A DNA stretch of 64,000 bases from Actinomyces sp. zg-332 (lineage in GTDB: Bacteria; Actinomycetota; Actinomycetes; Actinomycetales; Actinomycetaceae): contig NZ_CP064951.1 in NCBI RefSeq assembly GCF_011751945.2, positions 186,001 to 250,000 of the forward strand, read 5' to 3'. The notes under the pieces are model-generated. The model saw nothing but the letters and a program-made list of their open reading frames with translations. It ran no database searches and had not been told where the DNA came from. Made by a program: the position numbers and the translations under genes. Shown here piece after piece: positions 1-64,000 of the stretch. Every line of letters begins with the position of its first letter. Within the stretch, counting starts at the first letter, position 1.

Positions 1-3000
1 CCTTAACGAATCTTGTAGAAAACCCTTCAAGGCAGGGACCTGACTGGCCTCGTAGTTGGAAAAATGGTTACACTCATTGGTTGAGTGTTCGTATGGTTAA
101 TAAACCATTTGATGAAACACAAACTGTTACTGCTCGTTATATTGTTGATGCAGGTTTGCCAACTGAAAGAGAACTTACTCCGCGTGAAGTTAAGTTTGCT
201 GTAAGAGCGAATTACTTTTCTCCAGGTGGTGGATTTGAGGCTTGGAAAGATAATTTAAATGGTGGCGGTTCATACCCTATAAATTATGATATAAGTGAAG
301 GTAATTACTCTATTACGGGTGATACTATATCGGATAGACGATATGATCAAACTGAAAATGGTTTATACTACCGTGTATATATGCGTGCAAATAATAATGG
401 TTCAGCCTTTGATAACCCCGAAAATGGTAAAGTAACTGCCCTTTATAAGATTGAAGATATTCGATCAAGTCTTGATAATGATAAGAGAACTAGTTACAAG
501 TCATTCCAGTTTAAAGGAATAAATGGACATGGAAATATAAATTCTTTCTCAGAAGAGAGAAGAACGCAAATTCAACAAGAACTAGTTGATTCCATCAATA
601 ATACTCCTAACGTTTTGTATGGTGTTAAAGATGATGGAACAAAGGTAGAACTTGCTAAAAATGTTCAACTGGAACAGAAAATAGATATTAATGATCCTAA
701 AGCTGAATATGCAAAACTACTTCTAGAATTTAGTAAGCCTATTGTTCTCAATAACATGGTTCTCACTTATAATATTGGGTTAGCTCCTACTGCCGATGAA
801 ATTCAAAAATTTAAAGACCATGTGTACACAGATCGACAAGAATATCGTGGTAAAGCTAATTTCTTAATTCGAACAAGTGAAACAGTTACCGATGATGAAT
901 CGCAGGCTAAATGGCATAATACAAACGATACTTATGCATATACAAGCCTAGAACCAATTTCACCTAAAGCAGTTATAAATGGTGCTTCTTCAAATGAGCT
1001 TAGAGTGACGTATTCAAAGCAAGGTGCTACCTTTACATATTGGTCCCAAGCCCAATTGTCAACTGACTATGGTCTATGGGGTGCGATGGGTAGCCAGCCT
1101 ATTAAAAATGCTAAGTTAATACAGTTAATTCCTGAAGGTTTCAACTATGTTCGTAAACATAGTCAATATTGGTACGGTAAAAATATTGAAGAGCCTGAAG
1201 TAATAAAAAATTACAAGAATACGGGTAAAACAGCTGTAATCTATACCATCCCTGAGATGATTCCAAACAATTCTAACTTAAGGGCAATAGGGATTAGAAC
1301 AACACTTGAAGCTACTCCGTATGCTAAGCGTGGTGCAAATAATCCAATTGAAACATACTTTATGTATGATAAGAATGATATTATTACAGAATATCAATCA
1401 TGGATGAAAACTAATGACTCATTAGACATCGATAATGATGGTGACAGAGAAGAACGCGTACTTGTACACAGAGCAAATGTTAACTATGTTCCACCTTTGG
1501 AATTAATCGTTAAGAAAGAAGTTGGGTATGATACTTCTGCTTTCGGTCTATCTACCACAGGTGACTTAGGATACAACTTCTTCTATCGTGTAAATATTTT
1601 CAACAACACAATTGGTGAAGTAAATAGTGTACATGTAATTGACGTTTTACCTTATAAAGGTGACCACGCTATTGTTCCTAACGATTCTGGGCAATATTTA
1701 CAACGTAATTCTAAGTTTGCTACTCCGCTCTCTGCAAGTATTGAATCAGTACCTGAAAATGCTACTGTTTTGCAACGCTTTAACATTCTATACAAACTAG
1801 CTCCGCAAGGTGATGATTTAGCAAGCGTTACAGATGGTGGATGGGTTCCTGCTGACCAAGTTAGCGATTTTAGCCAAGTAAAGAGCTTTAAGCTAGAACT
1901 AAAGTCAGGTTCAACTATTGCTTCGAAGGAAGAAGTTAACCTTATAGTTCCAAGCAAGATTCCATATGATACTTCGTTGACTCCAGGAGAATGTGCTATA
2001 AACTCTGCGGCTGTTTCAACTGATGGAACAATCTTCTCTGAAGGTAACCAAGTTTGTGCCACATACACAAAGTACAAAGTTGATGGTGTATTCTTCAAAG
2101 ATTTAAATAAAGATGGTATTAAAGGTGATACAGAAGATCCTGTAGCTGGTAGAAAAGTTGAGTTAATTGATGCTGAAACAGGAAATGTTGCACTAGACTT
2201 CAATAATCAGCCAATACCATCAGTTACAACAGATGCTGAAGGTAAATACCATTTCGAAGTCTACAAGCGTGGTAGTTATAAAATACGTTTCACTAAAGCA
2301 GATGATGAAGAATATTCTGCTGAAAGTAATAGAAAATTCAATGGTAACAATGTTACGGATACAGCCGATAACGAAGGTACTACATACGACTTTACTTTGA
2401 ACCCAGCAGCAGATTCAGCTATTTTGAACGCTGGTATTATTGCTGATAAGCGTAACGTAAAGGTTCTTAAAGTATCTTCCGAACTAGACGAACAAGGAAA
2501 TAATATTCCTCTATCTGGTGTTCCATTTGAGTTGAAGAGCAATACAGATGAATCAATTAAGTTTGAAGGTACGACAGATAGCTCAGGTAATATTGTGTTC
2601 CCTAACGTTTTGTTTGGTGAATACACATTGACTGAAAAATCTGTACCAGAAGGCTACCAAGCAAATTCTCTAACTCGTGTTGTAAACGTAAACGGTGACC
2701 CACTAGAGGTAATTAAAGTTGTCAATGATGCAATTATTCGAGACGTAAAACTCAAGAAAGTAGATGCTGACGATAATAATCTTCCTTTAGAAGGTGTTAA
2801 GTTCGGATTATTCAAGGGCGATGCTTCAACTGCTGAGTACGAAGCAACTACTGGTACCGATGGTGTTGCAACCTTTAGTAACGTGAAGTATGGAGAATAC
2901 AAGTTGAAAGAAATTTCAACAATTAAAGGTTATGCTCTAAATACTTCAATAAATAAGACTGTAAGCGTTCGTGAAAATGGTGATGCCTTAGATTTAGGAA

Positions 3001-5831
3001 CGATTACTAACTCTAAGATCAAGGGCAGCATAGTTGTTACTAAGTCTGATAGTGATGACGAGAATGTCAAGCTTGAGGGTGTTGTGTTTGCTTTGAAGAA
3101 GGGTGAGAACGAGGTTGCGACCGCTACAACTAACGATCAGGGTGTTGCTACTTTCAACAATGTTGTTTACGGTGAGTATACTTTGGCTGAGAAGACTCCT
3201 CTTGAAGGATATTTGCCATCTACTCGTACTGAGACAGTAAATATTGATTCTGATGGTAAGAGTGTTGCTTTTGCTGATTGGAAGAATACTAAGATTAAGG
3301 GAAATATTAGTTTGAGCAAGGTTGATGCTGATTCTAATGAACCTCTTGCTGGTGTTGTATTTGCTTTGAAGCAAGGTGACAAGGAGATAACTACTGCAAC
3401 TACTGGTCAAGATGGTAGTGCAGTGTTTAGTAATGTTGCCTATGGTGATTACACTGTTGTTGAAAAAACAGCTCTAGTTTCACACGTCTTGGATACTACT
3501 ACGGTTCATCCAGTAAGTATTCGTGAAAATGGTACAACAGTCGCATTAACGCAAGCACCTATAACTAACGTTATGAAGAAGGCTCCTGTTGTTTTGACTA
3601 AGACTGATGTCGATAGTGGTGAACCTTTGGCTGGTGTCAAGTTTGAGTTGCGTAAGGGTAATGAGGTAGTTGCTTCTAAGGTTACTGATGTTGAGGGTAA
3701 GGTTACTTTTGCTGATGTTGCCTATGGTGACTATACCTTGGTTGAGACTGAGACTGTTGCTTCACACGTTTTGGATCCTACTCCTATTGCTGTTCAGGTT
3801 CGTGAGAATGGTGTGACTGTAAATAAGAGTGCTACTAACGTTATGAAGAAGGCTCCTGTTGTTTTGACTAAGACTGATGTCGATAGTGGTAAGCCTTTGC
3901 AAGGAGTTACTTACGAACTACGCCAGAACGGTGAGGTACTTGCCTCTAAGGTTACTGATGCTGAGGGTAAGGTTACTTTTGCTAGTGTTCCTTATGGTGA
4001 TTACACTCTAGTTGAGGTTCAAGCTCCAGAGTCTTATGTTTTGGATCCTACTCCTATTGCTGTTCAGGTTCGTGAGAATGGTGTGACTGTAAATAAGAGT
4101 GCTACTAACGTTATGAAGAAGGCTCCTGTTGTTTTGACTAAGACAGATGTCGATACACACGAACCTTTGCAGGGTGTTACTTATGAACTTCGTAAGGGTA
4201 ATGAAGTAGTTGGTACTCGCGTTACTGATGTTGAGGGTAAGGTTACTTTTGCTAGTGTTCCTTATGGTGATTACACTCTAGTTGAAACAGCAACATTAGT
4301 TTCACACGTTTTGGACTCTACTCCTATTGCTGTTCAGGTTCGTGAGAATGGTGTGACTGTAAATAAGAGTGCTACTAACGTTATGAAGAAGGCTCCTGTT
4401 GTTTTGACTAAGACAGATGCTGATACACACGAACCTTTGCAAGGCGTTACCTACGAACTACGTAAAGGAAACGATGTAGTTGCTTCTAAGGTTACTGATG
4501 TTGAGGGTAAGGTTACTTTTGCTAGTGTTCCTTATGGTGATTACACTCTAGTTGAAACAGCAACATTAGTTTCACACGTTTTGGACTCTACACCAGTTTC
4601 TGTTCAGGTTCGTGAAAACGGAGTACAAGTTGATAAAGAGGCAACAAACGTTGCCAAGAAGTCAACCATTGTTGTCACGAAGAAGGATAAAGAACTAGGT
4701 GCTGAACTTGCTGGAATTACGTTTGAATTGCGTGATAAAGACGGCAATCGTGTAGATAGTGATAAGACTAACGAACAAGGTAAAGTTACATTCAGTAACA
4801 TTCGCTATGGTGATTACACGGTTGTTGAAACTGAAACTATAGATTCACACGTTTTGGACTCTACACCAGTTTCTGTTCAGGTTCGTGAAGACGGTGCAGT
4901 AATTGAAAAAGAAATAACAAATGTAGTAAAGAAATCTACAATAGTTCTTACAAAGACAGACAAAGACAGCGGTCAACCTTTGGCTGGTGTTAAGTATGAG
5001 TTGCGTCGTCCACACAATCAGAGTGTTCCAAGTTTATTCTATGGTGATTTAGTAAGAATTGTTGATCCTTCAGCATCCCTTCCTAATGAAGATAGTTCAG
5101 CTTCAGCTCCTGTTTCAGCAGTGAGCGATAGTGACTCGCCATCAACAGAGGCAAATACCACAGATTCAGACAACACAGATTCAAGTACTACAGGATCAAA
5201 CAGTGATGAAAACTCTTCAACGCAGCCTGTGGACTACGATGTTATTGCAACAGCAGTTACAGACTCTGAAGGTAAAGTCAGCTTTGCCGATGTTCCTTAC
5301 GGAGACTATGAATTGGTTGAGACTCAGACCCTAGAGGAATATGTTTTGGATTCGACACCTATAAGTGTTGAGGTTCGTGAAGACGGTCAGACTATTCAAA
5401 AGAGTGCTACCAACGTTATGAAGAAGTCAAAGATTGTTTTGACTAAGACTGATAAGGGCAGTGGCGAGCCTTTGGCTGGTGTAACATTTGAGTTGCGTGC
5501 TAAGGCTAATGGTCGTGTTGTTGGAACTAGTGTTACTGATGCTCAGGGTAAGGTTACTTTTGCTGATGTTCCTTATGGTGACTATGAGTTAGTTGAGACT
5601 AAAGCTAAAGCTGGTTACGTTTTGGATTCGACACCTATAAGTGTTGAGGTTCGTGAAGACGGTCAGACTATTCAAAAGAGTATGAGTAATGTTAAGAAGC
5701 CTGTTGTTCTTCGTAAACTACCTGCTACTGGTGTCGATGAGGGACTGTTTACTGGCTTAGTAACATTATTGTTTGCCGGATGTGTCTTTGGTCTTGTTAG
5801 TCGAAAAGGACGTAATAGCAGCCAAAAGTAA
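1..5831 (+). CDS. Giant LPXTG-anchored surface protein with SpaA/Cna_B repeats (5' end outside window)
   Basis: The frame is open from base 3, so the gene starts outside the window; the first in-window start-like codon (TTG at 81) is internal. About 1,940 residues are visible. The first ~2 kb has no domain I can name, apart from a DUF11-like stretch near 1495-1960. An SdrD_B-like module with a DLNKDGIKGD calcium-type motif lies near 2071-2440. Eleven SpaA-type prealbumin modules follow (2455-5690), each opening with a KTD-like lysine segment and closing with a YxLVE-type glutamate, as in modules that form Lys-Asn isopeptide bonds. The C-terminus has LPATG (5718-5732), a hydrophobic segment and a basic tail, so it is a sortase substrate. 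By family it should be a cell-wall adhesin or fibrillar stalk. A strong terminator follows the stop. No sortase gene is nearby. Confidence 0.93.
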   Translation, partial: LTNLVENPSRQGPDWPRSWKNGYTHWLSVRMVNKPFDETQTVTARYIVDAGLPTERELTPREVKFAVRANYFSPGGGFEAWKDNLNGGGSYPINYDISEGNYSITGDTISDRRYDQTENGLYYRVYMRANNNGSAFDNPENGKVTALYKIEDIRSSLDNDKRTSYKSFQFKGINGHGNINSFSEERRTQIQQELVDSINNTPNVLYGVKDDGTKVELAKNVQLEQKIDINDPKAEYAKLLLEFSKPIVLNNMVLTYNIGLAPTADEIQKFKDHVYTDRQEYRGKANFLIRTSETVTDDESQAKWHNTNDTYAYTSLEPISPKAVINGASSNELRVTYSKQGATFTYWSQAQLSTDYGLWGAMGSQPIKNAKLIQLIPEGFNYVRKHSQYWYGKNIEEPEVIKNYKNTGKTAVIYTIPEMIPNNSNLRAIGIRTTLEATPYAKRGANNPIETYFMYDKNDIITEYQSWMKTNDSLDIDNDGDREERVLVHRANVNYVPPLELIVKKEVGYDTSAFGLSTTGDLGYNFFYRVNIFNNTIGEVNSVHVIDVLPYKGDHAIVPNDSGQYLQRNSKFATPLSASIESVPENATVLQRFNILYKLAPQGDDLASVTDGGWVPADQVSDFSQVKSFKLELKSGSTIASKEEVNLIVPSKIPYDTSLTPGECAINSAAVSTDGTIFSEGNQVCATYTKYKVDGVFFKDLNKDGIKGDTEDPVAGRKVELIDAETGNVALDFNNQPIPSVTTDAEGKYHFEVYKRGSYKIRFTKADDEEYSAESNRKFNGNNVTDTADNEGTTYDFTLNPAADSAILNAGIIADKRNVKVLKVSSELDEQGNNIPLSGVPFELKSNTDESIKFEGTTDSSGNIVFPNVLFGEYTLTEKSVPEGYQANSLTRVVNVNGDPLEVIKVVNDAIIRDVKLKKVDADDNNLPLEGVKFGLFKGDASTAEYEATTGTDGVATFSNVKYGEYKLKEISTIKGYALNTSINKTVSVRENGDALDLGTITNSKIKGSIVVTKSDSDDENVKLEGVVFALKKGENEVATATTNDQGVATFNNVVYGEYTLAEKTPLEGYLPSTRTETVNIDSDGKSVAFADWKNTKIKGNISLSKVDADSNEPLAGVVFALKQGDKEITTATTGQDGSAVFSNVAYGDYTVVEKTALVSHVLDTTTVHPVSIRENGTTVALTQAPITNVMKKAPVVLTKTDVDSGEPLAGVKFELRKGNEVVASKVTDVEGKVTFADVAYGDYTLVETETVASHVLDPTPIAVQVRENGVTVNKSATNVMKKAPVVLTKTDVDSGKPLQGVTYELRQNGEVLASKVTDAEGKVTFASVPYGDYTLVEVQAPESYVLDPTPIAVQVRENGVTVNKSATNVMKKAPVVLTKTDVDTHEPLQGVTYELRKGNEVVGTRVTDVEGKVTFASVPYGDYTLVETATLVSHVLDSTPIAVQVRENGVTVNKSATNVMKKAPVVLTKTDADTHEPLQGVTYELRKGNDVVASKVTDVEGKVTFASVPYGDYTLVETATLVSHVLDSTPVSVQVRENGVQVDKEATNVAKKSTIVVTKKDKELGAELAGITFELRDKDGNRVDSDKTNEQGKVTFSNIRYGDYTVVETETIDSHVLDSTPVSVQVREDGAVIEKEITNVVKKSTIVLTKTDKDSGQPLAGVKYELRRPHNQSVPSLFYGDLVRIVDPSASLPNEDSSASAPVSAVSDSDSPSTEANTTDSDNTDSSTTGSNSDENSSTQPVDYDVIATAVTDSEGKVSFADVPYGDYELVETQTLEEYVLDSTPISVEVREDGQTIQKSATNVMKKSKIVLTKTDKGSGEPLAGVTFELRAKANGRVVGTSVTDAQGKVTFADVPYGDYELVETKAKAGYVLDSTPISVEVREDGQTIQKSMSNVKKPVVLRKLPATGVDEGLFTGLVTLLFAGCVFGLVSRKGRNSSQK
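3570..4650 (+). repeat. 270-bp tandem repeats encoding SpaA modules 6-9
   Basis: The segment encoding NVMKKAPVVLTK recurs near 3570, 3840, 4110 and 4380, exactly 270 bp (90 codons) apart, and a diverged copy starts at 4650. Stretches of about 90-100 bp spanning the end of one module and the start of the next are nearly identical between copies, while module interiors differ. This is the pattern left by recent duplication and gene conversion. Flanking modules are homologous but more diverged. Confidence 0.92.
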
Positions 5832-5880
5832 ACATTAAAAAAACCTACTCCTAAATATCGAGGTATAGGTATTTAGCATA

Positions 5881-5925
5881 AAAAGTGCTGGTTATCAGAT
5901 TTGGTAGCCAGCACTTTTATTTTTA
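5881..5925 (+). terminator. Intrinsic terminator after the giant surface protein gene
   Basis: A hairpin with arms 5881-5894 and 5905-5918 (core AAAAGTGCTGG / CCAGCACTTTT) is followed by ATTTTTAT. It sits 50 bp after the stop and separates this gene from the rRNA operon. Confidence 0.85.
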
Positions 5926-6271
5926 TGGAAGAGGTTTGGTGTTGTTTGGTGTGACACGCCCGGGTGTTTGTTGTGTTGTGTTGTGTGTGGTTGGGGGTGT
6001 ATAGTTTTTGTCTGTTGCTTTGATGCTTTTTGTGTCAGGGTTTGTGTTTTTCCTGGTTTGTTTTCGGGGCTTCTGCTTTTTTTTGGTGGGGGTTTTGGGC
6101 TTTCTTGGGTTTTGTTGTTTGTGAACTGAACAGTGTGTCTTTTATTTTTGTGATGCCATTTATTTTTTTGATGATGCTGAGTGCTCTTTTTTGGGTGTTT
6201 GGTGTTGTTTTTTTGTTTTTTGCTTTTATTGGGCTTTTTGTTCAAGGGCTGAATTTGTTTTTTGTTTGGTT
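5926..6271 (+). promoter_or_regulatory. rRNA operon promoter and leader region, strongly G/T-biased
   Basis: No credible gene is present; frames that look open on either strand result from the biased composition. The plus strand is almost only G and T. A possible promoter is TTGTGT (5976-5981), 18 bp, TATAGT (6000-6005); this is a guess. A boxA-like antitermination element lies at 6114-6139 and is echoed in the 16S-23S spacer. Confidence 0.55.
6114..6139 (+). promoter_or_regulatory. boxA-like antitermination element in the rRNA leader
   Basis: The segment TGTTTGTGAACTGAACAGTG resembles the boxA region of actinobacterial, especially mycobacterial, rrn leaders. There, Nus factors load to prevent premature termination. 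A related copy (TGTTTGTGAACTGTATAGTG) lies in the spacer at 8110-8130, as expected for a boxA set repeated ahead of 23S. Confidence 0.6.
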
Positions 6272-11339
<5,068 letters not shown>

Positions 11340-11459
11340 ACATGTAAACAAAAAAATTTTTTTTTGGGATTGTATGTATTGTTTTCTGACAAAGTGTTTT
11401 GGTGTTCGCGTTTTACTATATGGTTCATGACCAACCCGTCGGGGTGTGGTTTGATAGGT

Positions 11460-11579
11460 TTTTGCGGTGGTCATAGCGTGGGAGTTACGCCCGGTACCAT
11501 TCCGAACCCGGTAGCTAAGGCCTGCAGCGCTGATGGTACTGCACTCGTGGGGGTGTGGGAGAGTAAGTCACTGCCGCAA
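11460..11579 (+). rRNA. rrf: 5S ribosomal RNA
   Basis: A 5S rRNA of about 118-120 nt. The ends TTGCGG and CCGCAA pair to form helix I. The core CCATTCCGAACCCGG and the GATGGTACTGCACTCGTGGG segment match actinobacterial 5S. Last gene of the operon, about 120 bp after 23S. Confidence 0.95.
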
Positions 11580-11598
11580 TAAAAAACTGTTTGTTTTG

Positions 11599-11660
11599 TT
11601 TAGGGGTTAGGACAGGGAAACATGAGAAAGTGTTTCTTGTCCTAGCCCCTAAAGTATTTT
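11599..11660 (+). terminator. Terminator of the rRNA operon
   Basis: A long hairpin with arms 11599-11621 and 11631-11652 (TTAGGGGTTAGGACA against TGTCCTAGCCCCTAA) starts 20 bp after 5S. A T-rich stretch follows after a few bases. Confidence 0.88.
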
Positions 11661-11780
11661 AAACACAAAAAACATTCTTTGATTCTTGTTTCTCTTTTAT
11701 ACTACTACTATTGTTGTTGGTTAGTATTCCTTTTATTGCTTTCTCTTCTTATTTTTTTAAACACAAACATTTTTTGTTCA

Positions 11781-11935
11781 GGGGTATGCGTGTAGAGGGT
11801 ATGAGTTCCCACGTATGAAACCCCTTGTGAAGGTAGGGGTAAGGAGTGGTGTAAAACCTGCGGATTAGTGTGCGGTTACATATAGGGTTTGTGTAAACCT
11901 TTCGGTGTGAGGGCCTACTCGTGATTGTGGGTATA
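11781..11935 (+). ncRNA. Candidate structured RNA downstream of 5S
   Basis: About 50% G+C (75 of 150 bases counted) in a much more AT-rich neighbourhood. The first hairpin pairs GGGGT-ATGCGTG (11781-11792) with CACGTAT-GAA-ACCCC (11810-11824). Further small hairpins are AACC...GGTT around 11855-11877 and GGTTT-GTGT-AAACC near 11886-11899. CCCAC (11808-11812) could alternatively pair with GTGGG (11927-11931). There is no open frame. I see none of the conserved cores of RNase P RNA, tmRNA or SRP RNA. Strand and ends are uncertain. Confidence 0.35.
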
Positions 11936-12485
11936 GTATATTTTTATAAAAGAACATGTTTATTATGGAATGTGTTTTGGATGCTTTATAGGTGGGTTTA
12001 TACGTACTTTTCCTATAATTTTCTTATTCGTTCTTATTTTTTGATACCACAAAAATTTTTTTTTCTTCCTATTCACCCACCCCTTTGTTTTTTTGTGTAA
12101 TAGGTAAGTAGTAGCTATGTTATAAGAGAACATACTTACTGTAAGGAAGTGTTTAATAGTCTATTCTTTTTCGTTTATTTCCCACACCATTTTTTCTAAC
12201 AAAAAAATCTAAGACCGGAGTACTATTACTAACAAAAACACAACACATACAAACAATGTCCTACATGCCTAAAAATTTACTCTTATTACTCTTCTTTTCT
12301 AGTTACTTACTGTTTCCCTATAAAACATAGTTTTATTACACATTATCAAAGTACTTCACAAAAAAAGGAATCAGAAGATGATACTTACTTGAATGTTCCC
12401 ATACCGTAACTACCCCGTTGTAAAACATTTAAATATTAGGAGACAACAATAAAAAGCTTAATAAGTAAAATTCTGGAGGAGAAGT

Positions 12486-12548
12486 ATGGAAATTTTTAAA
12501 CTTTCGTTACTCCTAAATATTTTTAAAAGAGACAACTATAAACCATAG
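12486..12548 (+). CDS. Possible 20-residue peptide with a strong ribosome-binding site
   Basis: ATG at 12486 is preceded by GGAGGA (12475-12480) at ideal spacing. The frame encodes MEIFKLSLLLNIFKRDNYKP and stops at 12548. It has a short hydrophobic stretch between charged ends, like many small membrane or signalling peptides. It lies in a gene desert just after one copy of a repeated ~30-bp element. The good Shine-Dalgarno is the only real support; the frame could arise by chance. Confidence 0.22.
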   Translation: MEIFKLSLLLNIFKRDNYKP

Positions 12549-12860
12549 TTTTTACATGCATTCACTCTAACCAGCACCACTTCATATAGAACATAAGAAT
12601 AAAAACAAAACTACGGGACAAAAAGAAGGAAAATGAAAACATACCATTCCATCCTTTGCTACATAATTTTTTGTTCAACCAACCCAAACACCACACAAAA
12701 ATATACCCAAAACACAAAGCCTTCACACAATAGGACAACAACAAAAAGCTTACCGAGTAAAAAATAGAGCCATGGTTTATCTTACCCATTTTTCTTATTA
12801 TCTCTTTCTCGCCCATCCTTAAGTAGCTAGTCTTTTTTGTCACTACTTTTCTATTCCACA

Positions 12861-12888
12861 TAACTAACTAACTAACTAACTAACTAAC
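12861..12888 (+). repeat. (TAAC)7 tetranucleotide tract
   Basis: Seven perfect tandem copies of TAAC (28 bp). Such a tract can slip during replication. It lies in noncoding DNA between the rRNA operon and a surface protein gene, 960 bp upstream of that gene. Confidence 0.95.
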
Positions 12889-13850
12889 GTATAAAAGAAC
12901 GAGGAACACGGATTATAATTTTGCTCTAGTTTTAACTTTTGCTTTTAGACCACATACTTCACATATGGGCGAACAATTAGCCATACCGAAAGAAAATACC
13001 CTACGTAACCACTACACTAAAAGAATCATTACAACACTACAAACAATTCGCTATACATAAACATAAACACTCACCACACCCACAAATATTCATTACACTA
13101 CAAAAAACTAAACTATACAGAGATGAAGAAATAATCGTATGCTTTTAAACCACACAAAAATCTATATAAATAGATAACAAAGACCAATTATTACCTTGCT
13201 AACTTTCATTCTACCAATATTTTTCCTCCCAAATGTCTGCCTCTTTATAAAATAAACAAGACACAACACGTAAAAACCACCACACACATAACTAGAAGAA
13301 AATCTGAAAGCATGATGTTATATTTTCTTCTCTCATATTTTAAAAACCACATATCTCCACTCCTAAAAGGGAGGGTATGAATGCCTATCCTAATACACAA
13401 AAACCCAAACAATAATCATAAACCAATACAAATACTTTTCTACAACAATCCGTAAAACGCCAAGATATCAATCCAAAAACATCGATATTAATAACATACG
13501 TACATTATCATAAAATTACCATACTGAGCTTTTCTGTATTCCTTCTCTGGTAAAACGGAATTAATTTTTTGCCTCAACACGAGTAATAATATACGTTATA
13601 AATGCTTTATTGTAAGACTAGTATCGAACCTCTTAAAAAATAAAACACATAAAATATAACGAAATAATTAAGAAAATGTAATTCATCAAAAATATTATTA
13701 AAAAAATTACTTATTGTTTTATATATGATAAAATTTTGTTACATATATTTAGACAGAAAACATAGATAATAAATCTTATTTATGTATAAGTCTGACATTG
13801 ACTTTTAAGTGCTGTTATATGAATAGTCAGTGAACTCAATAAGGTTGAAA

Positions 13851-15512
13851 ATGAAAAAAGGTTTTATAAGAAAAGCAGTATGTACTGTATCAGTTGCTAC
13901 ACTAGCTTGGGGTATTTCAACTCCTGCTTTTGCTGCTGATCCTGCACAGTCTAATCTACCTGCAGTAAATGCTCCAGCACCTTCATGGGCTGGTAATGTT
14001 CAATTTGTAAATCAGTTGAACTTAACAGATAAAACATACAGAACTTTTGATGTAACTACTACTAAGCCATTTGCTAATCCGACTGATCAACTTGGAAATG
14101 CAACTACCGAGCAAGGTCTTTACAGGAGCTTAGTAGCTAATTTTGTTTGCTGGTCAACTGAACCACAGGATGCAAGTGGTAGTATTCCATCTACTGCTAG
14201 AATTTTTAGAGCAAACGATTCCATAAAGACAGCTTTCCCTCAAGGTTTAAAGGGTGGGGAAAAACTTTACGCTGTTTACGTAAGTGTTGCTGATGCTACT
14301 CGCATTAATGAGTATTTTAATGGTGGTAACGACTCAGTTAATTTGGGTGGACCAGTTAACAAAGAAAACGTTGTTACTATCGATAAGAATGTAAATAGTG
14401 AAGACGTGCTTCCAAATACTGACAAAGTACGCGAATCAACTGGTGTGGAATCAGATGAGATTGCTACTAATCGTGAACTACGTACGATCATTGATAAGTA
14501 TGTAGCTAAGAACGATGTTGATACAATTAACGAAGTTGTTATGAAAGCAAACTTCGATATGGAAAAGCGTATTGCCTTACTAGTATACGATAACCCAGTG
14601 TTTGGTTACGAAGGTAAGCGCGTTCTTACAGAAAATTACTCTACTTTGACAAACTGGAACTTCAATAAGGGTAGAGAAGCTGGTTATACATATGTTGACC
14701 TAGTTGTTACTGTAGACAAGCAAATTGAAACTCCAAAGATGCCATACCTAAGATTTAGCGGTCATTCATGGCGTCCACTATATGTTTTGAGTCCAGATCG
14801 TAGTGAAGCTTTGGAAATTTTCAACCCAACCACTGGTGATAGCTTAGGTAATACAAAGGATTCTTTCAAGACTTTGGTCAATAACACATCAGAAAACGTT
14901 GAATTCAAAGTTGCTAATCCAAAGCAGTACAATACATTAATTATCAGAACTATTCTACGCGATGGTCAAGAACGCATCGGAAACGTAGTTGCTGATGATT
15001 CATCAAGCATTGCTGAAAAGATTGTAAGCAAGATGGAATTAGTTGCTTTGGATTCTAAAGAGTTGATGGGCAAGTATGGTCTGTCTAAAGAAGAAGCTTA
15101 CAAGCATGTTTACAAGATTACTGATGCCGAAGCTAAAAAATTAGCAAAAACACAAGGTGAAGAAACAGTCAAGATTGCAGGTTTTATTGAAGGTGTTGCT
15201 CGTAGCTCAGTAGGAACAATAAGTGGTTTAGGTAATACAGAAAGCTTTACAGAAATTAAGCCTGTGCCATCAAATGTTCTTCGTTTGGGATATGTAATGG
15301 ATGAACCAGAAGCTCCAAAGCCAGAAGAACCAAAGAAAGAAGCTCCAAAGCCTCAACAAAAGCCAGAAGAACTAAAGAAAGCTAAGCCAGTCTTGGTAAA
15401 GAAGGAACTAGCTAAAACAGGTGTTGCTGGTTTTGACGCAACTGTAGTTGCTATTGCTGCTCTAGCTGGACTTGGTCTTGTAGGCGTAGGTCTACGTAAA
15501 AAGCAGAAGTAA
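13851..15512 (+). CDS. Secreted, cell-wall-anchored protein with LAKTG sorting signal
   Basis: I chose ATG 13851 because AAGG lies 7 bp upstream; a GTG at 13830 is in frame but lacks a site. The 553-residue product starts with a signal peptide ending at TPAFA-AD. It has no named domain overall; residues ~95-145 (FVCWSTEP ... LYAVYV) look like a degenerate InlB-type repeat. Residues ~245-355 contain EAGYTYVDL and HSWRPLYV, matching a segment of the neighbouring wall protein at 17025. A Pro/Lys/Glu-rich wall-spanning linker follows. The C-terminus has LAKTG, a hydrophobic helix and RKKQK. LAXTG is the form favoured by class E housekeeping sortases of actinobacteria. Probably an adhesin or structural wall protein; the ligand is unknown. 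Confidence 0.9.
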   Translation: MKKGFIRKAVCTVSVATLAWGISTPAFAADPAQSNLPAVNAPAPSWAGNVQFVNQLNLTDKTYRTFDVTTTKPFANPTDQLGNATTEQGLYRSLVANFVCWSTEPQDASGSIPSTARIFRANDSIKTAFPQGLKGGEKLYAVYVSVADATRINEYFNGGNDSVNLGGPVNKENVVTIDKNVNSEDVLPNTDKVRESTGVESDEIATNRELRTIIDKYVAKNDVDTINEVVMKANFDMEKRIALLVYDNPVFGYEGKRVLTENYSTLTNWNFNKGREAGYTYVDLVVTVDKQIETPKMPYLRFSGHSWRPLYVLSPDRSEALEIFNPTTGDSLGNTKDSFKTLVNNTSENVEFKVANPKQYNTLIIRTILRDGQERIGNVVADDSSSIAEKIVSKMELVALDSKELMGKYGLSKEEAYKHVYKITDAEAKKLAKTQGEETVKIAGFIEGVARSSVGTISGLGNTESFTEIKPVPSNVLRLGYVMDEPEAPKPEEPKKEAPKPQQKPEELKKAKPVLVKKELAKTGVAGFDATVVAIAALAGLGLVGVGLRKKQK

Positions 15513-15553
15513 TTAGCGAATTAGTTTTGTGAAATAAATCTAAACTAAAATTG

Positions 15554-15600
15554 AATTTTGGTCTCACGGATGTATATTCCTGTGGGACCAAAATTATTTA
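15554..15600 (+). terminator. Intrinsic terminator after the LAKTG protein gene
   Basis: AATTTTGGTCTCAC (15554-15567) pairs with GTGGGACCAAAATT (15582-15595) with one G-U pair. The stem starts 42 bp after the stop. Confidence 0.82.
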
Positions 15601-17024
15601 CATACTTCTAGTAAGGTGATGTTCTTAACTTAGAATTTGTGCTGATGAAATAATTTTTGTGATGTTCATAGTGGAAAAATATCTTTGGTGTTGTTTCCAT
15701 TTCAAACCTAGTAACTAATGTCTGCAACTTTGTTTTTGAAAATATTACTCTATTTGTGTTTTTGTTTTTTAAAACTTTTCAATAAGAGTAATCGTAAACC
15801 TTTTACAGTACTATGAAAATAAATACACAATACAGTTATTTCTGCGTATAAAATCATATTCTACTACCTATGAGCTCTATGAGAAATTACTGCTTGTATA
15901 GTTGCCTTTTATGTATTACTCTTTGATATTTCGTTTCGGAGACTTGAGCTATAATACCCTTTTAAAGAAATTCCGTTTTTCACATATTTGGTAGACAAGG
16001 GTGGTTTAGGTGTAGGCTTATTCTCTTATATATAGATTTGTGCTCTTTTGTTTATATTACGAATAAAAAGTTGAGTAAAGGATTGCCTTTAAAGTATTTC
16101 TACTTTTATGATTTCAAGACTTTTCTCAGGGTTTGGTAGCTCTTATTTTGACGGATATTATAGTTATTCTTGTGAATCTTATTTGTGATACAACTTTGCT
16201 TAATATAAGTAATATTTGCGCCTTCTTTAAAGTATTTTTCTCATTCAAGGATTCTATTCGGATTATTTTCTTGGTAGTGCTTTTAACCGTCTAGCTTGCT
16301 CTCTACCCTATGAGCTTGTGGCTTATGCCCGTTTCATAAGAATTTTAGTAATACTGTTGTTAAGTAAATATCTTGGTATTCAGTTTTGTTATAGTTTTGA
16401 TTTTAAAAATTCTTCATTTTATGAGATATGTTGAATACGTAAATCTTGAATATGTCTATACTTCTCTATAATCAAGTTATATAAATTGTATTTACTCCTT
16501 ATTTGATATACTTTTCATTGAAGTTGAATATTTCCTCAAATTTTTCTCATATAAAGTTTTATACAGCTTAACAATCTGTCTTACTGGTTTATTTGTGGAA
16601 TTTTTAAGAACTTGCTTTATTTGTTTTCAGTAAATTTTCCCCTTTGTCCAATTTGATGTTTTACGTAATTTATTTTGCACTAGTTTTGTTTATGTTGTAT
16701 TTGTTATATTGCTTTTTTGAATTGGTTGCATAGGAAAATCTTACAGAAAACCACAGTAAAGAATGGAAATAATTCTAATATTGCAGAGTTCGTTTTAATG
16801 CTATAAAGTAAATTTTGGATTATTTGTTGAATGGATAAATTAAAAATATTGATGTTATTTTTGTTAATAATAAAAATATGTGTGGTGTAATAAAAGTATA
16901 TTAAATATAATAGTAACGATTGTGAATTTGAGGGGTGTTTACAAAAAGTTTGTAAAATTCCTTTATGAACCAACCACTAGTTATTTGAATACTACGTTAA
17001 TACCTTATGGTAGGTAGGGAATTT
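15601..17024. other. 1.4-kb noncoding region between two surface protein genes
   Basis: AT-rich and T/G-biased on the plus strand, with no convincing gene. An 89-residue frame on the minus strand near its end has no ribosome-binding site and low-complexity content. A perfect inverted repeat lies at 16938-16956, near where the promoter of the next gene should be. I see nothing else I can support. Confidence 0.6.
16938..16956. promoter_or_regulatory. Perfect inverted repeat, possible operator
   Basis: TTTACAAA-AAG-TTTGTAAA: two perfect 8-bp arms around a 3-bp centre, 69 bp upstream of the start codon at 17025. Size and symmetry fit a binding site for a dimeric transcription factor. The regulator is unknown. 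Confidence 0.4.
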
Positions 17025-19787
17025 ATGAAGAAAAATAGAATATTAGTGGCACTTTTAGTTATTTTTGCTTTTCTTGTGCCATCTGTACCAGCTTATGCTA
17101 GCTCGGGTAAATTAATAGTTACTGTTAATGGTTTACCATTTATTGGTAGTTTTAATATGGATATCCCGTATAGTTTTTTCATTAATGAGCACAAAACCGC
17201 TGAAGAAACTTTGCCAGGTCAGCCAGTAAAACAGAACAGTAATTTTAATAATCTAGATGCTACTAGGCATGCTGTTGTAAATGCACCAGCTGAAGGTGGA
17301 AAGTTTGATTTTGATGCTACTTTCTATATGAAACAAAGCACAGATTTTCCATTTCGTGGATTTCTTGTTCAGTATGTACAGAAGCATTTGTTTGATGCAT
17401 TAGTTAAACCATCAAATGAACAAATTGCTGCAATGCCTAAAACTAAAGAAGCCGGTGTAGCCTCCTATGTTGATTTGAAGGCTATAATTGACGACAGAAT
17501 TACAGCAGCTGAAAATATATCTGCTTATTTTAAGTCTTACTCTTGGAGACCTGTATACGTATTTGATGAAAATTACAATTTATTAGCAGATGTTCACGAT
17601 TCTTATAATGTCGATGATGAGATTAAAAATATAACTTTCCCGTCAAACGGAAAGCATACTTATATTATTAGAACAGTTCCTGTTGCTGGAAAAGATTTCA
17701 CAAAAGAACAACTAGATGCTCCTATGACTCTTGGCTTTAATCCTGATGGTAATAATAACTTTACTATTTCACGTGAAGTAGCTAATCAGCTAGCTGAAGC
17801 ACGTAGAGGCATGACTGAAGCAGATATTGCTGAAGAAAAACGAATTTTAGCTAAGAAAGATAAGCTTACAGACGATGAAATTGCTACTTTAAAGCGTTTC
17901 AACTTGTATACTCATGGTAATATTTCGGGTCAAGTTACTGGTACTGTTACAGCTACAGCATTGGGCAAAACGCTAACACGTTCAGCATCCGCAGTTGTTG
18001 ACGATAAGGTTGTTCCAGCAGGTATTGCTGTCACATACGAAAATCCAAAGCTAACATTTGTTCGTAACTATGATGCTAACGATGAAACAAAAGTTGGTAA
18101 CCCAGTATATGTAGAGTACAACAAGACAGCCGAGGGTGATGTTTTGCCAGATAGCGTACCAGCTGATCCTACTCGTGATGGTTACAAGTTTATTGGGTGG
18201 GCAACTACACGCGATGCAACTGCTGCAGACTTTGATGCTAATGCACCTGTTACTGAAGATAAGACTTACTATGCGATTTGGAAAGAACAAGTTAAGGTTA
18301 CTTTTGATAGTGCTGAGGGTACTGCTGTAGATTCTCAGACTTTCGATAAGGGTGGTAAGGCTACTCTTCCAGATCCTGCTCCAACTCGTGATGGTTATAA
18401 GTTTGTTGGTTGGCAAAAAGATGGTGTCGATTACAACTTTGACGATGCTGTTGAAAATGATATTACTTTGAAAGCTGTTTGGAAAGAGCAAGTTACTGTT
18501 ACTTTCGACAGCGCTGGTGGTTCTAATGTCCCGCCTGTAACTGTGGATAAAGATAGTACAGTTTCTGCTCCAAGTCCTGCTCCTACTCGTGATGGACATC
18601 GATTTGTTGCTTGGCAGAAAGATGGTACTGATTACGATTTTAGTGCCGCAGTTACTGGAAATATAACTTTGATAGCTAAGTGGGAGAGAGAACAAGTTAC
18701 TGTTACTTTCGATAGTAATGGTGGTTCTGCAGTACCTACAGAAACTGTTGGCAAAGGTGATGTTGTAGCTGCTCCAACGGCTCCAACTCGTGCAGACTAT
18801 GAGTTTGCTGGTTGGGAAAAAGACGGTGTTACCTATGACTTCAATAGCCCTGTTAACGAAAACATCACTTTGAAAGCTAAGTGGGTTAAGGAAAAAGTTA
18901 CCGTAACTTACGATAGCAATGGTGGTTCCGATGTTCCTGCTTCTACTCTTGAAAAGGGTGAGAAAGTTACTGCTCCAACCGCTCCTACTCGTGATGGACA
19001 TCGATTTGTTGCTTGGCAAAAAGATGGTGTTGATTACAACTTTGAAGATGCAGTTACTGAAAATATCACTTTGAAAGCTGTTTGGAAAGAACAAGTTACT
19101 GTTACATATGACAGTGCTGGTGGTTCTAATGTAGATGCACAAACTTTTGATAAGGGTGGTAAGGCTACTCTTCCAGATCCTGCTCCTACTCGTGATGGTT
19201 ACAAGTTTGCTGGTTGGGAAAAAGACGGTGCTACCTATGACTTTGACACTCTTGTCAATGAGAATATTACTCTAACTGCTAAGTGGGAGAAGGTTGAAGA
19301 TAAGCCACTTCCTCCAGTGGTAGAAAAAGTTAAGGTTACTTTTGATAGTGCTGGTGGTTCTGCTGTAGCTGAGCAAACTTTTGATAAGGGTGGTAAGGCT
19401 ACTCTTCCAGATCCTGCTCCTACTCGTGATGGTCATAAGTTTGTTGGTTGGCAAAAAGATGGTGCTGATTACAACTTTGATAACGTGGTAAATGAGAACA
19501 TTACTTTAACTGCTAAGTGGGAGAAGGTTGAAGATAAGCCACTTCCACCAGCTGATAAAGACGATAATGCTCCTAAACCAAAACCAGATACGACTCCAAA
19601 GCCTCAGCCAAAGCCTGAACTTACTCCAAATACAACTGTAACTCCTGAAAAGTCAGGAAAAGTTATGTTGGTAAAGAAAGCAACTTTGCCTGAAACTGGT
19701 GTAAATGGTTTAGTTGGAACACTTATTTTGATCGGTATCCTAGGTGCCGTTGGTCTTATCGCTTTGATAATCCGTAAAAAGAAATAA
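17025..19787 (+). CDS. LPXTG-anchored protein with seven InlB-type (Listeria-Bacteroides) repeats
   Basis: ATG 17025 is preferred over an in-frame ATG at 17007 because AGGGA precedes it closely and the signal peptide (MKKNRILVAL ... PAYA) then starts normally. The product is 920 residues. Residues ~90-215 carry EAGVASYVDL, YSWRPVYV and IIRT, matching the unnamed module of the protein at 13851. From about residue 340 there are seven repeats of the InlB B-repeat / List_Bact type, each with VTFDSxGGS, PTRDGYxFxGW and a final KW or VW. These fold as beta-grasp stalk units. A Pro/Lys-rich linker, LPETG, a membrane helix and IRKKK follow. Repeats are ~200 bp apart, the last 234 bp because of a linker. 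Likely an adhesin held off the wall by the stalk. Confidence 0.92.
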   Translation: MKKNRILVALLVIFAFLVPSVPAYASSGKLIVTVNGLPFIGSFNMDIPYSFFINEHKTAEETLPGQPVKQNSNFNNLDATRHAVVNAPAEGGKFDFDATFYMKQSTDFPFRGFLVQYVQKHLFDALVKPSNEQIAAMPKTKEAGVASYVDLKAIIDDRITAAENISAYFKSYSWRPVYVFDENYNLLADVHDSYNVDDEIKNITFPSNGKHTYIIRTVPVAGKDFTKEQLDAPMTLGFNPDGNNNFTISREVANQLAEARRGMTEADIAEEKRILAKKDKLTDDEIATLKRFNLYTHGNISGQVTGTVTATALGKTLTRSASAVVDDKVVPAGIAVTYENPKLTFVRNYDANDETKVGNPVYVEYNKTAEGDVLPDSVPADPTRDGYKFIGWATTRDATAADFDANAPVTEDKTYYAIWKEQVKVTFDSAEGTAVDSQTFDKGGKATLPDPAPTRDGYKFVGWQKDGVDYNFDDAVENDITLKAVWKEQVTVTFDSAGGSNVPPVTVDKDSTVSAPSPAPTRDGHRFVAWQKDGTDYDFSAAVTGNITLIAKWEREQVTVTFDSNGGSAVPTETVGKGDVVAAPTAPTRADYEFAGWEKDGVTYDFNSPVNENITLKAKWVKEKVTVTYDSNGGSDVPASTLEKGEKVTAPTAPTRDGHRFVAWQKDGVDYNFEDAVTENITLKAVWKEQVTVTYDSAGGSNVDAQTFDKGGKATLPDPAPTRDGYKFAGWEKDGATYDFDTLVNENITLTAKWEKVEDKPLPPVVEKVKVTFDSAGGSAVAEQTFDKGGKATLPDPAPTRDGHKFVGWQKDGADYNFDNVVNENITLTAKWEKVEDKPLPPADKDDNAPKPKPDTTPKPQPKPELTPNTTVTPEKSGKVMLVKKATLPETGVNGLVGTLILIGILGAVGLIALIIRKKK
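18291..19540 (+). repeat. Tandem ~200-bp repeats encoding InlB-type stalk units
   Basis: Repeat starts (VTVTF/VKVTF segment) fall at 18291, 18492, 18696, 18897, 19095 and 19329, giving spacings of 201, 204, 201, 198 and 234 bp. A seventh, more diverged unit precedes them (~18040-18285). Some segments, such as the one encoding FDKGGKATLPDPAPTRDG, are almost identical between units, pointing to recent exchange. Confidence 0.9.
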
Positions 19788-19821
19788 GGTAATTTTACAC
19801 ACTAAGTAAATAGCCGATATG

Positions 19822-19855
19822 GTGGGGATATAGAATTTATATCCCCACTATTCAT
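19822..19855 (+). terminator. Intrinsic terminator after the InlB-repeat protein gene
   Basis: GTGGGGATATA (19822-19832) and TATATCCCCAC (19838-19848) form a perfect 11-bp stem, followed by a weak T-rich stretch. Confidence 0.82.
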
Positions 19856-20151
19856 TTAAGTAGTATTTTCATTAAAAGTATATTTAGGAAAATAAATTTC
19901 TATAGTTACATGATTAAAACGAAAGCTTACACAGATATAGTTATAAAGCAAAAAACAAGAGTAATACGAAATTCAAAAGGGTATACAAAATAATTTACTT
20001 AATAACTTAGTTACTATTAAAACTTAAACAAAATAAAGTATTTTAACCCTAATGTTCTATTTGCTGTATATATTTTCATAAAATTATCCATTACTAAATA
20101 TAATATTGAAAAAGTTTTTATAAGGTTTTTAGAAAATGTTATTATCTAATT
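19856..20151. other. Intergenic region upstream of rsmI
   Basis: About 300 bp of very AT-rich DNA without a gene. The only promoter-like element close to rsmI is TATTAT at 20140-20145, placed so that transcription could begin at or near the rsmI start codon. Confidence 0.45.
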
Positions 20152-21024
20152 ATGGAAAAGTATATTTGGCCAGAAAATTCTCCTATCATTCTAGCGGCAA
20201 CTCCTATCGGGAACGTGCAAGATGCTTCAACACGTCTAATAGGAGCTTTAGAACAAGCAGATATAATAGCTGCTGAGGACACTAGAAAAACCTTGAATTT
20301 AGCTAAACGTCTAAATATAAAACTGAAAGCCAAACTTATTAGTTGCCATGAACATAACGAAAAAGATCGTGTTGAAAGAATAGTAGATCAAGCTATTAAT
20401 GGGAGAAAAGTTTTACTAGTTACAGATGCAGGAATGCCTACTGTATCAGACCCCGGGCTTACAGTCGCCAGATATGCAATAGAAAAAAATGTAAAATACA
20501 CAGTTATTCCAGGCCCTAGCGCCCCACTTACAGCACTAGCTTTAAGTGGTATATCCACTGATAAATTCACCTTTGAAGGATTTCTTCCACGTAAAGAAAA
20601 TGACTTAGAGAAAACCTTACTTGAATTGGAATTTGAAAAACGCACTATGATATTTTTTGAATCTCCTAGAAGATGTAAAGATACCATTGTGAAAATGATG
20701 GAAATATTTGGTGAAAATCGGAAAATCGCAATTTGTAGGGAACTGACTAAAATTCATGAAGAAACAATTAGGGGAACAATAAAAGAAATTCTAGAAAACC
20801 CTTTAGAAGACATACTTGGTGAAGTTACAATAGTGTTAGCAGGTGCTGATAAGAAAAAATTAGATCCCAAACGATACGTAGATCAAGTTCTTGAACTAGT
20901 TTCTCAAGGCTCTAAAATGAAAGAAGCAGTAAACATAGTTTCTAAAGCTACAGGTGTGAGTAAGAATGAACTCTACAATGTTGCTTTGAATATAAAAACA
21001 AAGAAAGATAGTGATAATGACTAA
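20152..21024 (+). CDS. rsmI: 16S rRNA (cytidine-1402-2'-O)-methyltransferase
   Basis: The 290-residue product shows the RsmI/tetrapyrrole-methylase fold: [11 protein letters not shown] near the N-terminus, [42 protein letters not shown] and FFESPRR. RsmI uses SAM to 2'-O-methylate C1402 in the ribosomal P site. No Shine-Dalgarno precedes ATG 20152, and the nearest -10-like box ends 6 bp before it, so the mRNA may be leaderless, which is common in actinobacteria. The gene overlaps metG by 8 bp, indicating co-transcription. Confidence 0.96.
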
Positions 21025-22822
21025 TATCCTTGCCGCAGTAGCATGGCCGTATGCTAATGGCCCACGCCACATTGGACACGTCGCAGGCTTTGGTGTTCCA
21101 TCAGATATATTCGCAAGATATATGCGTATGGCTGGTAATGACGTGTTGATGGTTAGTGGAACTGACGAGCATGGCACACCAATTTTGGTTGCTGCTGATA
21201 AAGAGGGTATTACTGCTCAACAGCTAGCTGATAAGAATAACGAAATTATTGTTCAAGACTTATTGGGGTTAGGCTTATCTTATGACCTATTTACCCGTAC
21301 TACAACCACTAATCACTACAAGACTGTTCAAAAAATGTTTGAAACAGTACGTGATAACGGTTACATGGTTGAAAAAGTGATTGGTGCTGCAATTTCACCA
21401 TCAACTGGACGTACTTTACCTGACCGTTATATTGAAGGAACTTGTCCTTTATGTGGATATAAGGAAGCTCGTGGTGATCAGTGTGACGAATGCGGTAAAC
21501 AGCTTGATCCTGAAGATTTGATTAATCCTAAGTCAAAAATTAATGGTGAGACACCTAAATTTATTGAAACTACACATTATTTCTTAGATTTGCCTGCATT
21601 GGCTGACTCTTTAGGCAAATGGCTGGATGAGAGGGAAAAGTCTGGTAAGTGGCGCCCAAATGTTATCAAGTTTTCTCAAAATATTTTGGATGAGATTAAA
21701 CCACGTGCTATGACTCGTGATATCGACTGGGGAATTCCGATTCCTGGTTGGGAGGATCAGCCTAATAAACGTTTATATGTTTGGTTTGATGCTGTTATTG
21801 GTTATCTTTCTGCTTCCATTGAGTGGGCTAAACGCATTGGTAAACCTGAAAAATGGCGTGACTGGTGGAATAATCCTGAGGCTCTTTCTTATTATTTCAT
21901 GGGTAAGGATAATATTGTTTTCCATTCACAGATTTGGCCAGCTGAACTACTAGGATATAACGGTAAAGGAAACAAGGCTGGTGAATATGGTTCTTTGGGA
22001 GAATTGAATTTACCAACAGAAGTTGTTGCTAGTGAGTTTTTGACAATGGAAGGTAAGCAGTTCTCTTCATCTCGTGGCGTAGTTATTTATGTAAAAGACG
22101 TTTTGTCTCGTTACCAGCCGGATGCTTTGCGATATTTCATCAGTGCTGCTGGTCCAGAAAATCAGGACTCGGATTTTACTTGGAAAGAGTTTGTACGTCG
22201 TAATAATGATGAGTTGGTGTCTGGTTGGGGTAACCTTGTAAACCGCACTATTTCTATGATTGCGAAAAATTTTGGCGAGATTCCTGAGTGCGTAGAACTT
22301 GAGGAAATTGATAAGAAACTTCTGGGCTCAATCCAAGATGGTTTTTCCGAAGTTGGGAATCTTATTTCTACACATAAGCAAAAAGCAGCTTTGGCTCATA
22401 TTATGAAACTTGTGGGGGATACAAATAAGTATGTTGCTGAAACTGAACCTTTCAAGATGAAAGATGAGAGCTTGAGGCCTCGTCTAAGCACAGTTTTGCA
22501 CGTATTGGCTCAAGCTGTTAGTGATTTAAACCTTATGATTAGCCCATTTTTACCTCATTCTTCAAATAAAATTGCTGCTTTGTTGGGACAAGATGATATT
22601 GCTCCTATGCCTGAAGTAAAGTATGTTGAAGATTTGGTTGAAGAGGGCGATATTCCTCAGATAGGTACTTATCCTATTATTACTGGTGACTATTCTAAGA
22701 CACCTAAATGGGAATCTACTCCAGTTACAGTGGGGGTTGCTATTGCTAAGCCTAAGCCAGTATTTACAAAGCTTGAGGATAGTGTAATAGTGGAAGAACT
22801 TGAAAGAATGAACGCTAGTTAA
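21017..22822 (+). CDS. metG: Methionyl-tRNA synthetase
   Basis: A 601-residue class I aminoacyl-tRNA synthetase charging tRNA-Met. PRHIGH is the HIGH motif, a zinc knuckle follows (CPLCGY ... CDECG), and the KMSKS position reads KQFSSSRG. This variant, with [17 protein letters not shown] downstream, is usual for actinobacterial MetRS of the archaeal-like type. The anticodon-binding helical domain fills the C-terminus; there is no C-terminal tRNA-binding EMAP domain. ATG 21017 ([16 protein letters not shown]) is taken rather than the in-frame GTG at 21011; both overlap the end of rsmI. Confidence 0.97.
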
Positions 22823-22846
22823 TGTAATGTATAACTAATAGTTATT

Positions 22847-22877
22847 TGTGGGGATGTTTTTTCATCCTCACATTTCT
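22847..22877 (+). terminator. Intrinsic terminator after metG
   Basis: TGTGGGGATG (22847-22856) pairs with CATCCTCACA (22863-22872), followed by TTTCTTT. It lies between metG and tatD, so tatD probably relies on read-through or a promoter in the same short gap. Confidence 0.72.
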
Positions 22878-22905
22878 TTATTGCGTTGTGAGATTGGAGT
22901 TATAC

Positions 22906-23844
22906 ATGGGGAAGAAAAAAGTCAGACAGTGGCCACCTAACGGTAAGAAGTTACCTGTCTATGTGATAGATAATCATACTCATTTACCCTTACGTGAAGA
23001 AGATCTTATTGAAAAGGACGGTATTAAGCTGACCTGTGAAGATCAGATTGATTTAGCTTATAAAGCTGGTGTGAAGCAGCTCATAACTTCTGGTTGTGAG
23101 TATTTGGATTTAGAATTGACTTTAGATTTGGCTCTGAAGTATGAGAATGTTTATGCTGCTCTTGCTATTCATCCAAATGAAGCTCCTTTACATTCACAGA
23201 TTTTTGAGGTAGCTCCTGATGGTTTAGAGCCTAAACGTTCAGAGCATTACTTTGATATTAGTTATGAAGATGCTTTTGATAAAGTGGCTACTTTGTGTAA
23301 GAATGATGCTGTTTTGGCTGTTGGTGAAACAGGACTGGATTACTTCAGAACAGGGCATCTTGGGATAGAAAAACAGAAAGAAGCTTTTAGGGATCATATT
23401 GCTTTGGCTAAGGAACTAGATAAGCCGTTGCAGATACACGATAGGCAAGCTCATGCTGATGTTGTAGAGATTTTACTTAAGGATAAGGCTCCTGAGCGTA
23501 CTGTTTTTCATTGCTTCTCAGGTGGGAGGACTCTAGCGCAGTATTGTGCTGAGAATAGGTGGATGGCATCTTTTGCTGGACCTATAACGTACAAGGCTAA
23601 TGAAGATTTGCGTAAAGCATTTTTAGAGTTACCTAGGGAATTAGTGTTAGTTGAAACAGATGCTCCTTATTTGACTCCTGAACCTTATAGGGGATGTCCT
23701 AATTCTTCGTACGTGATGGTTGAAACTGTTGAGGCAATGTCGCGTATGTGGAATGAAGAGATTTTTACTACGAGTTTAGTTTTGCAGGCTAATACTCAGA
23801 GGATTTATGAGCTACCTATTTTGGAAAATGAGTTCGAAATATAA
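22906..23844 (+). CDS. tatD: TatD family metal-dependent hydrolase/deoxyribonuclease
   Basis: ATG 22906 (MGKKKVRQWPPN) has TTGGAG upstream; an earlier in-frame ATG at 22846 lies inside the metG terminator and is unlikely. The 312-residue protein has the TatD metal-ligand pattern: DNHTH, IHPNEA, GETGLDY, a QIHDRQAHADV segment with histidine ligands, FHCFSGG and ETDAPYLTPEPYRG. TatD proteins are TIM-barrel nucleases acting on DNA 3' ends. The position between metG and an RpfB-like gene is the conserved actinobacterial order. Confidence 0.94.
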   Translation: MGKKKVRQWPPNGKKLPVYVIDNHTHLPLREEDLIEKDGIKLTCEDQIDLAYKAGVKQLITSGCEYLDLELTLDLALKYENVYAALAIHPNEAPLHSQIFEVAPDGLEPKRSEHYFDISYEDAFDKVATLCKNDAVLAVGETGLDYFRTGHLGIEKQKEAFRDHIALAKELDKPLQIHDRQAHADVVEILLKDKAPERTVFHCFSGGRTLAQYCAENRWMASFAGPITYKANEDLRKAFLELPRELVLVETDAPYLTPEPYRGCPNSSYVMVETVEAMSRMWNEEIFTTSLVLQANTQRIYELPILENEFEI

Positions 23845-24095
23845 GAATTTATGGGGAAACTATATACGTTTTGTTGAACGAATGAAAACGTTAAATTAAC
23901 TTCATAAATTATTAATTTTATTTTTTGTTACTCTTTAAATCAATTATTAAAATGCGTGTTTCTAATGCTTAATTTTGTATTTTTTGGTTATAAAACGTAT
24001 TTTTGTTATAATTTCATATATTACACAAGTAGTGAAAATAAGTAGTGTGTTTACTTTAATGTAAACGGTAATTGTTGTCTAACAAAGAACGGTTT

Positions 24096-25400
24096 ATGAG
24101 TAACGAAAATAATACTGTTTCAAAGACTAGATATCCTAGTCGTAGAGACATACGTAAACATGATAAGAAAAGACGTTTACATAAAGTCTTTAAGGCTTCA
24201 TGTATTAGTATTTTGACAACGTCTGTTTTGGTTTTGGGTATTGGGACTTCATTAGCTTATCCTCATAAAACTGTGAGAGTAACTATTGATGGTAAAACTC
24301 AAACTGTTTCTACATGGGCTGAAAAAGTTTCGGATGTTTTACGCGAAAAAGGTGTGTTTGTTAAAAAGCAAGATGACGTTTCGCCTAACGCAAATGCTTA
24401 TCTTCAAACTGGAGATAAGGTCGTTGTTAATGAGGCTAAAAAAGTTAGCGTTAACGTAAATGGCACCAATAAGGAAGCATGGACTACTGCATCTTATTCG
24501 GATGAAATTGTGGATGAATTTTCTGACTCTGATGTGAAAGTTACTGTTTCTGCTAGATCATCTAATGTTAATGGTTCAAGTAATAGCGGTTTAGTTTCTA
24601 AAAAATCAAAGATTAAAGTTATTCATGACGGTAAAGATGAGTATGTTGATGTTAAACCATCTGAGAATGCTGAAACTGTTTTGAAAAAAATAGGAGTTGA
24701 GGTTTCGCCGATAGATAAAGTTCTAGTTGGCAAAGATAAAACTGAAACTAGTTTGATTGTGCAACGAGTTGAACGTGGCTATGAATCTAAAACGGAGCCT
24801 ATAAAGTTTGAAACTAAGATTGAAAAGGATCCTCAGTTAGAAGCTGGTGAACAAAAGAAAGCTCAAGAAGGTAAAGATGGAGAGAAAGAAGTTTCATCTT
24901 ACTTTGAAAAGGTTGATGGTAAAGTTGTTCATCAAGGAAAAGTAACTGAAGATGTTAAATCTGAGCCTGTGGAAGAAGTTATAAAATTAGGAGTGAAGGG
25001 CATAGACGCCTCTAAACTTCCTGACGACCCTAAGAAATTGTTGGATTTGGTGCGTACAGGTGGCGTGAATGTGCCTAATGTTAACACTAATTATTCTGGC
25101 GAAGATCCTAGGGCTTTAGCTTTGCCTTTGGTTGTTGGCAGAGGCTGGTCAGATAGCGAATATCGTTGTTTGATAGCTTTGTGGGAGAAGGAATCTCATT
25201 GGAATCCTAATGCTTATAATGCTTCATCGGGGGCTACTGGTATACCACAAGCTTTGCCTGGTAATAAGATGGCTTCAGCAGGTCCTGACTGGCGTACAAA
25301 TCCTGTTACACAGATTCGTTGGGGATTAGGATACATTTCCGGTAGGTATGGTACTCCTTGTAAAGCATGGGGACATAGTCAAGCTGTCGGTTGGTATTAA
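24096..25400 (+). CDS. RpfB-like secreted protein: DUF348 repeats, G5 domain, SLT/lysozyme-like C-terminus
   Basis: ATG 24096 is preferred to TTG 24072. After a basic cytoplasmic tail, a single membrane/signal segment (residues ~33-52) exports the protein. Ubiquitin-like DUF348 modules follow (KTVRVTIDGKTQTVSTWAEK and two more), then a G5 domain (~residues 220-305). The last ~85 residues (CLIALWEKESHWNPNAYN, SGATGIPQALPGNKM, QIRWGLGYISGRYG) look like a lytic-transglycosylase/lysozyme-type domain with ExxxW-type catalytic context, not a classic Rpf domain. It sits exactly where actinobacteria keep rpfB, before rsmA-ispE. The likely role is peptidoglycan cleavage for growth, division or resuscitation. 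The upstream 250 bp holds small inverted repeats but no riboswitch I can recognise. Confidence 0.88.
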   Translation: MSNENNTVSKTRYPSRRDIRKHDKKRRLHKVFKASCISILTTSVLVLGIGTSLAYPHKTVRVTIDGKTQTVSTWAEKVSDVLREKGVFVKKQDDVSPNANAYLQTGDKVVVNEAKKVSVNVNGTNKEAWTTASYSDEIVDEFSDSDVKVTVSARSSNVNGSSNSGLVSKKSKIKVIHDGKDEYVDVKPSENAETVLKKIGVEVSPIDKVLVGKDKTETSLIVQRVERGYESKTEPIKFETKIEKDPQLEAGEQKKAQEGKDGEKEVSSYFEKVDGKVVHQGKVTEDVKSEPVEEVIKLGVKGIDASKLPDDPKKLLDLVRTGGVNVPNVNTNYSGEDPRALALPLVVGRGWSDSEYRCLIALWEKESHWNPNAYNASSGATGIPQALPGNKMASAGPDWRTNPVTQIRWGLGYISGRYGTPCKAWGHSQAVGWY

Positions 25401-25407
25401 TCTTATT

Positions 25408-25436
25408 TGGAGGGGCAATATGCCCCTCTATTTGTT
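25408..25436 (+). terminator. Intrinsic terminator after the RpfB-like gene
   Basis: GAGGGGCA (25410-25417) and TGCCCCTC (25421-25428) form a tight hairpin followed by TATTTGTTT. Confidence 0.8.
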
Positions 25437-25603
25437 TAACGTAATATTTTAGTGCTGAATTTTTATATTTTGTTTTAGGTTATGTTTTAAATAAATGTTT
25501 ATTATTGGTATTTACATGTTGGAGTAATTAATATAGTTTTTGTTTTATAATAAAGTTTGGAATGTTTTTGTAGTCTATTAGTAGGGAACTGGGTATATAA
25601 CGA

Positions 25604-26530
25604 ATGACCGTAAAGTTTTTATCTTCTTCAAGTGTGCGCGAGCTATGTGCTTTGCTACAAATTAGACCTACTAAGACTCTGGGACAGAATTTTGTTACTG
25701 ATCAATCTACTGTTAAAAAAATTGTGTCTAAGATTGGTGATATTGATGGCAAGCATGTTATAGAGGTAGGTCCAGGGTTAGGTTCACTTACTTTGGCTAT
25801 TTTGGAACAGAATGCTTGTGTGACTGCTATAGAGATTGATCCTACTTTAGCTGAGGCTTTACCTGCGACGATTGTAGCTCATGCTGAGGCTGTTGCTGGT
25901 AATTTGCGTATTTTGAATGAGGACGCTTTAAAAGTAAATGGCTTAGAAGATTTATCTAAAGCTCTTCCTGTTACTGAGTCTAGTTGCAATTTTGAGGGTT
26001 TTGGCAAAGATCCTGAGTTTTTGATAGCTAATTTGCCTTATAATGTTTCTGTTCCGATTATTTTGAATATTTTGGATAAATTTCCTTCAATACATACTAT
26101 TTTGGTTATGGTGCAACTTGAGGTTGCGCAACGTTTGACTGCAACTGTTGGGAATAAAATATACGGTGTGCCGAGTTTGAAACTTGCTTGGTATGGGGAT
26201 GCCAGAATGGTTGGTAAGATTGGTACTAATGTTTTTTGGCCTGTTCCTAATGTTGAATCTGCTTTAGTTCTTTTTGAGAGAAATGTTTCTGAATTTGTTA
26301 AAGATAATGAGTCTTTGAGAGATGTTGTGTTTAGGATTGTTGATAGTGCGTTTGGACAAAGACGTAAGACTTTAAGGCAGTCTTTGAAAGCTTTGTGTGA
26401 AGGCGTGTGTGAAACTGATGATTTGTTAGCTGGGGCTAATGTGAGTTCGTCTTTGCGTGCAGAGAATTTAGTTATTGATGATTATATAAGTATTGCTAAA
26501 GAATATATTAGTTTGCAAAGCGATAGTTAG
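25604..26530 (+). CDS. rsmA: 16S rRNA dimethyladenosine transferase (KsgA)
   Basis: A 308-residue SAM-dependent enzyme that dimethylates two adjacent adenines (A1518/A1519) at the 3' end of 16S rRNA. Motifs: LGQNFVTD near the N-terminus, VIEVGPGLGSLT (SAM site), NLPYNVSVPI (the catalytic NLPY motif), and FGQRRKTLRQSL in the C-terminal domain. The start codon at 25604 has no clear ribosome-binding site, but GTATATAACG lies directly before it; a leaderless start is possible. The next gene, ispE, starts 17 bp after the stop. Confidence 0.96.
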   Translation: MTVKFLSSSSVRELCALLQIRPTKTLGQNFVTDQSTVKKIVSKIGDIDGKHVIEVGPGLGSLTLAILEQNACVTAIEIDPTLAEALPATIVAHAEAVAGNLRILNEDALKVNGLEDLSKALPVTESSCNFEGFGKDPEFLIANLPYNVSVPIILNILDKFPSIHTILVMVQLEVAQRLTATVGNKIYGVPSLKLAWYGDARMVGKIGTNVFWPVPNVESALVLFERNVSEFVKDNESLRDVVFRIVDSAFGQRRKTLRQSLKALCEGVCETDDLLAGANVSSSLRAENLVIDDYISIAKEYISLQSDS

Positions 26531-26546
26531 TTTTGAGAGTGTGCTT

Positions 26547-27602
26547 ATGGATATTGCCCCTATAGACGAGTTTTCTTCGGCTCAGATATCTCTTAGAGTT
26601 TTTGGGAAGATTAATTTGTTCTTGCAAGTTGATGGGGTGGAAAGTAACGGTTATCATAAGCTACTTACAGTTTTTCAGCCTGTTGATTTATACGATGATG
26701 TGCATTTGTCTTTGAGGAGTTCAGGGGATTGTCACTTAGTTCGTTATGCCGGTAGGGTTTGCGGTACTAATATTTTTGGAGATAAGGATTTATGCATTAG
26801 GGCTTTAAATATTTTTCTTGATAAGTATAGGGCTGAAGTTGATAGCAACTGCTCTGATTATTTTGATATTTTTGTAAATAAGATGATTCCTGTGCAGGGG
26901 GGCATGGCTGGTGGATCAGTTGATGCTGCTGGTGTGTTACGTTTGCTGAACGAGTATTATGGCTTTCCTTTCAATACTGTTACTTTGGAGGAGCTGGCTG
27001 CTCGTTTAGGGGCAGATGTGCCTTTTGGTGTGCGTAATGTTTTGAGTGTGGGTAATAGGTATGGTGATGTTATTGAGCCTTTAGAATTACCTAGTTGTTC
27101 TGATAGTAACGGTATTTTTCCTGTAGAAGAGTATTGTTGGTTGCTTATTTTGAATAAAGTAGGTTTGTCTACTCCTGATGTTTTTGCTGAGTTGGATAGA
27201 CTTTACGCTTTGAATGATGGTGTTGAAAAAGGTGTATCTGGTGGAGACTGTGCTTCTTTTTGTGCTGATGGTTTAGGTGGCGTTTCTGATAAGAAGAAAG
27301 ATATAGTATGTCTGAAGCAAGATATTGTATTTGCATATCGTGATTCTTATAGTTTGGCTAAGGAAATACGTAACGATTTAGAAATAGCGGCTTTGTCTTT
27401 GTACCCAAAGCTTAGCCATATTTTAGTAGAGGGTATACGTGGGGGAGCTCTAAGAGGATTTATATCGGGTTCAGGGCCAACTTGTGTGTTGTTGTGTGAG
27501 AGTGAATCTAAAGCTGAGCAAATTAGGCAGTATTTAGCTAATATTGATTACTTAAGCGATGTTATTGATGAGATGTTAGTGGTTTCTAACGTGAGTTTGT
27601 AA
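26547..27602 (+). CDS. ispE: 4-diphosphocytidyl-2-C-methyl-D-erythritol kinase
   Basis: A GHMP kinase of the MEP isoprenoid pathway that phosphorylates CDP-methylerythritol. Motifs: GKINLFLQVDG, the ATP-binding PVQGGMAGGSVDAAG (the family usually has SSDAA or SADAA where this has SVDAA), LGADVPFG and FISGSGPTCVLL. ATG 26547 is chosen because GAGAG lies 7 bp upstream and longer versions would overlap rsmA. 351 residues, somewhat long for IspE because of an insertion around residues ~210-265. ispH and uppS in the same window belong to the same pathway and its downstream use. Confidence 0.94.
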   Translation: MDIAPIDEFSSAQISLRVFGKINLFLQVDGVESNGYHKLLTVFQPVDLYDDVHLSLRSSGDCHLVRYAGRVCGTNIFGDKDLCIRALNIFLDKYRAEVDSNCSDYFDIFVNKMIPVQGGMAGGSVDAAGVLRLLNEYYGFPFNTVTLEELAARLGADVPFGVRNVLSVGNRYGDVIEPLELPSCSDSNGIFPVEEYCWLLILNKVGLSTPDVFAELDRLYALNDGVEKGVSGGDCASFCADGLGGVSDKKKDIVCLKQDIVFAYRDSYSLAKEIRNDLEIAALSLYPKLSHILVEGIRGGALRGFISGSGPTCVLLCESESKAEQIRQYLANIDYLSDVIDEMLVVSNVSL

Positions 27603-27718
27603 GTGCAGTATTGCTGTATTGTTTGTCTGTGTTTGTACTTTTGTTTGAGTTTATGTTGTGAAGTGAAGATAGTTTTATTTATCTGAGTTTTTGTATCCGT
27701 TATTTTAGTTTGGTGAGT

Positions 27719-28684
27719 TTATACGCTGTGCCAGAAATCTGCTATTAGTTCGTTTCTGTTTTGCATGTTTGTTTTCTTGAATATATTGCGTACGTGAACT
27801 TTGACGGTGGCTTGGTTTATAAATAGTATGTTAGCTATCTGTTGATTCCCTGCACCTTCAATTATGAGTATCAGTACTTCTTTTTCTCTTGGTGATAGTG
27901 AGTGTTTTTGTGCGTAAAAGTTTGCTTCTTCTTTTATGAATACTAGTTGTGATTCTGATAAGTGTTGTGGTGATGAGTCAAAGTGTACTCGAAGTAGGCC
28001 TACACCACGTGTTGCTAAGTAGAAAGCTATGAATAGGAAGAAAGCGTTTTCTATGAAGTTTCTTTCTGGGAGTATATATACACCATCTGCTATTCTGACG
28101 ACTCCGTGAGCGATTAATATATTGTGTATATTCCATAGGAGCTGTCCTAGGGTTAGGAATATCATCCCTACGTATAGAATGTAATGTTTATTTAGTAGTA
28201 GTCTTTGAATTTTATCTGTCTTAAAGGCATAGAATACTGCTATGAATACTATAAGTAGGGCAAAATGTAGTGTTCTCATTGTAAAGAACCAGAATTCGCG
28301 TGTTGCGTTGTCTTTCATAAAGAAGAATACGAAGGCGCTACTTGATGCATATGTTGTAGCAGCTAGAAGAGCCCAATATTTAGATGTGTTTACAAATTCT
28401 GTGAAGAGTAACCATAGTCCGCCTATGAGTAGCATTCCGTAGAATACAGATTCGGCTGGGTTAGTTATTGTGAAGAATGTTTCTTCGGATAGGATGATTT
28501 CAGAATAGCTTTGAATGGAAGTTCTAAATATTAAAGCCACATCGAAGAAGTAAGCTATGCATATTCCGAAACCTATGAGAAAGGTGCGTTTGTGTGACAC
28601 TATGTAGGTTGATAGAAGTATTGAACCTGATATCATTACTATCAATAGTACGTTTAGTGTGTAATAGAAGAGGGCATTGCTCAC
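27719..28684 (-). CDS. Membrane-bound LuxR-family transcription regulator
   Basis: A 321-residue protein starting at GTG 28684 with GGAG 7 bp upstream. About seven or eight hydrophobic helices fill residues 1-225. The last ~65 residues are a LuxR/GerE helix-turn-helix (LSPREKEVLILIIEG ... QQIANILFINQATVKVHVRN). There is no receiver domain. Proteins of this build sense a signal in or at the membrane while bound to DNA. It follows a YfcC-type permease gene on the same strand across a 222-bp gap with a terminator, so it may control that transporter; this is inferred from position only. Confidence 0.85.
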   Translation of the reverse strand: MSNALFYYTLNVLLIVMISGSILLSTYIVSHKRTFLIGFGICIAYFFDVALIFRTSIQSYSEIILSEETFFTITNPAESVFYGMLLIGGLWLLFTEFVNTSKYWALLAATTYASSSAFVFFFMKDNATREFWFFTMRTLHFALLIVFIAVFYAFKTDKIQRLLLNKHYILYVGMIFLTLGQLLWNIHNILIAHGVVRIADGVYILPERNFIENAFFLFIAFYLATRGVGLLRVHFDSSPQHLSESQLVFIKEEANFYAQKHSLSPREKEVLILIIEGAGNQQIANILFINQATVKVHVRNIFKKTNMQNRNELIADFWHSV

Positions 28685-28860
28685 TTTTTACTCCTATTGG
28701 TATGTTTAATATTTTTGTAAAAAGTCTAAAAAATCTACTATTATTGTCAAAAAATCTGTTCTGAATATGAAAACTAACCAGAAGAGTGTAACATGAGTTG
28801 GTAAGAAGATGAAATAAATGTTATGAGATTGTTTCCAATTCGTATAATGGTGCGAATATT

Positions 28861-28895
28861 TGTATGGACAGGTTCAAGTGTAAGCCTGTCCATAC
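28861..28895 (-). terminator. Intrinsic terminator of the YfcC permease gene
   Basis: TGTATGGACAGG (28861-28872) and CCTGTCCATACA (28884-28895) form a perfect 12-bp stem 11 bp after the permease stop. T-rich sequence on both sides would allow use from either strand. Confidence 0.82.
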
Positions 28896-28906
28896 ATTTT
28901 TAATTT

Positions 28907-30502
28907 TTACTGCCCGTAGATTAGGGTTTGTGTTACGAGCATACCGCCACCGAATACTAGTACGAATGCAACCATTGGCCATACGAATCTGAACCAGTGT
29001 GAGTACTTCATATCTAGCATTTGTAGGGTTGCCATAACTAAACCTGTAGGAGCTAGGAATAGCATAGCGTATTGACCCCATTGATATGCGCAGACGATAA
29101 TCCAACGTGGGATACCGACTGTGTCAGCTAGAGGTGCCATAATTGGCATTGATAGTACTGCTAGACCTGATGATGATGGTACCACGAAGCCTAGTACGAA
29201 GAAAATTAGTAGCATTACGATGATGAATACTGGGCCGTTCATTCCTTGAGCAACGTTTACAGCTGCATGTAGCATTGTGTCAGAAATTAAACCTTCGTTT
29301 AACACTAGGTTAATACCGCGGGCTAAACCGATGATTAAGGAAACTGCTACTAATGATGATGCACCTTCTGAGAAAGCATCTACTAGTTGTTTTTCGTTTA
29401 GACGATCTTTACCTGTTGCTGCTAGTACCATTACTATCATTGTGATTGTTAGGAATGATGAAGCCATTGTTGGGAAGTACCAACCTTTTGCCATAACTCC
29501 CCAAACCATGATTGGGAATGCTATGAAGAATAGTAGTAGGATGACTTTTCTTCTCCAGTCAAATGCTGGGATTGAGTCTGTATTTGACATTCCCCAACGT
29601 TCAGCAAATTTTTTGTGGTCTTCGTATGTGTATGAAGCTGTTGGGTCTTTCTTGATTTTCTTTGCATACCAGTATAGGTATCCGATTACTACGATTGCGC
29701 CAACTACGCAACCAAATGTACGCCACCATAGACCTTCTGTGAATGAAACACCGGCTGCGTTTGATGCTATAACGGCTGAGAATGGGTTGATTGTTGAGAA
29801 CGTTGTACCCATAGATCCTGCTAAGAATATAGCACCTACGGATATGATTGCGTCATAGCCTAATGCTATAAATATTGGACACATAATTGGGTAGAATGCG
29901 ACGGCTTCTTCTTCTAGACCGCATAGTGTACCACCGACAACCATGAAGATACTCATGGCGAATACTAGGATGAATTCGTTACCTTTTGTTTTCTTTGTTA
30001 GCTGGATTAGACCTGAGTCGAAAGCTCCTGATGCACGTACAACACCAATTAGTCCTCCGAGAACGAAGATGAATACCATGATGTCAATTGATTCCATAGT
30101 ACCGTTTACCATGGCAATTGGGACTTTTGAAATACTTGCTGGGTTTGACGGTAGTTCTTTGTAAGTATCTGGAATAGAAATTGGTTTTTTAATGTCACCT
30201 GAAGTGAATTTTTCTGCAGGGATTTTTACGCCTAGTTTATCTAGTTCTGCTTGTGTTGCTTTTACTGTTTCAACTTTTCCTGATGGTTCGGTGATAACGA
30301 ATGCAGACTGTTCTGCATCATATGCTAATTTTGAATATTGTCCGGCTGGTACAAACCAAGTAGCTATAACTGCGATAAATGTTAACACAAATAAGATTGT
30401 GAATGCAGTAGGTACGTAAAGACCGCGTTTCTTTTTCTTCTTTCCTGTTTCTTGTAGTTCTGGTGGTGGGGAGCTTACAGGAGTGTTTGTAGATGTGTTC
30501 AC
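28907..30502 (-). CDS. YfcC-family (DcuC/C4-dicarboxylate carrier-like) membrane transporter
   Basis: A 531-residue integral membrane protein of the YfcC/DcuC-like ion-transporter superfamily, with a basic cytoplasmic N-terminus (GKKKKKRGLYVPTAFTILF), a WFVPAGQY motif after the first helix and about twelve membrane segments. Typical features are GGTLCGLEEEAVAFYPI and VPSSSGLAVLSMPIMAPLAD. Members are annotated as C4-dicarboxylate, arginine/ornithine or short-chain carboxylate carriers; the substrate cannot be read from sequence. Start is GTG 30502 with AAAGGA 8 bp upstream. The upstream ~400 bp holds inverted repeats that could regulate it. Confidence 0.86.
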   Translation of the reverse strand: MNTSTNTPVSSPPPELQETGKKKKKRGLYVPTAFTILFVLTFIAVIATWFVPAGQYSKLAYDAEQSAFVITEPSGKVETVKATQAELDKLGVKIPAEKFTSGDIKKPISIPDTYKELPSNPASISKVPIAMVNGTMESIDIMVFIFVLGGLIGVVRASGAFDSGLIQLTKKTKGNEFILVFAMSIFMVVGGTLCGLEEEAVAFYPIMCPIFIALGYDAIISVGAIFLAGSMGTTFSTINPFSAVIASNAAGVSFTEGLWWRTFGCVVGAIVVIGYLYWYAKKIKKDPTASYTYEDHKKFAERWGMSNTDSIPAFDWRRKVILLLFFIAFPIMVWGVMAKGWYFPTMASSFLTITMIVMVLAATGKDRLNEKQLVDAFSEGASSLVAVSLIIGLARGINLVLNEGLISDTMLHAAVNVAQGMNGPVFIIVMLLIFFVLGFVVPSSSGLAVLSMPIMAPLADTVGIPRWIIVCAYQWGQYAMLFLAPTGLVMATLQMLDMKYSHWFRFVWPMVAFVLVFGGGMLVTQTLIYGQ

Positions 30503-31688
30503 AGTCTTAGTCCTTTCTTGACATGATCTATGGTTAATAGTTTTTGTTTATTTGGTGAGAGTTTTGAGTATTTGCTTGTGACGTCGTAGCTTTGTTTATG
30601 CTAAAAACGTAGTCTCAAAACCATTCAGCTTCATAGATGATTGGTTTGGTTTCTCTCATCCGACAATAAACAAATTAACACCTCTGTTATTTTTGTTTAT
30701 TTAGATTAGCTTTTAGCTTTTTGATCGTTAGCTGAAAGGAAAGACACGCTCTGGGAGAGTAAGGAGTGAGAATAAAAGAGCTTGAGGTATCTGTTTCGAT
30801 GCAGTTGACCAAAAAGCCATGTTGAAAGTCTATATAGGTGAGGTATAGCAGTACAACATATATGGACTAGTTCTTAAGTATGATTGTAGGCTTATTGTTT
30901 TTTGTACAGAAAATATACTTGTTTAAACTTTGAAATTTTCTGATTAATACTGTTTTAAACTATGTTTATTTTTAGCCTAAAACTGGATATTTTTAGTTAT
31001 ACTCTGTTGTTGTAGAAATATTTTTGTAACAACTTGGCAGATATTTTATATGTTAATATTTGTATTTTTACAAAGATTTATTTACGGATAAAAGTCCAGA
31101 TATTGTAATTAAAATAGAAATATTTTAATACTTTTGCTACATAATTTTTTCTTTATTCATTCTTTGTAATGAGAAAATATACTGTATTTATTTTCAAGTA
31201 AACAAAATATTAATAACTTTAGTGATAATTTTATAAAAATAATTCTGAAAAATACTTTATGCATCATAAGGAGAGAATTAGTTTTATAAAATTTGTTGAG
31301 TTGATAACTAGTTTAAAATAACTAGCTCAACTATCTTATAAATAGGTAAAAGACCTACGAAATCCGCAGTAAAATCCTATGAAGTATAAACAAATAGCAG
31401 TGAAATTAGGGAAAATCTAATAAAAATAAATAAAAGCCAACAAAATATGCGAAATATAAATTTAACAAAGTATTTACTATAACTTTAGGTATAAAAGGAT
31501 TCTTTAAGCCCCTATATAACAGCATAACTGTATATTTATTTACTTTATGTATCGGCGGTAAAACTTAGAAAGCATTAGAAAACCCGCAAACATATCGATA
31601 ATATGCGAATAAGAAGCATATAATTAAACGCATAATGTAAAAATACAGAGGCAAAGAATCCTCAACAAAATAGAGAGAATAAAAACAA
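30503..31688. other. 1.2-kb intergenic region between divergent permease and ABC-F genes
   Basis: No gene is supported. On the permease side, AAACCATTC (near 30616) and GATTGGTTT (near 30636) can pair in the leader. Near 31295-31331, GTTGAG-n7-CTAGTT-TAAAAT-AACTAGCTCAAC is a bulged inverted repeat. Plus-strand composition changes from T/G-rich (up to ~30.9 kb) to A-rich (from ~31.2 kb). The region should contain promoters for both flanking genes. Confidence 0.5.
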
Positions 31689-33563
31689 ATGCACCTAATG
31701 GGATGTCAAAATATAACAGCAATGGTCGGATCACGCAAACTATTCACAGATATAACATTAGGTATAGAAGACGCAGATAAAATTGGTGTGCTAGGACCAA
31801 ACGGTGGAGGAAAAACAAGCCTACTTAGAATCCTAGCTCAAAAACAAACACCAGACGAGGGATTGGTAACGCTGACTTCTGGCACGACTATTGCCATGTT
31901 AGACCAACAAGATGTAATTAATCCCGAATGGAGCGTAACCGAAGCCATATACGGTAAAGCTGAAGAATATGAATGGGCATCAGATAGTACCATACGAGAA
32001 ATCCATGCGGGATTACTTACCGATATCAAGATGGACACCAAAATAAAGACCTTATCAGGGGGACAAAAACGACGCGTTGCTTTAGCACAAGTACTTTCAA
32101 AAAACGCAGACATAACTTTCCTAGACGAACCCACAAACCATCTTGATATTGTTGGTATAACATGGCTCGCAAATTTTTTGAACACACGATATAACTCAGG
32201 AAAAGGCGCTTTAATAGTAGTAACACACGACAGATGGTTCCTAGACACAGTGTGTACAAAAATTTGGGAGGTCGTGCCAGGCCTAGACGCTGGCAACGGC
32301 ACAGACATCTTGCCAGGAACCCTAGAAATGTATCAAGGGAGCTATGCCGCATATATACTCGCACGTGCTGAACGAGATCGCCAACATGCAGTAACAGCAC
32401 AAAAACGCAACAACCTTTTGAAAAAAGAACTAGCATGGTTACGTAGGGGAGCACCAGCACGTACTAGCAAACCAAAATTCAGAATCAACGAAGCAGAAAC
32501 ACTGATTAGCGATGTACCCCCGGTGCGCAACAAAGTAGAACTAGTAAAACTAGCAACCTCTAGACTTGGCAAAGACGTAGTTGACCTAGAAAACGTCACA
32601 GTCGACTATTCAGAAAACAAAAACACCCCAATCCTAAAAAACATTACATGGCGTATAGGTCCAGGGGACAGAGTAGGAATATTAGGGGTCAACGGTGCGG
32701 GAAAAACAACATTAATGAGACTAATCGAAGGAAGCCAACAGCCTAACTCGGGCATAGTCAAATTTGGTAAAACAGTAAAAATAGGAGTTTTATCCCAATC
32801 TACTCACGAACTAGACGAAGTAGCTGACTTACGAGTAGTAGAAGCAGTAAGCATAATTTCAAATGCAATAGTAGTTGATGGAAAAGAACTATCAGCTAGC
32901 CAATTCGTAAAAAGACTAGGATTTAGCAAATCTCGTGCATGGACTAGGGTAAGTGAGCTATCAGGTGGAGAACGTAGACGTTTGCAATTTATGCGTATCC
33001 TAATGCAAGAACCTAATGTTTTACTACTAGACGAACCTACTAATGACTTAGATACTGATACTTTAGTAGCCATGGAAGATATCCTAGACGGCTTCCCAAC
33101 TACATTAATCGTAGTGTCCCACGACAGGTATTTGCTTGAACGAGTCAGTGACTATCAAATGCTAGTAAAAGATGGCTCTGTTCGTATGTTACCTGGTGGG
33201 GTAGATGAATATATGAGTATTTTAGAGTCGACAGTTGAATCTAAAGTCTCTACAACACATCAAGAAAACGCCAAGAGTGAAACAGAAGAAATAAACGACG
33301 ATTCGTCTTCTACTAATAATAAACCTAGACTATCTGGATCTGAGCGACATCAGTTATCTAAAGAATTAGCTGCAGTTGAACGTAAAATGCAAAAAAATGA
33401 AATCCAAATAGAGGAACTAAATTCTTTACTTGTAGCCCTGTCAGCTGACCCCTCGAAGATAGATGAGCTAATAAAAACAAATAAGCAACTACAAGTCTTG
33501 GAAGAAAATAATATTGAATATGAACAGAGATGGTTTGAACTGAACGAACTGTTAGAAGAATAG
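31689..33563 (+). CDS. ABC-F family ATP-binding protein (ribosome-associated type)
   Basis: 624 residues with two ABC domains and no membrane segments, the ABC-F layout. Domain 1: GPNGGGKTS, LSGGQKRRVALAQ, FLDEPTNHLD. Domain 2: GVNGAGKTT, LSGGERRRLQFMR, LLLDEPTNDLD. A charged linker joins them, and a coiled-coil C-terminus (~residues 545-620) follows. ABC-F proteins act on the ribosome as translation factors or as antibiotic protection proteins. Its place between ispE and tRNA-Gln/glmU is the conserved actinobacterial locus, which argues for a housekeeping role. No good ribosome-binding site precedes ATG 31689 (GAGAGA is 11 bp away). Confidence 0.93.
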   Translation: MHLMGCQNITAMVGSRKLFTDITLGIEDADKIGVLGPNGGGKTSLLRILAQKQTPDEGLVTLTSGTTIAMLDQQDVINPEWSVTEAIYGKAEEYEWASDSTIREIHAGLLTDIKMDTKIKTLSGGQKRRVALAQVLSKNADITFLDEPTNHLDIVGITWLANFLNTRYNSGKGALIVVTHDRWFLDTVCTKIWEVVPGLDAGNGTDILPGTLEMYQGSYAAYILARAERDRQHAVTAQKRNNLLKKELAWLRRGAPARTSKPKFRINEAETLISDVPPVRNKVELVKLATSRLGKDVVDLENVTVDYSENKNTPILKNITWRIGPGDRVGILGVNGAGKTTLMRLIEGSQQPNSGIVKFGKTVKIGVLSQSTHELDEVADLRVVEAVSIISNAIVVDGKELSASQFVKRLGFSKSRAWTRVSELSGGERRRLQFMRILMQEPNVLLLDEPTNDLDTDTLVAMEDILDGFPTTLIVVSHDRYLLERVSDYQMLVKDGSVRMLPGGVDEYMSILESTVESKVSTTHQENAKSETEEINDDSSSTNNKPRLSGSERHQLSKELAAVERKMQKNEIQIEELNSLLVALSADPSKIDELIKTNKQLQVLEENNIEYEQRWFELNELLEE

Positions 33564-33624
33564 AAGAATAATAGCAATACGTTTTTAATGTGTGAAACAA
33601 TAATGTTTCATAAGTATTTCATAA

Positions 33625-33661
33625 AAAATTTCCTCGAGGTAGTTTGCCCCGAGGAAATTTT
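33625..33661. terminator. Bidirectional terminator between ABC-F and SHIRT adhesin genes
   Basis: AAAATTTCCTCG (33625-33636) and CGAGGAAATTTT (33650-33661) form a perfect stem flanked by A-runs and T-runs, between two convergent genes. Confidence 0.83.
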
Positions 33662-33690
33662 ATACCGATTTTTAACAGCTATAGTATGTT

Positions 33691-36600
33691 TTAGCTATCT
33701 TTTCTCTTTGCTGAGATAAGTACTAAACCAAAACCTACTATCAGCAAACTTAGAAGTGAATAAGAAACTGAACCGTCGAAACCTGTTTCAGGAAGCTTAG
33801 CAGATTTCTTTGGTTTTTCTCTCAACACAACATTTGGTTTCACAGGATCTTTAACAAATTCCCACTTACCAATGAAATGAGCATCAGCTTTATCTATAAT
33901 CTTAGATTCAGCATCCCAAGTTTTCCATACCCACTTACCATTTTCAGCCTTTACGACAACATCAGTCTTATCGAAGTTGTCTGTTGGGTTTACTTTTGTT
34001 CCGTTTAGTTTGTCTGTTTGGTTTGCTGGTGTTTTGTCCTTGATTGTTTGTGGTAGGTCTTTTCCAGCTGTGCCTGAGACAAACTCGTGTGTAACGTTGT
34101 ATTTGTTTTGTGTAAATACCCATGTTCCGACAAAGTGTGCGTCTTTTTTGTTGATGGTGTCTTCTTGTTTGTCCCAGCTGGTCCATTTCCAGATACCATC
34201 GTTGTCAGCGTCTTCAACATCTGTTTTGTCGAAGTTGTCTGTTGGGTTTACTTTTGTTCCGTTTAGTTTGTCTGTTTGGTTTGCTGGTGTTTTGTCCTTG
34301 ATTGTTTGTGGTAGGTCTTTTCCAGCTGTGCCTGAGACAAACTCGTGTGTAACGTTGTATTTGTTTTGTGTAAATACCCATGTTCCGACAAAGTGTGCGT
34401 CTTTTTTGTTGATGGTGTCTTCTTGTTTGTCCCAGTTGGTCCATTTCCAGATACCATCGTTGTCAGCGTCTTCAACATCTGTTTTGTCGAAGTTGTCTGT
34501 TGGGTTTACTTTTGTTCCGTTTAGTTTGTCTGTTTGGTTTGCTGGTGTTTTGTCCTTGATTGTTTGTGGTAGGTCTTTTCCAGCTGTGCCTGAGACAAAC
34601 TCGTGTGTAACGTTGTATTTGTTTTGTGTAAATACCCATGTTCCGACAAAGTGTGCGTCTTTTTTGTTGATGGTGTCTTCTTGTTTGTCCCAGTTGGTCC
34701 ATTTCCAGATACCATCGTTGTCGGTGTCTTCAACATCTGTTTTGTCGAAGTTGTCTGTTGGGTTTACTTTTGTTCCGTTTAGTTTGTCTGTTTGGTTTGC
34801 TGGTGTTTTGTCCTTGATTGTTTGTGGTAGGTCTTTTCCAGCTGTGCCTGAGACAAACTCGTGTGTAACGTTGTATTTGTTTTGTGTAAATACCCATGTT
34901 CCGACAAAGTGTGCGTCTTTTTTGTTGATGGTGTCTTCTTGTTTGTCCCAGTTGGTCCATTTCCAGATACCATCGTTGTCGGTGTCTTCAACATCTGTTT
35001 TGTCGAAGTTGTCTGTTGGGTTTACTTTTGTTCCGTTTGGTTTGTCTGTTTGGTTTGCTGGTGTTTTGTCCTTGATTGTTTGTGGTAGGTCTTTTCCAGC
35101 TGTGCCTGAGACAAACTCGTGTGTAACGTTAAAAACAGTTATCCAACCTGCATAAGTATGTAACTCATTCGTTGGTAGTATACCTGTGATAGCTGCTGTG
35201 CTATCAGTAAACTTTTCCTCTTCGAACTTGAATTTACGATCCCCATGTTCAGATTCATTATTCAAATCACAAATGAGCTCTTTCACATTGTCGTAGTACC
35301 ATCCAGTGAATGCGAAACCTGTACGTGAAGGAACATCACTAATCTTAGTCATCTGTTCTGGATCAGTCCAAGGAGCTGTGGAACTATAAACATCGTAAAG
35401 TTCTTCTTTTTCAGTTGAATTATCATCAAATTTAGCATCATCAGCATTAACGTGATAAACCATCTTTGCACGTTGGCCTACTACAATGGTCTTATTTTCT
35501 GGGTTGTAAACATAGTCCCATTTACCAATTGAAGTATTATCTTCGTATGCTGCTACAGGATTAGAATCATCAGCTTTCCTTGTTATATAGTGCAAGAAAT
35601 TAGCGTCAGATTTCACTGGTTCGTAGTTTCCATCACCTTTAGCAACAACATAGCCAACATGCCTTTCAGCGTTTTCTGGATATAAATTATGATCTTTAGC
35701 AACTTCGCTAATAGATACATCAATACGTTTAGTAAGAGTTCCAGTTAAAACAACTGCTGATTGACCATCGATAACGTGAATATCACCAGAAGTAGATATA
35801 TTGGCACGAGGCGTTATAATAACGTCTTTCTTTGCATAAATGTTAATACCAGCGTATTCACCAGCACCTTTAGTTGGGTGTTGAATACCACTCCACCAAG
35901 CACCGCCAACGAAGTGTCCACGCCACAAATCGTTCAATGTCATATCATCTAGCTTTAGATAACCGTCATTGAATATTGTGCCGCCAGCTTGTAGACCAAT
36001 ACCACCGTTTAGAACTGCACCACCGCTAATAGTTGTGCTGCCTGCATTGTAGATTAGACCACCAGCAGGTGATTGGCCTCCATTACCGTCAGCATCGTTG
36101 CCCATAGTGGTACCTTCAATGTTCAAGGTAGCACCCTTAGAAACATAAATCATACCACCAGCTTGACCTTCGTCACCTGAAGGAGCACCCCATGCCTGAG
36201 TATTTGCCTTGTGGAATTTGCCTCCACGTATAGTCACTGAAGCAGTTGATGGTTTACCGAATCTACCTCCGATTGAAATCATACCGCCAGTCTTATCAGC
36301 ATGGAAATTTGAAATATTTGTATTTTCAATTAAGGCTGTTGCACTTGAACCATCTTCGAAACAGATAGCACCACCAAATGTTGCTGAACCATTACCGTTG
36401 CCAACACCTCTACCAGTCAATGTTGAGTTCTTCAAAGATAGATTACCGCCACCAACAACGTCTATTACGCCACCAGCATGAATAACTTTACTGTTACCAG
36501 AAACAGTGAAAGTGCCATTATCTATTTCTAGATTTGAATGAGCGGAAAGAATTGATCCACCACTAATGCCATAAGCATCACCTAAGTTTTCCATCTTGTA

Positions 36601-37494
36601 TACATCGTTTGTGCTTGTAGCTTTTTTGTTTCCGGAGATTCCAGATAAGTATAGAGCACCACCTGTGTTGAAAGTAGCTGCAACGTTATAAGTATTATTT
36701 GAAGAGGTGAAATTTGAATTTACAATGTGGAAAACGCCACCTTGATTAGAATTTGCGGTGACTTGGTTATTATGGTTACCAGTAAAAGTTGAACCACTTA
36801 CAGTTACATTTTCGCTGTTTTCAATATAAGCAAAACCACCACCAGATAAAATACCAGAAACGTTATTAGTTGCTACAGAATCAACGATTTCAACTAGTTT
36901 TGTATGATAAGCATATATTGCACCACCATGACCATTCATACCGTCACGAGGTTTAGGGTTAGGTAATATGCCACGGTTATTTTCAAAAGTTGTGTTATGG
37001 AACTTTACAGTTGAGTCTACACCTGCATATATTGCACCACCATCACTGTTACCTGAATTTGGATCACTAACTCCGTTTTTCCAGCTTATACCATTGGAAA
37101 TTTTACCATTTCTAAAATCCAACTTAGCACCATCAGTGAGGCGTAATAACCTACCATTGTTATTACCGTCAAGGTTAATATTGTCAAACTTCAAAGTTGT
37201 GTTAGATCCACTTAATCTAAACATTGAATCTACATCACCAGAAGTTATTGTGTTACCACTTGTGCTAGAGATTGTTACTTCACGTGCTGAAGTAAAACTT
37301 ACTTCTATTGGCGAAGTTACTTGAAAATTTGAAGTTATATTTATATTAGTTTCGCCACCAGATAGGGCTGCTCTAAGCTGTGCTTCAGTAGAAACATCAG
37401 TTGTAGCATAAGAAACATTAACATTAGGAATGCCGAGTAAAATTAGGCTTACTACGGATAAAACTGTTAGAAAATTTGCGACTCGTTGCCTCAT
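33691..37494 (-). CDS. LPXTG-anchored beta-helix adhesin with five tandem SHIRT repeats
   Basis: ATG 37494 has AGGGA 7 bp upstream. The 1,267-residue protein has a signal peptide (~1-31). Residues ~40-620 form a right-handed parallel beta-helix, with repeated GGAIYA, GGMIYV and GGTIFN-type turns and N/S/T-rich rungs, like pectate-lyase-fold adhesins. An InlB-like FTGWYY segment lies near 730-780. Five SHIRT-type repeats of 86 residues follow (NVTHEFVSGTAGKDLPQTIK ... HFVGTWVF), then LPETG, a membrane helix and SAKRKDS. SHIRT repeats make long, stiff stalks in streptococcal periscope adhesins. The gene interrupts the conserved ABC-F/glmU order and is on the opposite strand, which suggests insertion. 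Its repeats use A/C-ending codons unlike the rest of the gene. Confidence 0.92.
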   Translation of the reverse strand: MRQRVANFLTVLSVVSLILLGIPNVNVSYATTDVSTEAQLRAALSGGETNINITSNFQVTSPIEVSFTSAREVTISSTSGNTITSGDVDSMFRLSGSNTTLKFDNINLDGNNNGRLLRLTDGAKLDFRNGKISNGISWKNGVSDPNSGNSDGGAIYAGVDSTVKFHNTTFENNRGILPNPKPRDGMNGHGGAIYAYHTKLVEIVDSVATNNVSGILSGGGFAYIENSENVTVSGSTFTGNHNNQVTANSNQGGVFHIVNSNFTSSNNTYNVAATFNTGGALYLSGISGNKKATSTNDVYKMENLGDAYGISGGSILSAHSNLEIDNGTFTVSGNSKVIHAGGVIDVVGGGNLSLKNSTLTGRGVGNGNGSATFGGAICFEDGSSATALIENTNISNFHADKTGGMISIGGRFGKPSTASVTIRGGKFHKANTQAWGAPSGDEGQAGGMIYVSKGATLNIEGTTMGNDADGNGGQSPAGGLIYNAGSTTISGGAVLNGGIGLQAGGTIFNDGYLKLDDMTLNDLWRGHFVGGAWWSGIQHPTKGAGEYAGINIYAKKDVIITPRANISTSGDIHVIDGQSAVVLTGTLTKRIDVSISEVAKDHNLYPENAERHVGYVVAKGDGNYEPVKSDANFLHYITRKADDSNPVAAYEDNTSIGKWDYVYNPENKTIVVGQRAKMVYHVNADDAKFDDNSTEKEELYDVYSSTAPWTDPEQMTKISDVPSRTGFAFTGWYYDNVKELICDLNNESEHGDRKFKFEEEKFTDSTAAITGILPTNELHTYAGWITVFNVTHEFVSGTAGKDLPQTIKDKTPANQTDKPNGTKVNPTDNFDKTDVEDTDNDGIWKWTNWDKQEDTINKKDAHFVGTWVFTQNKYNVTHEFVSGTAGKDLPQTIKDKTPANQTDKLNGTKVNPTDNFDKTDVEDTDNDGIWKWTNWDKQEDTINKKDAHFVGTWVFTQNKYNVTHEFVSGTAGKDLPQTIKDKTPANQTDKLNGTKVNPTDNFDKTDVEDADNDGIWKWTNWDKQEDTINKKDAHFVGTWVFTQNKYNVTHEFVSGTAGKDLPQTIKDKTPANQTDKLNGTKVNPTDNFDKTDVEDADNDGIWKWTSWDKQEDTINKKDAHFVGTWVFTQNKYNVTHEFVSGTAGKDLPQTIKDKTPANQTDKLNGTKVNPTDNFDKTDVVVKAENGKWVWKTWDAESKIIDKADAHFIGKWEFVKDPVKPNVVLREKPKKSAKLPETGFDGSVSYSLLSLLIVGFGLVLISAKRKDS
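33850..35133 (-). repeat. 258-bp SHIRT tandem repeats, nearly identical
   Basis: Five units with a period of exactly 258 bp; the segment for YNVTHEFVSG recurs at about 34091, 34349, 34607, 34865 and 35123. The central copies differ by only a few bases (for example EDTDNDG versus EDADNDG). The copy nearest the wall anchor is diverged in its second half. Such identity favours copy-number change by recombination. Confidence 0.95.
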
Positions 37495-37651
37495 AGTTTT
37501 TCCCTGTACATAATTCTATAAATAACAGACTAATTCTAGATTGTTTCAATGTGGAAGTAAAATTTTATTAAGAAAATATAACAATTGATAAAATGAGGTT
37601 TGTTGTTTTACTGCCATGTCATAAAACTATAGATATTAAAAATAAAATTAT

Positions 37652-37680
37652 TTGATTTTAATTTGAAATATTATTATACT
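37652..37680 (+). promoter_or_regulatory. Promoter of tRNA-Gln
   Basis: TTGATT (37652-37657), 17 bp, TATACT (37675-37680). The predicted start, about 37687, is 5 bp before the tRNA. Confidence 0.7.
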
Positions 37681-37691
37681 TATAAAGTTAT

Positions 37692-37762
37692 TCCGCCTTA
37701 GTGTAATGGCAGCACCCCGGTTTTTGGTACCGTTAGTCTAGGTTCGAGTCCTGGAGGCGGAG
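37692..37762 (+). tRNA. tRNA-Gln (anticodon TTG)
   Basis: A 71-nt cloverleaf. The acceptor arm is TCCGCCT / AGGCGGA with discriminator G, and the T-arm loop is GTTCGAGTC. The anticodon loop TTTTGGT reads TTG. The top pair of the anticodon stem (C27-U43) is mismatched. CCA is not encoded. A T-run follows directly. tRNA-Gln just upstream of glmU is the conserved actinobacterial arrangement. Confidence 0.95.
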
Positions 37763-38129
37763 CTTTTTTATACTTTAAATACCTAAAATATATTTCTTTA
37801 AAAGTCTCCACAAATCTTACGAATAGTACTCTTTCAATTATTTACGTGTTATATACGTTGACCAAGAATAATCATTAAAATTGACGATACCGATAAAAAT
37901 CATTTTAAAAGAGATATACACAAAATATATTGCTAAAATTTATAAGGTAAGAATTTTGAAACAAAAACACCTAAGTGGAGGTATAACAACATTATTTAAC
38001 AATCCATAAATAGCAAAAAACTCAATAAAACAAAATATATAGTTAGTTATAGTTGCTTAAAGGAATTTAAAAAATAAAAATAATACAGTAAACTTATCTT
38101 GGTACTAAAAATTCGTTGAGGAATAAAAT
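37763..38129. other. Intergenic region upstream of glmU
   Basis: 367 bp of AT-rich DNA with no gene. It should hold the tRNA terminator (CTTTTTTATA directly after the tRNA) and the glmU promoter. A GAGGAA ribosome-binding site precedes glmU. Confidence 0.5.
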
Positions 38130-39563
38130 ATGTCTAACAATCTACTAGCAGTAGTAGTACTAGCCGCCGGTCAAGGCACACGAATGAAATCTAAGCTACC
38201 GAAAGTTCTACACAAAATGTGCGGAAAAACAATGCTTGGATTTGCTTTAGAAAACGCTAAAAAAGTTGACCCTAAATATACAATTACCGTAGTAAGACAT
38301 GAAAGAGAACAAATAGTCTCTTACCTAGAAAATGAATATCCAGATGTCAAAATAGTTGACCAAGATGAAATACCTGGTACAGGTAGAGCGGTCGAATGTG
38401 CTATAGAATCAATAAAAGAAGAAAAAGGAACAGTTATAGTCACTTGTGCTGATGTTCCAATGCTAGAATTCGACACAATACAAAACTTAGTAAAATATCA
38501 TGAAAGCAACGAAGCTTTAGTTACAGTCCTAACAACTGAACTAGAAAATCCAACAGGATATGGAAGAATAGTCACACAAGACTCAACGTTCAAAGAAATA
38601 GTTGAAGAAAAAGACGCTTGTCAAAATATTAAGAAAATAAAACAAATCAACGGTGGAATCTACGCATTCGAAATATCTTTCCTAAAAGAAACAATAAAAA
38701 CTTTAGATCGTAACAATTCACAAAACGAAATTTACCTAACAGATTTAGTGAAAAAAGCTTACGAAAAAGGAAACAAAGCTTTTACATACAACATTTCAGA
38801 CTACGAACAAATACAAGGATGTAACGATAGAGTACAACTTGCTGATTTGCGTTCAAAAATGAACAAAAGAATATGTGAAACATGGATGCGTGAGGGTGTA
38901 ACAATATTTGACCCAAATACAACTTGGATTGATGCAGAAGTTACAATCGAATCAGACGTAACTATTATGCCTAACACAATCCTAGAAGGAACCACACACA
39001 TTTCAGAAGGAACAATAATCGGTCCTGATACAAACTTAAAAAATGTAAAAGTTGGTAAAAATGCCAAAGTCGAAAGAACACAAGGCAGTGACTCAACACT
39101 AGGCGATGAAACAAATATAGGACCATTTGCCTATATAAGACCAGGAACCAACTTAGGGAATAACGGTAAAATTGGTGGATTTGTGGAAACCAAGAACTCA
39201 ACTATTGGGCAAGGATCAAAAGTTCCACATCTATCCTATGTAGGGGATGCAACTATAGGAAAGTTCACAAACATAGGAGCTGCATCAATTTTCGTAAACT
39301 ATGACGGTGTTGAAAAACACCAAACAACTATTGGAGACTACTGTCGTCTAGGATCTGACAACATGTATGTTGCTCCAGTATTAGTAGGTGACGGAGTATA
39401 CACAGGAGCAGGAACTGTAGTTAGAAAAGATATTCCTTCAGGAGCCCTTAGTGTAAACGACACCGACCAAAGAATAATTGAGGGATGGGTAGAAAAGAAA
39501 CGACCAGGCACACCGGCTGCACAAGCTGTAAAAAATAAGAACAACAAAAATAACCAACACTAA
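38130..39563 (+). CDS. glmU: Bifunctional UDP-GlcNAc pyrophosphorylase / glucosamine-1-phosphate acetyltransferase
   Basis: 477 residues. The N-terminal uridylyltransferase has LAAGQGTRMKSKLPKVLHKM, the GTGRAV motif and NGGIYAF; the C-terminal half is a left-handed beta-helix acetyltransferase (IGPFAYIRPGTNLG, GFVETKNSTIG, YVGDATIG). It makes UDP-GlcNAc for peptidoglycan from glucosamine-1-phosphate. The C-terminus ends in an Asn/Lys tail. prs follows 18 bp later, so the two form an operon. Confidence 0.97.
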   Translation: MSNNLLAVVVLAAGQGTRMKSKLPKVLHKMCGKTMLGFALENAKKVDPKYTITVVRHEREQIVSYLENEYPDVKIVDQDEIPGTGRAVECAIESIKEEKGTVIVTCADVPMLEFDTIQNLVKYHESNEALVTVLTTELENPTGYGRIVTQDSTFKEIVEEKDACQNIKKIKQINGGIYAFEISFLKETIKTLDRNNSQNEIYLTDLVKKAYEKGNKAFTYNISDYEQIQGCNDRVQLADLRSKMNKRICETWMREGVTIFDPNTTWIDAEVTIESDVTIMPNTILEGTTHISEGTIIGPDTNLKNVKVGKNAKVERTQGSDSTLGDETNIGPFAYIRPGTNLGNNGKIGGFVETKNSTIGQGSKVPHLSYVGDATIGKFTNIGAASIFVNYDGVEKHQTTIGDYCRLGSDNMYVAPVLVGDGVYTGAGTVVRKDIPSGALSVNDTDQRIIEGWVEKKRPGTPAAQAVKNKNNKNNQH

Positions 39564-39581
39564 CTTGAAGGAGACACACTG

Positions 39582-40556
39582 ATGACCGGATTAACCTCCG
39601 CCGGCGAAAAACGTCTTGTAGTAGTAACAGGACGATCCCATCCAAAATTAGCTGAGGATGTTGTAAAAGAACTAGGAATAGATCTTATCCAAACAACAGC
39701 ATACGATTTTGCAAACGGTGAAATCTATGTTAGATTCACAGAAAGCGTACGTGGTAGTGACGTATTCGTACTACAGTCACACACAGACCCAATTAACAAA
39801 TGGCTAGTTGAACAACTACTAATGGTAGACGCACTAAAACGCGCCTCAGCTAAGAGAATCACAGTAGTAATGCCATTTTATCCATACGCTCGTCAAGACA
39901 AAAAGCACAGAGGTCGTGAACCAATATCAGCACGCCTAATAGCTGATTTATTCAAAACAGCAGGCGCTGATCGCCTAATGTCAATCGACCTACACACATC
40001 ACAAGAACAAGGTTTCTTTGATGGACCAGTTGACCACCTATGGGCAATGCCAGTTCTGATTGACTATGTAAAAACACGAGTAGACCTTGATAAGGTAGCA
40101 GTTGTCTCACCAGACGCTGGTCGTATCCGTGTAGCTGAAAAATGGGCAAATAAGCTAGGAGGTTGCCCTCTAGCTTTCGTTCACAAGACACGCGACATAA
40201 ACTCACCTAATAAAGCTGTTGCTAACCGTATCGTAGGTGATGTAAAGGGACGTCAATGTGTATTGGTAGATGATATGATCGACACTGGTGGCACTATTGC
40301 TCAAGCTTCAAAAATTTTGTTAGACAATGGAGCCTCAGAAGTAATTATTGCTACAACACATGGCATATTGTCAGAACCAGCAGTTGAACGCCTAAGCACT
40401 TGTGGAGCTAAAGAAGTCATCGTAACAGATACACTTCCAATTGTTGAATCAAAGCGTTTTGACAATCTAACTATCCTATCTATTGCACCTCTACTAGCAA
40501 CAGCAATCCATGAAGTGTTTGAAGATGGATCAGTTACAGGACTGTTCGGTGAATAA
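39582..40556 (+). CDS. prs: Ribose-phosphate pyrophosphokinase
   Basis: 324 residues making PRPP from ribose-5-phosphate and ATP for nucleotide, histidine and tryptophan synthesis. Motifs: PFYPYARQDKKHRGREPIS (flexible ATP loop), the SIDLHTSQEQGFF segment and the PRPP-binding LVDDMIDTGGTI. AAGGAG lies before ATG 39582. It directly follows glmU and ends at a strong terminator. Confidence 0.97.
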   Translation: MTGLTSAGEKRLVVVTGRSHPKLAEDVVKELGIDLIQTTAYDFANGEIYVRFTESVRGSDVFVLQSHTDPINKWLVEQLLMVDALKRASAKRITVVMPFYPYARQDKKHRGREPISARLIADLFKTAGADRLMSIDLHTSQEQGFFDGPVDHLWAMPVLIDYVKTRVDLDKVAVVSPDAGRIRVAEKWANKLGGCPLAFVHKTRDINSPNKAVANRIVGDVKGRQCVLVDDMIDTGGTIAQASKILLDNGASEVIIATTHGILSEPAVERLSTCGAKEVIVTDTLPIVESKRFDNLTILSIAPLLATAIHEVFEDGSVTGLFGE

Positions 40557-40598
40557 TTTCAGCTGAAATATCAATAAAATACTAATAAAACAACGTTA

Positions 40599-40641
40599 AA
40601 AGAAAGTGTGTCTAAAACAAATAAGGCACACTTTCTTTATA
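40599..40641 (+). terminator. Intrinsic terminator after prs
   Basis: AAAGAAAGTGTG (40599-40610) and CACACTTTCTTT (40627-40638) form a perfect 12-bp stem ending in T-rich sequence. Confidence 0.82.
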
Positions 40642-40731
40642 CCATTAAAAATACGGAAAACTTTAGAACAAAATTTACATAAAATGCTTGAAAAATTTGC
40701 ATATAAAACACAAATTGATAAACTTATATAA

Positions 40732-40798
40732 GCCTCGGCGAGGGAAACAAATACAGTGTTCCGTTATCGACGTGGCCGCTTTTGCGTCCAACCGAGGC
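40732..40798 (+). promoter_or_regulatory. Structured mRNA leader of rplY (three-way junction candidate)
   Basis: GCCTCGG (40732-40738) and CCGAGGC (40792-40798) close a 67-nt element. Inside, GGAAACA pairs with TGTTCC (40743-40762) and GACG pairs with CGTC (40769-40788), giving a compact three-way junction 35 nt before the L25 start. It is clearly richer in G+C than the flanks. An autoregulatory leader is plausible, since r-proteins often bind their own mRNAs; no family can be named. Confidence 0.45.
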
Positions 40799-40833
40799 CA
40801 TGTGATAAAAACTATAATAAAAGGAGAAATCTC

Positions 40834-41115
40834 ATGGCTGAAAAGCTAGTAGTAAGACTACGTGAAGAATTTGGTAAAGGATTTGCACGTCGTGCACGCG
40901 TAAACGGTGAAGTTCCAGGTGTAGTTTACGGTAAAGGTGAAGAAACCCTACACGTTCTATTGCCAGGACACGAAATTTTCCTAATTGTAAAGGATAACCG
41001 TAAAGCTGAAGTAGTCCTAGAACTAGATGGAAAAGAAATTAACGCAAAGATTCAAGAAGTACAGGTACATCCAGTACGTCGCGATATTCTACACGTTGAC
41101 TTCGTACGTATCTAA
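40834..41115 (+). CDS. rplY: 50S ribosomal protein L25, short form
   Basis: ATG 40834 with AAGGAG 7 bp upstream; a longer frame reaching 40756 runs through the structured leader and is rejected. The 93-residue product (MAEKLVVRLREEFGKGFARR ... VHPVRRDILHVDFVRI) is the bare L25 domain that binds 5S rRNA. Most actinobacteria have a ~200-residue CTC-type L25 with an extra C-terminal domain, which is absent here. The conserved neighbours prs and pth support the assignment. Confidence 0.93.
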   Translation: MAEKLVVRLREEFGKGFARRARVNGEVPGVVYGKGEETLHVLLPGHEIFLIVKDNRKAEVVLELDGKEINAKIQEVQVHPVRRDILHVDFVRI

Positions 41116-41139
41116 TTGCGTAAATATTAGATACAAAAT

Positions 41140-41173
41140 AGTGCCTAGGTATCTTCTAGGCACTTTTATTTTT
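41140..41173 (+). terminator. Intrinsic terminator after rplY
   Basis: AGTGCCTAG (41140-41148) and CTAGGCACT (41156-41164) form a perfect stem followed by TTTATTTTT. Confidence 0.85.
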
Positions 41174-41253
41174 AAACAACTAACTGAATAAGTAACAACT
41201 TGAATAGCTTTTCAAAAATAACATATAGAAAAGCTATAATTTGGGGAGAAAAC

Positions 41254-41847
41254 ATGAACACTTATGTTGTTGTAGGATTAGGTAACCCTGGAGAAAAATA
41301 CGCAAACACTTTGCACAACATAGGCTATATGGTAGTTGATGAAATTGCTAAACGACATAACGTGACATTTAAACAACATAAAACATCTAACTTAGTTGCG
41401 CAGTTACAATTAGGTTACGGAATAGATTCCCCGAAAGTAATACTAGTAAAACCTTGCTCATATATGAACGAGTCTGGCAGACCTGTAAATGAGATACTAA
41501 AATTCTTCAAACTGAATCAAACTAATTTAGTTGTAGTCCAAGATGAACTAGATATAAATCGTTTTAGCTTAAAAATGAAAATCGGAGGAGGAGAAGGTGG
41601 CCATAATGGTCTAAAATCCATCTCCCAACACATTGGAAGCAAAAACTACATAAGAGTTAGATATGGTATAGGTCGCCCGCCAGGACGCATGCCTGTAGCT
41701 GACTATGTTTTATCCAACTTTCATAAAAAAGACGAAGACATGAAACAAGTATGTATCGTTGAATGTGCTGACGCTGTAGAAGAAATAATTACCTTAGGAT
41801 TTGACAAAGCGCAATCAAGACTACATACTCTTCAAAATCAAAGATAA
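41254..41847 (+). CDS. pth: Peptidyl-tRNA hydrolase
   Basis: ATG 41254 with GGGGAG 6 bp upstream; the frame is open to 41200 but has no site there. 197 residues. Motifs: VVGLGNPGEKYANTLHNIGY with the catalytic histidine, KPCSYMNESG, and GGGEGGHNGLKSI. It releases peptides from stalled peptidyl-tRNA. Located between rplY and mfd, as in other actinobacteria. Confidence 0.96.
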   Translation: MNTYVVVGLGNPGEKYANTLHNIGYMVVDEIAKRHNVTFKQHKTSNLVAQLQLGYGIDSPKVILVKPCSYMNESGRPVNEILKFFKLNQTNLVVVQDELDINRFSLKMKIGGGEGGHNGLKSISQHIGSKNYIRVRYGIGRPPGRMPVADYVLSNFHKKDEDMKQVCIVECADAVEEIITLGFDKAQSRLHTLQNQR

Positions 41848-41918
41848 ACTTATTGAACTATTACAATCATAAAACATAACCTAAGTGCATAAAATTTTAC
41901 ATACTAGAAGAAAATAAG

Positions 41919-44900
41919 ATGAAAGACAAAAGCACAAAAAGAACTATAAAACTACGGGATAAAGAACAAACAGTAACAAATAATTCCCCGGCTTTGAAAA
42001 ACTACTTAGAAGAACTAGTAAAATCTGAAAAAATACAAGAGATAATACAAGAATCCAAAACACTAAATAACGTAAATATCAGCACTAACAAAAACATAGT
42101 ACCACCAATTTTAGCGATACTTAGCAAATACTCACAGCAAATAAAAACTAAAAAACCCAGACAAATAGTGGCAGTAATACCCGATAGTAAAAACGCTCAA
42201 ATAGTAGCTGAATACTTAAAATCTTTCACTCAAAACGTTGCTTATTTACCAGCATGGGAAACCTTGCCACATGAAAGACTATCACCACGTATAGACACAA
42301 TGTCAATTAGAAACAAAGTACTGTCTAATTTAGTTATAAATAGTCAAAACTTAGCGGAAAATCAAGGTGAGTCTTTAGAAAATCCTATACAAATACTAGT
42401 TACATCCGCCAGAGCATTTGTGCAACCAATAATTATCAATGAAAAAAGATTCGAAAAAATAAACTTATCACTAAATCAAGAAATTGATTTTGAATACCTA
42501 CAGGCTAACTTAACAAATATTGGTTATACTCGCGCAGAAGTAGTGTCTACAAGAGGAGAATATGCAGTACACGGCGGAATAATCGACATTTTTATCCCAA
42601 CAGAAGAACACCCCATAAGATTAGAGTTCTTCGGCGATGAAATAGACAGCATGGAATACTTCTCAGTTGAAAATCAACGTACATTAGGTAAAGAAGTAAA
42701 ACAAGTTACAATCTATGCTTGCAGAGAACTAATAATTGATGAGCATATAAAGTTTCTAGCACAAACATATAAACAACAAATGCCAGAGATAGCGCATATG
42801 CTTGAAAAAATAGAAAACGGCATATACCCTCAAGGATTTGAATCCCTCAGCTCTATTTTCAACCACAATATAGAACCAATAACTAAACTTATAAGCGATG
42901 ACTCAATAATAGTTTTACAAAATATTGAAAGTATCAAAAAAATATACGAAGACCTCGAACAAACAGCTCAAGAATTCTTAGAAGCAACTTGGAAATACTC
43001 TCAATCAGAAGAAGAAACTCCAATAGGAATAGATACAACGTCGTTTTATAATATTTCAGATTTGCTAGCTACTACAAAGCCAACTATATCTAAATGGTAT
43101 ATAGGTGAAATAGGTGAAGGTGAAGATATAGATACAAACATAACTTTACCAGTCAATGAAATACCAAACTATAACTCTAATTACAAAAAACTATGTTCAG
43201 ATTTACAAAATGGTATAAAAACAAGCAAACAAATATTTATATCAAACCCAAATATAACCCATTTGGAAAGACTTGAAAAAATATTAAACGAAAACGATAT
43301 ACCTACAAGAATAAGTAGCATAAATGCTCATAAACCGACCACATACGAACCACACATAGTACATCTTTTAGACACTCAAGCTACGAATGGCTATGAATTT
43401 GAAGAGATAGTTTTTATTACGCATAACGACATAAGTAGCAAAATAAACAGGAATGAGTCTAAGAAAAACAACATACGAAAAAGACAAAAAGCAATAGACC
43501 CAATGACTCTAAAACCTGGAGATTACATAGTCCACAGCTATCACGGAATAGGTCGTTTCGTAGAGTTAACATCTAGGGAAATAAAGAAAAACACATATCG
43601 AGAATATATAGTTATTGAATACGCTCCATCAATAAGAGGAAAAGAAAACGACAAGCTATTTGTTCCAACTGATAGCTTAGACAGAATCAGCAAATACACT
43701 GGAGGTACACCTACCTTACATAAACTAGGTGGAAGTGACTGGGCAAAAGCAAAACAAAAAGCTCGAAAAGCAATTAGAGAAATTACTACAGAACTAGTTC
43801 AACTATACGCTAAGAGAGCTAACGCGAAAGGCTATGCTTTCTCACCAGATACACCGTGGCAAAGAGAACTAGAAAGCTCTTTTGAACACGTAGAAACTGC
43901 TGATCAGCTAACTGTGATCGAAGAAATAAAGAAAGACATGGAAAAACCAACTCCAATGGATCGTTTGCTATGCGGAGATGTGGGATACGGAAAAACAGAA
44001 GTAGCGGTTAGAGCAGCCTTCAAAGCTGTACAAGATGGAAAACAAGTTGCAGTACTAGCCCCAACAACTTTGCTGGCACAACAGCACTACGAAACTTTCA
44101 GTAACCGCTATTTAAGCTTCCCAGTGAAAGTAGCGTGCTTATCGCGTTTCACACCAGATAAACAAGCAGAAAAAATCCTGCAAGAATTATCTGAAGGAAC
44201 AATTGATGTAATCATAGGCACACATAGATTGCTCACAGGGCGAGTCACATTCAAAGATCTAGGGTTAATCATAATTGATGAAGAACAACGTTTTGGAGTT
44301 GAGCATAAGGAAACGCTAAAACAATTCAAAAATAATATAGATGTATTATCAATGAGTGCCACCCCAATACCTAGAACTCTAGAAATGGCAGTTACAGGCA
44401 TTAGAGAAATGTCCACTTTATCAACTCCTCCTGAAGAGAGATACCCAATTTTAACTTACGTAGGAGCTTATAAAGATAGACAAGTAGTAGCTGCAATAAA
44501 ACGAGAATTATTACGTGACGGCCAAGTATTTTATGTGCATAACAAAGTTGAAGATATAGATAAAGTTGCCCATAAGATAAAAAACATGATTCCACAAGCT
44601 CGCATAGCTGTAGCTCACGGAAAAATGAACGAAACTCAACTTGAAAAAATCATAGTCGACTTTTGGAATAGACAATACGATGTCCTTGTATGCACAACAA
44701 TAGTTGAGACGGGCTTGGACATACCGAATGTTAATACTTTGATAATTGATAAAGCTGAAAACTTTGGGCTATCACAGTTACACCAATTACGAGGTAGAGT
44801 TGGTAGAGGCAATGAAAGAGCTTATGCGTACTTCTTATACAGCGAGAATAAAACACTCACTGATACAGCCCAAGAAAGACTCGAAACCATTGCTACCAAC

Positions 44901-45752
44901 ACTGACTTAGGCTCTGGAATTAGAGTGGCTTTGAAGGACCTAGAGATACGTGGTGCTGGAAACTTACTTGGGGGAGCGCAATCAGGACACATTGAGGGCG
45001 TAGGCTTTGATTTGTATATGCGAATGCTTACTGAAACAATAGAAGCTTTCAAAGGTGAATATGTACCAGATGTTGAGATAAAAATTGATTTACCATTTGA
45101 CACACGTATACCTGAAGAGTATATACCTAGCGAAAATCAGCGTCTTGAAATGTACTCTAAAATTTCTTCAGCTAAAGATAACGATGCTTTACAAGAAGTG
45201 CTCACCGAACTACGTGACCGTTTCGGATATATTGATCCTAAAGATATATCAGGGTTGCTTTCCAGTATTAAAGTCAAATTTATTGCTAAGAAATATGGTT
45301 TTGAAGAGATAGCTGTGCAGGGTAAGTATATTAGATTTGCTCCAATAGTTTTAAGTGAATCCCAGCTCATGAGACTTATGCGTTTGTACCCGAAAACAGT
45401 TATAAAACAAGCAATCAGAGCGATATTAGTGCCCCTTGAAGAGTTACAAAAGTACGCTGATGGAGCAATAGATGACTTTGAGTTTGCTGATAAAATTGAG
45501 GACAGTTTAAAGAAAATTTTTGATTTTGGGATAACTATTGATAAAACAAGAAATAGTAGTGTTCAGGAAGAAAAACTTCAAAAAGCTAAAGAATTTGCTA
45601 AAGGTATAAATAAAAAACGAGGTATTGACAAGGAACATGAAAAAGACTCTGTATCTACGGAAAACAGCAAAATAAGTAAGTTGAACCGTTCAAAACCTCC
45701 AAAACCTAAGGTTGATATGTCTAAGTTTAAAAGTAAATCAGATTACATGTAG
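41919..45752 (+). CDS. mfd: Transcription-repair coupling factor
   Basis: 1,277 residues, in the upper range for Mfd. The N-terminal third is the UvrB-like module that recruits UvrA; a CarD-like RNA-polymerase-interacting domain starts near residue 525 (LKPGDYIVHSYHGIGRFVEL). The helicase part shows Walker A CGDVGYGKTE (~residue 685), the DEEQ box IIIDEEQRFG (~787) and the QLRGRVGR motif VI region (~955). A TRCF C-terminal domain and a basic tail end it. Mfd pushes stalled RNA polymerase off damaged DNA and calls in nucleotide excision repair. Codons are A-rich at third positions compared with genes at 22-28 kb. Confidence 0.97.
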   Translation: MKDKSTKRTIKLRDKEQTVTNNSPALKNYLEELVKSEKIQEIIQESKTLNNVNISTNKNIVPPILAILSKYSQQIKTKKPRQIVAVIPDSKNAQIVAEYLKSFTQNVAYLPAWETLPHERLSPRIDTMSIRNKVLSNLVINSQNLAENQGESLENPIQILVTSARAFVQPIIINEKRFEKINLSLNQEIDFEYLQANLTNIGYTRAEVVSTRGEYAVHGGIIDIFIPTEEHPIRLEFFGDEIDSMEYFSVENQRTLGKEVKQVTIYACRELIIDEHIKFLAQTYKQQMPEIAHMLEKIENGIYPQGFESLSSIFNHNIEPITKLISDDSIIVLQNIESIKKIYEDLEQTAQEFLEATWKYSQSEEETPIGIDTTSFYNISDLLATTKPTISKWYIGEIGEGEDIDTNITLPVNEIPNYNSNYKKLCSDLQNGIKTSKQIFISNPNITHLERLEKILNENDIPTRISSINAHKPTTYEPHIVHLLDTQATNGYEFEEIVFITHNDISSKINRNESKKNNIRKRQKAIDPMTLKPGDYIVHSYHGIGRFVELTSREIKKNTYREYIVIEYAPSIRGKENDKLFVPTDSLDRISKYTGGTPTLHKLGGSDWAKAKQKARKAIREITTELVQLYAKRANAKGYAFSPDTPWQRELESSFEHVETADQLTVIEEIKKDMEKPTPMDRLLCGDVGYGKTEVAVRAAFKAVQDGKQVAVLAPTTLLAQQHYETFSNRYLSFPVKVACLSRFTPDKQAEKILQELSEGTIDVIIGTHRLLTGRVTFKDLGLIIIDEEQRFGVEHKETLKQFKNNIDVLSMSATPIPRTLEMAVTGIREMSTLSTPPEERYPILTYVGAYKDRQVVAAIKRELLRDGQVFYVHNKVEDIDKVAHKIKNMIPQARIAVAHGKMNETQLEKIIVDFWNRQYDVLVCTTIVETGLDIPNVNTLIIDKAENFGLSQLHQLRGRVGRGNERAYAYFLYSENKTLTDTAQERLETIATNTDLGSGIRVALKDLEIRGAGNLLGGAQSGHIEGVGFDLYMRMLTETIEAFKGEYVPDVEIKIDLPFDTRIPEEYIPSENQRLEMYSKISSAKDNDALQEVLTELRDRFGYIDPKDISGLLSSIKVKFIAKKYGFEEIAVQGKYIRFAPIVLSESQLMRLMRLYPKTVIKQAIRAILVPLEELQKYADGAIDDFEFADKIEDSLKKIFDFGITIDKTRNSSVQEEKLQKAKEFAKGINKKRGIDKEHEKDSVSTENSKISKLNRSKPPKPKVDMSKFKSKSDYM

Positions 45753-45975
45753 ATAAAGTTTTGATAGTAGCTTATTTTAATGTGGATATATTTGGCAGTA
45801 AAATAAAGTAAAACTAGTGTTTTGTCTTACGATGAACCATACTTGTGAGGGTTTGTCAGTATAACTACAGCTTTATTAAGTTATTAAAACAAATAAGGTA
45901 ATAGATAGTGCATTCACCTCGAAAGTATTTCTATCTATGGAGAACAAATAGTAGAATAGAAATTGTCCTTATTAA

Positions 45976-47277
<1,302 letters not shown>

Positions 47278-47302
47278 ATTTTAATTAAATAGAACTATAC
47301 TG

Positions 47303-47336
47303 GTAGGTGGTGGTTTGATTAGAAGCCGCCACCTAC
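47303..47336 (+). terminator. Probable terminator after eno
   Basis: GTAGGTGGTGG (47303-47313) pairs with CCGCCACCTAC (47326-47336). The stem is strong but the T-run is poor. Confidence 0.6.
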
Positions 47337-47360
47337 TATATGTACAATTGATACTTGTAT

Positions 47361-47388
47361 TTGACATGCTAAACACTAGTGTTATTAA
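47361..47388 (+). promoter_or_regulatory. Candidate promoter of the ftsB-like gene
   Basis: A perfect TTGACA (47361-47366), 16 bp, then TATTAA (47383-47388), 28 bp before the start codon. Confidence 0.5.
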
Positions 47389-47415
47389 CCTCTAATACTT
47401 ATAAGGATTCTTGAC

Positions 47416-48438
47416 ATGAAACGACCAAATCTTAACAGACAAGGTTCAAATGCGAATAAGAATCCTAATTTTGCTGAAAAACAAACTAGTAATACAAATA
47501 GTAATTCTAAGTATTTTTCTACGGATAAAGGTATAGGTAAAACATCAGGTAATCGTAAAAATTCAAATCATGAAGATAACGAGCCTAAAGAAAATACAAC
47601 TAAACTATCATCTAGGTTTAAGTTTTTAAGAAGTAAAATCAATCCCACAAAAGAGCTTGAAAACAAAGATTATATTGGTAAAACTCACTCGGATACTGTT
47701 AAAAATACCTCTCACGAGGCAAAGATAAAAGCTCCTAAGATAGAAAAAGAAACTTTTATAAGAAGTATTCGCAAAATAAATAAGACGCAGAAAAATGAAG
47801 CTGAATCTGAAAACCTAAATCAGCGTATACTAAGAGAAAAACGTGAGCGTAAAAGGAAAATTCAGAATAACTCTTCATCGCCACACGATTTAAAATCTAC
47901 TCGTCGTTTCAATAATTTGAGGGATACTTCTTTTAAAATAACTCAAAAAGGTTCATCAAACATTATGCTCACTGTGGTGGCTGTTTTCTTGGTAGTCGGT
48001 GCCTGTTTAGTATTTATGGCACCTACGATAAAAGCTTGGATAGTACAGTCTCAAGATTATAATCGTGTTGAGAACCAGATAGAACAAACTCGTAAACATA
48101 ATCAAGAACTAAAGAATAAGTTACAAAAGCTAAATGAATCTTCATACGTAGCCGATCAAGCTAGACAAAGACTTGGCTATGTTCGAAAAGGTGAAACCAC
48201 CTACGTAGTTGTAGATCCTCAGACAATTACTAAGCAAAAACAAGATGATAGTGTTGCTCAAAAAGCCCCTAGAAAACCTTGGTTCAGTTTGATAAAAGAC
48301 TCAGTTAAAGCTATAGAAGAATCAAAAACTACGGATAAGAAAAAGACTGTGAAAAAGCAGAATGAAGATAAGGAACATACCAGTAAAAATCAGAAACAAG
48401 GCAGTAACGGAAAAGAAAATAAGAAGAAATCTCCATAA
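47416..48438 (+). CDS. FtsB/DivIC-type septum formation protein
   Basis: 340 residues. The N-terminal ~175 residues are polar, basic and probably disordered. One membrane helix follows (IMLTVVAVFLVVGACLVFMA), then a coiled coil (VENQIEQTRKHNQELKNKLQ) and the VADQARQRLGYVRKGETTY motif typical of FtsB/DivIC. A Lys-rich tail ends it. FtsB-type proteins join FtsL and FtsQ in the divisome. The gene order eno-ftsB-DUF501-ppx is the actinobacterial standard. Confidence 0.88.
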   Translation: MKRPNLNRQGSNANKNPNFAEKQTSNTNSNSKYFSTDKGIGKTSGNRKNSNHEDNEPKENTTKLSSRFKFLRSKINPTKELENKDYIGKTHSDTVKNTSHEAKIKAPKIEKETFIRSIRKINKTQKNEAESENLNQRILREKRERKRKIQNNSSSPHDLKSTRRFNNLRDTSFKITQKGSSNIMLTVVAVFLVVGACLVFMAPTIKAWIVQSQDYNRVENQIEQTRKHNQELKNKLQKLNESSYVADQARQRLGYVRKGETTYVVVDPQTITKQKQDDSVAQKAPRKPWFSLIKDSVKAIEESKTTDKKKTVKKQNEDKEHTSKNQKQGSNGKENKKKSP

Positions 48439-48877
48439 AAGTAAAGTTATTGCTGTAGCCCGTAGTAAGATTTTTGCTAAGTTTCATTTTAATACGAAGT
48501 TGTGTTTTTGAGCAAAATTAGGCACTAAACTTAGTTTTTACTAGTTATGAACTTTGAGTAACTTTAGCGTTAAAAATAGCTAGTTTTTGAGGCAATCATA
48601 AAGCGTACATAACTTTTTATCCTTATGCTTGGAAATACAAATGTATAAGGGCTGTATTGAAGTTACAGTTAGTATTTATTAATAGGGTTTATTTACGAGC
48701 TAAAATAAATTAGTAAAAGCTAGATTGATAAATGTAAATATATTTGAATGGAAATATAATTGTTATAAAGTAAAAAATTTCTCAAAACTGACAATAATAT
48801 AAAATCTATAGAGAAAAATAACGTGCATCTAAAGTAAAATAGAGTTGGAATATTAAGAATATATACGAGCATATTGG
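48439..48877. other. Intergenic region between the ftsB-like and DUF501 genes
   Basis: 439 bp of AT-rich DNA without a gene. A small hairpin CCTTAT ... ATAAGG lies near 48621-48650. These genes are usually nearly adjacent in actinobacteria, so the gap is longer than expected. Confidence 0.45.
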
Positions 48878-49405
48878 ATGATAATGAATAATCAAGACAC
48901 GACAGTTACTTCAAAAGATTTAGCAGAACTTGAAAGACAACTTGATAGGGCCCCTAGGGGAGTTGAAAAAATTCCAGCAAGGTGTGTTTGCGGGAACCCT
49001 TTAACAGTAATGACTTCTCCTAGACTAGAAGATGGTACTCCGTTCCCTACAGTTTTTTATTTGACTCATCCAGGAGCAGTAAGGGCTTGTTCGGTCTTAG
49101 AGGCGGAAAAATTCATGGAGACTATGAATGATACTTTGCAAAATGACATTGAGCTTCAGAAAAAATATTCTAAGGCACACGAAAATTATATTGCTCAGCG
49201 TGAACAGCTAGGCGAAGTGCCTGAAATAAAGAACGTTTCTGCAGGCGGTATGCCAACTCGAATAAAATGTTTGCACGCTCTTTTGGGACACACTCTTAGT
49301 GTTGGTCGTGGAATTAATCCAATCGGGGACTGGGTATTAGACGTTATAACTGAACGTAATCTTTGGAATGAAAGTGAGTGCTTCTGTAAGAAAGAAAATG
49401 AATAG
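48878..49405 (+). CDS. DUF501 family protein of unknown function
   Basis: 175 residues. Typical family features are RCVCGNPLTVMTSPRLEDG, PTVFYLTHPG, RIKCLHALLGH and GINPIGDWVLD. Several conserved Cys and His residues suggest metal binding, but no activity is established that I know of. The start may be ATG 48878 or ATG 48884; neither has a good ribosome-binding site. Always found beside ftsB and ppx in actinobacteria, which hints at a link to the cell envelope or stress response. Confidence 0.85.
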   Translation: MIMNNQDTTVTSKDLAELERQLDRAPRGVEKIPARCVCGNPLTVMTSPRLEDGTPFPTVFYLTHPGAVRACSVLEAEKFMETMNDTLQNDIELQKKYSKAHENYIAQREQLGEVPEIKNVSAGGMPTRIKCLHALLGHTLSVGRGINPIGDWVLDVITERNLWNESECFCKKENE

Positions 49406-49556
49406 TTATAAAACATTTGTTTCAAAATAAGCAGATATTTATAACTTATTATTATTTGTATTACGAAGTTACAAAACCAGAACACAATTGTTAGCGTAAA
49501 GTTACTTTATATTAGAAAAATACGGTTAACAGGCTCGTTTAAAAGATAGGTAAAAC

Positions 49557-50552
49557 ATGATCGTTGCAGGCATAGATTGTGGCACAAATTCGATTAGGCT
49601 ACTTATAGCTGAAAAACAAGGAACATCTTTAAAAGATATCGTTCGTATTATGCGAATAGTTAGGCTTGGGCAAGACATAGACAAAACTGGATACTTTGCT
49701 GAGGAAGCTTTGCAAAGGACCTTTGAAAGCTGTGAAGAATTTGCACAAATCTGCAAACAACATAACGTTGAAAAAATACGCTTTGTAGCCACATCTGCAA
49801 CAAGAGACGCAAAAAATCGTGAAGTATTCTTGCAAGGAGTTAAACGTATCCTTGGAGCTGAAGTGGAAGTAATTTCTGGGGACGAAGAGGCGAGTCTATC
49901 ATTTGCTGGAGCTTTGAACGTTCTATCAGCTGAACAAAAACAGGAAAAATCTGGCACTTTGGAAACAGGTTTTCTTACTGAGCGTACATGCCAAAACTCA
50001 AGTAATATTTTAGTTGTAGATATTGGTGGAGGTTCTACCGAATTTGTTTGCGGACACAAAACCCCAGATAAAACTATATCGCTTGATATGGGATGTGTTA
50101 GGATGACTGAGAGATTCCTAAAAGATGGAGTTAACTCACAAAGCATCGCCAAAGCTATAAAAGTCATAGATGAGTATATAGCTAAAGCTGATGAAAAAAT
50201 TGATTTTACACGTATTAGCAAATTCATTGGTTTAGCAGGTTCTATAACTACGATTACTGCAAACTACTTAAAACTCGACAAATACGATTCTGAAAAAATA
50301 CATGCTACTAATATGAGCTTTAAAGATGCAATAAATTCTTGCAATGAACTGTTATATTCGACTCATAAAGAACGTGCATCTATGAGTTTTCTACACCCTA
50401 AACGTGCAGATGTAATAATGGGCGGAGCTTTGGTATTTAGACAAATTCTAATCTATTTTGAAGAAATGAGAAAAGCTAGAAAAACTACTCTAAGCCATGT
50501 TATAACAAGTGAAAACGACATTTTAGATGGCATAGCATTATCAATCGAATAA
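49557..50552 (+). CDS. ppx: Ppx/GppA-type exopolyphosphatase
   Basis: 331 residues of the actin-like ASKHA fold. Motifs: GIDCGTNSIRLLI (phosphate loop), ATSATRDAKNR, ISGDEEASLSFAGAL, the second loop VVDIGGGSTEFV, and IGLAGSITTI. It should cleave inorganic polyphosphate or guanosine pentaphosphate. Short compared with E. coli Ppx because it lacks the C-terminal HD-like domains, as in other actinobacteria. Confidence 0.93.
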   Translation: MIVAGIDCGTNSIRLLIAEKQGTSLKDIVRIMRIVRLGQDIDKTGYFAEEALQRTFESCEEFAQICKQHNVEKIRFVATSATRDAKNREVFLQGVKRILGAEVEVISGDEEASLSFAGALNVLSAEQKQEKSGTLETGFLTERTCQNSSNILVVDIGGGSTEFVCGHKTPDKTISLDMGCVRMTERFLKDGVNSQSIAKAIKVIDEYIAKADEKIDFTRISKFIGLAGSITTITANYLKLDKYDSEKIHATNMSFKDAINSCNELLYSTHKERASMSFLHPKRADVIMGGALVFRQILIYFEEMRKARKTTLSHVITSENDILDGIALSIE

Positions 50553-50664
50553 TAGGGTTATAAAATTGTGATATATAAAGCTTGTTTTCAAGATAATATA
50601 TCTATCATCACTGCACGTAAAATTGCTAAAAACTACTAAAAGCAGCTATTAGGAGTAGAATAAT

Positions 50665-51354
50665 ATGAAAAACTTTCACATAAGCATAGTTAGAATAATA
50701 AACTATTTGAGTGTGACTTTGGGGTTTCTATTCCTAGCTGTGTCTACTAGGGCATTTGATATTAGTTACTACGAAAAACAATTTACTGTAAATGATACCC
50801 CTAGTGTAACTGGCAAATCTATGCAAGAGTTACTTACTATCGCAAATGATTTAATAAAATATATGATTTTGGGAGAATCTTCCTTACTCACGCCACATTT
50901 TTCTAAAAAAGAAGTCTTACATATGTCGGATGTGTATGGCTTGTTCAGTATGATGTATATAGCTCAATTTGTTATAGTTTTGTTGTTAATTTTATCTTTC
51001 GCATATTCTAAGAAAACTAATCAAATATTAGATAATATGATTAGTCTAAGAAAGAGTATAAACATTACATATATTTTAGTTATCGTATTCGCAATACTAT
51101 TATCACAGTTTGATTTTACTCAGTTATTTATATACTTTCATCAAGTATTTTTTAGCAATAATCTTTGGATTTTAAACCCTAATACTGATTTGATGATACA
51201 GATGTTACCAGAGCAATTCTTTTCACGCATAGCTTTGGAAATACTTATCACGTGGATAGTTATGAATATTGTGACTCAAATAATTTTGACTTTAATTATC
51301 AGAAAAAAGAATCCAAAGAAGAATAAAGAAATAACAGAGTTACTTAATAAATAA
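50665..51354 (+). CDS. DUF1461 (TIGR01906-like) integral membrane protein
   Basis: 229 residues with four membrane helices and a long extracytoplasmic loop after the first helix (SYYEKQFTVND ... VLHMSDVYGL). The segment FYFHQVFFSNNLWILNPNTD-like region and MLPEQFFSRI match the conserved end of DUF1461. Function is unknown. TTAGGAG lies before ATG 50665. It closes a plus-strand run and faces nhaA across a shared terminator. Confidence 0.78.
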   Translation: MKNFHISIVRIINYLSVTLGFLFLAVSTRAFDISYYEKQFTVNDTPSVTGKSMQELLTIANDLIKYMILGESSLLTPHFSKKEVLHMSDVYGLFSMMYIAQFVIVLLLILSFAYSKKTNQILDNMISLRKSINITYILVIVFAILLSQFDFTQLFIYFHQVFFSNNLWILNPNTDLMIQMLPEQFFSRIALEILITWIVMNIVTQIILTLIIRKKNPKKNKEITELLNK

Positions 51355-51420
51355 GTTATATAGCTTATTGTTTTATCAGAATATGAATTGCTGAAGTGTA
51401 ACAGTATAGCTCGAATAAAA

Positions 51421-51453
51421 AATGTGGCTAGCACATAAGTAACTAGCCACATA
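51421..51453. terminator. Bidirectional terminator between DUF1461 and nhaA genes
   Basis: TGTGGCTAG (51423-51431) and CTAGCCACA (51443-51451) form a perfect stem between two convergent genes, with A-rich and T-rich flanks. Confidence 0.8.
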
Positions 51454-51464
51454 ATTAATATGTA

Positions 51465-52844
51465 TTAGTGTTGAATACCTAACCTATGCCTTTTATGGCT
51501 AGGTCCACGGTTATGATATCTCAAACGTATTTTTAGAGCTATAGCACCTAGAATACATGAAAGTAAAGTTCCAACTAACACAGCTAATTTAGCGTGTTCT
51601 ATATGTTCTATAGAGTTTGTAAACGCCAAACCAGATACTAGTAATGCCACTGTGAAACCAATACCTGTTAACAAAGAGACAGCAAAAATATCTGATAAAT
51701 CTACACCATTTCCAAGCTTTAGACGGGTTGTCTTAGTTAGTATATAAACGCTTCCCCAAACACCTAAACACTTACCTACAGGCAAGCCAAGAGCAATACC
51801 AATGGTTACAGGATCTGTAAGTGTTTCTTTTAGTCCACCTACGCCAATTGACACACCGGCTGTGAAAAAAGCGAAAACTGGTAAGGCAAAGGCTGAGGAT
51901 AATATATTGAATTTACTAGCTAAATCGTGGGTTAGTTGTTTACCAGATTTACTGTCAATAGTAGCAGGTACTACTAATCCTAGAATTACACCAGCAATTG
52001 TGGCGTGTATTCCGCTCAAATGCATGTAATACCAAGATAATACTGCTAGAGGTAATAGAATATAAAACTTAGTTATACGAAGTTGAACTATTACTGCAAA
52101 AATAGCAATAAATACCAATGAGATGAATAGTGAAATGAAATCCAGGGTTGTTGAATAGAATATAGCGATTACAATTATGGCTAGTAAATCATCAACTACT
52201 GCAAGCGTTAATAGGAAAGTACGAGCTGTTGGTGGCATTCCTTTACCAAATACTCCAAGTATAGCTACAGCAAAAGCGATGTCAGTAGCTGTAGGAATTG
52301 CCCAGCCATGTAAAGTCTCAGGAGAAGACATGACTAATTGCACTACAATGTAGAATACAGCTGGCCCAACCATTCCGAATACAGCTGCAAGCATTGGCAA
52401 GCTAGCCTCACGTATATCACGTAAAGCACCTGTAACAAATTCAGTTTTTAACTCAAGACCCACAACGAAGAAGAATATCATCAGCACTGCGTCACTTGCC
52501 CAGTGGCTAAGTGATAGTTTTAAGCGTATTGTTTCAAAACCAATTTCAGTATGTGCAAGTTGGAAGTATGCGTCACTTAAAGGCGAATTAGCTAATATTA
52601 AAGCAACTATAGCCGCAACGATTAGCAGCATTCCACCTACTGTTTCATCAGCTATTTTACGCTTTATTAGATGTAAAACATGTGGTGTATTTCTTGGTTT
52701 TGAAATAGAGTGTGCCCTATATCCAGGTCTAGTGGATGGTACATAATATGTTTTGTCAAAACGTTGTTTTCCGATACGATACTTAGACGTACGTATTATA
52801 CTGCTTTGCACTGGACGTTTCTTATTTGACTTACTATTTTCCAT
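51465..52844 (-). CDS. nhaA: Na+/H+ antiporter NhaA
   Basis: 459 residues with about twelve membrane helices. NhaA signatures: ANSPLSDAYFQL, MIFFFVVGLELKTEFVTGAL, WAIPTATDIAFAVAILGVFG with the family's TD segment, LTLAVVDDLLAIIVIAIFY with the paired Asp of the ion site, and LLTGIGFTVALLVSGLAF. It expels Na+ in exchange for protons for pH and salt homeostasis. The N-terminal ~60 residues are basic and longer than in E. coli. The tail is His/Arg-rich. Confidence 0.95.
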   Translation of the reverse strand: MENSKSNKKRPVQSSIIRTSKYRIGKQRFDKTYYVPSTRPGYRAHSISKPRNTPHVLHLIKRKIADETVGGMLLIVAAIVALILANSPLSDAYFQLAHTEIGFETIRLKLSLSHWASDAVLMIFFFVVGLELKTEFVTGALRDIREASLPMLAAVFGMVGPAVFYIVVQLVMSSPETLHGWAIPTATDIAFAVAILGVFGKGMPPTARTFLLTLAVVDDLLAIIVIAIFYSTTLDFISLFISLVFIAIFAVIVQLRITKFYILLPLAVLSWYYMHLSGIHATIAGVILGLVVPATIDSKSGKQLTHDLASKFNILSSAFALPVFAFFTAGVSIGVGGLKETLTDPVTIGIALGLPVGKCLGVWGSVYILTKTTRLKLGNGVDLSDIFAVSLLTGIGFTVALLVSGLAFTNSIEHIEHAKLAVLVGTLLSCILGAIALKIRLRYHNRGPSHKRHRLGIQH

Positions 52845-52921
52845 TTACATACATCTCACTTTTTTATATTTACTCTTTGAAGAATATGTGTTAAAGTATT
52901 TGAGTTAGAGCAGTAATGCTC

Positions 52922-52994
52922 GCCCCCGTAGCCCAACGGCAGAGGCAGTCGACTTAAAATCGATCCAGTATGGGTTCGAATCCCATCGGGGGCA
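52922..52994 (+). tRNA. Class-I tRNA with anticodon TAA (nominally Leu), unusual short variable loop
   Basis: A clean 73-nt cloverleaf: acceptor GCCCCCG / CGGGGGC with discriminator A, D-arm, anticodon stem GTCGA / TCGAT with loop CTTAAAA (anticodon TAA), a 5-nt variable loop CCAGT, and T-arm ATGGG-TTCGAAT-CCCAT. Anticodon UAA reads the leucine codon UUA, yet leucine tRNAs normally have a long variable arm. No encoded CCA; T-rich sequence follows. The amino acid identity is therefore uncertain. Confidence 0.85.
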
Positions 52995-53088
52995 CTTTTT
53001 ATTTAAGCTTATATTTATAATACAATACTTTTTATAGTTACAATATCAACACTATTTATATGTGTAAACTGTAAAATATGAGAAAGTC

Positions 53089-53853
53089 TCATAATGTGGA
53101 CTGGGTGTTGTCTGCTTTGTTATCAATTAGTTCATTTTCGTACGCAAAAATAACTGCTTGTATTCTATCTCTTAACCCGAGTTTAGACAGTATATTCGAA
53201 ACGTGCGTTTTTACTGTAGGTGTTGAGACATATAACTGTTCAGCGATTTCGGCATTATTATAGCCGTGTGCGACAAGTTTTAGTACTTCAATTTCGCGTG
53301 TGGTAAGTTCTCTTAGTAAGTGGCTAGATAAATCTGATGTACTTTGTTTGGTTAGTAGGGTACTAGTCTCATCATTAGCAGTTTTAGCAGGAGTTTGAGG
53401 TGATGTGCTTTCGGGTAGCTTATTAGCAAATAGTTCAAGCATTTTCTTAGTAATTTTAGGTGATATGCTGGCATCACCTCCTGCTACTGATCTAATTGCC
53501 TCGACGAGTTGCTCAGGAAGCGCATCTTTGGATAAGAAACCACTTGCTCCTACACGTAAAGCAGCAAAAGCATACTCTTCAATATCGAATGTTGTTAAAA
53601 CTAGTACTTTGGTTTCTGGGAAGTTTTGGGCGATTTGTTCCGTAGCTTCTATGCCATTCATATTAGGCATACGTACATCCATCAATACAATATCTGGTCT
53701 CAATGCACTAACTTGATTCAGAGCTATTTGACCGTCATTTGCTTCTCCAACGACTTCAATGTCATCTTGTGCTGATAAAACCATAGAAAATCCCATACGT
53801 ACTAACGGCTGGTCATCAACAATTAGTACTTTTATTAGCTTGGTGCCATCCAT
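53089..53853 (-). CDS. NarL/FixJ-type response regulator
   Basis: 254 residues. The receiver domain (1-120) has VLIVDDQPLVR, the phospho-acceptor Asp in PDIVLMDVRMP, and the switch Thr and Lys (VLVLTTF, LSKDALP). After a ~30-residue linker, the LuxR-type DNA-binding domain reads LTTREIEVLKLVAHGYNNAE ... PTVKTHVSNILSKLGLRDR. The start codon overlaps the end of the upstream kinase gene by 19 bp, a sign of translational coupling. The stop lies in a small hairpin (53078-53092) followed on the minus strand by a T-rich stretch. Confidence 0.94.
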   Translation of the reverse strand: MDGTKLIKVLIVDDQPLVRMGFSMVLSAQDDIEVVGEANDGQIALNQVSALRPDIVLMDVRMPNMNGIEATEQIAQNFPETKVLVLTTFDIEEYAFAALRVGASGFLSKDALPEQLVEAIRSVAGGDASISPKITKKMLELFANKLPESTSPQTPAKTANDETSTLLTKQSTSDLSSHLLRELTTREIEVLKLVAHGYNNAEIAEQLYVSTPTVKTHVSNILSKLGLRDRIQAVIFAYENELIDNKADNTQSTL

Positions 53854-55319
53854 GATCCAGATTCTCCTGTCTTATCATTTAAACGTAGGAATGCTTTTAC
53901 TTGCCATCCATTGTCAGTAGGTCCAGCCTGCACATAACCATCATACACAGCGGCACGCTCACGCATACCAATTATACCTTTTCCGCTACCTTTCATTAAA
54001 GAAACGCTAGCTCCAGCTAAGTTCTTTACAACTATGCTTACCCCTCCGTGGAAACGATTTATAGTCACAATCACGCTTGGAGAGAAAGGTGCGTATCTCA
54101 ATATATTTGTCAACGCTTCTTGTAGTATTCTGTATACGGTTAGCCCTAGAGCTGAGTCATTTTCAATTGACGTACCAATATAAGTATACTCTATAGGTAA
54201 GCCAGCATTTTTAAATTCCTCTATTAATGATTCAATTGTTAAAGAAGTAGGTTGAGGAGTCAAAGGTGCTTTTTCTTCTTGCTGATTTTCCTCATACTTT
54301 GCTGGAGTTGAATCTTTTGCTACATTTCTAGGATTTTCTAACTTAGGGGAAATCATGCCTTTACTGGTTTGTAATTTAGTTTTTTTAGGAATAATTTGGT
54401 TCAATCCGCTTGTTGAAGTTTGAGTATTAAGCTCATTCGTAAGTTCTTCTATTTCTTCTTTATTTATCTGTGTATTTTCTCGTAATATACCAACTACTCG
54501 TCTAGTTTCAGCTAAAGCTGAGCGTCCAGTTTGGGCTATTTGATTTATTGCTTGCTTAGCTAGTTGTGGATTTTTTTCAATCATTGCTTCAGCACCATCA
54601 GCCATTGTTATCACTATTGCTAGAGAGTGAGCCACAATATCGTGCATTTCGCGTGCAATACGAGTGCGTTCGGCTGAAATAATTAACTGTTCATGTTGTT
54701 TTCGTTCTAGCTCAAGCTGTTTATTTAGGTGTTCCAGCTGAATTATTCTAGAACTATGGAACTGCACAGTAGAACCGACTAGTGTAGCAATTATAAAGAT
54801 AGTTATATTTATCACTAGAGGTGAAATATTGTTTAGTAGTGAATTGTTTATTAGTACTTCTAAGGAAACTACTATTGTAGATACTATAGTGGTGCAGAAA
54901 AAAGTTGTTTTCAATGAACATTTTGTCCCAATAGTATACAAAAGAATAGACAGCGCAATTGGTTCCAACATTGAGTTAAAAGTCAGTAAAGGTAAAGTAT
55001 TGGGATCAAATGGAGAATTTTTTATTACAAGTATTTGTATGATTGTAAGAATTGAGGATGTAGTTATAGCTATGGCTAAAACTGGAACAGGATATTTGTT
55101 TCTAAAGAAAATAGATAACGTCATTAAAGCCATATTTATGAAAGTAAAGTAAAAAATATGTTTTTCTTGTTGTATATGATAAATCTGCATAAGTTGAATT
55201 ACACAGAACACTACATACAAAATGGTGACGAGAAATTCCATTAAAGCCGTATGTTTTTTACGAAAGGCATAGTAGGAGTTAAGAGATAAAAGATTTTTCA
55301 TTTTCTTTTGTGTATTCAT
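53835..55319 (-). CDS. NarL-system sensor histidine kinase (HisKA_3 type)
   Basis: 494 residues. About six hydrophobic segments fill residues 20-195; the signal is unknown. The HisKA_3 dimerisation domain has ERTRIAREMHDIVAHSLAIV with the phospho-acceptor His. The ATPase domain follows after an unusually long polar linker (~residues 285-350): QEALTNILRYA (N box) and GKGIIGMRERAAVYDG (G box). The target genes cannot be read from sequence. AGGA lies about 10 bp before ATG 55319. Operon with the downstream response regulator. Confidence 0.93.
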   Translation of the reverse strand: MNTQKKMKNLLSLNSYYAFRKKHTALMEFLVTILYVVFCVIQLMQIYHIQQEKHIFYFTFINMALMTLSIFFRNKYPVPVLAIAITTSSILTIIQILVIKNSPFDPNTLPLLTFNSMLEPIALSILLYTIGTKCSLKTTFFCTTIVSTIVVSLEVLINNSLLNNISPLVINITIFIIATLVGSTVQFHSSRIIQLEHLNKQLELERKQHEQLIISAERTRIAREMHDIVAHSLAIVITMADGAEAMIEKNPQLAKQAINQIAQTGRSALAETRRVVGILRENTQINKEEIEELTNELNTQTSTSGLNQIIPKKTKLQTSKGMISPKLENPRNVAKDSTPAKYEENQQEEKAPLTPQPTSLTIESLIEEFKNAGLPIEYTYIGTSIENDSALGLTVYRILQEALTNILRYAPFSPSVIVTINRFHGGVSIVVKNLAGASVSLMKGSGKGIIGMRERAAVYDGYVQAGPTDNGWQVKAFLRLNDKTGESGSWMAPS

Positions 55320-55400
55320 CTTTATCGTTTCCTAGTGTGAATCTACTACGTCTTAGGGATTAGCTACCTTTTAAATCATACCTTAGAATGATTACTTTCC

Positions 55401-55520
55401 TATAATGCTTTTTATTAGTATATCTGTATAAGCCTTTTATATGTTTTTAGTGTATATGAAAGAAGTAGACGTGTTATCGTGTCGGTCCATAAAGCCATAA
55501 TGTATGGGCCGACATTTTTA
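55401..55520 (+). ncRNA. Possible small RNA ending at an orphan terminator
   Basis: A strong intrinsic terminator (TGTCGGTCCATA 55480-55491, TATGGGCCGACA 55503-55514, then TTTTTAT) points along the plus strand, but no plus-strand gene precedes it; the only upstream gene runs the other way. A good -10 box, TATAAT, lies at 55401-55406, so a transcript of roughly 110 nt (about 55413-55520) could exist. It could also be an attenuator in the leader of the Bax-inhibitor-like gene at 55628. Confidence 0.4.
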
Positions 55521-55627
55521 TGGAGTTATAAAAGTTTATTGATATTATTAAAAATTTAGAAATAACTAGATGTATATAACTGTTATAATATTTATAAATG
55601 TGCTCATTTATGGAAAGGATAGTGAGT

Positions 55628-56530
55628 ATGCAGAATCCAGTTTTTTCAAAAAACTCTAATTTTGTTAAAGAAACAAATACAACTCCTGCTGGATATCCTA
55701 CAATGCCAGGTTATGATGTAAATACTTCATATTCTAATGAAAATAAAGGATATAGTCAGTCTGCTCCTTCATCTATAGATGAAGCTTCTCGCTTTGATAA
55801 AATAAAAGATAGCTACTATCAAGCTTCTGCTGATTCAGTAGATACTAATAGAATGACTTATGATGATGTCATTGTTAAAACAGGTATAGTCTTTGCTTTA
55901 TTGCTAGTTTCTGCTGCTGCTAGTTGGTATGTTGCTTTGAATATTCCTAGTGCATCAGGGATTTTTGTAGTTGGTGTAATAGGGGCTTTTATTCTAGGAA
56001 TAATAAATTCTTTCAAGAAAGAACCTTCACCACTTTTAATTAGTGCTTATTCCATATTTGAAGGTGTTGCGCTAGGTGGAATTTCAGCTTTCTTCGAAAT
56101 GAGATACCCAGGAATTGTTTCTACAGCAGTACTAGCCACATTGGTTACTTTTGCTGTTTGCTTGGGATTATACAAGACTAGTATTGTCAGAGTGAACGCT
56201 CGTTTTAAGAAAATTTTAATTATTGGTCTAGTTTCATATTTAGTATTCATAGCTGTTAATTTCTTATTGACAATATTTGGTGTATTGGGTGCTGGAGGTT
56301 TAAGATCAGTAACAGTTGCTGGTATTCCACTAGGAATCGCTATCGGTTTAATTGCTGTCTTATTAGCTTCTATGTCTTTGATTAGTGATTTTGATTTTAT
56401 CCAAAAAGGTGTTGAATCAGGTATTCCATCTAAGTATGCGTGGACTGCAGCTTTTGGTTTGCTTGTAACATTGGTATGGTTATATTTGGAATTCTTGCGT
56501 TTAGCAAGTTATTTCTACGATAGTGAATAA
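55628..56530 (+). CDS. Bax inhibitor-1 / YccA family membrane protein
   Basis: ATG 55628 has AAAGGA 8 bp upstream; an in-frame ATG at 55598 lacks a site. 300 residues. The first ~75 are polar and Ser/Asn-rich, followed by seven membrane helices in the actinobacterial YccA-like pattern (FVVGVIGAFILGI, EGVALGGISAFFEMRYPGIV, ASMSLISDFDFIQKGVE, KYAWTAAFGLLVTLVWLYLE). The paired Asp region fits the BI-1 calcium-leak pH sensor. The role in bacteria is not settled. An FKBP gene follows 11 bp later. Confidence 0.88.
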   Translation: MQNPVFSKNSNFVKETNTTPAGYPTMPGYDVNTSYSNENKGYSQSAPSSIDEASRFDKIKDSYYQASADSVDTNRMTYDDVIVKTGIVFALLLVSAAASWYVALNIPSASGIFVVGVIGAFILGIINSFKKEPSPLLISAYSIFEGVALGGISAFFEMRYPGIVSTAVLATLVTFAVCLGLYKTSIVRVNARFKKILIIGLVSYLVFIAVNFLLTIFGVLGAGGLRSVTVAGIPLGIAIGLIAVLLASMSLISDFDFIQKGVESGIPSKYAWTAAFGLLVTLVWLYLEFLRLASYFYDSE

Positions 56531-56541
56531 GTTAGGCAAAT

Positions 56542-56943
56542 ATGAATAAGTATGTAAAAGTTACTGGTGAATTCGGTGAAAAACCACAGATTGAATTTTT
56601 GGTTGACGAACTTCCAGATGAACTAATAGTTGAAACACTTTCAGAAGGTGAAGGGGTTTATATTGAACCATCACAAGTAGTTGCTTTTGACTATTTAGGT
56701 GCTGTATTTGGTGGGGAAGAATTTGACAATTCTTTCGACAGAGGTCAGCCTTTGGTAACACCAGTGGGTGTAGGACACTTGATTCGTGGATGGGATATCG
56801 GTTTACTTGAACAACGAGTTGGTTCTCGTGTGTTGCTAATTATTCCTCCAAGGCTAGGATATGGAGAAGATGGTGTACCGCAAGCTGGTATTCCAGGAAA
56901 TGCTTCACTAGTCTTTGTTACAGATATTGTTTCTATAATGTAA
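56542..56943 (+). CDS. FKBP-type peptidyl-prolyl cis-trans isomerase
   Basis: 133 residues without a signal peptide. FKBP core: FDYLGAVFGGEEFDNSFDRG, VGHLIRGWDIGLLEQRVGSR, LIIPPRLGYGEDG and the final SLVFVTDIVSI. The active-site aromatic and Asp residues are present. It speeds proline isomerisation in protein folding. Co-transcribed with the preceding membrane protein gene and ended by a strong terminator. Confidence 0.92.
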   Translation: MNKYVKVTGEFGEKPQIEFLVDELPDELIVETLSEGEGVYIEPSQVVAFDYLGAVFGGEEFDNSFDRGQPLVTPVGVGHLIRGWDIGLLEQRVGSRVLLIIPPRLGYGEDGVPQAGIPGNASLVFVTDIVSIM

Positions 56944-56949
56944 TACATT

Positions 56950-56991
56950 AAATATTTTTGGGGGACTTATAAAAGTCCCCCAAAAATATTT
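56950..56991. terminator. Bidirectional terminator between FKBP and greA genes
   Basis: A perfect 19-bp stem with arms 56950-56968 and 56973-56991 (core TTTTTGGGGGACTT / AAGTCCCCCAAAAA) lies between convergent genes. Confidence 0.93.
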
Positions 56992-57002
56992 AACGCTCTT
57001 GT

Positions 57003-57482
57003 TTATCCTACAAATGGTTTAGCGTCTAGAATTTCGACTTCGAATTCTTTACCATTAGGTGCTTTAAATAAGACTTTATCACCAATCTTTTTACCATTTA
57101 TGGCTTTTCCTAATGGGGCTTCAGGGGAGTAAACATCCAAGTCTAATCCTTCACCAGATTCACGAGCTCCCAATAGGAAAGATATTTCTCTTCCTGCTAA
57201 ATTAGCGGTAACTACCATTCCAGGTTCTACGACACCATCATCTTCTGGAATTTCACCTACCTCGCAGTCTCGTAATAATGCTTCTAATTGAACTATACGT
57301 GCTTCATTTAGGCCTTGTTCTTCACGAGCAGCGTGGTATCCGCCATTTTCTTTTAAATCGCCTTCTTGACGTGCTTCATCAATTTTGTTAGCGATTTCAA
57401 CACGTAAAGGACCTTTTCTTTCATCTAGTTCTTTTTTTAGACGATCGTATGCTTCACGTGTGAGCCATGTTGATTCAGACAT
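57003..57482 (-). CDS. greA: Transcription elongation factor GreA
   Basis: 159 residues. The N-terminal coiled coil carries the catalytic acidic tip (DEARQEGDLKENGGYHAARE) that enters the RNA polymerase channel and triggers cleavage of backtracked RNA. The C-terminal FKBP-like domain includes SPEAPLGKAINGKKIGDKV. AAGGAG lies 8 bp before ATG 57482. Standalone gene. Confidence 0.96.
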   Translation of the reverse strand: MSESTWLTREAYDRLKKELDERKGPLRVEIANKIDEARQEGDLKENGGYHAAREEQGLNEARIVQLEALLRDCEVGEIPEDDGVVEPGMVVTANLAGREISFLLGARESGEGLDLDVYSPEAPLGKAINGKKIGDKVLFKAPNGKEFEVEILDAKPFVG

Positions 57483-57648
57483 GTTACTTACTCCTTATAT
57501 TCCTATGTTGTCAAGAAGTTGTGTATCGTAATATGTTACCCTATTTATTTATATATATAAATAATCATTTCTAATTTCGTGTATTTGGGTTGTTATAAGA
57601 TATTTATAGTTTTAGTATATTTATAGTTGTTTTATACAGAGGATTAAA

Positions 57649-58410
57649 TTGCGTAATTTACTTTATGGTATTTATCAGAAAAATCTGGAAAGACTTCTTT
57701 TTGCTGAGCCTTCCCATATTCCTCACCACATAGGTGTTATTTTAGATGGTAACCGTCGCTGGGCTAAATCTGTTGGCGAGAATGTGAGTTTTGGTCACCA
57801 AAAAGGTGCTGATAAAGTTTTTGAACTTTTGGATTGGTGCGGAAGGTTTGATGTAAAAGTTGTTACTCTATGGATGTTATCTACTGATAATCTTAAGCGT
57901 ACCTCACAAGAATTATCTGGCTTATTTGAAATTATTGTAAACACTGTTGAACGTATTGCTAATTCTAGGAAGTGGAAAATACGTATAGTAGGAGCCTTGG
58001 AATTATTGCCTGAAAACGTTGTAAATAGGTTAATGAAAGCGCAAAATGACACTGATCACATTACTGGAATTGAAGTAAATATTGCTGTTGGCTATGGCGG
58101 TCGTCAAGAAATATTAGATGCTTTTAAATCTTATATGAGTGCTAATCAAAACGAGGGTACTTCATATGAAGATGCTTTGGCAAGTTTGAGCATAGAAAAT
58201 ATTGATGAGCACTTGTATACTGCTGGTCAGCCTCACCCTGATTTAGTTATACGTACTTCAGGGGAACAACGTTTGTCTGGTTTCTTATTGTGGCAATCAG
58301 CTCAGTCTGAATTTTACTTTTGTGAAACGTATTGGCCATCTTTTAGATATGTTGACTTTTTACGAGCTTTACGTGATTATGCGCAGAGAGATAGACGTAT
58401 GGGTAAATAA
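57649..58410 (+). CDS. uppS: Isoprenyl (undecaprenyl-type) diphosphate synthase
   Basis: 253 residues from a TTG start with AGAGGA 7 bp upstream. Cis-prenyltransferase motifs: HHIGVILDGNRRWAKSVG with the catalytic Asp, GHQKGADKVFELLDWC, LWMLSTDNLKR, VIRTSGEQRLSGFLLWQSAQ and the C-terminal FRALRDYAQRDRR. It builds the polyprenyl carrier lipid for peptidoglycan and other wall polymers. Standalone between convergent genes. Confidence 0.95.
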   Translation: MRNLLYGIYQKNLERLLFAEPSHIPHHIGVILDGNRRWAKSVGENVSFGHQKGADKVFELLDWCGRFDVKVVTLWMLSTDNLKRTSQELSGLFEIIVNTVERIANSRKWKIRIVGALELLPENVVNRLMKAQNDTDHITGIEVNIAVGYGGRQEILDAFKSYMSANQNEGTSYEDALASLSIENIDEHLYTAGQPHPDLVIRTSGEQRLSGFLLWQSAQSEFYFCETYWPSFRYVDFLRALRDYAQRDRRMGK

Positions 58411-58674
58411 TAACTTTTGGTATTATAAATTTATAAAATATATATTGAATTGTTGACATATTGATTTTTAATATTGGGACATATAACAATTCCTATACCA
58501 ATTTCTACAAGAAAAACTCATAACATTTATGGTTTTACGTAAAGTATATGTTGTAAAAATAAACTTATTCTAATGGTCGTATTATAAGTGCTTAGTTGAA
58601 ACATATATAAGTGTCGCATTATGTAATTTATTCAAAAGCTACAATGGATAATACTAACCTGTGAGTATAAGTAT
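58411..58674. other. Intergenic region between convergent uppS and PfkB genes
   Basis: 264 bp, AT-rich, with no gene and no clear terminator hairpin. Confidence 0.45.
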
Positions 58675-59610
58675 TTACTGTACATCTAAGTTAATTACTT
58701 CATGTAAATACGGTAAATCAGCTCCATGTCTAGAAACTGTTATAGCTGCAATCTTTGAAGCGTGGACAATAATGGTATCAAGAGTTTTCTCATCTATGGA
58801 GGCTAATTTTTGTCTGTTAGAAGCCCCTAGTAAACTATGATCCCATAACCCGTTTATTATTCCAGCCATGAAAGAATCACCAGCACCTACTGTATCTACT
58901 AATTTAGTAGCTAAAGTCGGATAGTTTTTCTCTATACCAGATTTTGTGCAGACCCACACACCTTTTTCAGCACGAGTTATAGCGACAATTTTTACGCCTT
59001 TTTCAAGTAATGACTTTGCAAACTCTTGATAATTTTTCTCAGGTTCAAGCCACTTTACATCTTCATCAGAAGCTTTCACCACATCTACTTTGCTAATTAT
59101 ATCCATTATGTGGTCATATACGTTTTCTCGTTCACCCATTATACTAGGTCGTATATTTGGGTCGTAAGTCAGTGTGCTGTATTTGCTGTAGTCTTGTAAT
59201 AGTTCTAGTACTGTTTTTGCGCCAGGTAAAAGGGTAGCTCCTATGGAACCAGTATGTATTACTAATAAATTATCAATTTTAGGCTTTATAGGATCCCATT
59301 GTATTTTGAATTCGTAACTGGCATTCGAGTGTTCATCGAGCGTGGCTTTAGCAGTAGAAGTCCAGCTCGCTTCACTACAGCCTTCAGTTAGTTTTACTTT
59401 ACTTTCTTGTAAATAATCTTCAATAAATTTTCCGTGTGAGTCTTTGCCAATCCAAGCAGTTAGGTTAACGTTTTTGCCTAATCGTCCTAAGCCTAATGCT
59501 ACATTTGCTGGAGATCCTCCACATACCTCTTTAGCTGGTTTATTATGCGAAATAACTATATCGACGAGTGCTTCTCCGATAATTAATGCTTCTTCTTGAG
59601 TATTTGACAT
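58675..59610 (-). CDS. PfkB-family carbohydrate kinase (fructokinase-like)
   Basis: 311 residues of the ribokinase fold. N-terminal GEALVDIVISH and CGGSPANVALGLGRLGKNVN; the C-terminal signature DTVGAGDSFMAGII holds the catalytic Asp and anion hole. The closest subfamily by eye is fructokinase, but other sugars are possible. AGAGG precedes ATG 59610. The gene follows xseB by 18 bp on the same strand, so it is read with the exonuclease VII genes. Confidence 0.9.
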   Translation of the reverse strand: MSNTQEEALIIGEALVDIVISHNKPAKEVCGGSPANVALGLGRLGKNVNLTAWIGKDSHGKFIEDYLQESKVKLTEGCSEASWTSTAKATLDEHSNASYEFKIQWDPIKPKIDNLLVIHTGSIGATLLPGAKTVLELLQDYSKYSTLTYDPNIRPSIMGERENVYDHIMDIISKVDVVKASDEDVKWLEPEKNYQEFAKSLLEKGVKIVAITRAEKGVWVCTKSGIEKNYPTLATKLVDTVGAGDSFMAGIINGLWDHSLLGASNRQKLASIDEKTLDTIIVHASKIAAITVSRHGADLPYLHEVINLDVQ

Positions 59611-59628
59611 ATTTGCCTCTAGGTCGAG

Positions 59629-59868
59629 TCACTGTTCAGACTGTTCAGATTGTTGATTTAGCTTTTCTTCAACTTCATTATGGTATTTTTCTAGAAAAGC
59701 TCTGCATTGAGTTACTAATGTTTCTCCTCTTTTCCATAAATCCATTGAAGTTTGCAAGTCTAAATTGCCATTTTCTAATTTATTGACTATTGCTATAAGC
59801 TCTTCTCTTGCTTTTTCATAAGTGAAGTTATTTTCTTGTGAATCACTATTAAGTTCTTGGTCATTCAT
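59629..59868 (-). CDS. xseB: Exodeoxyribonuclease VII small subunit
   Basis: 79 residues: FTYEKAREELIAIVNKLENG and LDLQTSMDLWKRGETLVTQC match XseB, which coils around XseA in the exonuclease VII complex for single-stranded DNA. The start codon overlaps the xseA stop by one base (TAATG), and GGAGG lies just upstream, so translation is coupled. Confidence 0.95.
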   Translation of the reverse strand: MNDQELNSDSQENNFTYEKAREELIAIVNKLENGNLDLQTSMDLWKRGETLVTQCRAFLEKYHNEVEEKLNQQSEQSEQ

Positions 59869-61109
59869 TACTTTTCCTCCGTAGAAGTAACTTGGGCTTT
59901 GGCAGTGCCGTCTACCAAATGTAGCTCAATGTTTCCTGCTGATTGTATATCTTTTATAGATTTTAGTATTTTTCCACTAGAATCTGTTGTAATTGAATAT
60001 CCGCGTTCCATTGTGTGTTTTGGAGATAATGCTTGAACTTTTGAATCTAATGCTAATATTATTTGATTTTGGGTTTGTAAATGTTTTTGTGCCAACACAC
60101 GTAAATTATAAGCGTATTGTTTTAGTGTAGTTTCATGCTTTTCTATTACTGTTGCAGGATTTAATAAACTCGGCCTGTTAACGTAATTTTCAAAATTTTG
60201 TTTTTCTCTGACAATAAGATTTTTTACTTTACTAGCCATAAAGCTCTGAGATTGATTGATTAGATTAATTTCTTCATCGTAACTAGGTACAACTTTTATT
60301 GCGGCGTCAGTTGGAGTAGAAGCCCTATAGTCAGCAACAAAATCTAGTAGAGGACAGTCTGTTTCGTGTCCTATTGCTGAAATAACTGGTTTTTTACAGT
60401 CAGCTACTGCACGCACAAGCACTTCATCAGAAAAGGGTAGTAAATGCTCTACACTTCCTCCACCTCTGGCGATTATTATTACGTCTACTTCGTCAATTGT
60501 TTCTAGCTCTCTGAGGGCAGCTAATACTTCTGTGACACAGCTTTGCCCCTGTACAGCAACTTCTCTTATCTCAAATTCAGCTTTCCAGCGCAAAGTTGAA
60601 TTTTCTATAACGTCATATTTTGCTTTAGCTTCACGACCACATATTAAGCCTATACGGTTTGGTATAAAAGGTAGTGGAATTTTACGATCAGCATCAAATA
60701 GTCCCTCAGCAGCAAGAGTCTTGCGTAATTGCTCTACTTTTAATAGAACCTCACCTATACCATCTACTTTGATTTGGTTTATTCTCAGTACTAGGTTTCC
60801 ATTTTTCTTCCAAAAATCTGGGGTAACTAGTGCTGTAATTTTAGAGGATTCCTCTACTTTTACAGGTGAATTATCAAGAGTTTGTGCAAATGCGTATGCT
60901 TGTATTGATGCTTGTTCTTTAAGATCACGAAGTGATATAAAGGCAATGTTTGTGCCGGGACGAAGATTGAACTCTACTACCTCTGCTTCTACCCAAAAAG
61001 ATGGCAACTTTCCTATGTAGTTTTTAATGTTTTCATTTACTCTACTTATAGGCCAAGGCGTTTGAGGTGTAGTATCTTCTGCTTTTACTGGTATAATTTT
61101 TTCTTCCAC
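59868..61109 (-). CDS. xseA: Exodeoxyribonuclease VII large subunit
   Basis: 413 residues. An N-terminal OB-fold (PISRVNENIKNYIGKLPSFW) is followed by the catalytic domain with IARGGGSVEHLLPFSDE and GHETDCPLLDFVADYRASTP, then a coiled-coil region and the terminal MERGYSITTDSSGKIL motif. Degrades single-stranded DNA from both ends in repair. No clear ribosome-binding site precedes ATG 61109. ispH lies divergently 51 bp away. Confidence 0.95.
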   Translation of the reverse strand: MEEKIIPVKAEDTTPQTPWPISRVNENIKNYIGKLPSFWVEAEVVEFNLRPGTNIAFISLRDLKEQASIQAYAFAQTLDNSPVKVEESSKITALVTPDFWKKNGNLVLRINQIKVDGIGEVLLKVEQLRKTLAAEGLFDADRKIPLPFIPNRIGLICGREAKAKYDVIENSTLRWKAEFEIREVAVQGQSCVTEVLAALRELETIDEVDVIIIARGGGSVEHLLPFSDEVLVRAVADCKKPVISAIGHETDCPLLDFVADYRASTPTDAAIKVVPSYDEEINLINQSQSFMASKVKNLIVREKQNFENYVNRPSLLNPATVIEKHETTLKQYAYNLRVLAQKHLQTQNQIILALDSKVQALSPKHTMERGYSITTDSSGKILKSIKDIQSAGNIELHLVDGTAKAQVTSTEEK

Positions 61110-61160
61110 ATATTAACTTTGCCATTTATATTTAATATTATCTAGTCTAGCGGGGGTATT

Positions 61161-62168
61161 GTGGACACTTCAAAGAAAGTTTTTTTAGCTGCTCCTCGTG
61201 GTTATTGCGCAGGAGTCGATAGAGCTGTTGATGCTGTTGAAAAAGCATTGAAACTGTATGGTGCCCCTATTTATGTGCGTAAAGAAATTGTGCATAATAA
61301 ATTCGTTGTGGAATCTTTGCGTGAAAAAGGGGCTATTTTTGTTGAAGAGACTGATGAGGTTCCACAAGGAGCTAGGGTTGTTTTTTCAGCACATGGGGTT
61401 TCTCCACAAGTACATGTGCAAGCTGAACATAGGAAGTTACTAACTATTGACGCTACCTGTCCTTTAGTTACCAAGGTACATCGTGAAGCGATCAGATTCG
61501 CTAAAGCTGATCACGATATTATTCTCATAGGGCACAAAGGACATGAAGAAGTTGAAGGAACTCAAGGGGAAGCTCCTGACCATATTCAAGTAGTTAGTTC
61601 TGAAGAAGAAATAGAAAACTTAGTTGTAAGAGACGAAAATAAAGTGGTGTGGATTTCTCAGACAACTCTATCAGTAGACGAAACTAACGAGTTGGTGGAA
61701 AAGTTACGAAATCGTTTCCCTAATCTTATAGATCCACCCAGCTGTGATATTTGTTATGCGACTTCTAATAGACAGATGGCTGTTAAAGAAATTGCTCGTA
61801 AATGTGATGTTTTGATTGTTGTAGGCTCTTCTAATTCTTCTAATTCTGTGCGTCTAGTAGAAGTTGGTAAAGAAGCAGGAGTAGAGTTTGCTTACCGTAT
61901 TGATAAAGCTAGCGAAGTTGATCCAGTTTGGATTGAAAATGCTATGTCTATAGGGGTTACTTCAGGGGCGTCTGTGCCTGAAATTTTAGTTCAAGACTTA
62001 CTTAGTTTGCTTGCTGAGTATGGTTTTAAAGATGTAGAAACTCTTGAGTGTGCTGAAGAAAAAATGACTTTTTCTTTGCCTAAGAACTTACAGTCTGATT
62101 TAAAAGCTGCAGGTAGTAATGATCCTAAATTATTCCGTAAGAGCTCTACACGGAATGTTTCACAGTAA
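61161..62168 (+). CDS. ispH: 4-hydroxy-3-methylbut-2-enyl diphosphate reductase
   Basis: 335 residues from a GTG start (GGGGG 5-6 bp upstream). An iron-sulfur enzyme, the last step of the MEP pathway, making IPP and DMAPP. The three cluster cysteines are in [26 protein letters not shown] and [37 protein letters not shown] and [14 protein letters not shown] are also typical. Divergent from xseA, the usual actinobacterial neighbour. Confidence 0.96.
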
Positions 62169-62392
62169 ATGAGTGCGTTATTTACAGCTATCTAGATGCA
62201 GGAAAAGTGGGTAAATTTTGATTCTAAGCATTTGAAATGTAAATATTTTGTTACTTTGTGAGAGCTATTTGATTATTTGAAAAGGTTTTTATTTCTTTAA
62301 TACCATTTGTTTATACTACAATTGTTGATTTTTCTTGCCATAGTTTGTATCGTGTTTTAGTATCTATATTTATTTATATGTAAGTAGGAATT

Positions 62393-63472
62393 GTGTCTTT
62401 AACTATTGGTATTGCTGGTTTGCCTAATGTTGGTAAATCCACTTTGTTTAACGCTTTGACTAGAGCTACTGTTTTGGCAGCTAACTATCCTTTTGCAACT
62501 ATTGAACCAAATGTTGGTGTTGTGCCTTTGCCTGATGAACGATTGAATAAATTAGCTGAAATTTTTGGCTCTGAGCGTATTTTGCCTGCTACTGTGTCTT
62601 TTGTCGATATTGCTGGTATTGTGCGTGGGGCTTCTGAAGGTGAAGGGCTTGGAAACCAGTTCTTAGCTAATATTCGTGAAGCTGATGCGATATGCCAAGT
62701 TACGCGTGTTTTTTCTGACCCTGACGTTGTTCACGTTGATGGCCGCGTGAATCCTGAAGATGATATTGAAACTATTTCTACTGAGCTTGTTTTGGCAGAT
62801 ATTCAGACTCTAGAAAAAGCTGTTGTAAGACTTGAAAAAGAAGTTCGTGGGAAAAAAGTTGAGCCTGCTGTTCTTGAAATGGCAAAGAAAGCTTTGTCTG
62901 TTTTAGAAGAAGGTAAAATTTTATACACTAACCAACAAGGGTTAGATTTCGATATTTTGAAGCAGTTCCACCTTATGACCACTAAGCCTTTTATATATGT
63001 GTTTAATGTTGATGAAGATGGTCTAAACGATGAAGAGCTTAAAGCTAAACTCGGTGATTTAGTTTCTCCAGCAGAAGCTATTTTCTTAGATGCTAAGTTT
63101 GAAGCTGATTTGGTTGAACTTGATGAAGATGAAGCTTTAGAAATGCTGCATGAGGCTGGGCAAGATGAATCTGGTTTAGATAAGTTAGCCAGAGTTGGTT
63201 TTAATACTTTGGGATTACAAACTTATCTTACAGCTGGTCCAAAGGAGGCTCGTGCTTGGACTATTCGTAAGGGTGATACAGCTCCTGAAGCTGCTGGAGT
63301 TATTCATACTGATTTTCAGCGTGGCTTTATTAAAGCTGAGGTTGTTTCTTTTGAAGATTTAGTTTCATGCGGAGGAATGGCTGAAGCTAAGGCGGCAGGT
63401 AAGGTACGAATGGAAGGTAAAGACTACGTTATGGTAGATGGTGACGTAGTTGAGTTCCGTTTTAACGTTTAA
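62393..63472 (+). CDS. ychF: Redox-regulated ATPase YchF (Obg-like GTPase family)
   Basis: 359 residues from GTG 62393 with TAGGA just upstream. G1 is GLPNVGKSTLFNALT; then DIAGIVRGASEGEGLGNQFL (G3) and a NVDE-type G4 that prefers ATP over GTP, as in the YchF/OLA1 branch. The C-terminal TGS domain includes TAGPKEARAWTIRKG and the family end VMVDGDVVEFRFNV. Ribosome-associated, with proposed roles in stress and translation. Confidence 0.96.
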   Translation: MSLTIGIAGLPNVGKSTLFNALTRATVLAANYPFATIEPNVGVVPLPDERLNKLAEIFGSERILPATVSFVDIAGIVRGASEGEGLGNQFLANIREADAICQVTRVFSDPDVVHVDGRVNPEDDIETISTELVLADIQTLEKAVVRLEKEVRGKKVEPAVLEMAKKALSVLEEGKILYTNQQGLDFDILKQFHLMTTKPFIYVFNVDEDGLNDEELKAKLGDLVSPAEAIFLDAKFEADLVELDEDEALEMLHEAGQDESGLDKLARVGFNTLGLQTYLTAGPKEARAWTIRKGDTAPEAAGVIHTDFQRGFIKAEVVSFEDLVSCGGMAEAKAAGKVRMEGKDYVMVDGDVVEFRFNV

Positions 63473-63516
63473 TAAGTTTATTTTGAGGTAGTATCACTTC
63501 TATAAAATTTTTCTGT

Positions 63517-63564
63517 ATGGGGTATCTCTCTAAATGGTATTTTTAGGAAGATATCCCATTTTTG
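63517..63564 (+). terminator. Intrinsic terminator after ychF
   Basis: ATGGGGTATCT (63517-63527) pairs with AGATATCCCAT (63549-63559), followed by TTTTT. Confidence 0.75.
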
Positions 63565-63842
63565 ATACCATTTTGTCATTTGTGTTTAGGTGTGAAAATT
63601 ATTTACTTAATGACTTATTTACCTTTTCTTCTGAAGAAAGTTATAAAAGATAATATATTTTATTTTGAGAAGATGAGAAATTTACTGCAGTTATTTATAA
63701 GACATCATGGTAAAGCTAGTGTCATAAAAATTATTAAGTGTTGTAATGTAAAAGTTGGTTATAAATATATGGCTTTGTGATACTTTTCTTTTTTTGGACT
63801 ATAAATACTAAAAAGTCTCATTATATAATCTTAAAATAAGTA

Positions 63843-63869
63843 TTTTAATCTCATCATACGAGATTAAAA
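63843..63869. terminator. Inverted repeat, possible terminator for a gene beyond the right edge
   Basis: TTTTAATCTC (63843-63852) and GAGATTAAAA (63860-63869) form a perfect 10-bp stem with a 7-nt loop. It may end a minus-strand gene lying outside the window. Confidence 0.45.
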
Positions 63870-64000
63870 GGTAGTTTTTCTTCAAAAAATGACATTTATA
63901 TCATTTTTGTAAAGCTTTAATATTGAAATAATAAAATCCGATAAGTATACTCTTGATTTACAAATATTGGAATATTTATATTTTGCTGTTATCTATGCTT

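Follow-up and report, generated by a model that had tools for sequence, protein, structure and literature searches.

The closest described systems are Sgo_0707 and FibA (Streptococcus gordonii and S. sanguinis; PMC8201768), surface proteins in which an N-terminal head is carried on a stalk of near-identical SHIRT domains that ends in an LPXTG anchor. Published SHIRT rods reach a Dmax of 107 Å for two domains and 371 Å for seven, and near-identity between adjacent domains is usual in proteins of known variable length and disfavoured otherwise (PMC8201768). Beta-helices likewise serve as binding domains at the cell surface in PfbA of the pneumococcus and SRRP of Limosilactobacillus reuteri, in both cases without a SHIRT stalk, and clusters 1, 10 and 12 of a fibrillar-adhesin survey (PMC9210967), likened to the present protein by architecture, place heads predicted to be beta-solenoids on stalks made of repeats. 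That fibrillar adhesins exchange their heads and stalks has already been proposed (PMC8286594, PMC9210967), with evidence in the second of these for exchange in which the stalk discussed is the G5-E stalk of SasG.

The window analysed here comprises 64,000 nucleotides of the Actinomyces sp. zg-332 genome (NZ_CP064951.1, positions 186,001 to 250,000), which is assembled as a single contig of 1.54 Mb. It contains a gene whose product shares the head, near-identical SHIRT stalk and anchor of Sgo_0707 and FibA, but its head is a predicted beta-helix instead of N1-N2 domains and is followed by an InlB-like neck; no copy-number variation was observed, with one genome of the species and of its genus covered. 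From the N-terminus, the domain order is signal peptide, beta-helix head, cap, InlB-like neck, five SHIRT domains and LPETG. The features are as follows.

33691..37494, minus strand: whole adhesin gene, 1267 amino acids (ORF read from sequence)
37402..37494, minus strand: signal peptide, residues 1-31 (MRQRV, hydrophobic stretch, YA; read directly from the sequence, cleavage site putative)
35875..37395, minus strand: predicted right-handed beta-helix head, residues 34-540 (AlphaFold2 model and matches to solved beta-helices)
35470..35874, minus strand: cap at the C-terminal end of the helix, residues 541-675 (conservation and weak fold match)
35131..35469, minus strand: neck, residues 676-788, InlB B-repeat-like, List_Bact_rpt (fold and profile)
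34873..35130, minus strand: SHIRT R1, residues 789-874 (Pfam and repeat comparison)
34615..34872, minus strand: SHIRT R2, residues 875-960, 1 nt different from R1 (repeat comparison)
34357..34614, minus strand: SHIRT R3, residues 961-1046, 2 nt different from R2 (repeat comparison)
34099..34356, minus strand: SHIRT R4, residues 1047-1132, 1 nt different from R3 (repeat comparison)
33841..34098, minus strand: SHIRT R5, a hybrid (34098-33971 as in R4, 33970-33841 diverged)
33781..33795, minus strand: LPETG sortase motif, followed by a hydrophobic stretch and a KRKDS tail (inspection and near-cut-off profiles)
33625..33661, no strand assigned: hairpin between the ABC-F and adhesin genes, resembling a bidirectional terminator (fold z -5.5)

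A sequence-only reading had given these gene coordinates and a low-G+C actinobacterium as host. Both points were right: the 1267-residue ORF lies on the minus strand, with an AGGGA ribosome-binding site immediately 5' of its ATG, and the host belongs to the Actinomycetaceae, has a G+C content of ~37% and shares its family with Actinotignum, Gleimia and Schaalia. A plus-strand ORF (33977-35155) runs antisense to the SHIRT array and owes its length to the recurrence of an open stretch with the repeats; the gene itself lies on the minus strand only. It is convergent with an ABC-F gene, and tRNA-Gln and glmU lie upstream. The tRNA-Gln adjoins glmU in all 30 GlmU loci read from Actinomycetaceae, and the place that the adhesin takes here between ABC-F and tRNA-Gln is filled by a MarR gene in one relative. 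The interval between ABC-F and tRNA-Gln is thus an exchangeable slot, in which reading showed no mobile element. Recent import of the whole gene was rejected on the host-like codon use of the head (GC3 0.24 against an expected 0.26). The repeat unit has a GC3 excess (0.44 against 0.29, z 3.3), which is a hint only, since z values of up to 3.5 occur in 86-codon segments of the window's other genes.

The same reading had described five near-identical SHIRT repeats of strict 258-bp period, followed by an LPETG anchor. Profile search bore out the domain identity: Pfam SHIRT (PF18655) matches five stretches (E 1.9e-104 and 342.9 bits over the full-length protein), and a single 86-residue unit reaches 76.2 bits, well over the cut-off of 22.4. 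When one unit was searched against PDB sequences, the only significant entries were three Sgo_0707 SHIRT structures; the solved SHIRT pair 7avh matches one unit with E 4.2e-45, and the units are 53-55% identical to an Sgo_0707 domain (55% for 7avh). Foldseek also retrieved 7avh (E 3.6e-05, 50% identity) with a model of the head plus R1-R2, a fold match that leans on sequence, the SHIRT part of the model having a moderate pLDDT of only 54-73. The LPETG signal is present by inspection, with two anchor profiles narrowly below their curated cut-offs (Gram_pos_anchor 19.2 against 20; TIGR01167 15.7 against 15.9), and the genome contains one sortase gene. The 258-bp period is exact over residues 789-1218 (DNA 35130-33841). 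Near-identity applies to four of the five units: R1-R4 differ pairwise by 1 to 4 nt (98.4-99.6% DNA identity; 99.6, 99.2 and 99.6% between adjacent units), whereas R5 shows 0/128 differences from R4 and then 63/130, giving 76% identity overall (Fisher p 1e-23). R1, R3 and R4 bear distinguishing SNPs in a graded order. The abrupt break within R5, together with the near-identity of R1-R4, points to recombination within the array and not to conservation of protein sequence alone. Since the diverged half of R5 shows SHIRT divergence to be tolerated, the near-identity elsewhere would reflect recent recombination and not tight constraint.

Relatives of the head escaped a contig scan with the zg-332 head as sole query, and a scan of named genomes with an alignment of five heads yielded 17 loci in both phyla. 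The carriers in Actinomycetota are Actinotignum schaalii, A. timonense, Gleimia coleocanis, a Schaalia sp. and an Actinomycetaceae MAG; those in Bacillota are Gemella sanguinis, Ezakiella, Ligilactobacillus ceti, Fenollaria, Aedoeadaptatus, Peptostreptococcus porci, Suipraeoptans, Parvimonas micra and a Clostridia MAG. The head family occurs in 7 of 213 Actinomycetaceae genomes, zg-332 counted. No head relative was found in viral contigs and plasmids, and in 245 further Actinomycetota genomes the matches were short generic beta-helix stretches and never a full-length head. In Actinotignum, Gleimia, Gemella, L. ceti, Ezakiella, Fenollaria and Aedoeadaptatus, heads 35-40% identical to that of zg-332 stand on SHIRT stalks, putatively so in Gleimia, which has its head at one contig end and a SHIRT-LPKTG piece at another. 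These proteins differ in having 1 to 3 SHIRT domains where the array is resolved, against five in zg-332, a DNA repeat identity of 52-96% and, in three Bacillota members, an anchor of terminal SLH domains in place of the sortase signal. In Schaalia, P. porci, Suipraeoptans and P. micra, among others of the family, the head is 33-34% identical and a Cna_B stalk replaces SHIRT.

The claim that this design is notable for lying outside the Firmicutes did not survive the survey. Of 213 Actinomycetaceae genomes, 24 contain SHIRT (8 of 36 genera), as do 6 of 245 genomes from elsewhere in Actinomycetota, so that actinobacteria with SHIRT stalks are nothing new; in Actinomycetaceae such stalks also carry alpha-L-fucosidase, M26 peptidases and P1-type heads. 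The pairing of this head with SHIRT recurs as well, in three Actinotignum genomes, one Actinomycetaceae MAG and five Bacillota genomes, and its presence in these nine other genomes of two phyla suggests that it is functional.

The reading we prefer, at a probability of about 0.62, is a sortase-anchored fibrillar surface protein in which a beta-helix head is borne on a stiff stalk of five SHIRT domains, with a length altered by recombination. The head, capped and joined by the InlB-type neck, would probably bind a polymer of a host or bacterial surface, the target being a glycan or a matrix component. Scaling from the published Dmax values of 107 and 371 Å (PMC8201768) gives ~5.3 nm per domain, so that the five domains would form a stiff stalk of ~26 nm setting the distance of the head. 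Homologous recombination between the 258-bp units may add or remove domains, each gain or loss shifting the head by ~5 nm from or toward the cell surface, and wall anchoring would fall to the one sortase found. The head itself is, in this reading, a mobile module that crossed between Actinomycetota and Bacillota and came to be joined to different stalks and anchors.

With tandem folded domains encoded by long near-identical DNA repeats (R1-R4, 258 bp, with R5 identical over half its length), the array shows the kind of repeats that defines Periscope Proteins, and we regard the gene as a strong candidate for that class. It is also the best candidate for variable length within the head family, with one genome of the species compared, because among members with resolved repeats only those of zg-332 exceed 98% identity; DNA identity between adjacent repeats is 87-96% for the three proteins of Ezakiella type and 52-59% for those of Actinotignum and L. 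ceti (~52-54% in Actinotignum alone). Since the Actinotignum repeats are diverged and constant in number at two across three genomes, a stalk of changing length is not general to the head family. That constancy also suits a static stalk adhesin, whose array would simply have duplicated recently, with gene conversion keeping its units similar, and would be fixed in length in the population and devoid of any regulatory role. The few differences among R1-R4 are compatible with a single recent expansion, and no variation has been observed in a species represented by one genome, which leaves this alternative a minor but appreciable share of the probability. It sits poorly with the pattern of near-identity in known length-variable proteins cited above (PMC8201768) and with R5, which shows that SHIRT halves of diverged sequence function within one protein and that identity is hence not functionally required.

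That the head is a beta-helix had been proposed from sequence and was supported by structure prediction: an AlphaFold2 model, built on an alignment of 15 relatives, predicts a long right-handed beta-helix from residue 32 to ~520 with pLDDT mostly >90. Compared with solved beta-helices using VIA-align, the model gave Z 18-24, the top match being the autotransporter passenger Vag8 (Z 23.9), and the others including phage tailspikes and alginate epimerases; alginate lyases and glycosidases were also among the fold matches. Among Gram-positive adhesins, PfbA scored Z 19.5 and SRRP Z 18.6-19.7, with no sequence relation to either detectable. Polysaccharide lyases and epimerases share beta-helix folds at Z values similar to those of the adhesins. 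The fold by itself gives no function for the head. None of the 15 heads scores above threshold with a Pfam or NCBIfam profile, and the head profile found no match among PDB sequences at E 0.1 or better. As judged from sequence comparison, the head represents an unnamed cross-phylum surface family absent from Pfam and NCBIfam.

The cap is the most conserved part of the head, with 37 of 124 compared columns at least 90% conserved against 7-18% of columns in the helix segments (15 members). Modelled separately with its neighbours for fold comparison, it gave weak matches over 116 residues to the autochaperone region of IcsA (Z 6.3) and to antigen 43 (Z 5.0-5.2), with Z values below the safe level, and searches by sequence and profile, Pfam included, gave no match to known autochaperone families. 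The neck (residues 676-788) resembles the InlB B-repeat in fold (Z 6.8) and is read as InlB-like because a profile match to InlB 1m9s (E 0.011) supports this; PF09479 is found in 7 of the 15 head-family members and falls below its cut-off in the zg-332 adhesin.

The presence of lyases, epimerases and glycosidases among the fold matches, and of alpha-L-fucosidase and M26 peptidase on other SHIRT stalks of the family Actinomycetaceae, lends some plausibility to a stalked enzyme, in which the beta-helix would be a polysaccharide lyase, epimerase or glycosidase and not a binding domain. We regard this as improbable: no enzyme family was matched by profile, the conserved residues gather in the cap and not in the helix, and R115 and E380 are the sole charged residues at least 90% conserved in the helix across the 15 members. 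Because of this scarcity of conserved charged residues, adhesion is favoured over catalysis, without amounting to proof.

In a related MAG, a scaffold gap of 100 N lies inside the SHIRT array; the repeats are identical over all 53 nt comparable before the gap, and the same repeat resumes after it. Such an assembly break is the behaviour expected of near-identical arrays. It lends a variable length limited, indirect support, none of these observations being a change of repeat number within a species. Although this gap and the Gleimia contig ends show that such repeats break the assemblies of relatives, a collapsed or inflated array in zg-332 is very improbable, given its one-contig genome and the graded SNPs that distinguish R1, R3 and R4.

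A tree of the head (877 columns, 15 rows), which describes this sample and not the whole head family, rejects a single clade of Actinomycetota heads (AU p 2e-103 with all six included and p 0.002 when Schaalia is left out). The Gleimia head pairs with that of Gemella (100/99), the Schaalia head lies within a Bacillota group (100/100), and stalk type changes once on the tree (100/100 support). The simplest reading is that the head would have moved between phyla more than once and its stalk been exchanged once. A head that crosses phyla while its stalk and anchor change fits the exchange proposed in PMC8286594 and PMC9210967. A more speculative extension, which we hold to be unlikely, is that the head could be a self-folding module, its beta-helix ending, like that of autotransporter passengers, in an autochaperone-like cap, but used in Gram-positive proteins anchored by sortase or SLH domains and passing as a unit between Actinomycetota and Bacillota of mucosal communities, where it would take whatever stalk is at hand, here one that actively changes length.

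The SHIRT rod is thus of a type already known, and what is new is an unnamed head that crossed phyla and changed its stalk type once. For the Actinomycetaceae, the candidate described here extends to one of their species the periscope idea, developed so far mainly in streptococci and staphylococci. A single head family carried on 1, 2, 3 or 5 SHIRT domains or on stalks of Cna_B type, anchored through sortase or SLH domains and with repeat identities from 52% to 99.6%, offers a natural comparison set in which the proposition that near-identical repeats mean variable length is testable. The head, crossing phyla and switching both stalk and anchor, is of wider interest than the zg-332 gene itself.

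The codon usage of the adhesin repeat unit leans towards G or C, observed at 0.44 of third positions against 0.29 predicted from the amino acids (window 33841-35130). This excess, which is missing from the diverged half of R5, the last SHIRT repeat, gives a faint hint that the repeat unit was imported. In the metagenome-assembled relative with a homologous head, an in-frame TAG breaks the head (L054 7087-9837; same gene in L076) and a 100-N gap breaks the SHIRT array (L054 7087-9837); the interrupted gene is possibly a pseudogene, or else the assembly is at fault.

Other surface-protein genes of the window lie around the rRNA operon:

81-5831, + strand, 1916-aa protein with 12 SpaA (prealbumin-fold) domains
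3564-4615, 270-bp tandem array (85% matches) within the 1916-aa protein gene
6274-11579, rRNA operon
13830-15512, + strand, 560-aa protein, weakly matching an LPXTG anchor
17007-19787, + strand, 926-aa protein with an SH3_5 domain and seven List_Bact_rpt repeats

The 1916-aa SpaA protein is a second repeat-stalk surface protein in the window. In the 926-aa protein the List_Bact_rpt repeats lie in 201- and 234-bp arrays, and the wall anchor scores near the cut-off. With the gene for the 560-aa protein, that makes three genes for surface proteins on the two sides of the rRNA operon.

SHIRT is matched 21 times in one Schaalia genome (loci L056 1-4251 and L057 6913-11844). A higher-order repeat is suggested in the 10-SHIRT protein of this genome, since certain non-adjacent units are 96.7% identical, compared with 53-75% between neighbours. 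In Actinomycetaceae, an alpha-L-fucosidase sits on a stalk of seven SHIRT domains, and M26-type metallopeptidases and P1-type adhesin heads are likewise SHIRT-borne (fucosidase, M26-type or P1-type heads: L058 5209-9129, L057 6913-11844, L063 5759-9622, L059 8689-10734, L062 7316-9541). These architectures mark SHIRT as a general-purpose stalk in Actinomycetaceae.
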